Assembly (NCBI RefSeq): GCF_032062135.1
Contig: NC_092860.1
Location: 67,343,105-67,407,104 of the forward strand
Reading direction: 5' to 3'
DNA from: Pyxicephalus adspersus
Lineage: Eukaryota > Chordata > Amphibia > Anura > Pyxicephalidae
DNA: 64,000 bases
In this document: in pieces, positions 1 through 64,000 of the stretch
Layout: the number at the start of each line of letters is the position of its first letter
How positions within the stretch are numbered: position 1 is the first letter of the stretch
Program-made: the position numbers and the translations under genes
Notes under the pieces: generated by a model
What the model was told of the DNA's origin: nothing
Database searches by the model: none
The model's input: only the letters and a program-made list of their open reading frames with translations

Positions 1-1889
1 ACCTGCAGAACAGCTGGTGAATAGCTTTTCAGTCATCATCAGTGCAGTGCATCTAAACCATGGCTTTGATAGCTTGTGATCCATTAAGAAAGTAAAACTA
101 TAGAAAACGTAACCAGATTAGGTATGGTAAGAAAGGAACTTCAGAAAGGCATACAAAAGCCCTCCAACCAAAACAGAGTATAGAAACGTAAATACCTTCT
201 GTTCTATTAAGGCTCTGGTATGCTGTGCACAAATTTAGTTAGGGACAGTTAAACATTTTTTAGTACCTTTTCACAACTTATATGATCATACTTTTTCATT
301 GGATTTAGTCTTAACATCGAACAAATGTAAACTGACATTTAAACTTACTAGCAACACTCTTCCATGAAGAAGGAGCAAGTTGGCTGCTAGGAAGCTTGGA
401 TAAGACGAGAAAAAGGGGGTCAGCGGATTTCATTTCCAAGGATACTGTTGTGGGTAGGGTGACAGTGTCTCCTTAAGGTATTAAAGCAAGCAGATGCAAC
501 TAGCAAATTTCACTTAAAAAGTAAAGTAAAAGTTTATTATGAAAGACAGCTGGTTAACAGGGTTATTTCTTTAATTAATCAGCATTACTAATTTTGTTGC
601 AAAGATTAGTTTATAATTCCAAAGAAAATATGAAATCAATAAAAAAAAGAAAAAAAAAACAAATGTCTGTTGAATTTTGTTATCCCAAGTAATTAAATTA
701 CTAAATAGTCCTATAGTGGAAATCTAAAAACTGCTCTGGTCCATGAGTAGTAGTTAATGTAGATTATTCAGGTAACAACATCTTTTTCCTATGTGTAATA
801 AAAGCTATCAAATTTAAGAGAAGGAACAGGACAAGCAATTGAAATTTACTAATCTAAGATCTACTGGTAGATCACCAGGACAAAACAGTGAATATACACC
901 ACCTCATGGGGAAAACGCAGTACTGTTGTTTTTATGAGAAAGGATGATACAATTCACATTTTCTTGATAATTTCCTGAATACTTTTACTTTTTTTTTTAA
1001 AGCTTTCTTTTATCGTTAGTCTAAGACAAATTAATGCCTTCTGTCTGTAGAATTAAAAGGATAGCTGCACTATTGTAGACATAATGGCAAGCAGCTATTT
1101 CATGGTTAAATTTCATCTAGTGCCGCGTTTCCTCTGTAAACTGGTATTTCCCCAAGACTGTTTCCTAGCTTGAGTGGCTAACACCCATCATAAGGACCAG
1201 CCAAAGTTAAAGGAGTTAAACTGAGCAAATGGTACTAACCCCCCTCCCTTCCCTCGAGAAAAAAAAAATACATTACCAGCCTCATGACTCTTCTGTAAAA
1301 GTTTTGAGTCAGTCAACTCCTAGACTGGATAACTTTTTTCTTGAAAATGAGAGTGTCTGAAGTTTCTCCTGGGAAAGAAACACTCTGATTTGCACAGCCG
1401 CCAAGACTAGACTCAGATTCTGAAAATGATGAATCATTTTAAGTGACTATTTCTGAAACTTAGGTAAATATCTGAACTGCTGTAATAACTAGATAGCCAA
1501 AGTCACATCATCTGTCAAAGCCTGCATCAACTGTTCACTCAAGAGAAGGTCAGCTAAGAAGGTGTTTGGCCCAGGTATCCAGGCCCAGAGTGTTCTGGAA
1601 GGAATGGGTGGGCCAGGCTCCCTCTTTTGGGCCACAGAATAGCTAGGTAGAACTAGGCTGATAATAAAAGAGAGCAGGTCTTTGAGACTGTGTCACACTT
1701 ACCTCCTCTCTAAAGCGCCAGCGCCTCTTTTCTGCGCATGCTGGCAGTTCTGACCCTGCTTTTCCAAGTTTTATCAGTTTCACCCATCCTGCTGGACAAT
1801 TAGGAAATAGCCACTTAATCACCCCTGCCTTTTTAGCTAGCTCAGACACAGCACACACAGTGTTCGTGCAACGTGTCTCCACTGGGGTC
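1..1889. other. Intergenic DNA, nothing recognised
   Basis: AT-rich non-coding sequence with short A- and T-runs. I see no exon-like open frame with family similarity, no RNA gene and no recognisable repeat end. It lies about 22 kb downstream of the ELL stop codon. Confidence 0.5.
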
Positions 1890-2330
1890 GAGCCCCCTAG
1901 TGTTGCTGAGCATTTCTTCTACACCTGTTGATTAATTCAGTGCTTTCCCTGTCCAGCTCCTATGTTAACCCCATATTGCACAGTCTGGTGTTGCCCTGTG
2001 TCTGGGGTGGTCACTAGTGTCTATTTCTTGACCCTTGGCTTGTTAATAACCTTTCCTGCTTTCTGCCTGCCCCGACCTTGGTACCGTTCATCATCCTGCC
2101 CTCCCTAGTGTGCCCAAGGACTGCAACCTGGCAGTAACTAGCACTTCAACATCCTTACCACTGGAGGCTCTGGAGACGACCTGGTTGCTGCTTAGATTCT
2201 GTGCCTTGGCCCTTCTCATGGCTCACACCACTTCTGTACAAGCCGTAGCACCCCCTAGAGGCTGTCGCCCCGAGCGTGAAGGATTGGGGGAGGCTAAATT
2301 TGTGCTTTTCCCGGCGAGGTAAAACCAGGA
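1890..2330 (+). mobile_element. Possible Ty3/gypsy LTR remnant
   Basis: The segment around 2118-2210 (a caacctggcagta motif, then aggctctgg.ga.gacc and tgcttagattctg) matches, with a few changes, the segment at 6089-6170 in the 3' end of the gypsy element described below. The CT-rich upstream text with repeated tgacc/ttggct words also resembles the 5' LTR of that element. No second LTR, target duplication or protein frame is visible here. Most likely a degraded LTR of a related family, but this rests on a short match. Confidence 0.35.
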
Positions 2331-2884
2331 ACATTGATTTGTGTTGATGCACAGAGCACCCTGAAAGTCCAAAATACATCTCTGCAGCAAGTGTTTGATG
2401 CTAACCCTTCAAACACACTTAATGCTCAACACTCTTACTTGGTATTGCATTTTGACAAAACATTTAATAAATGTTTGTCTTGGTTAAAATAATTTTCACA
2501 CTTTACAAATTGTAATCAGACTTTTCAAAACACCAGTTTTCACCCTGGATCAGTGTTCAAATCTTTTTATCTAGTCAATTAAGAAGGGGCCACTAGGATA
2601 GTGAGTGCTCCCTATCAGAGAACAATGTTTACATGAAATTATCCTAAAATTTAAAGATAGATGCTATCCTATTGATGATTTGCCGTGGAGAAAAAAAATC
2701 TAAATTGACCAAGTAGGAAGGTAAAGGTTATCATATGGGCAGATTGTTACAAGTACCTTTAGTATCTCAATATCATCAATTTTTTTTTCAGAATATTGGA
2801 ATGTGGCATAAGACTCTTGCAGCTATTACTGTCTAGGGAAAATTAAAATGACAGCTAAGAACAGAGTAGCCTGACATATATTTT
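2331..2884. other. Intergenic DNA, nothing recognised
   Basis: AT-rich single-copy-looking sequence between two repeat fragments. No coding or RNA feature is seen. Confidence 0.45.
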
Positions 2885-3425
2885 CTAAACATTTTTTGGG
2901 TCAATAGGTTTAGAAAAGTTAATCTGTAAATAGATAGAAAACTGGCTAAAAGACTGCATCCAGAGAGTAGTGATTAATGTTTCATACTCTGAATGGTCTA
3001 AGGTTATTAGTGGTGTACCCCAGGGTTCAGTGTTGGGAACTTTAATGTTTAAGATTTTTATGAATGATATAGAGTTTTGGATCAAAAGTACAATTTCTGT
3101 GTTTGCAGATGACACAAAACTATGTAATGGATTTAAGTCCATACAGGATGTCTATAATCTACAAGCAGACCTGGATGTACTGTTTGATTGGGCAGTTAAG
3201 TGGCAAATGATATTTAATATAGATAAATGTAAAATTATGCACTTGGGAGCTAACAAACATGCATGCTTCATACTGTCCAGGGGGAATACATTCGGAGGAG
3301 TCAGAAGTAGAAAAGGATTTAAGGGTTCTGGTAGATCATTAATATTAGGCTTAATATTAGGATGCAATGCCAAGCTGAAATATCTAAAGCTAGCAAAGTA
3401 CTTTCTTGTATATAATCTTGTATAG
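2885..3425 (+). pseudogene. CR1-type LINE reverse transcriptase fragment (plus strand)
   Basis: The 151-codon frame at 2970-3425 contains two reverse transcriptase signatures of non-LTR elements: SGVPQGSVLG (palm motif) and FADDTKL (the catalytic F-x-DD motif). These are followed by [16 protein letters not shown] and a KCKIMHLGAN motif. That order is typical of the CR1/L2/Rex1 group. The endonuclease and the 3' end are missing from this piece. Upstream codons (from about 2893) are still LINE-like but hold stops. At least three other fragments of the same family lie in the window (6525-7092, 21098-23345, 53365-54340), and they share the [22 protein letters not shown] block almost word for word. 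Non-functional remnant; the exact clade is not certain. Confidence 0.8.
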
Positions 3426-3472
3426 TATCTTGTATATAATCTTGTATAATATAATATATATATATTACATTA
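3420..3472. repeat. Short (cttgtata)/(ta) tandem repeat
   Basis: Three imperfect copies of tcttgtata run into a TATATA tract. The repeat grew from the LINE word tttcttgtat at the end of the preceding fragment and is the insertion site of the next MITE. Confidence 0.6.
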
Positions 3473-3598
3473 CAGGTTGACAATAGAAAATCCGGCCATC
3501 GATAATCCGGATCCTTCAATTTCCCGACATGAAAATCTGATCGCATTTTCAATACAGAGGTTGCAGTACACAGTACCGGATTTTTGATTGTCAACCTG
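3473..3598. mobile_element. Tigger/pogo-like MITE, 126 bp
   Basis: The element begins CAGGTTGACAAT and ends ATTGTCAACCTG, so it has a perfect inner terminal inverted repeat. The match extends further inward as AAAATCCGG / CCGGATTTTT. It is flanked on each side by TA (3471-3472 and 3599-3600), the target duplication of Tc1/mariner/pogo elements. It is too short to encode a transposase. Confidence 0.75.
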
Positions 3599-3639
3599 TA
3601 TATATAATATATTATATTTCTTGTATTTAGGATTCTTGT

Positions 3640-4330
3640 ATGGAGGAATAGACTTGAAAGATTAAGACAATTTGCTTTAACATGGAAAAAATTCCTTCCT
3701 GATTCCATGAGGCAAACGGATGTTCCCTGGATCAAAGGTCACTGGGATTTTTACTTTAAAGCCCTAATACCCAGTTATATTTTGTGCTTCTAGACAAACA
3801 TCCAGCTTTTTCCTAAAGCAATCTATAGTAGTTGCTGAAACTACTTCCTGAGGGAACCTTTTCTACAATTTCACAGACCTCACAGTTTCCAAAGAATCCC
3901 TTCCTTATCCAGAGCTTAAACTTTTTTTCTCTAGATGCAAACAGTGCCTTCTTGTTCTTTGTAATAATCTCAAAGTGAATAATGGGGAAGAGAGTTATCT
4001 ATATGGACCATTTATATATTTATACAGGGTCATCATATCCCCCTTAAATGTCTCTTCTCAAGGGAGAATAGATTCAGTTCAGCTAATCTCTGCTCATAGC
4101 TGAGCTCCTGGTTCCTTTTTAATAATTTAGTTACCCTTCTCTGCACTCTCTCCAATTCCACAATGTCCTTTTTGTGAACTGGTGCCCAAAACTGGACTGC
4201 ACATTCCAGACGTGGTCTGACCAATGCTTTGTACAGGGGCAGGATAATGTCTCCATCTCTGCAGTCTATTCCTCTTTTGATACAAGAAAGTATTTTCCTA
4301 GCTTTTGATATTGCAGCTTGGCATTGCATG
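3640..4330 (-). pseudogene. CR1-type LINE 3' end (minus strand)
   Basis: On the minus strand, 4329-4033 reads as a 98-codon frame. It starts with ISKARKILSCIKRGIDCR and continues with PRLECAVQFWAP, LERVQRRVTKLL and YEQRLAELNLFSLEKRHLRG. This is the conserved region after the reverse transcriptase of the CR1/L2/Rex1 group. Below 4033 the reading continues with stops through the usual tail words (GDM..LYKYI, KFKLWIRKGFFGN). It lies head to head with the plus-strand fragment at 2885-3425, and both break near the same LINE word (ctttcttgtat). Confidence 0.75.
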
Positions 4331-4677
4331 CTGTTATTAGCCGATTTGGACGGCTGCTACCAATCCACCCACGCTAAAACAACAAATGATATTGCTACCA
4401 AGGCTATTGACAATTTGTCTAATCTATGCACTCCCACTTTCCTCTTGATGTTTTAAGCTTCCACCTGATGCTTTAATCAAGAACCCTGTTGACTGTCAGT
4501 ACCAACATACGTTTCTACATAGTAGCCACAGACGGTACTGGCTATCTAATTCAGATGCCCAAATACACCCATGGCATATATATGGAACTACCTCTGATTG
4601 GGTACACTAAAATTAACATAATCAATACCATCTGATAACTAAGATCTGGATATAAATATATGTTTATAGTGGGACTC

Positions 4678-4721
4678 AATCCTCTGAGGAAGCCCCTCTT
4701 GGGGCGAAACCTGTCGGGGTT
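4678..4721 (+). ncRNA. Hammerhead-ribozyme-like motif 1
   Basis: Stem I is formed by aatcct (4678-4683) and ggggtt (4716-4721), six pairs including G-U. The core CTGAGGA (4684-4690, consensus CUGANGA) follows directly. One unpaired A is next, then stem II gcccc/ggggc closed by tctt, and GAAA at 4706-4709. Stem III is minimal (AC..GU with a two-base loop), and a GUC cleavage triplet ends at 4715. The extra A before stem II departs from the textbook core. Such mini-hammerheads with very short stem III are known from Penelope-like and other retroelements. Cleavage activity is not shown. Confidence 0.5.
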
Positions 4722-4730
4722 CTGGGATAC

Positions 4731-5387
4731 TGTCACAGATTCACGCAAATCCAGGTCACCTGTGCCTCCTTCTTGCTCACCTTCCTTGCAGCCCCCTGCT
4801 GCCAGCACCATCTCTGCCTATGGATTCATCACTCTGTTTACTTCCTTCTCAAAGTCAGGTGATTCTCTGTCAGCTGCTCTCTTGCCTCAGAGAACCAGAG
4901 TATTCCACAGACGCGCTCCCTCTGCTGGCCAACATCTAAATAACACCTGAGACCATCCCAGCAACAACACTCCCTCTGCTGGTGGGATTGATGTCTGCCA
5001 CTAACTTGATCCACGCCCATCTCCCCTTCTTAAGGAAGTGACCTGGCAACAGGAAGTTGCCTGAACAAGGAGTTCTTTTGACTCTGCTTCCAGGGTACTG
5101 TTGTTTACCTGATTTTCTGTGTTCCAACCCTGGCTTGTTCCTGACTGCTTTTGCTTGCTGCCTGTCCTAACTTCTTGCCTTTTTCCTGACCATCCTTATT
5201 CGCTGCCAGTCCTGACCTTTTGGCTTGTCTGACTACCCTCCTGGATTTCTTTTTTGTACTACGCTTCAGTCCCTGCTTGTTGACAGTCACCTGCCTTGGC
5301 AGGCACGGGGGCCGCACCCTGGCCAGGGGCTTAATGAGCTCCGGGTGACAGAGTGTGTCCACCACTTTGCCTTGTGGAGCGGTGACA
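4731..5387 (+). repeat. 5' LTR of the Ty3/gypsy element
   Basis: A 657-bp segment bounded by the inverted dinucleotide-type ends TGTCAC and GTGACA. The body is rich in ctgacc/ttggct words. The start is fixed by the GATAC target duplication immediately to the left. The end is fixed by the matching GTGACA of the 3' LTR remnant at 6246-6251. Confidence 0.75.
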
Positions 5388-5399
5388 GTTGTTCAGGCC

Positions 5400-6167
5400 A
5401 TGAACCCCGCTGACATTTCTCTGCCTGATTCCATACAGGACCTGCGTGAGCAGATCCAGAAACAAGAGTCACCCCAAGTTAAAGTTGTGGACTTTCTCCA
5501 GAAATGTGATGAACGCCTTAATGAGCTCCAGTCAGCTATTAGCCAATCTCCTGCCTCTGCAACTACAACCCCAGCTCCTCTACCTGGGACTTCTGTACCC
5601 ACTGCAGTTCCAGCCGCTTTGCCGCCATGTTCTACACTTCGGCTTCCAGCCCCCCTCGCTACTCCGGGGACCCCAAACTCTCATACCCGAGATGGCCACT
5701 ATGAGTATCTAGTCATGCCATGTGTACTCTGCATAGCCCCTGTGGTATTCCAAGACTTCCTGTTATATGATTTTGTGAGTGTCTATTTAGATGATATCCC
5801 GGCGTACTCTAAGGATCAATCCTCTCATCAAGACCATGTCAAAACAGTCCTACAATGGCTTCGGCAAAACAGACTGTACACCAAGGAGGAGAAATACCTT
5901 TTTGGGTGCCCTGAAGTTCCGTTCCTGGGCTATATCGTCTCTGCTGAAGGTTTGCAGATGGACCCTGCAAAACTCACTGCCGTTCTAGACTGGCCACAAC
6001 CCCTTGGGCTGAAGCCAATCCAGAGGTTCCAGGGCTTCGCCAGCTATTACAGGCGGTTCATCCGTGACTACTCCTCACTTGTTATTGGCGGGCTCCAACC
6101 TGGCAGTAGCCTGACGCACAACATCCTCACCTCTAGAGGCTCTGGGGAAGACCAAGCTACTACTTAG
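5400..6167 (+). pseudogene. gag-pol fusion frame of the gypsy element
   Basis: From the ATG at 5400 the frame first reads a gag-like N-terminus (a leucine/glutamine-rich stretch, then a Pro/Ala/Thr-rich linker). About 100 codons in, it jumps straight into the middle of a Ty3/gypsy reverse transcriptase. It shows HYEYLVMP, VFQDF, the catalytic YLDDI box, EKYLFGCPEVPFLGYIVS and FQGFASYYRRFIRDYS. The catalytic aspartates of YLDDI are present, but the upstream fingers, the protease and everything after the thumb are missing. The fusion kept the reading frame, which is why a 256-codon product is still open. The gag part is assigned only by position. Confidence 0.8.
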
Positions 6168-6256
6168 ATCCTGCACCCCGTGCACGTCTCCACCCATCCA
6201 CAGGGTGGGTGACACAGTGGGTCCCCCACTTTGCTGTGTGGAGTCGTGACAGATAC

Positions 6257-6524
6257 TCTACAGAACAATGTCTACATGAGATAATATATTGACCTGTTAT
6301 TTATCACTTTGATGCTTAATTGTACCACCACCACTAGCATGGAAGGTCTTTGTTAGGGTTAGTGTCACGGTTTTCACCTACTTAAATAAAACTCTAAATC
6401 TTTTAATGGCCTAATAAAGCCTGTGTTTTTCCCCAATATTCCCCTCCTTCCCCCTTTTCGTATTTTAATCCAGGCTAGGCCATATCTACACTATATACCT
6501 AATTAGCCCCCCCCCCCCCCCTCT
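6257..6524. other. Flank of the gypsy insertion, nothing recognised
   Basis: AT-rich sequence that resumes the pre-insertion DNA after the GATAC duplication. It ends in a run of about 14 C (6508-6522). No gene is seen. Confidence 0.4.
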
Positions 6525-7092
6525 TTTTGTAAACATGCTGTTATTAAGTCTATGATCCACCATCACCCGTAGATCCTTTTCCATTTCTGACCCCCTCAAC
6601 TGTATTCCCCCTAAACAGTATGAAGCATGCATGTTGTTAGCCCCCAAGTGCATAACTTTACATTTTTCTATAATAAATGTCATTTGCCACTTGGCTGCCC
6701 AATCAAACAGTACATCCAGGTCTGCTTGTAGAGACTGTATCCTGTATAGACTAAATTCTATTACATAGTTTGGTGTCCTCTGCAAACACAGAAATGGTAC
6801 TTTTAATCCCAAACTATATATTATTTATAAAGATTATAAACAGTAAAGGTCCCAACGCTGAACCCTGGGGTACACCACCTTAGACCCTTTGGAGTATGAA
6901 TCACCACTCCCTGGATTCGGTCTTTAAGCCAGTTCTCTATCTATTTACAGATTGACTTTTCCAAACCTATTGACCCTAACATGCATATTAACCGTCTGTG
7001 GGGTACTGTGTCAAATGCTTTAGCAAAGTCCAGGTACACTATATCAACTGCTATTCCACTGTCTACCTGTTTACCTACTTCCTCATAAAGTA
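6525..7092 (-). pseudogene. CR1-type LINE reverse transcriptase fragment (minus strand)
   Basis: Reading the minus strand from 7092 down gives GKQVDSGIAVDIVYLDFAKAFD, with the LDFAKAFD palm motif. VPHRRL follows. After stops the frame continues as [40 protein letters not shown] and EMEKDLRVMVDH. The FADDTKL box between them is frameshifted. The fragment is cut sharply near 7093, where the 5' end of a Tx1-like L1 (ttccggttccgg) begins, so that L1 probably inserted into this LINE. Confidence 0.8.
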
Positions 7093-7245
7093 TACTTCCG
7101 GTTCCGGGGCCCAATGAGGTAAGCAGTGTTGAGTCACAGCTCAGGCTCCATTGCTGTATCATGCCTGCACTACTTTATTTCAGCTCCCGCACAGTCCAAA
7201 AGGCAGCAGCAGAAGCAGTCAGCCAAGAAGACTGCTCCATCTAAG

Positions 7246-8139
7246 ATGGCCGACGGCTCTGCTGACCACGTGGAAGTCACTACTCATTCAGGTACGGTGG
7301 ATGACTCTGCACACCACTGCCCCAGCATTGATTATCAAAAGCTTGCCAGGGAGGTTTCTCATCAACTACAGCCATGTCACTTAGAAAATTTTAGGGATGC
7401 TTTAGCCCTCCACTTGCAGCCCGTCACTGAAATTGTCAATAAGCATGGGGAGGACATGCATAATCTCCACCAATGTTTTAGTGACTTGGAGGACGAACTG
7501 CTGACGACCCGTACACAGCAGCAGCAGCTATGTGAGCAATATTGTCAACTTAATGAAAAAATGATTGATGTAGAAAACAGATCAGGCCGCAATATTCTCA
7601 GAATAATTGGGGTAGCGGAAACATATAAGGCGCCTGATCTCCACAAGTTATGCTCCTCTACACTTCCTAAAGCTCTGGGACTCAAAGCCCCCCTAAAGGT
7701 GAAATGTGCACATAGATTGAGGCCGTTGCTCCGCAATAGGTCTTCCCCTCGACTGAATATTGCTCAATATCTCAACTTTCTTTTTCTCACTGACAAAATG
7801 CAAACTGTAAAAGGATTTAGAGGGCAGGATCACTTCATTCTAGATGACAGCAGAATATTATTCTTCTCTGAGTACTCGCTGGGGACCTCCAAGTTGTGCA
7901 GGGTCTTCATACTTATCTGCAAACAACTGATAGCACAAGATATTAGATTTGCTTTAATGTACCCAGCGGATCTAAAAATTTTTACTTCAGACCGTGGAAT
8001 CCAAACATTCAAAGACCCTCAAGAGGCGGCATCTTTTGTTAAATTACTTCAGCCTATCCCTTATAAAGCTGCAGAGTCTTCTGGGTCGCCCAGACATGGA
8101 CCGGGTAGGTCCCCACCAGCATCCTTTTCCAGAGTTTGA
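7246..8139 (+). pseudogene. L1 copy A ORF1 (RNA-binding protein)
   Basis: The frame is open from 7126, but the first ATG in a plausible context is at 7246 (KMADG), giving about 297 codons. A heptad-like Leu/Gln-rich stretch (HNLHQCFSDLEDELL..QQQQLCEQYCQLNEKM) suggests a trimerising coiled coil. It is followed by the L1 ORF1 RRM signature ENRSGRNILRIIGVAE, the AHRL motif, and a C-terminal block ending in IRFALMYPADLKIFT (family form IRYSLLYPARLRI). It is the best preserved frame of copy A. L1 ORF1 proteins coat the element RNA and act as nucleic-acid chaperones. Whether this copy was recently active is unknown. Confidence 0.85.
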
Positions 8140-8690
8140 TTGGCCACTTTTGTGCATTCATTTCTTATGCTGCACTACACCAATAATTGCACATTTACTC
8201 TGGGAGCACAGTGGGCACATCTGCCATGGTTTGGCTTACTTTTGTTACTCAGACTGTCCAGAAGATGGAGCCAGTGAACCGCTTTTGGTCACACTGTATT
8301 GTTACTACTGTCCTGTTTTACTTGGTTTATACAAAGCATGGAAGGAAAGATGATCTTTTTTTTTTGTTTTGTCTTATTCACCTTACTACGTTACATGCTC
8401 CCACCACTCTCACTGGGAAAAAAGGAAGATCTTTGAAAGTATTACGATCTGAGACTCTTTTTGTCTTTTTCAACATATTATTTTTTAACTTTGTCTGTTT
8501 TTTTGTTCTTATGTTTGGGGACTTATGTACTTTGCTGGAATATGATGCCCACTACCCATCTTGGTCAATACAAGTTTCTACTGGCGGATGCCCTCTCCCT
8601 GCATGGCTGCTCAGCTGGGACAGCTATGCAGGATTCCTATTGTGTCTTCCTCATACTAGCTTCTCACTCAGTGAATTTAAACCTCTGTGA

Positions 8691-10640
8691 ATGCGGATAG
8701 CAACATGGAACATTAGAAGCTTTCCCTCTCCTACCAAGCAGAGGAAAATTCTGCGCCATTTAAAAAAATTGCAAACAGATGTGGCCATTCTGCAAGAAAC
8801 CCACCTATCCTCCACATTTTTTCTTGTCCTTCGCAAAAGTTGTCTGGGAGAAGTATGGGGGACCCCGGCACAAGGTTGGCGAGCAGGAGTGTTGTACTTG
8901 ATCAACAGGAAATTACAATACACAATACTCTCCAAATCCACTGTACTCTACATGTCTCTGAGGGCAGATGGGATTCCATTTCCCTACAATTCTCGTCAAG
9001 CTCTCTTAAGGTGCGTACACACTTCCAATTTTTATCGTTCCAATCGAACGACAAACTAACGATTGGGCAAAAAATCGTTCGTAAAAAAGTAACCAACGAC
9101 GCCGACGAACGAGGAAAGTCGTTGGAAACGAACGACCGGACCGGCGGATCGGATTGGACGACGATCGTTGAACATCGTTCGTGTGTACGGTCGTTCGTTG
9201 ATCGTCCATGATCTGAGCATGCGTAATGAACGAACGTTCGTTCACTTTCCTGTCGTGCACATAGTTCCTCTATCGCTTAAACGATCGTATCTATTATGTG
9301 TACAATATCTACGAACGATCGTGTCGTTATCTCTATGTGCAGGATCGGTGCTATACGATCGTTCGTATATATCGTGCAGGATCGTTCGTCGTTCATTTTC
9401 CAACGATAATAATTGGAAGTGTGTACGTAGCTTTACATTATTGGCTGTTTAGGGCCCCAACCAAGACAACAGTGCATTCAACAATTCAATATTTACCAAT
9501 CTTCATGGTTTACTGAATACTCCAATGATAGTTGCTGGGATTTCAATGCAGTAATAAATACTGGGGAAGATAGGCTTCCTCCCCCACAGAAACAAGGTAC
9601 TTCCTTATCTAATGACAGATCTTTCCAGTCCTTCATATCAGCTGCTGGATTAGTTGATTTTTGGAGAGACCTCCATCCTTTGGAGCGTGAGTACACGCAT
9701 GTGTCAACAGCACATTCCACGATGTCTAGGAGTGACACCATACTTGTTTCAGATGACTTGCTTTTTAAGGTTGCTTTGGCAGACATACACCCGATAGTGA
9801 TTTTGGACCATGCCCCAGTCACAATTGAATTCCCAGATGGTTTCCTGCATAAAACTGATTTTACCTGGAGATTTCCTGCGTTCCTAGCCAAAGATGAGAT
9901 GTTCCAGTGGACCTTAATACATTGGTGGATGGACTTTGAATTTAACAACACCAAACATAAGTCTAACCCCCAGCTTTACTGGGATGTTGCCTCCACCAAA
10001 AAAGGAAGACAATGAGTAAGTATATGGATGCTTGTGCACAAGCCAGAAAGGCATATGAGGTCTACAAACACTCTCTTACCTCTGCAGATAAGGAAGCTTG
10101 GTTACAGGAAAAAAACGTACATGTGATTTTTGGATCAACCAGTATGATTCCACCATAAGGTCTTACTGTTCGGGGGAATTTTACCGCCTTGGAAATATGT
10201 CAGGGAGGTTGTTGGCTAATTTGGCTGAGGGCTTCAGGGCACCCTCACTTATAGCTGCTATTAGAGACTCACAGAATAGTGTTCAAAAAACTCCAAGAAC
10301 TATTGGCTCTATTTTTGCTTCTTTTTACAAGACTCTGTACACCACACAGGGTAGTGATGTATCATTGGGTCAAGTTTTCTTAGACAGGTTAACTTTTCCC
10401 CATCTAACTGAGGAGGAATTGAATTGTTCAAATTCAGATATAACTGAGGAAGAGGTTTTTTCAGCAATCAAACATTCTGCCAATTGTAAAGCACCAGGAC
10501 CAACTAGTTTACCATCTGAGTTCTTTAAGATCCTAGTAGATAAGGTAGGGCCAACTCTCAAGTCACTTTATAACTACATGTTCTCCTCTTCCACCTACTT
10601 AGAGTCTGGTAACCTGGCATTTATCAAAGTGTTACTTAAA
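8691..10640 (+). pseudogene. L1 copy A ORF2, endonuclease and start of RT
   Basis: 8691 starts MRIATWNIRSF, the usual N-terminus of an L1-type apurinic endonuclease (catalytic N in WNIRS). LQTDVAILQETHL follows, with the catalytic E in QETH. The frame is cut by a MITE at 9009-9431. It resumes with PMIVAGDFNAV (GDFN box) and VILDHAPV (the D-H pair of the SDH box). After frameshifts, 10230-10640 reads SNSDITEEEVFSAIKHSANCKAPGP and LPSEFFKIL, the region just before the RT palm. It is broken at VLLKPG by the insertion of L1 copy B. Confidence 0.8.
9006..9434. mobile_element. PIF/Harbinger-like MITE rich in CGTTCG
   Basis: A 423-bp element (9009-9431) with ends AGGTGCGTACACACTTCCAAT and ATTGGAAGTGTGTACGTAGCT, flanked by TTA on both sides (9006-9008 and 9432-9434). 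A three-base TWA duplication is typical of PIF/Harbinger. The interior holds about eleven copies of CGTTCG or its complement CGAACG, far above expectation in this AT-rich region. It has no transposase. Related elements with GTACACAC ends lie at 19029-19355 and 47619-47906. Confidence 0.75.
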
Positions 10641-10867
10641 CCGGGGCGCATGCGCGAAGCAGACAGGCGCATGTGAGAATCCTTAGCCTGCTCCGCTCTA
10701 CACGGGGACAAGCAGGGCTGCAATTGGGCACATCAAGTGGCGGGTTTGGCATTGGGAGGCTCCCTGAGTGCGGAGCAGTATAGAGGGAGGCTTGCAGCTG
10801 GAGAAAATCAGATGCCGACTCACGGTAAGAGCCGGCAGCAGCATGTGTTAACACAGGCAGCCTCAGC

Positions 10868-11804
10868 ATGCAGGAGAGCCAAGATGGAGGATTCCTCCAT
10901 TCACATGTGTCAGGAAAAAGAGTGGAGTGCTCTAGTGAAACAGAGATGTATAGAGGGAGCCTGCCCTCAACACCAGTGGTTCAGTTACAGCATTCAGATT
11001 CAGAAAGCCTTTTGGAAAAATTTCAGTTAATGTTACATACAGCATTGGATAGTACCTCTAAGAAAATTACAGAACACTTTACAAGGAAGCTAAGAAAGCT
11101 GGGCCAGCCTACAGTAGAACTTGAGGGGCGAGTGGATGATGTTACCACTGTCCTAGAAGGACACAAAGAGGATATTGAGTATTTGAAACAGGGGGTACAG
11201 CTTTTACATCATAAAATGGAGTATTATGGGAACAGGATTCGCCACTCTAACCTCTGCATACGTGGCTTACCAGAAAGCACAATTGATCTTAATATAACAA
11301 TGACTGCCATTTTTTGTGATATATTTGGAAAGTGGAAAAGCTAGAATTGGACCGTGTACACTGTACATTAGTAAAACCAAAAGCTGATGGTCCACCAAGG
11401 GACATTGTGGTTAAGTTGCACTACCCCTATGTCAAAGATGCTATAATGAAGGCAGGCAGAAAGAAGGAACCCCTCACTTTTCAAGGTCATAATCACCAGC
11501 TTTTTATGGACTTGGCTACAGCAAGGATATTGCGCCGCAGAGAGATGAAACCATTCCTTCGGATCCTACAGAATCAACAGATTCTTTTAATTGTTCTTTA
11601 CATTTGGGGGCAATCTCTTCATTAGAGGAGGCCAGAAATCAGTTTCAGGAAATGGGACTTTATGCCTGTGATCAATATGAGAAATCGGACCAAGTGGAAA
11701 ATCCTAACCTGCCAACATCACCAATACCAGAAATACATCAGCAAAAAAGGACTAAGCAGCGTAAGGTCACAGAACGTTTGAGACTCTCTCAGAGCAATAT
11801 CTGA
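10868..11804 (+). pseudogene. L1 copy B ORF1, frameshifted
   Basis: The first frame (10868-11344) carries a coiled-coil-like stretch (ELEGRVDDVTTVLEGHKEDIEYLKQGVQLLHHKMEY is its span, residues about 80-115). It ends with NRIRHSNLCIRGLPES, the start of the RRM. A frameshift near 11335 moves the reading to 11332-11625, which carries LELDRVHCTLVKPKADG, DIVVKLHYPYVKDAIM and EPLTFQGH, the rest of the RRM and C-terminal domain of Tx1-type ORF1. A third frame covers the tail up to 11804. Not translatable as one protein. Confidence 0.8.
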
Positions 11805-12369
11805 ATACTTAATTTATTTGTGCCCCCTCTTTTTTTTTTCTTCCTGCTTTATTTAGGGGTTATGGAATTAATGTTGGTCAAAAATGTATGAAGGCCCCTT
11901 GTCAAATTGATATAATATTCCGGTAAATTTGGATATTTATCTACTAGCTTATCTAGGATAATAATTATGTATTTGTAAAGAGCATTTTTTTTTTTTAACG
12001 GTTAGTTGAATATTTAGAAAATGGCTTGATGTTAATAAGTATTTATTGATGGGCCCTGGTCCTGGTGTAGAGGTCACTGTAAGTTTCCAGGGATATCCTA
12101 GCCATTTAATGTTTTATTTATTTAATTAACTTGTTTATATTGCATTTTTGTGTTATCAGAAAGGGTGAAGGCGGGGTGATAGCGGGTCTCCACTCCGCAC
12201 ACCCAGGGTATATATATTATGCATAATGTCCAGTGTTTTGTTTGTTCAGTGTTACCCATCTTAGTCCGTATTTTTTCCCTTGTGTTTCTGTTGTAAGGCA
12301 GGGGGCATATTGCATAAATGTTTGTGATAGAAAAAGGGTATATACGAATTACTTGGAAAATATAGAGAA
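11805..12369 (+). other. L1 copy B spacer between ORF1 and ORF2
   Basis: AT-rich non-coding sequence between the two LINE frames, with T-runs and no recognisable promoter or RNA gene. Confidence 0.5.
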
Positions 12370-15300
12370 ATGGTTATTTCAATACTCTCTCTTAATGTAC
12401 AAGGTCTTAATTCCCCAGTTAAAAGGTCACAAGCCTTTCGGTATTTTCATATACGTAAAGCAGATGTAATACGCCTACTGGAGACACATTTCTCTACCTC
12501 CTCCTGTCCAAAATATTTTCATGCGGCCTACCAAATCGTCTTCAAAGCTAACGCAGCAGTAAAACGAAGAGGGGTGTTTATTGGCTTTAGGAAGACTGTG
12601 TCATTGCAGTTGGATCAAAAGGTGGTGGATGAGGATGGTCGATACTTGATATTGGTTGGAACGTTAAATGACGCTAAAGTGACATTGGTGTCTTACTATG
12701 CTCCTAATGAGAATCAGTTGCTTTTTTTTTTAACAGCTGATGATTTTGGTCCGTAAAAATGTGCAAGGTTATTTGATGATGTGTGGTGACACCAATGTTC
12801 CACTAATACCAAGTATGGATAAGAGAAGAATATCTTTGGATTCTGCTGTATGTGTGGATAATAAATTTTCAAATAAGTTGCTGGATTTGGTGAAATCTGA
12901 AATGTCAGATATGTGGAGGGAATTACATCCTAAAGAAATGGAGTACACATATTTTTCCCATCCTCACCAACTATTTACCTGTATAGACCATATTTTAATA
13001 CATCAAAAAGCATTGCCCTTGGTTTTGTCTTGTGATATTTTGGCGATCTCATGGTCAGACCATGATGCAGTTTGGGCTACATTGTCTTCCCTTTTTCCTA
13101 AGCCTAATATGTTTAAATGGTCACTTAATGACTCTTTGCTCAGTAACCCTGAGGTGGACCAAAAAGTACATGGGATTTTGGTCGAGTATTTCTCTTTAAA
13201 TCAACAACCTTCGACATCACTGGTTGTGCTATGGGCGGCGCATAAGATGGTGGTAAGGGGACGACTCATACAGATAACCACACAGTTTAAAAAGGAACGT
13301 AGGGCAAAAGTAATGGAGTTAGAATCTAAATATGAAAAGCTGAGAATGCAATACAAAACATTATTAAATAAGAGTATAAGACGACAAATGGAGGAAGTCC
13401 GTACACAATTAAATCTTTGCACAGCATCTATTGCTGAGAAAACGTTGAGTTGGTCAAATAATAAATTTTATAGATATAGTAATAAAATGCATACATTATT
13501 GGCAAATAGGCTGAGGTACTCGGAAAGACGCCCAAACACCTATAGACTGAGGGTAAGGGGGATTGGTGCCACTAGTGATCCAATGCATATATTGCAGGAA
13601 TTTTATGAACATCTACAAAAACTGTACCAAACCCCTTATTCTTTTGATAAGAGAGCGATGGAAACATTCTTTCAGTTTATAAATCTTCCAAAGATTACGG
13701 CTAATAGAATAGAAATTATGGAAGCCCCTATCACCTTGTTGGAGGTGATTAAAGCTATTGGGGATCTTAAACCCAAAAAGAGACCAGAACCTGATGGGTT
13801 CACGACAGTATAATATAAAACATACCAGCAAATACTGGGACCTTATTTGGTGGAAACATTTAATGGGATTTTGAAAGGGGAAGCCCTTGACTTGAGTATG
13901 TTGGAAGCTGCCATCTGTATGCTACCAAAACCCTCTGCTGATGCAATGAATTGGTCTATAGGCCAATTTCTCTTCATGATCTGGATGCAAAGATATTGGT
14001 GACAATATTGGCGTCCTGATTGGAAGATAGTTTGGGTGACCTAGTGTCGGCTGACCAAACGGGCTTTATACCCAGACGACAAGCGGGAGATAGTACACTG
14101 AGGATATTGCATTTAATTCAACAAGCTAAACAAAATAAGACATCAGCTTTTTTACTGAGTTTTGATATAAGCAAAGCGTTTGACTCAGTGTTATGGCCAT
14201 ATCTTATATCATTATTAAACAAATGGGGCTTTGGAGAGAACTTTTGTAAATGGGTTTCCTCATTGTATGACTCCCCTAAGGCATTTATACAATAAATGGG
14301 TTACTGTTCAGAACGTTTTTCTATAGGCCGGGGTACCAGGCAGGGTTGCCCACTGTCGCCATTGCATTTTGCACTGGCAGTAGCTATCCCTGACTATAGC
14401 TATCCGAAATAATGTTGACATTCAGGGTAGAGATAAATGGGGGACAACATAAACTCTGTCTTTTTGCAGATTATTTTCTCCTTAGTCTGACGAACCCCAT
14501 GGTAACCTTGCCCAACCTGATGAAGGTAATGGAAGGCTTTCAGGCTGCAGTTAAATAAATCAAAATGTAAGGCTCCAAATATTAATTTATCAACAGAAGT
14601 GGTAAAACTGCTTAAATATTCTTTTCCCTTTCAATGGAAGAATTAGCTACCTGGGTATATATATGCCTTCATTATATGAGCTCCTGTATAGTGTCAATAT
14701 CCCTGATTTGGCGAAACATTTGATTGGTTTATTAGAAACATGGAAACGTAATCAAATCTCATGGTTGGGCTGCATAGCTTCTATAAAGATGTCCTGGTTA
14801 CCAAAGTTCCTATATCCCATGAGAGTTCTTCCATTAGCTATGCCTAACCAGGTCATAAAAAAAGGTTCAAAGCAAAATGTAAGAATATATTTGGGGGGCA
14901 AAGCAGCCACGAGTTCCAAGACATACCTTACATCGATCTAGGAACCTGGGCGGCCTATCGGTGCCGCAATTGATTTCATACTGTAAGGCTGCTCAAGTTA
15001 CTCCCCTGTTACAGTATTATGCCCAAAAGAATATTCCTAAATGGGTTTCTATTGAGAAAACATTGGTGGCGCCAATTTCAATAGATACATTACTCTGGAT
15101 TCCAGAGGTAGAACGGCGCCATATCACCAATCCAATACTGAGACACTCATTAAAAATATGAGCCTTATGTCTGGCCATAGCCCAGTAAGTTCTATATTTG
15201 ACCGCCTGGTCTGGAGGAACCAAGGCGTTTTTCATGGTGGGTCGAAAAGGATTTATAAAGAATTTGCCATTTTATTATGGCAGGGATTTTATCTTTTAGT

Positions 15301-15978
15301 GAGATTAGTAAGAAATATGAAGCTACACTGGAGGAACTCTTTAGGTATCTCCAGATCAGGCATTTTATACAAACTAGGTTGAGATTAACCGTTGGAATTA
15401 ATAATATGACGTGGTTTGAGAAACTGTGTGTACAGAACTTAAATGTTAAAGGAGTTTTATCAGCTTTGTATAATACTTTAGTTCAGACAAGTATGGCCAT
15501 GCCATCCTATATACCTAAATGGGAGGCAGATATGGGTATGTCACAGCAACAGAAAGACTGGAATCAGATATGATCTGCAGTGGCCCATAGTAGCATTAAT
15601 GCTTCAGCGGTAGAAACCAACTATAAATTGATGTTAGGATGGTATATGGTTCCATCTAGGCTTACTAAATTCCAGCCGACCTGTGAGGGTAAATGTTTTG
15701 GAGGATGTAATAAACTAGGAACTCCCTATCATATATGGTGGGAGTGCCCTAAAATAAGAAAATTTTGGATAAGGGTCTATCAAATAGCTTATACTCTGAT
15801 GGGACACGCATTTCCTAAAAAAACGGCAGAGGCACTTTTGTGTTTGAAACCATTGTTTTGTACTAATGTTCAATTTAAATTGATAACATATCTGTTCACT
15901 TCAGCTAAAACGGTTTTGGCCAAAGCATGGTGGTCTAAAACCCCCAATGTGCAACAAGTTAAAAATAAAATGTCCTAG
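12370..15978 (+). pseudogene. L1 copy B ORF2, degenerate endonuclease-reverse transcriptase
   Basis: The ATG at 12370 begins the endonuclease (SLNVQGLNSPVKR; LLETHF, with QETH changed to LETH; SYYAPNENQ). A frameshift near 12745 continues it in 12740-13813 with MMCGDTNV (GDFN changed to GDTN), SDHDAVW and a long helical linker. The RT palm follows in pieces: SADQTGFIPRRQ, FLLSFDISKAFDS (14020-14295) and GRGTRQGCPLSPL (about 14330). The catalytic box at about 14465 reads FADY instead of YADD, so one metal-binding aspartate is gone. The C-terminal zinc-knuckle-like region GTPYHIWWECPKIRKFW is at 15580-15978. A retrotransposition-dead relic. Confidence 0.85.
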
Positions 15979-16701
15979 TTTTTGGTGAACGAAAAGATGG
16001 GAGCGACTGCCTCGGTTCCTAAATTTCAAAAAATATGGTCACCATGGATTGAGCATTATAGGAATAACGGCTGCTATCGGTCAATATTGACCATAAAGTT
16101 ACATTATTAACTATGTAGGGTGTAAAATATGTTCCTTTTCCATATGTGGGAGTGTTAGCCTGCCTGCCTCCTGTCCCCCACCTTTCCTTGGTCTTTGTGT
16201 TTTAGTGGTTGTCAATATTGTATGTAATATGTTAGGAGTACTTGGGTATATATGTCACGCTTAACTGAGGGGTAAAGATAAAGTAGGAAAAGTAAATATA
16301 ATTAAATAAAGTAAAAATACACAGTGTTATTAGTAGAAGAATTGGTTAAGAAAGGTGAACCCCTATAGTATTGTTAAGATTAGGGGAGTAATGCAGATTG
16401 AAACAATAGGGAATGAACAATGGTCAAAAGATGAAGTATGGAAGGCTACTTCCTCTCACCCTATAGAGAGTATAGAGAGTATACTGTCTATTGAGATAAT
16501 AATCTTAATAAAAGATGGAGATCAAGAACTGAGAAATACTAAAGGTTGGGATAGACATATATAATCAAACTAGAAGATTGTGTTGTATAGAGATTATATT
16601 GTTTAATTATGATTTGTTGGAAATTGAATATTGAATGACACATTTTATGGTGTTTATTTGTATGATTAAAATGAAAATTATTAAAGAAATTAAAACAAAT
16701 T
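15979..16701 (+). other. L1 copy B 3' UTR and A-rich tail
   Basis: Non-coding sequence from the ORF2 stop to the A-rich end that directly abuts the right target-site copy. No separate gene is seen. Confidence 0.6.
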
Positions 16702-18190
16702 GTTACCGAAACCACAAAAAAAAACATTAAATCCAAGCTCATACCGCCCAATATCCCTACTTAATAGTGATGTGAAGATACTTTCTAAAATCTTGGCAGG
16801 TCGTTTAGCACGTCATCTGCAGAAATTGGTTAGCTCTGCACAGGTGGGCTTTATCCAGGGGAAATCAACAGCGTACAATATAAGAAAATTCCTGCTAGTG
16901 CTGGAACATGCTGGACTAGCTGGGTCCTCTTCCCCATCGCCGGCTCTTTTGTTGCTCGACGGAGGCGTTTGATAGTATTGACTGGAATTGGTTACAATTG
17001 GTACTGCAAAAATTTGGTTTTCACGGTAAAATAGAGATATTCTTGAGGTCAATGTACTCTAACCCAGTGGCACAAATTCAGGTTGCGGGGGTATTATCTC
17101 AAATTTTCCCCTTAGTGAGAGGAACCCGACAGGGGTGTCCACTCTTCCCACTTCTGTTTAACCTTGCTATTGAGCCACGGGCAAGATATTTTTATGACTG
17201 CCAGGTATTTAAAGGTATTGGTGTCCAAGGCAAACAAATACGACTGGCGATGTTTGGGGATGATGTTATGCTCTTCCTCCAAAATCCCGCCAGAGACCTG
17301 CCAGTCATTATAGAACATATCAAAAGTTTTAGTGTTTTCTCAGGTTTTCGTATTATCTAAGATAAAAGTGAACTACTGTGTTTCCAATCTACTACATCAC
17401 TAGAGGGGCCAACAAAAATTACTGAATTGGGTATCAAAATAGCCAAGAACCAGATAACCTATCTAGGGATAAAAATTTCCCGAAATGTCCCTGACATGTA
17501 TACTCTTAATTGATTGATAGCCAAGATATTGTAAGAATTAACCAGTTGGAAAAACTTACCACTATCACTGATGGGTCGCTGCCATCTCTTAAAGATGATC
17601 AGTTTCACAAGACTACTTTATCCAATGCAGACTTTGCCCTTCTTTTGAGACACGCAGATGTGAACAGGTTACACATCGCGTTCACTGCCTTCTTGGGGTA
17701 AACCTCCACATAAAGCCAGAGTGAAATTAACATGTCCAAAGGAGAATTGGGGTCCTAATCTCCCAGACTTGCACAATTATAACCTCTCCTGTTTGCTGTG
17801 CCATGTTAAAGACTGGTGGCACCGCACATCACATTATACCGTAGTTAAACTTGAATCACTATTTGTTCATTCATGGTCCTTTCTGGGACTACTTAACACT
17901 CCGTATTCGACTATACCACGTCACATACGTGACAATTTACTCCTTAGAGACACTCCTCTGGCCTGGAGAGAGACCAAAAAACTGTTCAACTGTAGCGTAG
18001 CTGCTACTATGGTAGCTCCTATCTGTTCTACCCCAGGCTTTCCTCGGGGTTTTATTTATAATGCTTAATAATTTTGGAAACGCAGGAGTGTGATAAACCT
18101 AGGTCATTTGGTGGATGCAGATGGTGCCTTAATATCCTTTGATACTCTCCGAGTTAGTTACGCTATCCCCTCCCACCACTTTTTGTACTG
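16702..18190 (+). pseudogene. L1 copy A ORF2, reverse transcriptase and C-terminus
   Basis: This continues copy A after the copy B insertion: LPKPQKKTLNPSSYRPISLL, NSDVKILSKILAGRLARH, SSAQVGFIQGKS (16700-16972). After a frameshift it reads VRGTRQGCPLFPLLFNLAIE and LAMFGDDVMLF (16998-17360). The catalytic box is FGDD where YADD is usual, but both aspartates are kept. Further shifted frames (17510-18068) match the region after the palm (KENWGPNLPDLHNYNLSCL). It ends at a TTAA site where a MITE begins. Confidence 0.8.
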
Positions 18191-18198
18191 TTTAGAGA

Positions 18199-18790
18199 TT
18201 AACCCCCCTAGCGGTAATCCCGAGTGTGACTCGGGGTGGCTTTCACATGCAAAAAGCGGTAATCTCGAGTCACACTCGGGGTAACTTTAAAAGCCCCCCT
18301 TACCCTGCGCTCCAGCGGCGATCTGATGTTCCCGCTGGGATGCCGGTCTGTCGGGGGGCGTGGCTGGGTGGGAAATTTAAAAGCAGATTACTGAGTAATA
18401 CCACCCGGGTCCCGGACACACTTCTGCATTGTGATTCACATCTCACTGCAGATGCTAGCAGCAATAGTAAATTCTGGGGGTGATGCCAGCTAGCACTAGC
18501 CCCGGAATTTGCTATTGCTGCTCCCATCTCCTGGAAGATGCGATGCACAATGCAGAAGGTCTGCATTGTGCTTTGCATCTCCCTGGAGATGCAGAGCAGC
18601 AGTAGCAACATCAGAGTGAGGCAGGCGGGACATCCCCACTCGCATCACCCGGGAGGATGAGTCATCTTCCGGGTGATGCGAGTGGTGATGTATTGGGGGT
18701 GTGGCCAGGCGGGAAATTTAAAAGCAGATTACAATGTAATTTAAATTTAAATTTGAAATTTAAAAGCAGATTACAATGTAATCTGCAGGC
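18199..18790. mobile_element. TTAA-type MITE with CCCGAGTG hairpins
   Basis: It begins at TTAA (18199-18202) with the end CCCCCCTAGCGGTAATCCCG, matching the ends of the elements at 20866-21097 and 36188-36496 (TTAACCTCCCTGGCGGT form). The start holds two tandem hairpins of the form CCCGAGTGTGACTCGGG. A large palindrome spans 18636-18686 (ccactcgcatcacccgg and its complement). The right part repeats gaaatttaaaagcagattacaatgtaat twice. The right end is not clearly defined. TTAA targets point to piggyBac or Kolobok-type mobilisation. Confidence 0.6.
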
Positions 18791-19028
18791 AATCAAGTTT
18801 GGTACCTCACCCCCCCCCCCATACATATATATTTATGTATATATATATGTACCTTATGTACCTATACTTTGGAGGTGGACCAACATTCAGAATAAGAAGA
18901 GGATTTTTTACCCCCACCCAAAAATCCACTGCATTAGACCATTGCAAATTAGTGATAAAACTATAAGAGAAGGAAGGCAGGAGAGGGCATGATAGCCTAC
19001 TACACCTTCAAGCAGTGTAACCTAGCCT
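18791..19028. other. Short intergenic stretch with C-run and TA repeat
   Basis: It holds a C10 run and a short TATATA repeat near 18810-18850, then plain sequence. No gene is seen. Confidence 0.4.
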
Positions 19029-19355
19029 AAGGCTGGGTACACACCTACAATAATTATCGTTAGATAGTATATTTCACGATCCTTTCCAGCGACTAAGGAC
19101 TGCCTGATGCAGGAACGAGTGCTGTACATACAGCACCGCTCTGCTCTATATAGAGGGGATGGGGAGAACAGCGGAGCGGCACCCTGCTATGCGCTCTCCC
19201 CTTGTTTCCATTAAGATCATTCGTTGTCCATCGTCCGCCAGGACAGTAGTTTGGACGATGGACCACGGGTGCTGTACACACACCAGTTTCTCGTCCGATA
19301 TCGGCCCTGAGCAGATTATCGGACGGGAACCATTGGACGTGTGTACGTAGCTTAA
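19029..19355. mobile_element. PIF/Harbinger-like MITE, GTACACAC ends
   Basis: Left end AAGGCTGGGTACACACCT and right end GACGTGTGTACGTAGCTTAA form an imperfect inverted repeat flanked by TAA/TTA. The interior (gagtgctgtacat..cagcaccgctctgct and ggagcggcaccctgct) is shared with the piece at 25555-25783 and, more loosely, with 47619-47906. Non-coding. Confidence 0.7.
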
Positions 19356-19456
19356 CACAGTGGCCCTGATTTAGGTGTTTTCCTAGTGATGATAATTATA
19401 GATAAGCTATAAGACGTGATTTAGGACACGCATGCACAGAAGAAATTTATCATGTA

Positions 19457-19690
19457 CAGGTAGTCCCTGGCTACATACGAGATAGGGACTGTAGGTTTGT
19501 TCCACAGTTCAGTTTGTATGTAGGTCTGAACAGGTACATTATTTTAATAAATGTATTTAGGACAGATGTTTGTCCCAACATATTATTAGGCAGCATAGTG
19601 TCAGTGTATAATAGCTTCAATGTGAGTTAATCACAAAGCAAAAAAAAATCTTTATGGAGCCTAGACAATGTCTTACATCATGATGTGGAT
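19457..19690 (+). mobile_element. pogo/Tigger-like repeat fragment
   Basis: It begins CAGGTAGTCCCTGGCTACAT after a TA. The next 180 bases (tacgagatagggactgtagg, ..ttagggcag/acatattattaggcagcat) match, in reverse orientation, the segment ending at 32021. The right end is not defined. Such TA-flanked CAGG..TAGTCCC ends are typical of pogo/Tigger DNA transposons. Confidence 0.5.
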
Positions 19691-20027
19691 TATATTTGAT
19701 ATTCTGTGGTACTGTTAGGTTTATAATAATGGTAACAGTATCTGAAAGCTAAACTACAGGCAGGTATGAAAATAAAATATTTAAAACAAATACCCCATAA
19801 ACTGTTTAACACAAAATAAGCATACATATCTGAATCTGTTCTGAGATTAGTCAACTTTATTATTTTGTAATAAAGTCTGTGGAAGTACTTTTGGGAGGAA
19901 AGAGCACAAGGATGACCCAATCAGTGTGCTGTTTATAGATTTTCCAACAATTTATAGTGGATTTTTGGGCGGGTTGTAATACTTAAAGTGCTGTATATAA
20001 ATTGATTATGTGCATGCTATGTAGTGC
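19691..20027. other. Intergenic DNA, nothing recognised
   Basis: AT-rich sequence, part of which may belong to the preceding pogo-like repeat. No gene is seen. Confidence 0.4.
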
Positions 20028-20245
20028 ATAAGTGTGAAACCTCCCCCAGAGTGACATCATTATGACATAACCCTGCCCACTCTCCCATCGCAGATCTGGG
20101 CCTGCAATGGTAGAGTGGGCGGGTTGTGTCCTGGGACGCAGCCCGACCACTTCGAGCCTGGGAACTGTACTGGGGTAGTGGTCTGCACCGGCCAGAGTCG
20201 CTGACCACCAAACTTTTTTTGCGGACCACCGGTTGGCGACCGCTG
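20028..20245. mobile_element. hAT-type MITE, 5'-truncated
   Basis: The right end GCGGACCACCGGTTGGCGACCGCTG matches the inverted repeat of the element at 35603-35861 (CAGTGGTCGCCAACC.. end). The interior word cctcccccagag.gacatcat is shared with that element. The left inverted repeat is missing. Confidence 0.65.
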
Positions 20246-20865
20246 GTCCAGAAGACATCATTGACACCCTCCACAAGGAGGATAAGCCACAAAAGGTCAT
20301 TGCTAAAGAAGCTGTTCACAGAGTGCGGTATTCAAGCATAATAATGAAAGGTTGAGTGGGAGAAAAAAAATGTTGTCATTACCTGTAAGCCATAATCAGC
20401 GGAATGAAAAGAAATAAACAAATATCACTTTAAGTGTAATGACCATAAAGTATGAGTTTCACTTTTTAAATTGAATTACTGAAATAAATTTACTTTTCCA
20501 TAATATTCTAATTATTGAGATGTACCTCTAGCTAAAAAATACAGTAGAAAGTAGTGTTAATTTTCAGTAAGCACCAATTTAGAGTTATTTACAGCACTTG
20601 CTGCAAAGTAATTTTAATATTGACCTTTTGCAAACTTGACTTTTCTGATTGTATTACTTTTAATGTGCAACTGTCCTTTAAATTCCTCTCACCAACCTTG
20701 GTAATTCCCACTTGTACAAACACCTAACTTTCCTGCAAAAGCATCTTCAGTGGGTGTTCCAAGTGTGCTGTACCCCTTAATCTTTCCTATGAGCAAGCAG
20801 CACTCTGCAGGACCAATGGAGCCTAACACAATGTGCATTCAGTGACCCAATCCTGCATTATTTTA

Positions 20866-21097
20866 TGTACCAAATAGCGGTAACCCTGAGGCACTTTTAA
20901 ATGAGATTGGAAAACCTACCTTGTCCCAACGGCATGTGAAAATTGGGGATGCCAGGCCAGGGGATGCAGCGTGCAGTTGGAGGGCAGGATTGTGCAGCTG
21001 GGGGCAGGACCAGGCAGGAAATTTAAAATAAGTATTTTTAAATGTACCCATTTGACATTTAAGAATACTTATATATTTAGAGCACCAGGGAGGTTAA
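20866..21097. mobile_element. TTAA-type MITE, degraded
   Basis: Left words tagcggtaaccctgaggc and right end gcaccagggaggttaa match the ends of the 36188-36496 element. The paired words ttaaaataagtatttttaaatg and catttaagaatactta form an internal hairpin. It ends in TTAA at 21094-21097. Confidence 0.6.
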
Positions 21098-21133
21098 GAG
21101 GCTAAAATTGAACATATTTGGCTAACAGATGTT

Positions 21134-21393
21134 AAAAAAAGCCATAGAGTTATTACCTGCTGTATTAGACTTTGTAACCTAAGAGGTGTTGAACTATGTG
21201 TGACCTCATATGTTTATTTTACTGATGTCTGGTTACTGGTTGACGCTCTTTTGTTTTGAACCCCCTATTCGCCCTTCCCCCACCTTGTTTTTTTTGTCTC
21301 CTCCTGTTATTCTATGCAAAATTTGTGTAACGTTGTTTTCTTTATTTGAAAATTGCAATAAACTTTGAAACAAAAACAAAAAAAGCCATAGAG
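21134..21393 (+). mobile_element. 5'-truncated L1 insertion with 16-bp target duplication
   Basis: A 228-bp segment (21150-21377) is flanked by a perfect 16-bp direct repeat aaaaaaagccatagag (21134-21149 and 21378-21393). The segment ends in gcaataaactttgaaacaaaaac, an L1-like 3' end with an A-rich tail, and removing it restores the LINE reading KKAIENLE. It is a classic short 5'-truncated retrotransposition product. No coding. Confidence 0.8.
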
Positions 21394-21964
21394 AATTTAG
21401 AGACGTTTTAATCACTGGCATGGTACCAATGAATTGGCATAAGGCCAATGTGGTACCTACCCTAAAGAGGTAGCAAAAGATCAAAGTCATCAAACATATT
21501 TACTGCCTTTTTAGAGAAGGAAGTAAACAGGCAGACAGTGGAGTAGCAGTTGATATAGTGTACTTGGGGACTTAGTTCCCCACCGACGGTTAATATGCAA
21601 GTAAGGGTTAATAGGTTTAGAAAATTCAGTCTGTAAATGGATAGAGAACTGGCTTAAAGACTACATCCAGAGTAAATAATAATGCTTCATATTTTGAATG
21701 GCCTAAGGTTATTATTGGTGTACCCCAGGGTGCAGTGCTGGGACTTTTACGGTTTAACATCTTTATAAATAATATGTAGTTTGGGATTAAAAATACAATG
21801 TCGGTGGTTGCAAATTACACCAAACTATGCAATGGAATTATGTCTATACAGGATGTCTATAATCTACAAGCAGACCTGGATGTACTGTTTGATTGTGGAG
21901 CTAAGTGGCAAATGAGAATGTAAAGTTATGCACTTGGCGGCTAACAAATGGCATGCTTCTTATT

Positions 21965-22559
21965 GTCTAGGGCAGGGGTCGGCAACCTGCAGCTCGCGAG
22001 CCACATGCGGCTCTTTGGATGTGAAGCTCTTTAGTTCCACACGCAAATATTATTTATTTTATCAAAAAAAAAAAATTTCAAAATCGTTCTGAATCGATTA
22101 ACGAGGATTAGGCACCGGATTCTATCTCTCAGCCACTTGTACTCGCTTTTCACCGCACCCCTCCCCCGTGACACGCGTCGTCAGTCCGTCGGAAGCTCTC
22201 GAATGACGCCGTTGTTGGATGTTTCTATGTAGGTTTTAATTCGCTTTTGACGTCAAGTAAGTGTTGTAAGGAAATGTTTGTTTTAATTTTTTACTTAAAT
22301 AATAATTATCTAATAATGCCATATATATATATATATATTATCTAATTTGTTGTAAAAAACACTACTTATATATGAATAAATAGATATTTTTTCTTATGAA
22401 TAAATAGATTAGTTTTTTTTTATCAAAAAACTTTATTTATGCGAGTACTATTTATTGTTGGCAAGAAAAAATTTTGTGGCTCTTTAAAAACTTTGAAATT
22501 TTGTAAATTGTAATTTTTGACTCTTCCGACTCAAAAGGTTGCCGACCCCTGGTCTAGGG
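21965..22559. mobile_element. hAT MITE with perfect 8-bp target duplication
   Basis: The element 21973-22551 (579 bp) begins CAGGGGTCGGCAACCT and ends AGGTTGCCGACCCCTG. It is flanked by the perfect 8-bp duplication GTCTAGGG (21965-21972, 22552-22559). TIR form and duplication length are diagnostic of the hAT superfamily. The interior is AT-rich and non-coding. It splits the CR1 word YCLGG. Confidence 0.9.
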
Positions 22560-23345
22560 GGGAATACTTTTAGGGGGAGGCAAAAATGAAAAATGACCTG
22601 GGGGTTTTGGTAGATCATAGACCTAATAGCATGCAATGCCAAGGTACAAAATCTAAATCTAGCGAAGTACTTTTTTGCATTTAAAGAGGAATTGACTGCA
22701 GAGATGGAGACATAATCCTGCCCTTGTACAAAGCATTGATCAGGAATATGCAGTCCAGTTTTGGGCACCAGTTCCCAAAAAGGATATTATGCAATTGGGA
22801 GTGTGGAGAAGGGCAACTATGCTAAACTATGAGAGATTAGCCGAACTGAATCTATTCTCCCTTAAGAAGGGACATTAAAGGGGGGATATGATCATCCTAT
22901 ATAACTATTCCCAATTATTCACTTTAAGGTCATTACAAAGGACAAGGGGGCACTCTGTGTCTGGAGGAAATAAATGTATTCTCCGAATAGGGCCTCTTTA
23001 CAGTAAGGTCAGTGAAAATGTGGAATAGGCTGCCTCAGGAGTAGTTTCAGCAAATAGTATAGATTGCATTAGGAAAAAGTTGGATGCTAAAAGCATACAA
23101 TATAATTGGGTATTAAAAAGTTTTAAAGTAAAGACAACAGAGTCTGTTGATCCAGGTTTAACACCTGATTGCCTCGCATGATCAGGAAGGATTTTTTTTC
23201 CGTTGGGAGTAAATTATGCCAGGGTTTTTTGCCTTACCCTGGCTCAGCTTCAGCTATGTCTATAGGATTTTATCTAGGATATGTTTATTTCCCTAATGGT
23301 TGAACTTGCTGGATTGATATCTTTTCAACCTAACTAACAATTATT

Positions 23346-24603
23346 CTCAGTCAAGCTGCTGTGTGTTCAGATGGAAAAAATATATAGCCTCATTATTACT
23401 CTTGGCTCTCAGTGGCCTTACTGATGGATAGGATTTTTATTTATTTTAAACAACAACCAAACAGCACACAATTATTTTGTTGGTATCTCCTTGGGGTGAA
23501 AATCATTCATGTGATTCTTATGATAATTATGCAGATCAGCAGAGGATACAAAGTATTATTCATCATTAATCACAATTAATCATCATTGCTATAATTCATA
23601 TCAGTGTACTGCTGCTCAAACACTGGCTTGGCAATAATGTATGAAACCCAGGTGACATTTTTGTACTGTCCCATGTATATTGTACAGTATCTGTATAAAA
23701 AAATAACACTTGCAAGGCATTAAGGATTGACACAAATTATTACATTGAAAATGTTAGTGACCTGTGTTTTGCATAGATGGTTTGCCTTTTAGGTAGATGC
23801 CTGGTATAAGCACATTTTTTGATTACTATGATTGCATTTTTTGTATTACCTGTCTCGTTTTGTATGCTCACCTGGTTACTGAATAAAAATAAAATAAAAT
23901 TCAAAAAAAAAAGACAAAAGAACAATACATATTTTCTTCCAATTTATAGGTCTAAAGTGTTCTTCTGAATCTTTAAAACTTGGCTTAACCATTGTTCCAT
24001 ATCATGGTGTGTAATGCTATTACCAGTACTTACACCAGACATGCTGGAGCAAATCCACTTCTTCCCGGAGACTGTTCACGCCAACATTTTGCAGTTTACC
24101 ATTCAATTCAAATAAAGTCAGTTAAAAAATGCCACATGTAAATAAACACACACCACAACATAATAATGTAGCCCATGGTGAGCATTTTGACATAAACAAG
24201 CCCATAGTGAATCAATGCCTAATACTCTAAACCACAAGATTCTGAAAAAATTGGCTGCAGTATGTCATTTTATTATTGGTTTCCAGTAATGCTTAAAGAA
24301 AATAGGATAATCCATTTTGGCATCATTTTATACTTGTCCATCCAACATTAAAACAGACAAAAAAAAATGGAAAAGGGGAAAAAAAAAATAAAATTGATTT
24401 TGCGGGTAGCACTACTTGGTTTATTGAGAACCGTTCCAATAATTTCACAAGGATTGCTGGCTGTTTAGCAAGTAGTTTCTCTTCCACTGATGATAGCGGC
24501 AGAACTGCAGAAGAAAACTCTTGCAAAACGGAAAAAATAGGAGGGAGAGAGAGAGCACAGCTTTATGTACAGGTGCAAAGATACTGCTACCTGAACATAG
24601 GCA
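23346..24603 (-). other. Probable ELL 3' UTR and downstream flank
   Basis: No open frame or repeat is recognised. Two AATAAA signals on the gene strand lie at 24420-24425 and 24268-24273, about 180 and 330 nt after the ELL stop. Either could serve polyadenylation. The true transcript end cannot be fixed from sequence alone. Confidence 0.45.
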
Positions 24604-24717
24604 CTAATGCCAAGACAGTAACTGTTGGTCATATTGTGCAATCAGTTTTTTAATGTGAGCCAGTTTATTGTGGAGATATTCACAGCGGTTCTTCTCTTCA
24701 CTGTAATTCGGGTTGGA
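24604..24717 (-). CDS. ELL: ELL exon 12 (C-terminus and stop)
   Basis: Encodes [20 protein letters not shown] and on to [17 protein letters not shown], then TAG at 24606-24604. The NYS.EK.RCEYLH.KLAHIK.LI..YD block closes the occludin-homology domain. Acceptor TTTTTAACAG. Confidence 0.95.
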   Translation of the reverse strand, partial: SNPNYSEEKNRCEYLHNKLAHIKKLIAQYDQQLLSWH

Positions 24718-27700
24718 CTGTTAAAAAAACAAAACAATATGAAACATTTGGAGGTCACTTAAATCCATTTCTCTACAGTTATGACTATTAGTTTGACTTT
24801 ATGTCAAAAGAAAATTTGTAAATGAACAATACATTCTTTCTAGCTCGAGTACAGAAGAGCTGGCCTGAACAAGGCATGATATCAGTTACTTGTTACACCT
24901 CAAACATTACTATTGGGTGCAAATCTTCTGACGTGTGTACATTAGATTCTTTGAGTCTGCTTTTACAAATGCGGTTTGCGCAATCATCATTTAGTCATCA
25001 CAATGCATCACTTAGTCCAGTCCATCTATGTACATCATTGTCACATATTACTTACTTTTTTAATTTTACGATACTCTTGTAAGATTTGATCATGGATAGT
25101 CTAAAATAAAAACAGAAATAGGTACAGGTAAAGGTACATTTCTCACCTCTAGTGGTACAATATCAGTAAAATGCCATTTTAAATTAAAAAAAAAAAAAAA
25201 AAAAAAAAGATTTAAATACCATGCACAATAAATCAACTTCAATGTCAATACTGCATTTTACACAAAAAATGTCCATTCTGTGGAAATGCTCAAGCTAATA
25301 AATCCATTCTGTTCGGTTGACTACATGTTGGAGATTTTATGCAATATACTAAACTACCATTTACTGAGTGGCATACCGACTTCGAACCACTTACCATAAA
25401 GATTAGAAAAGCAAACATTCAAGCTCTTTTAATAGAAGGTATATAGCAAATGGCTTAAGTACAGCTAAAGTACTTTCTGCATTTTACTTTCCTGTTAAGA
25501 ATGAAGTTTTTTTTTTTTAGGCAACCAAATGAATTGTTAACACTGATCCTTTCCAAACTAATGCACGAGCGAGTGCTGTACATCATACAGCACCATTCTG
25601 CTCTATGCAGAGGGGAGGCGGAGAACGATGGAGCGGCACCCTGCTGCTCTTTCCTTATGATTGTTCTTCATCTGCGGATTCGCCAGGACGGTCAGAGAAC
25701 GAGCACCGTACACAAGCCTGATTCCTGTCCGATATCAGCCCCAAGCTGTCTTGGACGAGAACCATTGCACATAGCCTAATCCACTGTATTTACAATTTAA
25801 AAACATGGCTTTATAACTGACCCATGCCTTTATTTTGTATGTGCATGTTCTTTAGGTATATTTAAAATAATATTTTGCAGCTTACAAGTAGTTTGATGAT
25901 GTGGTTGCATTGTTTTTATTTTTCAGGCCAAAAACATAAACACGTACAGAAAAATGATCTTTAAAAGAAACACCATGTCCTTGTCACCTTCTGTTAGCTG
26001 AAAAAAAACACAAAATAAAGCTATATTTTCCTTTAGTCCCATTAACCCAACATTTAAAACTGTTACAAAAAAACAAAACAAAAAAAAACAAACCAACATG
26101 TTTTCAGTCCAGACTGGGTAACAGCCATAACTCCTCCAAGACTTCCTCCAAGGGTTTAGAAAACAACCGGTAACAGTTTTGTTTTAATACAATATCACAC
26201 ACCAATCTCACCATGAAATAATTTTCCTGAAAACTATTGAGCAGCATGGAAAGTTTGAATCTCTCCGCTTATGCCCTGGCCTAAAATGCTCCAGTACGGT
26301 AGCAAAACTTAACTGTACAGAATGATACTTGATTGTGATCATAATCACACGGGGGCAGATTACATGAATCCCTCAACAGATCCCAAAAAACAGCAAATAA
26401 ACAAATACTAATCTCTTTCTCCTTCACTGGGAAAAAGGGAAAGCCTTCAAAATTGACTGCAGAGCATGCAGCACAGCAACAAATCCATACCAATGTAAAC
26501 AGAGATGGGGGGGGGTCTGTAGCCCAACTCAAAAGAGCTGCCTGAAGCTGGAATCACATGGGACAAGAAACATCAGTCTGAAGAATGTGTGAGCAGTAGA
26601 CCAAGAGCTGCCTTATAAAATATGGAAACTGGTTGCCTGATCCTAAAAAAACAGGTGCAGGAAAGAGGATTCATTTCAATGAGAAATTTTATGGATGAAA
26701 ACCCCCAGACTCACAAATTGTTTTTAAGTAAACTTTACAATCACAACTGTACATGCTGGGGATTTTTTCCTTACACTGGTAGAACTAAATAAACTTGAAT
26801 GTGACTGCTACTAGCTATACAATGACCTGGATAAATTAGGGCCCTTCACATATATACTTTACTAAATTTTTTATTAAATACTCTGGATGAATGGAGAAAA
26901 ACAAACAGACTGTCTTATTTGCATCAAAGGCTTCTTCCTTTAAGACAAAAGGTAATATCTGCATATGGGAAAGGGTGATGAGAAAACTGGTTTAACTATC
27001 TCCTCTCCATAGTTTTCAAAGTTATAGACTATTTTCAATTGAAATCCATTATAGAACAAGTATTCTCATACTAAACTTTGTGCTAGAAATAATTCTCGAG
27101 TTACCAGTATTTTATAGAAATAATTACTGCCTACTGAGAAGTTGTTCACTAGGGTAAAACTGTGTTTACTTTAGGTACATGAAGGCTAAAAAAAAAAAAA
27201 TAATGGATTTTTGCTTGAATGCAAATGAATTACTGAAGTCAGCACAGCTTCCCAATTTTTTACCACTTTGCAAAGGAGATGGATAAATGGATAAACTGCA
27301 AAACATGGATAAATGGGTCCAGTCCATTGGCACCCAAATATCATTTATAAACATCACAATACATGGTTACCTTACGATTTTGGTTTTAAAAAAGATTGAC
27401 AAACTACAAACACCCACATCATTTTGCACAACTGTCAAAATCCTTAAACTGCAAGAAAGTTAAAAAGAATAAAAATAAAAATGTGACAATGCTTGCTGTA
27501 TACCTTGTATTCCTCTGAACCAGGGCAGAGCTGCTTTAGTTGAGAGTCTAGCTCTGTAAATCTGCTTGTTATGCTCTCTATCCTTGCATGTAAATCTCTG
27601 TATTCATTGTATTCTGCGTTGAAATCAGTCTTGTAAATCTGACGCTGCTCCTGAGATGAGATTGCTGTGTATTTCCTAAGATATTACAAAAAATTAATTA

Positions 27701-30700
27701 GTTCATCATATTNNNNNNNNNNNNNNNNNNNNNNNNGGATTCCTGCAAATCAGAGAATAAAATACTTACAAGATGTAATCTGGTAGCTCTGAAGTAGATG
27801 TTGGAATACTAGAATTACTGCAAGCTCCATTCAAATCTAGAAGACCAAAAAAAATAATGAAGTCTAGCCATAAAATTCAAAAAACACATTCATGCCTAAT
27901 CTGGTATCTGCATTTGTAACTCAACTACCTGTAGAGGGTGGAGAAGCTGAAAGGGGCAGTCTACTCATGCTGCATTGGTGTACCCTAAACTCTCCACTAG
28001 TGCACAATGTTCTATGAACACAATTCATGTGCTGATCAGGGGTTACAGGGAGGTGGCAGAGAAGACATCGGAAACCTTTTTCTAGAAATGAGATTGATGC
28101 TGGCTGTCAGTGCTATGTTTTGATTCCTGGAGGACACCTCAGATCACAACTACTTTTTCCTACACTTGATTACAGGGAAGAGAGAAAGCCAAGTTTCAGA
28201 TTTTAGGCCATTGGTTTAGTGCTTCCTTGACCTCCTGAAATCTTTAGAGTGGGTTACAGAGAGTAAGAAAATGCATTAAAAAACAGTTGCAGTTTATTCT
28301 GCTATAGATGCTGCAGCTAGCAAGCAGTGGGACAATGTATGCTTTCTAAGTTTAAAAAGTAGTCCTTTTACTGTACATACAAGCTTTTCCTCTTTACCAA
28401 TACCAACACAGAGAAAAGGAAAAACATGTGATCAGAAACCTAGAAATTGGCCATAAAATGGGGATCAAAAATACAGACCACACCAAACAAGCATTTGATC
28501 TAGCTCTTTTGATTGAATAATAAATATATGGTAAATAAAATATATCTTATGGTGAATAAAATATAATGGGAACTAAAAGCATTCATAACATATAGAATTA
28601 ACTAACCCTGCTTTCACAACTGACCAGTAATCAAAAAAGAATTTTCTTCAATTGAATATGGTTTTATTAGGTCACTATCAATATTCTATACTGCTCATTG
28701 TCTAGCCAATCCCTTCATTTGTAGTCACAGATCAAGATTGTTGGCCATGAAGGTGTAACGAAAGGGGTCTTGTACTTCTAATGATACCAACCTTCATCTT
28801 TTAAGTTTAGGATTGCTTATAAAGGATATCACCAGAAACTTTTTTTCACTCAGGTGGGGAAGTCCTCCAGCACCTTGCTTTGCTTCATCTATCTTTCCCA
28901 GTTTTATATACGTTTTTTTCTTGATGCTTTGTCCAAGGCCAATCTTTGAACTTGTATTTTTAGATAAAGAAACAAACACCTGCTTAAGGGTACCAATTTA
29001 AATTTTAAAAATATAAAGGAGGAAATCCTTTTTTAGACTTCGGGAGACTGATCTGTTAAACGGTTCTTTTTCAGTATGGATGTTTATACTATTCTAATAT
29101 TCTCCTGAAACTGGGATGTTTATTTTACCAAACTAAAGAAATTTAAGAGAAAAATCACTAATGCACATAAAAGGCCTTGCTCTAGGTAATGTTCAATCAA
29201 TAACACCCACAATATAGCGTAACATTAGCTGTGTACAAAATGGTATCAGACCCATGTGGACACTCACACATACAAATCCCGTGTTACTAGAGGCGTGAAA
29301 CAAATATTTTTAGAGGGAGTTTTGAAGGCTGATTCAAATAGTTATTTTTTTATTCTCTTTCATCCTTGGCTTATTTTTGATTCATTGTGCAACTGTGTCA
29401 GAGGTGATTTTGGAAAGGGTATCATTCTGAATGTGTTAAAATTATGACAAACATCAGATCCTTCCCTTTTTATATAATTTCCTTAAATTTATACTGAAAA
29501 TAGTGCACTTCCTGGTTTGCTAGGGGTGCTTCGACATGCTTGTGCACAGAAGCTAATAGCTGTATAATCTGCTGTCTATGACGGCAAGTCTTCAGGGATT
29601 TAGGGATGTCACTATAGTGTACTTGCTGAAAGTTCTGATATGAGAAAAGATTTGCTTGTTGAGACTCTCTTGCCAGATTTAATTCTAGAAGAACTCTTGC
29701 CATCTAGAAGAACATAGTTCTTTGTTTTCTAGACTTCAGGCTGAGAGGATCCCCTATAGCTGCCTATTTTTAAATAGTCATCCTATTTATATAACCAATA
29801 TTAGAACTATCTTAACCTCTAAAAAACCTTTACCCCAGCACAAATTCAGATTCCTATATAAAACACATTGTCTTATAGCTTTAATGGATGGCCTTCCAGA
29901 CCCACAAAAAAAAAAAAAAAATAAAAATAAAAAATAAAAAATACCTAGTATAGATAGCAGTACTTACCCAGGACATCCTGAAGAGCGCCACTGATTTTTC
30001 CAGAGCTAAAGTTCTTTTTTTCTGCAGAGTTCTTTTCCTTGGTTCTGTCTCGCTCTTTGTGCTTTTTGGACTTCTTTTTCGGTTTTCCATGTGTGGGAGT
30101 ACAGTTTTGTTTGGCCACAGTAGAACAGTCCGTCTGTGGTGCATGGCCAAGCCTCTCAGAGGCATTTAGGCTTTCACAGTCTTTGTGTTGTGTGTCAGTG
30201 CTGGAGTCTAGAGGAGGGTCATGAGACGATTGTACCTCAGAGCTAGAGATGACTGAATCCAGCGTAGGAGGAGGCTGTGAGGGGGGAGCTGGTGAATCTC
30301 TTCCATTGGAGGAACTTAACTTTCCGTTGAAAGTAGGCTGTGACCGGTGCGTAAAGTGGGAAATACGGACTTTTTTGGAAACTGAAGGGTCAACAGCCTC
30401 TGGATTTTGAGACGGTCGTTTCTGTAAAGAAAATGGGGGGGGGGGGGGGGGAGGCATGTAATTTACAAAGAGTGTAATAATTTTTGGTGAAGTTATTGTC
30501 ATTGTTATTATTAAACAGTATTTATATAGCACCATCATATTACGCAGCATTGTACTTTAAATAGTCGTAGCAAATGACAGAAAAATACAGTGACACAGGA
30601 GTAGAAGAGGACACTGCCCGGAAGAGCTTACAATCTAGGGGGTGGGGGAAGTAAACAATAGGAGAGGAGATATGTAGTAGAGAGGGTTTTGGAGACAGAA

Positions 30701-33700
30701 GAAGATAGGTAAGCAAGTGTGAAAAGATGGATTTTGAGCACTCTTAAATGCGCAGAAAGTAGGAGCAACCAGAATAGGATGAGGAAGACCATTCCAGAGA
30801 GTCAGGGCAGCTCTAGAAAAGTCTTGGAGCCGTGCGTGTAATGAGGTTATGGGTGAGAAGTTAGTAGTAGGTCACTGGAAGAGTGAAGAGAGCAGCTAGG
30901 GGAGTATGTTTTCTACCAGATCAGAATCGTAAGTGGGACAAGAGCTGTGGATGGACTTGAAGGCAAAGCACAGAAACTTGGATTGGATTTTAAGGTGGGG
31001 GGGGGGACCCAAGCAGAATTGAAAGCGAAAAGTTTAAATACGAAAAATGTACACAGGTATCACTAGAGGACAAAACTTCTAAAGGACTGATGTATACTGA
31101 AACATGACAGAAAACATACACAGCTTATTTCAAGAGGTATTTTGTCTTTATTATGATAAATGTGCTACACAGACTTACAACCTTTCTTCAACATTAATAC
31201 ATATAGTGGTTTTCACTTGACAATTGAAACTATTGCTGTGCTATATGAATTGTCCATGTCCCCATCAAATTCTTATAACTAGCACATATAGGCCAACTTT
31301 CACTTCAGAGCTGATTGTTTTATTGCAATGTAAATGTTAAGTAAGTTTAATAGGCCCAAGCCACCAATAACAATAAAGAGGAGGAGGTAGAAAGAGAAGG
31401 AGAAGAGGCTTTTTGAAGGCACAGTGGGTAAGTATATTAAAAACATTTAGTTTATTAAATATACTCAAATGAGGATATCTTGATGAACACAAAATTAGAC
31501 CATGATATAAAAGCATAACATATTCCGAAATCCCACAAGGTGCCTGTAAAATTTTAAGGAGTAGGGATGCAGTTTACAAACTTGAGTAATCGGGGTCAAA
31601 GAACGAGTCTCATCTTGACACGTTTCGCCTAGCAAGGATTCCCCAGGGGATTTTTGAGGCCCTCAGACCCACACTAACAACCATTGTTTTTGATGGTTAA
31701 AGAAATCTGATAAACAGAGCTGAGACTGTGCTCTTCTGCAACCTCTTGTAACTATTTAATGACCAAGAGAAACTCTGCAGTTTCTTTTTGCATATCAAAG
31801 CACAGCTTGCTTTAGAAGCATTAATGAATGTCTATGCTGTATAAAACTTTGTTTGTGATTAACTCTCACTTTATACAGTAACTGACCCCATGCTGCCTAA
31901 TATGTTGAGACAAACATCTGCCCTAATTGCATTTAAAATGTACCTGTTCTGACTTTCATACAAATTCAACTTAAGAACAAACCTACAGTTCCTATCTCGT
32001 ATGTAACCCGGGGACTCCCTGTACTTCTGGAATAACCCACCCCCCTCTAATACATCACTGCTTATGAACAGCCAGTGGAAAGAAATATCAAAGAGATACA
32101 ATCTATTGCAACAAAAATCTGTTCACAAGGCATTCAATTGTTTTTAGACCATTTAACCTGAGTAGTTGGAAGGAAATCAATACCTTAATACTTTATTGCA
32201 CCCACATGATTGCAGGAGTGACAAATCGTTTTTCCAGCCATACAACAGTATTAAAGAACTATAAAGAAAAAATACTAAGCATGTCAGTGCCTGACTGAGT
32301 GGAAACCCAAATACTTACTACTTACCAGACTACTTAGAGTTAGTGTACATAGACATTTAAATTAACATGTACTGTGCTTTTTTCCCCCTGTACAAATAAA
32401 ATAAAATAAAAAACCCACACACCTAAAAACAGCCTCCCTATGACCTTCACCAATAGCCATTAGCGTAGAAAGCGTGCACATATATTTGTTGTATTAGCAA
32501 ACTCTAGCAAGTGCTCCTGCCTGGAAAATACTGCTCATATCTGCAATAAAGACATACATCTGACCTGATGTAGAAAGTAAGTTTAATAAATAAAATGCAG
32601 AGCTGTAAAAGTTATCTTGGCCTATGAATTGATGTATAATCCAGTGCAGACTAGCCAAGTAACTTACCTGGGGGTATGGGGATGTGGAATTCACATTGTC
32701 TTTGGGAGGGCTCAGAGGAGCATTTTCTCCGATCTGTCCACATGGATTTTGAGGCTGGCAGAGCTTCCTATAGGGGGAAAAAATGACTAATTTTAGTCAA
32801 GAAGTTACTATAAACTAGATTTGGTTTTAGGGATCCTTCACGCTTTTTTTGCATTGAGGAATACATTTGCGTTTGAATGAGCTCTTAAGGGCCAAAGCAT
32901 TCTCAGCTGCAATGTTTGGTTTTACCAGAGGTATGTTAAAGTAATATTACAAAAAAAAAACACAACATTTGGGTATTAAAACTCAAATCATCTTAATTCA
33001 TCACACATTCATCTTCAAGTACATGTTTATTAGGCCTGTATTTACTTTATCGACATATCAATTCTATTTAATTTGCCTAAAGCCTACCATTGAATCATTT
33101 TACTAACTTAAAAAAAAAAAATAAAAAAATAAAAAGTCCTAGTCTCATCTGTGTGTTATTGGTTGTGTTAACACATCATGCATATTCACAGTGCCATTTA
33201 TTAAAATATTAACCCAAAAAACCAATAGCAGCAATGAATCCGCAGAGCAACGCATCATGACGCACTTGCTACGCATGGGTCATGTTCAATTTTGTATGCA
33301 CTGATGGGGCATTTAAAATCATTGTGACACTGCCATAATGTGAATGGGACCTAAATTAAAGGAACTAAACTGAAAACTGAAAAAATAGAACCCCCCCAAA
33401 AAAAAAAAAACGAAAAAAAAAACACCTTCAATCCCGCAGGGCAGTGCCCTGCATCAGGGTCCCACCTTGTCCCAGAGCTGGCGCTCCAGGCGCCGTCATC
33501 TTCATCTCCTTTCCTGGTTCTTCATTCTACGTCACCCAACCCAGGCACTAGATCACATGCACAAGATCAAAGTGTGTGTGTGTGTGTGTGCAAAAAGGCT
33601 CCTTTTGCGCATGCCCCAGATGCTCGGGCATGCGCAGAAGAAGCACCCAAGAGCCTACCGGGATGCCTGACTTATCCGGGGAGGCTAGGCAGAAACAATT

Positions 33701-36700
33701 TCCTATGGAAATCCTTTAGTATAACCATCTTCCTTTGCTTGTGTGATTAAATTGAAAGGAATTAAGCTTGCTTAAAGACAATTTTTTTACATCCAGCTCA
33801 AACAAAAAAAAAAAAAAAAAAAAAGGGGCACATATTTTCCAAAGTAAAGCTAAAATAGTATGACATTTTTAATACCCACTCAATAACTGTAGCACTATGA
33901 TGGGGGATTCATGGATGCAGAAGTGATTACATGGATCGCCGACTTTGTGGGCACTTGGCAGGTCAGAGGTCAGTGGTGTTTCCCTTGCTGTAGTGGTGTG
34001 TGGTTTTTGTCCCTTTAATTCATTCAGCTGTAGAGTCCCAATCTCTAGCAGTACTCTGCTCTAACTTTTTCCCCCCATGTATATCAGATATCAAAGGATG
34101 GAGAAATGCTACATCCTAAAAACTTAGATTAGCTCTATTTCATAAACCAATACTGGAAGTAGACAAGAGGAGAGGACGCGAGAACAAAACAAGCAAATCC
34201 TCAAACTTTACAACACCAGTGAAAATTAAAATCATCAGAATACAGGTTAATGTTAAATCAGATATATTATCGGAAACAAAGCCAACATTTGATTCAAAGG
34301 ATCAAAGTAAAAACATACCGGACAAGTATTCGTTTTAATAGCTGTTGGTCACTTTCTGAATAACCAGGCCAGTCCTTCTGCACCTCTTTGTAAATACAGT
34401 CTTTTAATGTGTAAGTGCAATCTTTGGCACTCAGATTGGCCACCTGGCATGCAAAAATAAAAGCATATTTGAAATAGTGCATCAACTGCATGTGCTGCAA
34501 CAATTAAGACATGGTAGATATAGGAAGACCGTAAAACTATATTTGGGGTTACATAAAGCCAAACTGCTAAACACAAAGAAAATACATATAATGGAAGCCT
34601 TTTTAGCTGCAAAAGGAATTTTTGGTTATTAATAAAAAGTATTTATATAGGGCCAACATAGAACTATCCAGTCTTACAGTTTTGCCACATGGCAGGGCCC
34701 TGTCTAGCTAGCCAGCAGACCCGATTTGTCTCCGCTGCAGTTAAACTACTGAACATTTACAGGTTGGTCCCCACCTACCCACCCAGACTAACAGTAAAAC
34801 ATATAGGACTAACAAGCTCATCTGACACTGTGCTTCTTTTCCAATTAGAAGATTAGATGTATGTATGTAGAAAATGTCACTATGATTTATCCTTTTAAAA
34901 ATTCTATGGGTACAGAAAAATATCAGTTGATCTTGGTAGAAATGCCCAATTACCTATGGGCTCAGGAGATCAGAGAATTCAAAATTTCCATGCAATTTTC
35001 CCCACCACAATCACAGTATTTCAAAGCTGTCTGTATTGTTCCCTTAAGTAAGGATTATAAGCATCCTTCCTCAAGAGATAAAAACAGAAAAACATGTATT
35101 AATCTGACCATACTGATATTAAATAAAGCATATTACATATTTAATGCACTGAGAAAACAAACCATTTACCTGTTGCAGGAGGCCATCTAGAGAGTCTTTA
35201 TCTTGTATGGAAAGCCCATCTTTCTGCAGTCGCAAAATAAGCTCAGGCTTCTTGTATGGTTTAAGAGCTAGTAAATGCATTACCCTGTCTTTGAAGGGAC
35301 GTTGAGAAATGTTGGTGGCAGTTTTTTTGATCGCACTGGCTAAGTTAACTGGTGTCGGTCGCTTTCTTGATGGAACAGCATCAGAGACTCCTGGAGCAGG
35401 TTTTCGGACTTGGACCTTTTTCACTGCTGAAAAAAAAAAATTGTAAGATGAAATTTACTTATCTTTGTAAAGAAGAAATTACTATTTTCAAAGGTAAACT
35501 GAGCAAAATATATGTTATGCATGCAATTAGCATTATAACTTGAAAGATAATCAATATAAAAAGTTTCATCATTGGCATTGGAGGAGTGATACATTTTAGG
35601 ACAGTGGTCGCCAACCTTTTGGACGTTGCGGACCACACATTCGCGGGAAGCTGTGTGTCACTCAAAAGGAAAAGAAACTTCCCCCCAGAGAGACATCATG
35701 ATGCCAAAACCCGTCCACTGCCCTGAGCCTGTGATCCATAATGGAGACATGGTCCGCTGCTCTGGCCAGTGAGCCCCACCCCCCGAGTGGGATCCTTCTC
35801 TTGACCCTGCTTGGGGGGCTCACTGGCAAGAGCTGCAGGCCACCGGTTGGCGACAAGTGTTTAGGAAGTGAACAATTACCTTTATTATGTGTTGAAAGCA
35901 GGAAAAAGTTAAACTGTGTACAGAATCTTCAAAACAGCAGGTCTTGTGCGTTATTCTGTATGCAGTGGCTACTACCTACCAAAGTGGCCTAACTGGTAAA
36001 CCAGGTACAGGATCAAAGCAGTCCATGGCTCAATAATGAACATGCAGTATGGTTTGATCACACAAAAGAATCTGTTTTTTTGCAATTTACTTTCTATTTT
36101 TAGGCACATTTTGGGTCCTTGAGTATCAATATAATGTAAATGCCACAGCCCGTGCGACATTATCTGCAGAGTAAGTGACCTTCTCAATCTTCCTGGAGGT
36201 ATTCCCGAGTGTGGCTCGGGTTGGTATTGCCAGGGAGTTTAAAACTCCTACCTTGTTCACACGTTCCGGGGGCATCCTCCAGCGATGTCCGGCATCTTCT
36301 TCCCCTGGCAATGCCCGACTGGGCATCTGCGTCCTAGGCATGTGAACGTTGGGGGCGCAAGGCCAGGGGAAGCTTATCCTAGGCTGGAGGGCGGGACCGT
36401 TAGGCAAGTAGGCAGGAAATTTAAAATAATGAGGATTTTTTAATGTACCATTTTTAAATTTAAAAATCCTCATTAATCATTCCGCCAGGGAGGTTAAGGA
36501 AGACATCATGCCCCCTGCTAGAAACATTGACTTGAGGTCCATTGACTTCGACGGTGCCAACATCCAACTATTCCCAGATGTCTCATGTGCCACCTGCCTA
36601 TGTCACCGTATGCTGCAATCCTTACTCACATTACTTTGTGATCAATTTCCTACAGATGGGGTTTTCTCTTCAGCCCCACAGTCCAGAAAGATGGCAGATC

Positions 36701-39700
36701 AACCACCCAGACGATCTCCCCAAGTTCTGCCTGCACCTAGACATTGCATGCCCCACCATTTCTGGATGGGACGACTGCAGGCCACTAGCTTTTGATTTTA
36801 TTTGGCGGTATAAATTACACTGACTCCCTAAGTCTGTACTTTGTTCCTTTAGGGAGGGGGGTTTGCCAAGAATTACTGGGCAACACACCTTTGGCATCTA
36901 GCCTCTTGGGCCACCCTGCAGTCGTTCAACCACTGAGCAGAGAGAGAAATTATGGATGGGCCCCAAGCACCCTAACTCTCTATTGTGGAATTCCACTAAC
37001 AAAGTATCTGGGGGAACTCTGTTGGGTTCCCTGCAGTATTTATACGGCTTCAATGCAAGGACAATTCAAGCTCTCGGCACCCGCCTGCATTCTAACATTG
37101 TTGAGCCATGGCAGGCTAGTGGTCTTTTCCCAATTCGGGCAACTGGTCCATGCCTAACATTCTCAGATCTCCAGGGGTTATTTGAAATCCCCTCGACTGG
37201 TTTTTATGGATACATTCAAATAAGACATTATATGAAGTCCATGATCGACAATTTTACCTTTTCTAAAATGACTACCTTTGAACGAGTCTGTGTGGGGAGC
37301 ACAGCCCAAAAAGGCCTCATCTCAGAAACTTATCTGACCTTAAACACAAAACCAACGATGGCTTTTGCTTTTGTCTTGGGTAGGGAGCTTCCCCTGGAGA
37401 TCTGGAGGCTTATAGGAATTACTGCACAGAAGAGTGCTTTTTCTATCATATTAATTCATTGGTACCCTAACCCTGACAAACTGAATACCATCTTTCATAC
37501 AACTAGTGATAGAAGCTGGAGGTGTCAGAAAGAAGTCAGTACAATGTACCAAATATTTAGACATGCCTGACTTTAGCCCCTTATTGGAAACTAGTCAATG
37601 ATTTGCTGGAGGGATTGAGATTCAGATAACCTTAGATGTGGTCACACACTTACTGGCCCTGCCTATACAAAACCTTTCCACACATACCAAAAAGTTGATG
37701 GAACACCTCACGGCCCAGTTACATGATCACATTGATAAATTTACAACAATCTGGGCACCATGGGACTCAATTACTATTCTCTACCAGCATATTTTGTCGA
37801 TGTACTGGTCTCTTCCTAGGTAGGTCCCATTAGGTAACGGAGATATTATGAATCCTACTGCCTCTTGCTACCTTGTTTACAGCTTCTCCTTCCCCCTTGT
37901 TGCTCCATGTTTCATTGTCATTTTATGTTTATTGATGACTAATGACTTGATGTAAGCTTACTTGTATATTGCTCAATGACTTGTAAAGACTGATACTACA
38001 GCTTTGTTTCCCGGATTTGTTCTTCTGTTTTATATATTCTTACCGTGTATGCTTTACATGGTCTTATTATTGTTATACTTTTTTTTTTCTTCTCGGAAAA
38101 ATTCAACAAAAACTCAATAATATAAAAAAAAATATATAGTTAGGATTGAAAACAAGCATGTTTCATATGGAGACTCAAAACCATTTATGGTGTACTTCTC
38201 TGATGGTCCATAATACTCACGAGTTTTGCACGTGTCTCAAGAGTTTTGCACGTGAAATAGTTTTTCAAGGATGCCCAGTAGCCAAGTGTTTTTTATTTAC
38301 TGGCAATTTTTTTTGCCACAACCCTATTTGCACAGTGACCTCCTACTATTTCTCTTCTAGTGTTAGTTCCCATAGCCAAAGGAATAGAAAGATCCAAATC
38401 AAAATGTGTTCTTATACAGTTAGGTCCATAAATATTTGCACAGAGAACTTTTTTCTAATTTTGGTTCTGTACATTACCACAATTAACTTTAAATGAAACA
38501 ACTCAGATGCAGTTGAACTGCATACTTACAGCTTTAATTCAGTGGTTTGAACAAAAAGATTGCATAAAAATGTGAGGAACTAAAGCCTTTTTTTACACAA
38601 TCATTTCATTTCAGGGGCTCAAAAGTAATCAGACAACATGCGAATCAAGCCATCTCTAAGCTGCAAAAACAGAAAAAAACCCATCGGAAAAATTGCTACA
38701 ATATTAGGAGTGGCAAAATCTAGTTTGGTACAAAAGACCTGGACGTCCAAGACAAGACGGGAAGACAACAATGGTGGATGATCGCAGAATCATTTCCATG
38801 GTGAAGAGAAACTCCTTCACAACAGCCAACTTGATTGAACATTCTCCAGGAATTAGGCATATCGATATCCAAGTCTACCATAAAGAGAAGACTGCATGAA
38901 AGTAAATACAGAGGGTGCACTGCAAGGTGCAAGTCACTCATAACCCTTAAGAATAGAAAAGCTAGATTGGACTTTGCTCAAAAACATCTAAAAAAAGCCA
39001 GCAGAACAACATTCTTTCGACAGATTAAACCAAAATCAACCTTTACCAGAATGATGGCAAGAAAAAAATATGGAGAAGGCGTGGAACAGCTCATGATACA
39101 AAACATACATCTGTAAAACATGGCGGAGGCAGTGTGATGGCTTGGGCGTGCATGGCTGCCAGTGGCACTGGGACACTAGTGTTTATCCATGATGTGAAAC
39201 AGGACAGAAGCAGCCAAATGAATTCTCAGCAGTTCAGAGACAGAGTCTGCTCAACTCCAGCAAAATGCAGTCAAATTGATTGGGAGGTGTTTCATAATAC
39301 AGATGGACAATGACCCAAAACATACAGCCAAAGCAACCCAGGAGTTTAATAAAGCAAAGAAGTGGAATATTCTTGAATGGCCAAGTCACCTGATCTGAAC
39401 CCAATTGAGCCTGCATTTCACTTGTTGAAGACTAAACTTCGGACAGAAAGGCCCACAAACAGCAACTGGAAGCCGCTGCAGTAAAGGTCTGGCTGAGCAT
39501 TAAAAAGGAGGAAACCCAGCATCTGGTGATGTCCATGAGTTCTACAGGGTGTCATTGCCAGAAAAGGGTTTACAACCAAGTATTAGAAATGAACATTTTA
39601 TTTTCAGCCTTTTTTATTTGCCTAATTACTTTTAAGTCCCTAAAATTAAGTGATTGTGTAACAAAAAAAAAAAAAAAAAAAATTTTTATGCAATCATTTT

Positions 39701-42700
39701 GTTCAACCTACTGAATTAAAGCTGAAAGTCTGCAGTTCCAACTGCATCTGAGTTGTTTCATTAAAAATTAATTGTGGTAATGTACAGAACAAAAATTAGA
39801 AAAAATGTTGTCTGTCCAAATATTTATGGACCTAACTGTAAGTGGATTCACTTAGCATCACTTTTCTGCCTATTACCTTTTCACATTTTATCTTTCACTC
39901 TATTATTTACAAGAATATAAAACATATGACAGTAGTTTTAGAGCCATTTTAGGGCTGTGGAAGCAAAGTTTTATAAAAGTTATCTCCAGCACATCACATA
40001 CAGAGGGACACATAGCTAAACCTTGGAAGAAATGTGTGGGCACAGTGTGTAAATATTAGTCAGTGCCTTTTATTTGTCTTTTTTTCTTACTGTCATAACA
40101 GAAATGCAACATAAGGGAGCCTACCACTAAAAGGTCACAGTAATCTCAAGAAATTTCCTTCATCGATATTTTCTAAACAGGAATCGGGAGAGTCCAAACA
40201 ATGTGCAATACTTGCCTCCATATCTGCCACCCATTTTGATGACAATGGCACTTCGACTTTTGTTCTCCTCTTCAGCCTGCGCCATGCTTTGCCGCGCCTT
40301 CTGATAGGAGTCATCCGTTGCACATACAGTGATTTTATCCTGGATGCAGCCCAGACAGTCAAGGTTGACATTCCCATTACTAAAACAAGGCAGAAAAAAA
40401 AAAAAAAAAAAAAAAGATTTTCATGTAAACATGTAATACTATCAACATTCTTCTGACAAAAGGTAATTTTGGCTAAATCGCAACCAAGATTTTAAGCTTT
40501 TAAGTGTAAAGATTTGTAAGGTCACTAATATCAGACATCAAGGAGGTGAAACAGAGCAACATAGGATACATTCTACTGGCTACTATGGGTATGTAGTATC
40601 GGGATGTTAAGTATTGCGAAAAATTTAGTACACCCTTACCAATTAAATTAAAGAAACAAGAAGTTAAGTAGTAGCCAAGTGCTACTCATCAAATACACAT
40701 GACTTCAGATACACGTGATCACCTCTATAAAAGCAGAAGTTTTACCAGTTTTTTTGGTATGGAGCATCCAGAAAAAAATTGGCCAAAATTGGGTAATGCA
40801 AGAAAACAAACCCCAAAGCACATCACCAAATCTACAAGTAAATCGATAAAATAGAAAACAAATAATCAAGGTGTTGCAATGGCAAAGACCTCAACCTTAT
40901 GAAAATGCTGTGATGCAATCCTAAGGGAACTGTGAATAAAGCAATGTCCGCAAGCCTCAATGAACTGAAATGTTGTAAAGAGAAATTGTCCAAAATTCCT
41001 CCATAAAGATGTAAGGGAATGAAAGTCATACAAAAAAATGATTACTGCTGCTAAAGATGGTTTTACTACAAGCTAGTGAATTATGTGATGTACTTTGAAA
41101 TACCAGTGTACTTGTTGGGTGTCATTTTACACGAGGTTAGATTTAAATTATTTTAGAACCTGCTAAAAAACATATTTGTTTTAATACCCGTATATCCAAA
41201 ACCATTTGTATTTTTTTTTATCTTGAAACCCATGCGCAAACATGTTCATCTACCACTATTAAGCGTTTAAATATTTACACAACATACAAACTGAAAAAAG
41301 GAAATGTGACTGCATTACTAGTGACATATTGTCTTTATGAAGGCCCCAGTCCTCTAAAATCTGAAAGTACCAACATGAAAGTACAGACTTGTACAGTACA
41401 GACTTGCTTTCTAAGGTTGAGTGTTGGCCCATCGTATGTGTTTAGATAAAGTTTCCTAATCTTTATGACCCTCAATTATCAATAGCCAAACTAAAAAAGG
41501 CTGTTCCAGCCTTCCAACCTTGGACATACCAAGAATGGCATTTGCATATCACATTTCATGGTACTATACCATAGGAACCACTATACAATAGGAATAGGCT
41601 AGAGCTCACCTGTGAGTGTACTGCTGAATGCAATCGAAGCTCCCTTGAGGGCTATCCCTGCCTACATTTGATAGATAAAATGTAAAAGTCCGTACTTCTG
41701 TAGGGCATTCTGGCCGGGGAATTGTTATTTGCTGTGATGAGTTGAAAGAGGGGGAAAAGAAAAAAAAACAAAAAAAAACACACAAATATTGGGATTAAAG
41801 TAAAGCCACTAAATTTATGATTAAAATGTATTCATTTTAATGTATACAAAGTATTAAAATATATTTAAGTTATATCAAAGGTCCTTGTGGTCTAGAAAAA
41901 GTACATGTACACAGAAATCTGGGGGAAAAAAATAATATGTAACAAATTATTTTGATGTTTATTTTCCATTATTATGTCCAGAACTATTTTAGCTAGTCTT
42001 GGAATGTGCCACGTTTAGATGATCTTATGCATGTAACTGTGTGCCACTGATGATCAATAAATTCACATTTAGTGAATCATGAAAAACATTCCTTTGGAAA
42101 AGTTTTTTCTGTACAAACACTGGCAGAGTAGTACCTTCCAAGAAACAGTTAACAATATCTCTGATGTACACTACTCTGCATCAGTGTTGGGAATAAACCC
42201 TAAAACACACCTAAATGAAAGATTAACATAAGAAACCAGTTTAGACACAGTATTAAATCCCCACAAACTGTTGAAGAGTGGAATTACCGCATTTTCCGGC
42301 GTATAGGACGATTTTTTAACCCTGAAAAATCAGTGCCAAAGTCAGGGGTCGTCTTATAGGCGGGGTATTTACCTGCAGCTTACTTCCCCTTGTTTCATAC
42401 GTCCGGCGCGGCCAGGACCCCGCTCTGTGCGGGGAGTATGAAGCAAGGGGAAGCAAGCTGCACACAGAGGAGAACGTGAGCCTGGATTGGCTCTCCAGCA
42501 GAGGAGGAGTGTGGAGCGCTCGAGGGGCAGTGTAGGCTGTTACCTCCTCCTGTATCCCTCCTCCAATTACCAGTACTGTACTGTTCCTTCTGCCTCTCAG
42601 TTCTGGCACAATAGCGAGATCTGACAGGCAGAAGGAACAGTACAATACTGGGCGTATAACATGACCCCCAACTGATTGGTTAGAGTGGTCTGCAAATTAA

Positions 42701-43562
42701 TTGGCAGACCCCTCTAACCAATCAGTTGGGGGTCGTCTTATACGCCTAATCGCCCTATACGCCGGAAAATACGGTATATACTGTTTAACGTTCAAGTGCC
42801 TGCAATATTGTATAGTCATTCTTGTGATTTACCAAAGGTGTCCGATTACAAAAATGGAATGTAAATACCCAAACTTGTGGTTTCACAAAGCTGTACTGCA
42901 TCATGCATTTGAAAAAGGTAAAACAAAAGAATGATTTAAATGGAGAGGAATTTTTCTGTTTCAGTAACATTCTCATGCCATCATGCAAATTTAATAGATC
43001 ATCACCCATTTTCTAGACCGTCACCATTTCTTATATTGGGACAAGCCAAACTACACTTTTAAACACACATGTACTGTAAATTAATTCTTACATACTCAGT
43101 GCAGAGAACATTATGGTTATATAGTCACATTTTAAATAGAAAATTAGATCTTACAGGACTTCGAATTTGTATAGTTTCAATGGTACATGGCTCAGTCATT
43201 GTTTTCACATTCTATCTACACAAAATCATCTCTACAAAAACATGAACTGTACACATACATAGTGTGTGAAAACAAACTGCTTTTTTAGAGGTATCATAGA
43301 TTTGAAGTAGGTAATAGCATATTAATATACAGACCTGAGCTACAATTTACAGTCTTAGAATTAAAGGCTTACCACAGAAGTCCAGCCAGTGGAAACATCA
43401 CAAGACTTTCGATTAGGAAAATGGTTTAATCAATCATAATTATAACTTACCCCTTGACTGCCTTGGAACCGGATAGCTGGCTTTAAGCTTATTGAATCCT
43501 ACAAAAAAAATAAAGGTGTTAGATTTTGGCTTTTTGTCAGGGGAAAAAAAAAAAAAAAACAC

Positions 43563-43624
<62 letters not shown>

Positions 43625-43645
43625 CACATACATACATACATACAC

Positions 43646-43681
<36 letters not shown>

Positions 43682-46600
43682 ACACAGATATTTAAGAAAT
43701 GTCTGTTAAAAATGTTTCTAAACAGTGACCATGCCTGACAAGAACTTAGAAACTGAAGTTTGGAACATAAGAGGTATCACAAGATCAATATACTTAACTA
43801 AAAGGATTCATTCACGTACATCAAAATCTGCATCAGTTATGATCAGTTCTCAAAGACATTTAGGTGCCAGCTGCAGTGAATTTTCCAGCCAACTCAAAAC
43901 AGGAGGGTGTCTCAGTTCAGAATCTCAAAGAAGATTATGAACTGGTGGTCTCTTGCGCCAGAGGTATTCTACAGTGTCATAGAACCATTTATAAAAGGAT
44001 TCTCTTAACCCATATATAATACCTGCTCATGGCTGCCATTAATTTGATTTGAACTGCTAATAGTCAAACCGAGTATCAGAATGAGTAGAAGAAGCGGTGG
44101 TAGTGGTAGTGGTTGGGGGGGGGGGCTGATTTAAATTACTTTGAATAGGGATACAGATCTCTCTTTCGCACAGGCAGGAAATAAGGTGTGGCCATCAATG
44201 TAGTAAGCATGCCATATACCTTACAACTGTGCACCCACTGGTGTATGATTACAACTGTGCACCCACTGGTCAGCACATCGAACATTCTAATTTATTTCAG
44301 ATTGTCAAGTACTTTTAACAACTAGAAGAGTCGCATTGAAGGATAATTGCACATTAGGAAATGGGCTTCAGCCTTATTTTCCCTCCTATTTGGCTTATTG
44401 AATGTAAGAGATAGAGAATTCACAACCCTGTTTGTACCGACCTTGATAACACCAGTTGGTTCTAACATTCTTTAAACAGAAAATGTTGTCGCCTTCATCC
44501 AAGCAGAGTGCACAAAGAGGTGCACAAATGAATCAGACTCCACTGCATGTGAGCTATGGCATTGCCAAACATCTCACAAACACCTCATATATCAATTGCC
44601 ACTTCCAAAGTTACAGTAAACGCTTTTGCTTGCCAAAGATTAAAACACACGAGTAGAAGGTGGACCTCTGTGTGCGTTCTAGATTAGAACACTAGCCTAA
44701 TGGTGGTAAAACAGTGCATGTGTGTATTTTAATTCCTACAGCAAAACATCCACCAGTCTGTGAAACAGAACATAATTACACAGATAAACTATATCCCATT
44801 TTTTGTATAAATGTATTTTTAATAAAGTTTTCCATATAAATAATAGTACAAACAAAGGTTAAAGTGAACAAAGAAGACAACAATAAAACAAAAGTATGCA
44901 AGCCAAATTTACAACCATCAATTCTGACATAAGGCTGTGTACTTCACATTTTTTTGGTACTAAGCCTTCATTATTATTGGTACAGTCCGCCTAATTCAAA
45001 ACAAGAAAACAAACTTTGAGAAAAGTACCAAAGTGCTAGTTGGGCTAACAATTTATAATAGAAAAGAATGATGAGAAGAGGAGAGCCAGTTAATTTGAAC
45101 CATTTCCTGGACAATGAGTTGAGCAATTTAAAAACAATTTTGTTTATTTCATTTCATTGTCTTCTGTATTGCCCCTATGTATATTTACCTTTAAAGATTA
45201 TTCATCACTTCTGGTTCTGTTAACTTTCACTATTTATTCTGCATTAGGAGTCTTGATAAAAATTCAATTGTACCATACCTTGATAAGAAGACCTTTAGAT
45301 TATATGGATTTACATTACCCATATTTACTGTTATATGTCGTATGTGAACTACCTGTTGATGTACTGTTACTGACTTGTCAATGTCTATGTTGATTTCAGT
45401 ATGTAACATTCTCCCACTAACGTGCAATTACCCGTGAAGAAGCCTATATCGGGTGAAATGCATTGGGTAACATCAGACATATGCTAATTGATAATGCTTA
45501 GTATGCCGATACTGGACAATTGGGGCATCATTCATCTCCTGTAATAATAAGCTATAAGCCTGTCTACTATTGTAATTTTGTGAGAATTTCACGTTCTCTG
45601 ATTTGTATTGTGTTGAGATATCATTATCACTTATTAACACCACTACTATACCACACAGTTCTCTCCTATTAAGGTGTTAAAACTATATTATCTGTTATAT
45701 TGACAGATAGGGCCTCTGTTTTGGTTGAATTTTATATCCAGAGAGGGCTGCATACTCGTCCAATACTTTGTGTAGGTTAGGTAGAGCTATTGGGGGATTA
45801 GGGAGGATGAGAAGATCATCACTCGCATATAGTGCAATCGTGAAATGTTTAGTTTTAATAGGGACCCCCGTAGTGTCAGGATGTCTGCAAATAGTAGCAG
45901 CTAGAGGTTCTATGCACAAGGCAAACAGTGAAAGGGGTCATCCTTGCCTGGTAGCATTTCAGATTGTAAACAGGGAGTTGGCGTATGGAAGTTTGACTAA
46001 TTCTAATTACTTTTTGTTTACAACATTCTTGTTCCAGGCATATGACTAGACAGACATCACAAAAAAGTCAATATATAGGGAGGTGCAAATGCCCAGCACC
46101 TTACCTTTTCATGAAAGAATCACTTTAAATTGTGTTTCTATGATCACAAAAATGTTGTAGTTGCCGGTCCGTAATTGTTTTAGTATTCTTCATTTTATAT
46201 TTACTAGCAAATGTTTCCCATTTCAGAATGTGTAGGTTTGTGGAGCAGAGCAAAGTGTAGTGTACAGATAATCATGGGCAAACCAGTAAAGGGAAATACT
46301 TGTAATGCATGTGGCTCCTATGCATTGAGGTGGTGATTATGACCATGGAGCAGTGACAGTGAACCACCCAGGTCATAAGGAGGGGGCATAGATGACAGTG
46401 GTCAGTTAAGTGGAAAGGGATATGATGAGGGTGGGGCAAGTAAAGAAGCATAGTCACAGAGGTGTATGTGTGTTGGGGGGGCTGCCAGGAAGCTATGGCC
46501 AGATTGGCGGCACATTAAATTGCTAGAAGTTCTAAGAGTATGACATTTCATTGTCAGAGCAAGAAGACCGCTACTTTATGCAAACTGCCTGTTTTGCCGA

Positions 46601-49600
46601 AACAACTGCAGAGCTTTGAGCACACCGCTATTTAGGGAACCTGCAACACATAGCTCACATTTGAAGCAATGAACAGCTCAGAAAAGAAAACTTGCAACTA
46701 CATTTAAAGACTTACAGGCTGATTCTGTTCTTAGGTTTAGGCTGCATCCCTTAGTTTAGCTTTAACCCTCCTCCCTAGTGCCTAACCTTAACACAAGCCC
46801 CGCGACCTAGAACCTGACTAACCCTGCAGGTTCCCTACCTTTCAGGTAGCAAAAGCTACCTACTGCACCACCTGATTGAATAAAGTAAGCCACTTTGGAG
46901 TGGTGTGCCATATTGCTGTGTTGCATGGCGACAGTTTTTCTTTTGGGAGAATGATTGTTCTTTAAATTTTCCAAAACCAATTACAAAGGCATTTGTAACA
47001 TCCCCTAAAAGCTGCAAAAATTAAGTTTCTCAGAACAGGTACTGCCAAATGTACACTTTTCATCAGAATGTAACAGTAAAAGACTCCTCCTGCCTGTCTA
47101 AAATTCCACATACACATCAGAGACAACAAAGATTATATCCATAAGGAATCCTCATATTCCCATCCAAACTGCATGTTTCATGTCAGTAAAGAGTATATCT
47201 AAATATTCATCATGAACATTCCCTTGCTTCTGTGTCCCTGTTTGGTTAAACAGTGCAATAATTGATTTCACCCCAATTACAAGTACAGTAAAAACCTTTT
47301 ATAGCTCCAATCCTCCTCCAAACCAAAAAACTAGCATTTTTTTAAAAAAGTACAACATTTGAACTTTTTTTTTTTATTTTTTTTTTTTTTAAACTAAAAT
47401 TTGACCTAATGCAGGTGGGAAAATGGTTTGTGCTATATAAATATTGTTTAAAAATATGTCTATTGAGCAGAGGTTGGAGCTCGAGTTGCGCGACTTGGAC
47501 TCAAGTCCGAATTAGGTTGCCTAATAAACAACTTGCGACTCGACTTGGGGGTCTAGTCCTGCCATGTGCAGTAATTCTTCTGTAACACCACCTTCATGCC
47601 CTCCTTCCTTGCATTCTAAAGCTGCGTACACACGTCAGATTTTTATCGCCCGATAATCAGCATCGGCCAGATATCGGGCGAAAATCTGCCGTGTGTACAG
47701 TCGGTGCCGTCCATCGTCCGAACGACCATCCTGGCGGATCCACGGATGATGGACGACAACCGATCCTAATGAAAGGGAAGGGGGAGAGCGCGCAGCAGGG
47801 TGCCACTCCATCGCTCTCCCTCTCCCCTCTCCATAGTCCTTTGTCGTTGGAAAGGATCGTGAAAGATCCTTTCCAACGACAAAAATTGCATGTGTGTACG
47901 CGGCTTTAGTCCACGACTTTCTCCTGACAGCTGAAGGGGGCGGGGAGAAGGGCGGTGTTACAGAAGCCTCACTGCCTTCCTCCATGCCCCCTTCAGATGT
48001 CAGAGGAAAAAGCTGTGGGCAAAAAATGCAAGGAAGGCGGTGTTACAGAAGCCTGCATTCAATTTAGCTATTCACATTCAAAATTTAAAACATATTGTTG
48101 ACTGTTTGGCATTATAACAGACTAGGGTCGACTTGATAAATGAAGTGACTTGACTTGGAAGAATTCTTGGTGACTTGAGACTCGATTTGGACTTGAAGGG
48201 TGACATCTTAGTACAACCTCTGCTATTGAGCAGAAAACTAAGACATGTGAGGAGGCAATAAAACAGATTTGTGAAGAAAAACTTTTCCATGAAAATTAAG
48301 ATCGTAATAAACATTTTACTGTATTTTTCTGGCCAATCGCTAAACAATATACATCCAATTCATAAAATATATTCATTGAGAACTCCGTTGGTTCAAAATC
48401 TATTTTCTATTGAGCAACATTTGTTCTTTAACGTGAAAAGTTGCTTACTGTAAAATTTAAATTTCTAAAACTGCAAAATGTTACAACCCTTGCAACTTTC
48501 TACACATTCAAGGAATACTATCGGGATTGCCTTTTTTTTTTTGCCTTCTAGTTGGACATAAAGGCTACATCTACACGAACGTACATTTAAGTCTACAAGT
48601 CAACATAAACTTTTCCCAGCATTTAAAAGCCCATGTGTGAAATTCCTATTCATTCCACTTAACAAAAGACATACCAATGACAATTACACACTATATTGCC
48701 TCAACACAATTACAAAAGTGTACTCCCTTTTCTTGACACCTTCAAATTATGCTTGAAATTTTCAGGTAAATGCGAGAGTCACTGCAATAGTGCAAAAAAA
48801 TGCTCTGGTTTACTAAATCCATTGGTAAATGTTTCTGGCTTGTTATTACACCTAAACCCAACACTGCCCTTCAACCTGAGATCATCATACCCTTTGTAGA
48901 TTACAGTGTTGTCAGCATCGTTTTGCCAGGATACGTATTGGCGAGGACTGGAAAAATGGTTAGGAATAAAAGGCAAAGAGACCAGAACCCAGTGACAAGG
49001 TTTAATGCTACAATGAAAATATACTTATTGTCCTAGAATGGCCCAGCTGAAGCTCAGACATCCCCTCCACAGAGCTGTACATATAGGATGTAAAAAGATG
49101 CTGTCCATATCCATCAACAGTGCCTATTCAACTTTGCATAGCTGGGTCAACAAACAAGGCCAATCCGCATCATCTAGGTCCGCAAAGCTGGTAGAAACTT
49201 TTATATTTCCCCTATGTGGTCAGGGATGAAAAAAACAGGAGTTTTAACTCTCCCTTACTGTATCCAAAATTAATCAAAGGTGTCTGGGGTAAGATTTTAG
49301 TATCAGAAGGAGAGTATTAAAGTAGAGGACAAAGCTTTGCTACTGATGTTTGGGCAGAGCTAAAAATGTGCAGTAACAGCTCTGTTCGCGCTGCATATTT
49401 TGGGGAAAGGAGATAGGGGATGGGGAAGATAATGAAACCACCAGTATGTTTCACAGTCTTGCAGTTTGGAGCCCTACATTTCTTATCTATAAGGCAAAAT
49501 GACTATATTTTTTAGATAGACAGGTATTTAGTTCTATTTGCCAGACTAATGAAAACCCCATATTGATTCACATAAAGATCATTGGTTAATCCACGTTTAT

Positions 49601-52600
49601 CAAATTGGCATAATAAAGAGGGAGACAGGGAGACCTGGTAGTCCCACCAATTAAAGGCTTTTTGAACAAAAAATGCAGGGTTTACGTAAAAGATGAAAGC
49701 AACAATGACTGATCTTTAAAACAGGAAGCTTCTAAACAGAGGCGAAGTGGATTATTGGTTTATTACACAGATCACATTGGTATTCAAATGGAATAAAAAA
49801 AAAAATCCAATATTTTAGTTTTATTCATATTTCCAGACATTTAGTTTCGTAGTTTTTATGTACAAACTATTTAGAATCTCAATGGTAATTTTCTTTGAGG
49901 TTCGAAACTTTAGAGCTTTATATATTTACCGAATTATAGTGTGCATAGCACAGTAAACCTTTCCCCCCTGAAAAATGGATGATATCCCTTTTGTCACTGA
50001 ATGTTGCTTCACACAGTGAATTGTTTTTATAAATGTATGCAAATAGGTCACATTTAGCACTTTATAAATAACCCTCGAGTGCATCTTTAAAAACAAGTTC
50101 AAATGACAGGTCCTATATTTCTATTCCGATTTTTTTTCAGAACCCTCAAAATCAAACCTTTATCAGCATAGAGGGGGCGGAAATTTACCATATAGCCTGT
50201 CATCCAAGCATTGTTGTGCTGCACTACTCAACCCCACTTCTGTGATCCTGTAATACAATCCTTGCTGCATTTCACATTGAAAATAAAGAGTCAGGAAATA
50301 TACACTTCTCACATCCACACAAGTAATTTTCATTGAAAGTTTGACGATGCTTTATTCTGCCTATTACCACACACAGCTCACAAATTAGGATGAACTGAGT
50401 AAACTAAATGACTAGCACAGCAGCAATGTTTGCTGGGTAGCATTTTGGTAGCTCACTGAATGCTTTCACAAGTTTCCTGGATTTTCTGAAAAAGCAATAC
50501 GTGAATTTGAAGCTAGTTTTATTTTCCTAAGTGTTTATTGTTTTTGTAATGTTTAGTGATGGAAATGATGATGTACAGTTGTCCTGTTTCTTTTTTAGTA
50601 TCGGTAGCATACCTCTTGGCATGCTTATAACTGCAGTGAAAAGAGGAACTTTCAGTTTTCATGAACTGGCCTATATTAATATGAGGGTATAAGGTATAAG
50701 ACTTTCCCTTTAACGTTGTTCTTTTTAATAAGCAGCGTGTTTTCGTAAAAAACTGAAAGGCTCAGGAGTGGATTTACAATGCGCCAAATTGAAAAGTGCA
50801 AAGCCTACCAGAAGGCTCTTGGGTGCTCCTTCTGCACATGCCCAAGCATCTCGGGCATGCACAAAAGGAGCGTTTTCGTGCAAAGAGAAAAACTGCCCAT
50901 CCCACGCATGTGCAGGGACTCGGGAATGGCGCAGGACCCGATGCAAGACACCTCCAGATGGATTGGACTGCCCTGCGGAATTGAAGGCAAGTGTATTTTA
51001 TTAGGCACTTTTCAGTTTAGTTCCTCTTTAAACAATATCTTACCAAGCCACCTTGTATAAAATACAAATCCCCAACCTCCTCTGTAATAATGTAGCCACA
51101 TGGTAAAATATAATAAGGTGATGCTTTCTAGATTTTAATTTGTGTTAAAGCTTTAATGGCCTTCTTGAATGTGTTTGAATCATATGCTAAATGCTGAGTG
51201 GAAGACATTATGAATGTGCCCAGCCAAGCAACTAAAGGGTAATCTGAGAAGAGCTCACCCTCATTAAGGGCATCACCACTAAGTACTCTGAGCAAATAGA
51301 AGTGGATGGGGGGGTCACAGACCGATTCCTTGGTTATATATAAATCGCATATTCTTTTATCCATTACATTTATTCAAAGAACAATTAAATGTATAATATT
51401 ATATTTACATGCTACAAATCTGTAGCATATGTCATAGTTTGTATAGACAAACCTATATACCTAATGTTTGTATTACCTACAATGGCAGTTTTTGTAAATG
51501 CCACATTGAAACAATATCCAGTCATTATGACTCACTAAGCCTTTAAAACCTCTACCATACCCTATAATCAAAAATACACTGTACTACTAAATGATTTGTA
51601 ATGATTTGAATCGAGGTATGAGATAAATTGAACTTTCAATATTTCATAAATACTTTTCTTCTGCGGGTAAGCCATCGCAAGTAATCCATATGATAGATGG
51701 GGAAATCTTAATGCAATATATACATTTTTAATTTGACATGTGATATATTTAGTAGCAGGTGACAAAGTCTGCTTCACACAAGGCAACAATTTAAAGGCTG
51801 GCTAAACCAAATATTGCCACAGAATGTTCTAGATAGCAGATTGCTAGGCTGTAATTTCAATAATAAATTGGCACTGTGTCACAAAGACCCAAATACAGAC
51901 ATCATAAATCAACATGTCATTATGTATGTACTGTATAATCTCATGGGTTCATAGTGTATTCAAGCTGTCTGCTTTCATGCAGTTTTACCAGCCTTGCAGA
52001 GCTCCCAACTGTAGCAGATTACAAACGACGGCTTGGCAACAATTCCCTCTGTCCTTCAGTTCTTCCTCTTTTTGGTCTGATCTATAGACTACAAAATATG
52101 ATAGATACTCAACTTCAATATTGGTACTAATGCCGACACTAGAAGAATATATGACAATTTTTTTCTTATAGAAGGTAATAGTGGGTTTTAACAAATACCT
52201 GAATGAAATCACAGTTTTTTTAGGATTACAAAACAACAAATATCAATTTGTTTGAACGTCATTCTGGACTTTAGCCACTTGTGCAAAGCTGTAATATACA
52301 AGGAAAACTAAAAGAGCAATCAATATATCGGTTTGCTTCTTCATCCACCAACTGATGGATCACACTTTGGAGTTTGAACAAGTGCCATACTACAATAAAC
52401 CGTGGAGATTAAAAACAATAAACACAATTTGAAGTAAAACTTTGAGTGTTATGTCCACCTTGCCATTAGTGATGTTTTTTCTGAAAAAGCTAGTCTTCTG
52501 CTTGTTTTTTTCATACTTTCAAGTCACTGGCCTAGAACAAGTGTGAAATTTAGGAGTTCTCGCTTCACTTGACATTTCTTAGCTCCAGTGAAATCAAGCA

Positions 52601-55600
52601 TAGGCAACCAACATTTACAGTAGGTAGTCAGCAGTAAAAGCTTACCATATCTCTCAACTCAGAAGCACAGATATCTAACAGTACAATTGAATAATTGTGG
52701 ATGGGAACAAATGTTGCTGTTCTCTTTTTAACTATTTTTTTCCTGTAGCATGGTGGCCTATATAGTGTGAAGTGCTTCCTGGCAACCAGTAGTCAATAGG
52801 AGCGCTCCCCACTGTTTACCTGCTCAGCTTCGCTCATTGTTATAGTACAGATGGGAGCTAGGTGTGTTTTACAGAGCATTTTTTCTATTGCATATTGTTA
52901 TATAATATTCACCAAGGCAGTTTGTCAAAAACATTTAAACAAGCTTGGCCCCCTTATTCTGTCACCTTATATATTGCTCTCCTAAAGAAAGCTATCAAGC
53001 TAAAAGGTACAGACCTGGGTAGGAGAATATGTTTAAAGTATAAACCACTTCCATGTTTTTGGGTTCGATCGGCCCGCAGTGACCATGCCATATCCAAGCA
53101 CCTGGTGTTTGCAGACAGGAGGACACAGTCCCAAAAAGCTAGGCAGAAGCAGGGTGGCAGACAAGTGCCTGACTGTGCTTCAGGCAGAAGGACACCAATT
53201 TCGGCTTGCAACTTAGCCTACGTTTTGGATTTTGGCCCTTTATGCGATTTGAGTTAACACCCCTGATCTAGGGTGATGTGCAGGTAATCTTCAGGTCAGT
53301 GAATATTTTATTTGCACTTTATTATGCATTCTCCATGCACTGAATAAGAGAATATACCATTCCTGAAGGATTCAGTGGTTGGAGCCTTACTTTTAAGGGT
53401 TAAGGTAATAAAAGTACCCTTTTTTGTGATTGCAGCTGACACCAAACTATGTAATGGAATAAACCCCATACAGGATGTCTATAATCTACAAGCAGACCTG
53501 GATGTACTGTGTGATTGGGCAGCCAAGTGGCAAATGACATTTAATATAGATAAATGTAAAGTTATGCACATGGGGGCCAACAACATGCATGCTTCATACT
53601 GTCTAGGGGGATATATTTATATATAAAAAATAGAAAAGGATCTTGGAAGTTTGGTAGGCCATAGATTAATGTTTTAAAAGAGGAATAGACTGCAGAGTTG
53701 GAGACATAATCCTGCCCCTGTACAAAGCATTGGTCAGACCACATCTGGAAAATTAATCTAGTTTTGGGCACCAGATCACAAAAAAAAAGTGGGGCTGGAG
53801 AGAGTGTAAAGAAGTGCAACAGAATTTATGAACATGGACAAGATCAGCTGAGGGGAGATTAACAAAACTGAATCTACTCTCCCTTGAGAAGAGGTGTTGG
53901 GGGGTGATCACCCTGTATAAATAGACCATATAGAGAACTTACCTCAAAAATATTACCTTTAAGGGCATTGCAAAAAATGACATGCTTCTGAAGAATTAGT
54001 TTATTCTCTGCATACAGAAGGGATTCTTAAGAGTAAGGTCTTAAAATGTGGAATAGCTGCCCTCATGACTTTTCTTTATGTTTTATGAACTTCTTTACAA
54101 AAAGCTAGATGCATTTCTTGAGGCACAGAAAAAAAAACTGTAAAATACAATTTAAAAAGAAATGACAACAGATATTGTTGAACCAGGGAACATCCAAGTG
54201 CCTTAGGGAACCTGGAAGAAGTAAGCTGAACCATGTTTTATAGGGTGTTTTTGTCCTCTGGATCAGCTGTGCATACATGTTTTATCAGGAATATACAGGT
54301 TTTCCTACATAGTTATTTCCCTAGTGGTAGAAAATACACACAGAATATATAAGTGAAATTTAGAAGTACTGAATATTCCAGATAGTTCTATGGAAACACA
54401 AATCAGTAGATCAAATGATTTCCATGAATAGGAGCCAAATGACCTTTAAACTCACACAGTTTATCCAGCAACTGACTAACAGTTACATGTATTTACACTG
54501 AAAATAATGTATTTAATAAAATCAAATAAAAATGCTTTTTAAAGTATTTTCTGTAATAAAATTATGTATGAATGGCAGATCTTTAGCGAGTTAGGATTGT
54601 GCTTGATAGTGCAACAACTATTTTTCTGGGCACTAATCATAGCATGGAAGCGCTTTAGCACAATTTATCTGTGAAATGGACATTTTACATATTGATTTTT
54701 TTATTACAACTGAAATATATTGGGAGTCATTCAGAACATTTTTGCCAACCAGACTATGAAACCAGTATTGTTTGTGTGTATTCATGTGTTTTTTTTTTTT
54801 TTTAGGTGTTTGATATTCAATGCCTTTTTAAACTAATAAAACTAGTGACTAGAGGGTGGTAGGCCTTATGCATGGCAATTGGTAGCTAGCCTAAGAAAAT
54901 CAAAAGAGGACCTTAGAGCAAAAGGTCTGCTTACAGGAACAGGACTCACACCCCCTCAGAAATCACCTACTAAAACATAACTATACAAGGAAAAAGGGGG
55001 TCGTTAGTGTAAATGTTGGGGATGATTCCTATTGGATGACATTTGTTTGGGAGCACACCTTGCTAAACACCAGCTCTACTGGTTGATTGGTGATCGGCAG
55101 TAAACAGGTAAATGATTAAGTTAAGCAATTGAATCCTGTGGAAGATTTTATTATGGATTGCAATCAAATTTTTCCTATCACAAAGGAAAGCAATTTTAGG
55201 TCTCTTACAAATCACCTAAATTTGTTCTGTGACATGGCTCTCATTATGGATAAAAATGATTATAGTGGCTGTCAAACAGCACATTACTATCTTTTGTAAT
55301 ATTACGTAGCGCAAACCTTGTCAAGCATTTTAGGATGAATTGGGAGGGGGATGGAATACATGTCTGGTTTTAGCCAGGAAGTGAGAATAGGAGTTCCTGA
55401 GCAAGTTCCCGAGTTGGCACCTCGCAAGCTGCCCCAAACACTAGGCTGGTCCTTAATTAACCAGCTTTATAACATCTGACAGCATGCGGTACTGAACCAC
55501 TCACCACCATGTCCACTTATTCCCTATAGACGGCCATATGCCAGAGACTACATGTAGCATCAAGGTTCACGGCTTGAGGATGGTTAACTGCACCACTACC

Positions 55601-57508
55601 TCACCATCCATCTGAACGTAACCTTGCTGGTATTGGGGATTTTATTAGAGAGATCCCACACATACTTTCTATTTGTCAATAGTTTCAGCCAAATGGAAGT
55701 GAGGGAAAATCTACAATAGGGACAAAACCAACAGCGGACTTGTGTACTAGCTTTGCTCTGCTTCACGAAAAACAATATATATAGATTTGTATCCATTAGC
55801 CAGATACAGCGGTCATCATAACAGGAAGCAAGCAAATCTCTTTAATCAAGCCCCAGTTAGTAGCAGGTTCTAACCATTCCCCAAGTTTCAGAGGTTTTAA
55901 TGACATGCATTCTTTTAATGCAGATCTGCAGCTAGATTGGAGACAACCTAAAGTGTCAATGCAAAAGTGCAAATGTCCAGCATCTGATCAATCTGCTGCT
56001 AGGAATTCCAATATATTCATCTTGGGAATATCTCCATTAGCACAGCCAGTAGGACCCTTTGAGTGGAGATGAGAGTGGCCCCTACATGGGTGAAAAGTCC
56101 AAATACAATGAGGTTAGCTTAAAAAAACAAATCTAAAATATCTTCTGGAGCATTGAAAAACCATTAGAACTTCCGTTTTGTTGCATTTCCTGTTGGGAAA
56201 ATCTCCCAATCCCTTCCTCTGCATCATATTTCACAGCTTTCCTGTGCTCATGGCTTAACTGTTTCTGCACATGAGCATGCCACAGGACAATGTCCATCCA
56301 TAAGAAACATACTTATGGCGGTAGATGATGTACACTTTTCCAGTTCTCTTAAGCCGCTCCCCCCAGGCCTAGTTTCTAATGGTACTTCCCTGTACACAGC
56401 TGTGTGCGGATGCTGCAATGAGCTTTGTTATAGTAGATAAAGCAACTTATTCAAACCCTCTGACCCTGTCTGCGCCTGAGCCCCAAGTACATGGAATATT
56501 CATATTCAGTATTGAATAGCGGTGTATTATATGTACATTACACATGACACATGTGATAGCATAAGCCATTAGTCACATGTTAGTAATTAGTATTATTCAA
56601 TAGAATGTAATCATAACATCAAACATGGGCATCTTGTGCCAATTTTATATTCAGTGAGGGGGGGGGGGGATTAGTACAGGGTACCAAAATGGCCAGAAAA
56701 AGCCCAACCTCACCAGCATGGCTAGCGAGAATCTGTAATCCAGAGCCACAAATATCCACCGCCAGACTTTAAATCTGGAAAGCTAATGGGAAGTGCCCAT
56801 GTCACCAGGCCAAAAAAGATGACATCTGACAAGGAGCCCCCAGACCCTCACACATCAATTAAGTACTCCATACTTTTTATTTCTATTTAATGTGAAAGTC
56901 ATCAGATGGAGGGTGGCAGATGGATCACATCCAGGCAATAATGATAAAGACATACCATTTCTAAGGACATGCCTGTTGTATAGGAGGCGGACACCCTGGC
57001 CTGGTCATTCCATACACTTTTACAGGAACATACATCTCTAGATAGACCTCCTGAAGCAAGGTGCCCACATAAACAGCCATATGCAGGCCCAGCAAGGATT
57101 AGAGGTAGTTTGGAGACAGCCAGGTCAGGGAGCAGCAGACACCGGGGCTGGAATGTGAGCATTACCACACAGCCTTATAAGGAGCTCAGACAACTCCTAC
57201 AGCAACTTAGACAAGTCCTGCCGAATATCACCCTGTCAGAGGTATATGAGAACACCCCATACAGCCTGGCCACATTCTAGTCATAGAATATACATAAATA
57301 TACCACACACACATTGCAAATCCCCTCAAACAAGAGGTCACCCAACTACTACACGCTCCCCGGCTACCTGCTCCTGTACCTGGCAGTTCTGGTAGCTCTC
57401 AAATGCCCGTAGGGCGCTGTCGGTGAGCTTGACGTGGAAGACAGACACCCTCCCTCCGACCCTTCCACAAGACAGCCCGTAACTCCGCTCCTCCTTCAGC
57501 GCCGCCAT
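24604..57508 (-). CDS. ELL: RNA polymerase II elongation factor ELL (12 coding exons)
   Basis: ELL raises the elongation rate of RNA polymerase II by suppressing pausing. It works in the nucleus in the super elongation complex and in the little elongation complex for snRNA genes. The spliced frame is 57380-57508, 43451-43498, 41610-41731, 40216-40379, 35170-35423, 34319-34443, 32668-32767, 29968-30421, 27770-27836, 27504-27675, 25056-25100 and 24604-24717. It totals 1794 nt, 597 residues (human ELL about 621). The N-terminus [17 protein letters not shown] and the block [15 protein letters not shown] are ELL rather than ELL2 or ELL3. Residues about 1-285 form the ELL domain. A basic patch [10 protein letters not shown] lies at about 427-436. 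Residues about 488-597 are the occludin-homology domain. Every junction keeps phase, with GT-AG splice sites except the GC donor of intron 4. No inactivating change is seen. Confidence 0.95.
25056..25100 (-). CDS. ELL: ELL exon 11 (45 nt)
   Basis: Encodes [15 protein letters not shown]. Acceptor TATTTTAG, donor AAA|GTAAGT, both phase 0. The [10 protein letters not shown] word is identical to the known family form. Confidence 0.95.
25555..25783. mobile_element. PIF/Harbinger-like MITE fragment in ELL intron 10
   Basis: Shares the words gagtgctgtacat.catacagcac, ggagcggcaccctgctg, cgccaggacggt and gtccgatatc.gcccc with the element at 19029-19355. The terminal GTACACAC ends are missing or mutated. 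Non-coding. Confidence 0.6.
25784..27503 (-). other. ELL: ELL intron 10, remainder
   Basis: AT-rich intronic sequence with short A-runs. No further exon or repeat end is recognised. Confidence 0.5.
27504..27675 (-). CDS. ELL: ELL exon 10 (occludin-homology domain, first part)
   Basis: Encodes [20 protein letters not shown], then [20 protein letters not shown] and [13 protein letters not shown]. It is a helical coiled segment shared with the occludin C-terminus. Acceptor ATCTTAG, donor AAG|GTATAC, phase 0. Confidence 0.95.
27676..27769 (-). other. ELL: ELL intron 9, with a 24-N assembly gap
   Basis: Only 94 bases separate exons 10 and 9, and 24 of these (27713-27736) are N. The true intron length is therefore unknown. 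Both splice sites are outside the gap and intact. Confidence 0.9.
27770..27836 (-). CDS. ELL: ELL exon 9
   Basis: Completes a split Asp and encodes [21 protein letters not shown], matching the GLNGTCS..PTSTSE.PDYL region of ELL. Acceptor CTTCTAG, donor TT|GTAAGT, phase 2. The following intron carries the assembly gap. Confidence 0.92.
27837..29967 (-). other. ELL: ELL intron 8
   Basis: Plain AT-rich intronic sequence, ending near the exon 8 donor in an A-rich run (about 29905-29941). No repeat family or extra exon is recognised. Confidence 0.5.
29968..30421 (-). CDS. ELL: ELL exon 8 (linker, lysine-rich patch)
   Basis: Encodes [20 protein letters not shown], then [16 protein letters not shown], a Ser/Pro-rich stretch, and [19 protein letters not shown], a likely bipartite nuclear-localisation signal. 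It ends SGALQDVL plus one base. The acceptor CTTTACAG is preceded by a run of about 18 C in the gene direction (just beyond 30434), which makes an unusual polypyrimidine tract. Confidence 0.95.
30475..31010 (-). mobile_element. L2/CR1-like LINE 3' end in ELL intron 7
   Basis: The plus-strand words tcttggagcc.tgcgtgt, agagagcagctag.ggagtat, gtaagtggg and ggcaaagca are shared with 62770-62960. Read on the minus strand, they give [13 protein letters not shown] and [18 protein letters not shown], the end of an L2-type LINE reading frame, then tail words such as ctatataaatactg. Stops throughout. Confidence 0.65.
31609..31655 (-). ncRNA. Degenerate hammerhead-like motif 3
   Basis: On the minus strand the order CTGGGGA (646-640), short stem II, GAAA (626-623), AC-GU-GU mini stem III and GUC (619-617) resembles the other two motifs. 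The core carries A-to-G at its fourth position, and stem I does not pair. Probably a decayed copy. Confidence 0.3.
31850..32021 (-). mobile_element. pogo/Tigger-like repeat fragment in ELL intron 7
   Basis: On the minus strand it begins CAGGGAGTCCCCGGGTTACA next to a TA and continues tacgagataggaactgtagg, matching the element at 19457. The opposite end is not defined. Confidence 0.5.
32668..32767 (-). CDS. ELL: ELL exon 7
   Basis: Completes the split Arg and encodes [20 protein letters not shown] and on to TSPYPQ. It begins the low-complexity linker after the ELL domain. Acceptor CCCCTATAG, donor CAG|GTAAGT, ends in phase 0. It is supported mainly by the RKLCQPQ match and the phase fit. Confidence 0.9.
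33351..33710. repeat. Interspersed repeat with CTAAACTGAAAA end, ELL intron 6
   Basis: It starts aaaggaactaaactgaaaac. Inside, gggcagtgccctgcatc, ttgcgcatgcccca..tgctcgggcatgcgc and agcacccaagagcctacc match, in reverse orientation, the copy at 50640-51032. A (TG)n run is at 33572-33591. Probably a non-autonomous DNA element. Confidence 0.55.
34319..34443 (-). CDS. ELL: ELL exon 6
   Basis: Encodes [20 protein letters not shown] and on to [18 protein letters not shown]. The WPGYSE.D.QLLKR block is a hallmark of the ELL N-terminal domain. Donor CG|GTATGT, phase 2 (the split codon is Arg). Confidence 0.95.
35170..35423 (-). CDS. ELL: ELL exon 5 with tandem CAGCAG acceptor
   Basis: Encodes (V)[19 protein letters not shown] and on to [22 protein letters not shown]. 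The acceptor is TTTCAGCAG: the exon can start at 35426 or 35423, adding or removing one alanine. The second site gives the same spacing as human ELL. Donor CAG|GTAAAT, phase 0. Confidence 0.93.
35603..35861. mobile_element. hAT-type MITE in ELL intron 4
   Basis: Left end CAGTGGTCGCCAACCTTTTG and right end GGCCACCGGTTGGCGAC form a terminal inverted repeat. The flanks ttttagga and gtttagga match in 7 of 8 bases, consistent with an old 8-bp hAT duplication. An inner palindrome gtgagccccac..gggctcac is also present. Non-coding. Related to 20028-20245. Confidence 0.7.
36188..36497. mobile_element. TTAA-type MITE in ELL intron 4
   Basis: Left end caatcttcctggaggtattc and right end cattccgccagggaggttaa are inverted partners (TTAACCTCCCTGGCGG form). 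The hairpin CCCGAGTGTGGCTCGGG follows the left end, and an AT palindrome (gattttttaatgtacc..ttaaaaatc) lies near the right end. Confidence 0.7.
36500..38130 (+). pseudogene. Tx1-like L1 C-terminal fragment (copy C) in ELL intron 4
   Basis: The frame 36956-37570 and pieces before it carry PRITG.., [33 protein letters not shown] and [12 protein letters not shown]. This is the order seen after the reverse transcriptase in L1 copies A and B (IRHFIQTRLR, TWFEKLCV). The 3' UTR ends in an A-rich tail at 38090-38130 (aattcaacaaaaactcaata). It lies antisense to ELL. No RT catalytic region is present. Confidence 0.7.
38415..39840 (+). mobile_element. Tc1-like DNA transposon with broken transposase, ELL intron 4
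   Basis: The element 38417-39838 (1422 bp) begins CAGTTAGGTCCATAAATATT and ends with its complement, with TA on both sides. The transposase is readable only in pieces. A helix-turn-helix region ([37 protein letters not shown]) is followed by the DDE domain with [19 protein letters not shown], a DND-type box with a stop inside, and [19 protein letters not shown]. Stops and frameshifts throughout, so it is inactive. Confidence 0.9.
40216..40379 (-). CDS. ELL: ELL exon 4, ends at a GC donor
   Basis: Encodes [20 protein letters not shown] and on to [14 protein letters not shown]. The last exon base is followed by GCAAGT, not GT. The AG|GCAAGT form is the consensus of GC-AG U2-type introns, and only this junction keeps the reading frame into [11 protein letters not shown] of the next exon. 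Ends in phase 1. Confidence 0.92.
40380..41609 (-). other. ELL: ELL intron 3
   Basis: AT-rich intron with an A-run of about 23 near the exon 4 acceptor (40389-40415), read as poly-T on the gene strand. No repeat family is recognised. Confidence 0.5.
41610..41731 (-). CDS. ELL: ELL exon 3
   Basis: Encodes [20 protein letters not shown] and on to [11 protein letters not shown]. This region matches the FSFYLSNIGRDNPQGSFDC-type block of ELL. Acceptor ATCACAG, donor CAG|GTGAGC, ends in phase 2. Confidence 0.93.
42285..42776. mobile_element. TA-flanked MITE with CCG.ATTTTCCGGCGTATA ends, ELL intron 2
   Basis: The element 42287-42774 begins CCGCATTTTCCGGCGTATAG and ends CTATACGCCGGAAAATACGG, flanked by TA. 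The subterminal words gggtcgtcttata are also inverted. Inside are three separate hairpins: cttcccc..ggggaag with tttcatac/gtatgaa, ctgttccttctgcct..aggcagaaggaacag, and ccaactgattggttag..ctaaccaatcagttgg. Non-coding. The TA duplication suggests a Tc1/mariner-type mobiliser. Confidence 0.8.
43451..43498 (-). CDS. ELL: ELL exon 2 (48 nt, in frame)
   Basis: Encodes [16 protein letters not shown]. Acceptor TTTTTTTGTAG and donor GTAAGT are strong. Both ends are phase 0 and the length is divisible by three, so skipping would remove exactly 16 residues. A TA/CATA/CA microsatellite lies 70 bases upstream in the gene direction. Confidence 0.95.
43568..43686. repeat. Compound TA/CATA/CA microsatellite in ELL intron 1
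   Basis: About 26 TA units run into CATA repeats and then (CA)n on the plus strand. On the ELL strand this reads (TG)n-(TATG)n-(TA)n, ending about 70 nt before the exon 2 acceptor. Confidence 0.95.
43687..45427 (-). other. ELL: ELL intron 1 stretch, mostly unrecognised
   Basis: AT-rich sequence with a short G-run near 44114. The word tttttaataaagttttcc at 44816 resembles a reversed LINE tail, but I could not confirm an element. Confidence 0.4.
45428..45470 (+). ncRNA. Hammerhead-ribozyme-like motif 2
   Basis: Stem I ttaccc (45428-45433) pairs perfectly with gggtaa (45465-45470). The core reads GTGAAGA (consensus CUGANGA, first base changed). One extra A follows, as in motif 1, then stem II gcct/gggt, GAAA at 45455-45458, mini stem III AT-GC-AT, and a NUH triplet ATT. 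Compared with motif 1, stems I and III differ in sequence but still pair. The first core base is mutated, so this copy is probably inactive. It lies antisense in ELL intron 1. Confidence 0.45.
45690..46010 (-). pseudogene. Tx1-like L1 reverse transcriptase fragment in ELL intron 1
   Basis: On the minus strand the text reads [35 protein letters not shown] and [12 protein letters not shown]. This is the RQGCPLSP palm box, the catalytic YADD box (here YASDD, with an extra residue) and the SG.K.N region of L1 elements. It is short and flanked by unrecognised DNA. Confidence 0.75.
46060..47459 (-). other. ELL: ELL intron 1 stretch, nothing recognised
   Basis: No exon, repeat end or RNA gene could be identified. 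A T-run is near 47370. Confidence 0.4.
47460..48230. mobile_element. hAT-type element with perfect 8-bp duplication, ELL intron 1
   Basis: The element 47468-48222 (755 bp) begins CAGAGGTTG and ends CAACCTCTG. It is flanked by the perfect 8-bp duplication CTATTGAG (47460-47467 and 48223-48230). The subterminal parts are full of the word GACTTG and its complement (cttggactcaagtcc, gactcgacttgg, gacttgacttgg), as expected of transposase-binding arrays. A second MITE is nested at 47619-47906. Non-coding. Confidence 0.85.
47617..47908. mobile_element. GTACACAC-ended MITE nested in the hAT element
   Basis: The element 47619-47906 begins AAGCTGCGTACACACGTCAG and ends GCATGTGTGTACGCGGCTT, flanked by TA on both sides. 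The inner hairpins gatttttatcgcccgata..tatcgggcgaaaatc and cgttggaaaggatc..gatcctttccaacg are strong. Same superfamily look as 9009-9431, although the flank is TA rather than TTA. Confidence 0.75.
48231..50639 (-). other. ELL: ELL intron 1 stretch, nothing recognised
   Basis: AT-rich intronic DNA. No exon, repeat end or RNA gene is identified. Confidence 0.4.
50640..51032. repeat. Interspersed repeat with AAAGAGGAACT ends, ELL intron 1
   Basis: Left words aaaagaggaactttcagttt and right words cacttttcagtttagttcct are inverted partners. The interior matches 33351-33710 in reverse orientation (caagcatctcgggcatgc, gctcttgggtgc, gcggaattgaaggc). Probably a MITE family. Confidence 0.6.
51033..53039 (-). 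other. ELL: ELL intron 1 stretch, nothing recognised
   Basis: AT-rich intronic DNA with no recognisable coding or repeat feature. Confidence 0.4.
53040..53265 (-). mobile_element. hAT-like terminal fragment
   Basis: On the minus strand it begins CAGGGGTGTTAACTCAAATC and continues ataaagggccaaaatcc. This is the kind of end known in vertebrate hAT elements (CAGGGGTGT..AACTC). The opposite end and a target duplication are not found. Confidence 0.4.
53365..54340 (+). pseudogene. CR1-type LINE fragment in ELL intron 1
   Basis: The plus-strand frame 53375-53626 has [36 protein letters not shown] and [20 protein letters not shown]. These are the post-catalytic RT blocks of the same family as 2885-3425. 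It continues with frameshifts through the [19 protein letters not shown] block to the tail near 54340. Antisense to ELL. Confidence 0.75.
54341..57379 (-). other. ELL: 5' part of ELL intron 1, nothing recognised
   Basis: AT-rich with T-, G- and A-runs (54789, 56656). No repeat family or exon is recognised. Intronic enhancers cannot be judged from sequence alone. Confidence 0.4.
57380..57508 (-). CDS. ELL: ELL exon 1 (codons 1-43)
   Basis: The start codon at 57508-57506 opens [17 protein letters not shown]. No upstream in-frame ATG precedes it in the visible open frame. The exon ends ESYQNCQ at a CAG|GTACAG donor, phase 0. The start sits in AAGATGGCGGC, which has an A at -3 and a G at +4. Confidence 0.93.
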
Positions 57509-57511
57509 CTT
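57501..57511 (-). promoter_or_regulatory. ELL: YY1/TISU-like element spanning the ELL start codon
   Basis: On the gene strand AAGATGGCGGC, the YY1 core, contains the start codon. With the preceding base it differs at one position from the TISU consensus SAASATGGCGGC, which directs efficient initiation from very short 5' UTRs. This suggests a TATA-less promoter and a short leader. Confidence 0.6.
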
Positions 57512-57759
57512 AACAACACCATTCCTACCACCACCGCTGCTCACCCTACCAGTCCCTCCTCCTCCATTACATTTTTAGGTAGCTTCTACTATTGGCTGGA
57601 TAAAATGTCTTTCTTCTTAAATGACCAATAACCAACTTTCTCTGACGCTACAGGCCTGCTTAACACCCATTGGCTTTAGCGAGCGGAAAAAGGCGTGGTC
57701 TCTCAGTTCCGTTTATTACAGCCTGGTGTTCTAACGATCTACCCATAAAATAAATCTAC
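57512..57759 (-). promoter_or_regulatory. ELL: Putative ELL core promoter with CCAAT boxes
   Basis: Immediately upstream of the start codon is a CpG-containing stretch with no TATA box. It has three CCAAT boxes: on the gene strand at 57595-57591 and 57673-57669, and in the opposite orientation at 57625-57629. The spacing of 34-44 bp resembles an NF-Y array. It ends where a large inverted-repeat element begins at 57760. Confidence 0.55.
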
Positions 57760-58209
57760 CAGGGGGCGTGAACAAATGGGCGTGTGCAATGACGTCATCA
57801 TCAGGAAAGTTTTACAGCTGTATTTGTGTATGAATGCAGCATGTCATGTTCTGGAGCACTACATCTCTCCCAGTACAAACCTCCATATCTCCTAAACAGT
57901 TTGTCCTACCAACCTGAAATTGTCAGGGTACACAGGGGACCCTCATAGCTGGCAGTAGTCCAAATTTCATCCCCTCATCTTTAACAACTGTCAAAATATG
58001 TGGATCATAATTATAAAATCTAGTGAAAATTGAACATCAGGGTTGCTGTTTTAAAAGTAAGTGTGACTGGATGCCCCAAATTAAACATACAAATTATGGA
58101 CCCCCCGGGCAACTTACATAGCAAGGAGGTGCAAACTCCAAATTTATACCTACCTGTCACAAAACTAGAAATGTCATAATACACTACCCTGTCCCCTTCC
58201 CGATTTTGA

Positions 58210-59430
58210 ACCCCAATTTCTCCAGAACAGGGTGATGTACAAAACTAAAAATGAAGGTGTAAGTAGGGGGACACCTGTGGCTAACACACCCTAATATTTT
58301 ATCGTTAGGAGATAAAGAACTCCACCATTCAAAAAAATCTACCCTGTTACACAGTGCAGGAGGCTTCTAACATCTAAACCCCAATTTCTCTGAAACGGGG
58401 GGTACAGGTGATCAAAATAAGAGATGCAAGTGGGGGACACCTCTGGCTAACACCCGCTAAAATTTCATCACTATGACATCGTCAGCACATAAAGAACTCT
58501 GCCCATCAAAAAAATCTAACATGTTACACATTGCTGGAGGCTTGTAGAGAGAAGGGATAAATGGCTTTTTACCGTAAACATAAAGTATAGCAGTTAAAAT
58601 CCTTTATTCGTAAACATTAAACATAAAAAGAGAGATTAAGCTACAAGTGACTTTAGTCATCTCATACCGAATTCATATGATCATACTTGAATTAGTAAGT
58701 GATACACTCCTTACAATTCTTTAAAGATCAAAATATATATAATATTTTAGGATTTTGATCTTCAAAGAATTGTAAGGAGTGTATCACTTACTAATTCAAC
58801 TATGATTTTAGGAATTTGTTATGAGATTACGAAAGTCACTTGTAATATAACCTCTCTTTTTTGTTGTTTAATGTTTACAAATGAAGGATTTTAACTGCTA
58901 TACTATATAAGTTTGCCGTAAAAAAACGCTATCCCTTCATTTTACATTTATACTAACTAAGCAGCTTGGCAACTACTAAAGTAGTATTTAATTTACTGTC
59001 CTGTGGGATATACTTTCTATCTCTTTACACATGTATACCTAGAGGCTTGTAATGCCTGAACCCCAATTTCCCAGGAACGGGGGGGGGGGGGAGGTACAGG
59101 TAAACAAAAAAATAGGTGCATGTGGGGATCACCAGTGGCTAATACCCCATACAATTTATTAATTAGGTCATCATCAGAATATAAAAAACTCTGCCCATCA
59201 AAAGAATCTACCCTGTTACACATTGCGGGGGGCTTGTAACGCCTGAACCCCAATTTCTCTGTAACGGGGGTTACAGGTGAACAAACTTAGAGGTGCAAGC
59301 GGGGGACACATGTGGCTAACACCCCCTAAAATTTCACCGCTATGGCATCATCAGAAAATAAAGAACTCTGCCCATCAAAAAATTCTACCGTTACAAATTG
59401 CTTGAGCACCTGAAACCCAATTTCATCAAT
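58210..59430 (+). repeat. Left array of the ~178-bp unit (interrupted)
   Basis: The anchor word ccccaatttc recurs at about 58212, 58378, 59059 and 59247, with a decayed form at 59413. Uninterrupted spacing is 166 or 188 bases. The 58378-59059 gap holds a foldback insertion. Confidence 0.8.
58554..58935. mobile_element. Foldback (near-palindromic) element inside the left array
   Basis: A 382-bp near-perfect palindrome starts GGGATAAATGGC and ends GCTATCCC. The arms include cagttaaaatcctttatt/aaggattttaactgc and cttacaattctttaaagatc with its complement. The centre is near 58745. A gaggcttgta word occurs on both sides (58537 and 59042) and could mark a larger insertion. Non-coding. Confidence 0.8.
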
Positions 59431-59539
59431 GTGTAACAATGTGTGACGACGGCCTAACGATTAAATTTTAGAAGATGTTAGTCACAGGTGTCCCTCATTT
59501 GTACCTCTAATTTTGTTCACCTGTACCCCCACGTTCCTG

Positions 59540-60980
59540 CAACATTGGGGTTCAGATGCTTGATGCCTTCAGCAATGTGTAACCAGGTAGATTTTTTTAA
59601 AGAGCTGACTTTTTGACTTGAGTTTTGACAATGGCCTAACAAATAAATTTTAGGGGGTGTTAGCCATTGTTGTCTCCCACTTGCACCTCTAGTTTTGTTC
59701 ACCAGTTATGCCCCTTTCCAGAGAAATTGGGATTCATGTTTTAGAGGCCTCCAGTAATGTGTAACAGAATAGATTTTTTTGATGGGCAGAATACTTTATG
59801 TTCTGACAATGCCATAACAGTTAAATTTTGGGGGGGGTGTTAGCCACTGGTGACCCCCACTTGCATCTCTATTTTTTTTTACCTGTACCCCCTTATGAAA
59901 TAATGGGGTTCAGGCATTAGAAGCCTCCAGTAATGTGTAACAGGGTGGATTTTTTTGATGGGCAGAGTTTTTTATGTTCTGACAATACCTTAGTGATGAC
60001 ATTTCAGGAGGTGTTAGCCACACGTGTCCCCCATTTACACCTCTAATTTTGTTCACCTGTACCGCCCTGTTCCTGAGAAATCAGGGTTTAGGTGTTAGAA
60101 GCCTCCAGTAATGTTTAGCAGAGTAGATTTTTTTGATGGGCAGAGTTTTTTATGTTCTGACAATGGCCTAACTATGAAATTTTAGGGGGTGTTAGTCACA
60201 GGTGTCCCCCACTTGCACCTCTAATTTTGTTTATCTCTAACCCCCCCCGGTTCCAGAGAAGTTGGGGTTCAGGTGTTAGAAGCCTCCAGCAATGTGAAAC
60301 TGGGTAGATTTTTTTGATGGGCAGAGTTCTTTATGTTTTGACGATGCCTTAGCGATTAAATTTTAGGGGCTGTTAGCCACACGTGTCCCCCACTTGCACC
60401 TCTAATTTTGTTTATCTCTAACCCCCCCCCGGTTTCTAAACAAATGGGGATCAATCATTAGAAGCCTCCAGCAATGTGTAACAGTGTAAATTTTAGATGG
60501 GCAGAGATTTTTATGTTCTGACAATGGCCTAACTATGAAATTTTAGGGGGTGTTAGTCTCAGGGGTCCCCCATTTTTACCTTTAATTTAGTTCACCTGTA
60601 CCCCTGCGTTCCTGAGGTATCGGGGTTCAGGTGCTTGATGCCTTCAGCAATGTGTAACAGGGTAGATTTTTTTGATGGGCAGAGTTTTTAATGTTCTGAC
60701 GAAAAGCCTGATGAAATTTTAGGGGGTGTTAGTTACAGGTGTCCCCCACTTGCACCTCTAATTTTGTTCACCTGTACCCCCTGTTCCTGAGTATTAGGGT
60801 TCAGGTGCTAGAAGCTTCCATTAATGTGTAACGGTAGATTTTTTTGATGGGTGGAGGTTTTAATGTTCTGACGAATGGCTTAACAATGAAATTTTAGGGG
60901 GTGTTAGCCACGGGTGTCCCCCACCTGCACCTACATTTTTGGTTTTGTAAATCTCTCTTCCTGAGAAATTGGGGTTCAAA
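59540..60980 (-). repeat. Right array of the ~178-bp unit, inverted
   Basis: The anchor word ttggggttcagg (complement of the left-array anchor) recurs at about 59546, 59728, 59902, 60078, 60262, 60440, 60616, 60794 and 60965. This gives nine units with spacing 171-184. Units share tagatttttttgatgggcag and aattttagggggtgttag. Confidence 0.85.
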
Positions 60981-61383
60981 GTAGGGAAGGGGACAGGGTA
61001 GTGTAGTATGACATTTCTAGTTTTGTGACAGGAAGGCATAAACTTGGGGTTCGCACCTCTTTACTCCGTAAGTCACCCCGGGGTCTATAATTTGTATGTT
61101 TAATTTCGGGCTTCTAGACACTTTTAAAACAGCAACCCTGATGTTCAATTTTTCACTAGTTTTTATAAATATGAAATTTTAAAAATTGTTAAAGGTGGGG
61201 AGATGAAATTTGGCTTACTGCTAGCTATGAGGGTCCCTTGTGTACCCTGAAAATTTCAGATTTGGAAGATCTGGAGGTTTGTACTGGGAGATATGTAAAG
61301 CTGCAAAACATGACATGCTGCATTCATACACAAATATAGCTGTGAAACTATCCTGACGATGACGTCATTGTACACGCCCCCTG

Positions 61384-62769
61384 TTATAGAAATGATGGGT
61401 GGCGTCAGAACTCCAGCTGTTTGCCCCGCCCTTGCATTGAACTTCGATCGTAATTGGTTACCACTTAATTGGGCGTGGCTTGATAGTAGACGTCAAAGAA
61501 GGGGCAGGCTTTGCAAATAAAAACACGTGAAGCCTGACAGATGAGCGATCAGCTGGCTCCAAGTGTCAGGAATGTGCTCTGGGAAACTACTCGCTACTTC
61601 TTTTTCCTGGTTCATGACTGGAGCTGTGTAATAAAGCAGGCTGGCAGATGAGACGAGGACAGATGAGAAAATATGTTTGTGTGCTCAATAGTATTTCAGC
61701 TTGTCTTTTACCTGTTTTTGAGATCTAATCGGTGCTCTGTTTTTGCTTTACACCGAGCTTGGGACCGAAAAGCTTTTAAATGCTTTACCACAGGGTGGCG
61801 CCTGCACTTCCTATTTGACACTGACTGCATGCTTTAAAACAAGTTGGTGGATTTGTTTCCTAATAAACCTCAACTACCCCCTGGAGTATGGGATGAAAAA
61901 GGTTTTAAAAAATATTTTAAAATATTATTAAAGACGCTCACAGATACAGAGTGGTGCCATCTTTGTCACGCTACCATGCAGGGAAAAAAAAAAAAAAGAC
62001 AAAGCGCAAAGGGGGAATTTTGGCACATTTGGCACTGTCCACAAAAAGCATACCCAACTAAATGCTCAGTAAGATAATGTGTTTTTATTACACCATTTAA
62101 AATAGATCCCACCCTTTTAATATTTTTTCTTGTACCGATAATCTCCACAAAGGTAGTCCCAGAATTGTAAGCTTTAGCACATATGGAACTGCAAATCTGA
62201 ACAGAATACTTTTGAAACCTTCCCCACAGTTCATGCCCAAGGTGGCAAATTCTTTTCACTTTAATCAAAAGTTGGCCTTTCCTAATTTCTTATGGACTCC
62301 CAGACTGATCATGTTCGTTGGATCCTGCAGGTCTATTTAAAAGTGACAGCATCGATCAGAGGTTCCAAAAGATTGTCCATGGGTTTAGGAAAGACCAAGC
62401 AACTATGACATGCACTTTTATTATTAGAGCCTTAAGTGTTGCTCCAAAGTAAATGCTTACCTGTAAAGTCATCCCTGGATACTCATAGGAAGCCAATGGT
62501 ACAATACACAAAACACAACGTGACAAATATTGGGTGTGACAACACTGTAACCAGATCCCAAAGAAGGATTGTATTAATTTAATATTCTGCTTCCTCACAT
62601 TTGCACCTCTTGTTTATCATTTATGTTTACATTCCTTGTGCACCACTCATTTTTGCACTCATCCTCAATCATTGCAACCTTTTTGATCACCACTGCAAAT
62701 CTCTTGGTCACAAACTGCTCTTACACTTCTCACCTCAGTGCACAGCCCGGCAACCCCACTCCTCAATCG
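61384..62769. other. Flank upstream of ELL, no gene recognised
   Basis: The first 180 bases contain CpGs, two ATTGG words, a GTAGACGTCAAAG CRE-like word and an E-box CACGTG (near 61525). They may be ELL promoter DNA displaced by the 3.6-kb element, or the promoter of another gene. Beyond this I see only short frames without family likeness. Confidence 0.4.
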
Positions 62770-63395
62770 CCCATGCAGCTCTCGAAAAGTCTTGGAGCCA
62801 TGCGTGTGATGGTTATGAGCGAGGAAGTCATTAGTAGGAGCAGAGAGAGCAGCTAGAGGAGTATTTTTTTAACAGTACAGAAATGTAAGTGGGTCAAGAA
62901 CTGTGGAGGGATTTGAAGGCAAAGCATGGAAGGTGAAATGGAAGCCAGTGAAGAGAACTACAAAGAGATGCAGCAGAAGAGGAGCGGAGGGAAGGATGGA
63001 TGAGTCTGGCTGCAGCATTCATATTAGATTGTAGAGGAGAGAGTCGGGTTAGTGGAATACCAGAGAGGAGGAGGTTACAGTAGTCCAGACGAGAGATAAG
63101 AGCATGTACAAGGAGTTTGGTGGTCTCAGGGGACAGGTAGGGGCAGATTTTGGAGATGTTGTGTAGGTAAAAGTGACAGGACCTAGAAATGTTCTGAATA
63201 TGGGGGGTAAATGAGAGGGCAGAATCAAAGGTGACACCAATACAACATGCCTGAGGGGAGGGACAAATAACAGTGTTGTTAACAAATATATGTCAGGGGG
63301 AAATGCGGAACTTGAAGGGGGGAAGATGATGAGTTCTGTTTTATTCAGGTTGAGTTTCAGGAATCGGTCAGACATCCACAAATCCAACTCACTAG
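62770..63395 (-). pseudogene. L2-like LINE reverse transcriptase C-terminal remnant
   Basis: The minus-strand frame starts at about 63387 with MDLWMSDRFLKLNLNKTELI, the D.WM..N.LKLN..KTELL motif that follows the RT catalytic box in L2-type LINEs. Further down (toward 62900) come stop-broken frames ending with LHWLPF and FAFKSLH words. The tail region shares long words with 30475-31010. Inactive. Confidence 0.75.
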
Positions 63396-64000
63396 CTCCT
63401 AACTACTAACATGAGAATAAGTCTGTTACTCATACTTTAAAGACCTATTAAGAAAGACATTGGTCATATATGTTTAGGGACATTCCAGAAGGGAAGCAAA
63501 TGCCTGAGGAAACAATTAATACAAATTGTGTGCGGGGCCAGATTGCCAGTATAGGTTAAATGGGTTTTTTAATGTACACACTACTTGACACATTTATGCC
63601 ACAGCTCTTGTATTAGCAAAAGATTCTTTATAGAATATTAGGCAGAATATTAAGCAGCATGCAAGAAATCAGTAGTCTATGATGTATTTTAATATGTGTA
63701 TATCTTTAATATGTAATGCAGGAGTGCAGAATTTAGTAGTACAGGGCCAGTGCAGTGAAAGGTAAATTGCAGATGAAGGACACTATGAAAATAGTATGCA
63801 ACAGTGATCAGGGGTCAGTAGAATGTAAACCAAAATGTAGAAGCAAATAGTTTTCATTGCATAGTGTAAACATCAGTAGGTAATGTGAATGCAAGGGTCA
63901 GCAGTATGTAATTCAGTGTTCAGTAATTTGTAATGATCTGTAGAATGAAGAGTGTTTAGTTCAGTTATAAGTGTTTTAGAGATGAGATCAGTATTATGTA
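63396..64000. other. Window end, nothing recognised
   Basis: AT-rich DNA with several loosely repeated cagtatgtaa/cagtagaatgtaa words (63720-64000) that may be a degenerate short tandem repeat. No gene. Confidence 0.4.

Follow-up and report, generated by a model that had tools for sequence, protein, structure and literature searches.

The window analysed here, a 64,000-nucleotide stretch of the genome of Pyxicephalus adspersus, harbours on its minus strand an ATG (57506-57508) which opens the N-terminus of ELL (PF10390, E 2.5e-12), in agreement with the gene named in the initial annotation. The region adjoining ELL was found to be a large imperfect palindrome, the arms of which (57778-58541 and 60640-61379) align in inverted orientation over 777 columns with 81% identity in the self-alignment of the window. 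Satellite units with a period of ~178 bp, located by a unit-profile search (nhmmer), face the centre from both sides of the element. The features of the locus are as follows:

57506..57508, minus strand: ELL start codon, opening the ELL N-terminus
57723..57726, plus strand: CTGG at the left target site, a single CpG transition away from CCGG
57727..61412, no strand: whole element, 3686 bp, ends TGTTCTAACG ... CGTCAGAACT fixed by other genomic copies
57727..58195, plus strand: left arm (flanking domain), from self-alignment, unit-profile borders and other copies
57760..57770, plus strand: CAGGGGGCGTG, internal and no terminus, as other copies reach further out
57790..57797, no strand: CRE-like palindrome TGACGTCA of the left arm, read in the window sequence and present in the family consensus
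58196..58547, minus strand: outer part of the left satellite array (nhmmer)
58548..59015, no strand: nested insertion splitting the left array, bounds approximate, holding a palindrome
59016..59424, minus strand: inner part of the left satellite array (nhmmer)
59449..60979, plus strand: right satellite array, eight units of ~178 bp and a truncated unit adjoining the arm (unit-profile search)
60980..61412, minus strand: right arm (flanking domain), from self-alignment and family consensus
61360..61367, no strand: TGACGTCA of the right arm, read in the window sequence
61413..61416, plus strand: CCAG at the right target site, a single CpG transition away from CCGG

The right array (59449-60979) is composed of eight units and one piece, and the left array (58196-59424) of ~4.2 units' worth of sequence in six pieces, so that both the inverted repeat and the two opposed tandem arrays reported initially (~5 and ~9 units) are real. 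The reported lack of an open frame holds as well, the longest stop-to-stop frame wholly contained in the element being 89 aa, and a scan of such frames revealed no transposase coding sequence with OTU or Ulp1 in the window copy. Long inverted arms, internal tandem repeats and the lack of coding capacity, by which fold-back elements are recognized, are all found in this element. The nested insertion (~58548-59015), which had not been set apart before, contains a 404-bp palindrome (58543-58946) with 83% self-complementarity, and no further copy of it was detected among 67 loci, the window's own record (L001) apart. Elsewhere in the window, self-alignment revealed no second copy of the element, and long open frames that appear LINE-like by eye are located at ~7100-13900.

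The ends of the element had initially been assigned to a matching pair of 11-bp sequences, CAGGGGGCGTG and CACGCCCCCTG. Both of these are internal: homology with 20 other copies was found by alignment to run on outward to TGTTCTAAC, and the copies extend to TGTTCTAACG (57727) and CGTCAGAACT (61412), which also rules out CAGGGGGCGTG as a terminus with hAT-like or other duplications. The true ends, TGTTCTAAC...GTTAGAACA (57727-61412), lie outside those first noted, by 33 bp on the left and by 29 bp on the right. Consistent with this, the 60-bp flanks outside CAGGGGGCGTG and CACGCCCCCTG are alike in inverted orientation (score 31, with 1/1000 shuffles as high), the shuffles as high rising to 8/1000 and 62/1000 for 100-bp and 200-bp flanks, respectively. 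In the window, a short inverted likeness (ACAG) goes a few bases beyond the inferred ends (57727 and 61412), and is taken for chance because the flanks differ in other copies. Since the true left end is located further out, the distance to the ELL ATG is 218 bp and not 252 bp, as had been stated. By eye, these 218 bp contain several CCAAT-like and GC-rich motifs. The CRE-like TGACGTCA, found in both arms and in the consensus, would place two sites near each complete insertion.

The initial proposal of a dispersed non-autonomous transposon is supported by 42 genomic matches to the outer 201 bp, window included (40 of 2114 first-look candidates being scored), by their differing flanks and by the 4-bp target duplications described below. 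In addition, a 22-bp end pattern has 26 exact matches in the genome, compared with 0 for the reversed-pattern control, and the dispersed copies are distributed over 14 large contigs, many of them with identical ends. A sample of 52 genomic loci besides the window was assembled from the 20 best left-arm query matches after the window, 12 further right-arm query matches and 20 loci that together account for 22 of the 26 places where the 22-bp pattern is matched exactly. Copies with matches to one or both of two hAT segments, on one or both arm sides, were designated type B and those with none type A. In this sample, which is biased toward the best matches and in which the type shares are not genome frequencies, 33 of the 52 loci (15/20, 8/12 and 10/20 by source) belong to type B and 19 (5, 4 and 10) to type A, the window being an additional type A copy. 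The association with hAT sequence had not appeared in the initial annotation.

Type A copies stand alone, each in other flanking sequence; in one locus filed under this type, L022, 63 bp of upstream sequence weakly match the 3' part of hAT. Among type A copies with two ends, length varies from 475 bp in L046 and 794 bp in L027, neither of which has unit matches, up to the 3.7 kb of the window copy. Long arms at both ends seem unnecessary, since L023 and L052 retain no more than the final few bases of that on the right. The mean Kimura distance from the class consensus is 0.11 for type A (15 arms), a value inflated by the left arm of L024 (0.34), which runs into the array, and 0.09 for type B (14 arms). 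Judged by their sequences, the copies are old, and the one in the window is best explained as an old, dead non-autonomous fold-back DNA transposon of type A. More diverged relatives consisting of arm and units (~68-81% by piece) are present at L014:7130-7966 and at ~1396-2264 and ~6309-7020 of L027, which hints at older subfamilies.

No autonomous copy with type A ends was found. The interior of L037 (G000:C1:107289818-107292518), where a segment containing IS630/Tc1-like coding sequence interrupts the arm, was considered as a possible autonomous partner and, on inspection, rejected as an insertion within the arm; the start of this segment presumably resembles the TcMar-ISRm11 group. Likewise, the interiors of L043 and L053 were rejected as a source of a transposase with type A ends, as by inspection they resemble insertions of RT-type retroelements.

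Among 20 type A copies, including that of the window, the 4-mer at the left flank is CCGG in six and CCAG in another six, with CTGG, CCAA, CCGC, CCTG, CCGA, CCCT, GTAC and CTGA occurring once each (the CCCC at the left end of L067, also of type A, is not counted here); the background frequency of CCGG in 60 loci and the window is 0.00077. In the case of the ten two-ended copies, the flanking 4-mers are identical in four (L024, L034, L035, L046), CCCT and CCGC being among the exact pairs, and agree at three of four bases in L023, L027, L052 and L055, at two in the window and at none in L041. Re-pairing of the left and right 4-mers gave a mean of 25.6 matching bases versus the 30 observed (p 0.03; exact pairs alone, p 0.06), a modest result because nearly all flanks favour CC. 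Hence a 4-bp target duplication in type A appears to be supported, if not overwhelmingly, by the flanking sequences. CpG decay would explain flanks such as the CTGG and CCAG of the window, each of which is a single transition from CCGG; the CCGC and CCCT pairs, both exact, depart from a strict Ginger1 target (CCGG or CCGT/ACGG). As for hAT, with its CAGGGG-type ends and 8-bp duplication, no match to its 5' or 3' segment was detected beside the window copy, and the 8-mers at 57719-57726 and 61413-61420 agree at only 4/8 bases. The CCNN form of the target was also observed on the sampled long-end side of 17/20 type A copies and on the right flank of 10/10 two-ended ones. A symmetric element should give NNGG equally often, and the excess of CCNN suggests that the ends have a polarity not otherwise visible.

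As given in the accessible part of its description, Ginger1 produces 4-bp target duplications (CCGG in 75%, CCGT/ACGG in 24%) and has TGTNR ends, with listed TIRs of 40-270 bp (PMC2836005). In land vertebrates, Ginger1 is represented by host genes, according to the same partial text (PMC2836005), and by protein relics, many of the reported relics being from frog, according to an extract of another source (PMC9004415). The element resembles Ginger1 in its 4-bp duplication with an apparent preference for CCGG, TGT...ACA ends and inverted terminal repeats, and differs from what that description contains (PMC2836005) in the lack of coding sequence, the fifth base (C and not the R of TGTNR), the arms of 430-470 bp and the internal satellite arrays. 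The agreement would be good for the length of the duplication and the preferred target, and partial for the sequence of the ends. Contrary to the initial view that no superfamily could be named, a Ginger1-type assignment, to a class of DNA transposons that is seldom encountered, can be proposed from the duplication and the ends, the element being Ginger1-type by signature and not a proven member.

It is possible, though rather unlikely, that type A is instead a fold-back of another integrase-like or unnamed superfamily with CCNN preference and 4-bp duplications. The fifth base, the arms exceeding the Ginger1 TIRs of the partial listing and the exact CCCT and CCGC pairs would all be compatible with such an origin, and IS481EU of parabasalids also has 4-bp duplications and TGT..ACA-like ends, as stated in the available section of its report (PMC10045372). 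Moreover, neither the PF17921 nor the OTU profile search linked a Ginger1 transposase to type A ends. The OTU profile (PF02338) gave 7 candidate matches from 19 candidates, which gives no hint that Ginger1 copies with OTU are numerous, and PF17921, with 150 scored matches of 2517 candidates, was dropped as a probe because this family alone does not separate Gypsy from Ginger1. However, the combination of TGT..ACA ends, 4 bp and CCGG was encountered for Ginger1 alone in the accessible portions of the open-licence literature; the element family may already be catalogued in Repbase/Dfam.

Type B copies contain ~90-150 bp of hAT sequence on the 5' side and ~200-230 bp on the 3' side, and are bounded by CAGGGGTCGGCAACC (5') and GGTTGCCGACCCCTG (3') with 8-bp duplications, a combination which we take to mark hAT elements. 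Both hAT ends were located in 14 of the 33 copies, and, with the candidate ends that match best taken as the pair, the 8-mers agreed at at least 6/8 bases in 13 of the 14 (exactly in 9); the other 19 copies have no locatable end pair, 10 of them with just ~60 bp outside the arm. The 4-mer preceding the A end in type B is CCAG in 11, CTGG in 4, CAGG in 4, CCGG in 2 and some other sequence in 6 of 27 loci, six more without a findable start (L011, L018, L021, L028, L029, L036) being left out. Mostly just one half of A is present. At the 3' junction, other middle sequence was found in 5 of 22 aligned loci, and four others examined by unit profile all end in a unit piece, two of them with an additional short piece in opposite orientation. 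In one type B locus (L058, G000:C9:40732300-40734500), two copies of one arm piece, in one orientation and separated by 1103 bp, represent a local duplication.

Two transposases, that of type A itself and that of hAT, have probably dispersed the repeat, because in type B an A end occupies a CCGG-like site within a hAT element that has its own 8-bp duplications. The simplest reading is that A inserted into hAT and lost one half, after which the spread was driven by hAT. The opposite course, in which the arm is original hAT sequence and an inverted duplication of it gave rise to type A, which then spread along with hAT, seems quite improbable to us. It would account for the hAT sequence in 33 of the 52 sampled copies, and the A and B arm consensus sequences differ by just 1.4%, with A and B mixed on a star-like arm tree (10 label changes versus a shuffled mean of 13.2, 17/500 shuffles being as low). 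Yet type A copies have a constant starting point whatever their flanks, lack hAT ends and carry mostly a CCNN 4-mer, not a hAT 8-mer, while the TGTTC end in type B follows a CCGG/CCAG-like 4-mer, as an A insertion would. The tree was not accepted as a demonstration of one capture event, its star-like topology being unresolved. An inverted segmental duplication confined to the ELL locus, with which the 81% identity of the arms would agree if the duplication were old, is refuted by the dispersed copies on 14 large contigs, many of them with the same ends, and the dispersed copies equally exclude the locus-specific inversion that the initial annotation had named as its counter-case.

The history of the arrays can be followed from the agreement between units. 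The eight full right units agree mutually at 0.80, the two full left units at 0.84 and left with right units at 0.80, compared with 0.81 between the window units and those at other loci. Since the units of the window are no more alike mutually than they are to units elsewhere, a freshly expanded array is ruled out; by this measure, the array existed before the copies dispersed and was not rebuilt at the window locus. In both A and B, the arm-adjacent unit is mostly truncated at the same point (profile position ~108). The unit search yielded 133 matches in short clusters (best 40 of 1867 candidates scored), and the seeding of satellite DNA by the element, as suggested initially, was not seen, the repeat predating dispersal and the scored units forming such short clusters.

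Galileo of Drosophila makes a 7-bp duplication, and miDNA4 of Xenopus targets TA. In the partial accounts available, Galileo and Foldback share with the present element the long, internally repetitive inverted arms and differ from it in belonging to the P superfamily. Non-autonomous hAT elements are represented by type B, where hAT merely carries A sequence, and their ends and 8-bp duplications are lacking in the window copy. Tetris of Drosophila virilis is, in the section of its report at hand, a non-autonomous fold-back with a fixed outer domain and ~220-bp tandem repeats in each inverted arm; variable unit number and deleted derivatives are further likenesses, whereas its 8-10 bp duplications and its fly host set it apart, as do kb-size satellite arrays of its repeat, none of which was found among the scored unit sites here (best 40 of 1867) (PMC4079207). 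The frog MITEs miDNA4 and Xmix/Xstir of Xenopus also bear a tandem repeat, a likeness drawn by description alone from parts of the reports, and miDNA4 differs as a Tc1/mariner MITE (PMC9659126, PMC12628747).

Taken as a whole, type A is in our opinion probably a non-autonomous fold-back mobilized in trans by a Ginger1-type transposase, with one copy of the element multiplied within hAT. In each half of the element, ~430-470 bp of fixed arm sequence give way inward to a tandem run of 178-bp units, and the halves are opposed. An integrase-like transposase of Ginger1 type, supplied in trans, would have cut the ends and joined them at CCGG-like sites, the ELL promoter being merely a CG-rich target, and unequal exchange among units already present in the ancestral element would have led to the variable unit number. 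One A copy would then have landed in a hAT element and multiplied along with it. For the wider reading, we lean somewhat towards a vertebrate Ginger1-type fold-back family with an ancestral satellite array in its arms, one copy of which entered a non-autonomous hAT element, so that a second, unrelated transposase spread arm and array, and two systems of transposition came to disperse a single tandem repeat.

Beside the ELL promoter, the element places a mirror-image sequence of 3.7 kb with CRE-like palindromes, the regulatory role of both being purely a candidate one. The time and place of Ginger1 transposase activity in frogs would become directly accessible through a repeated non-autonomous family that retains its insertion signature. 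Furthermore, the tandem array appears to have been fixed in the element before dispersal and then to have entered a second class of transposon, and therefore accounts of the passage from transposable element to satellite that are drawn from copy location alone can mislead.
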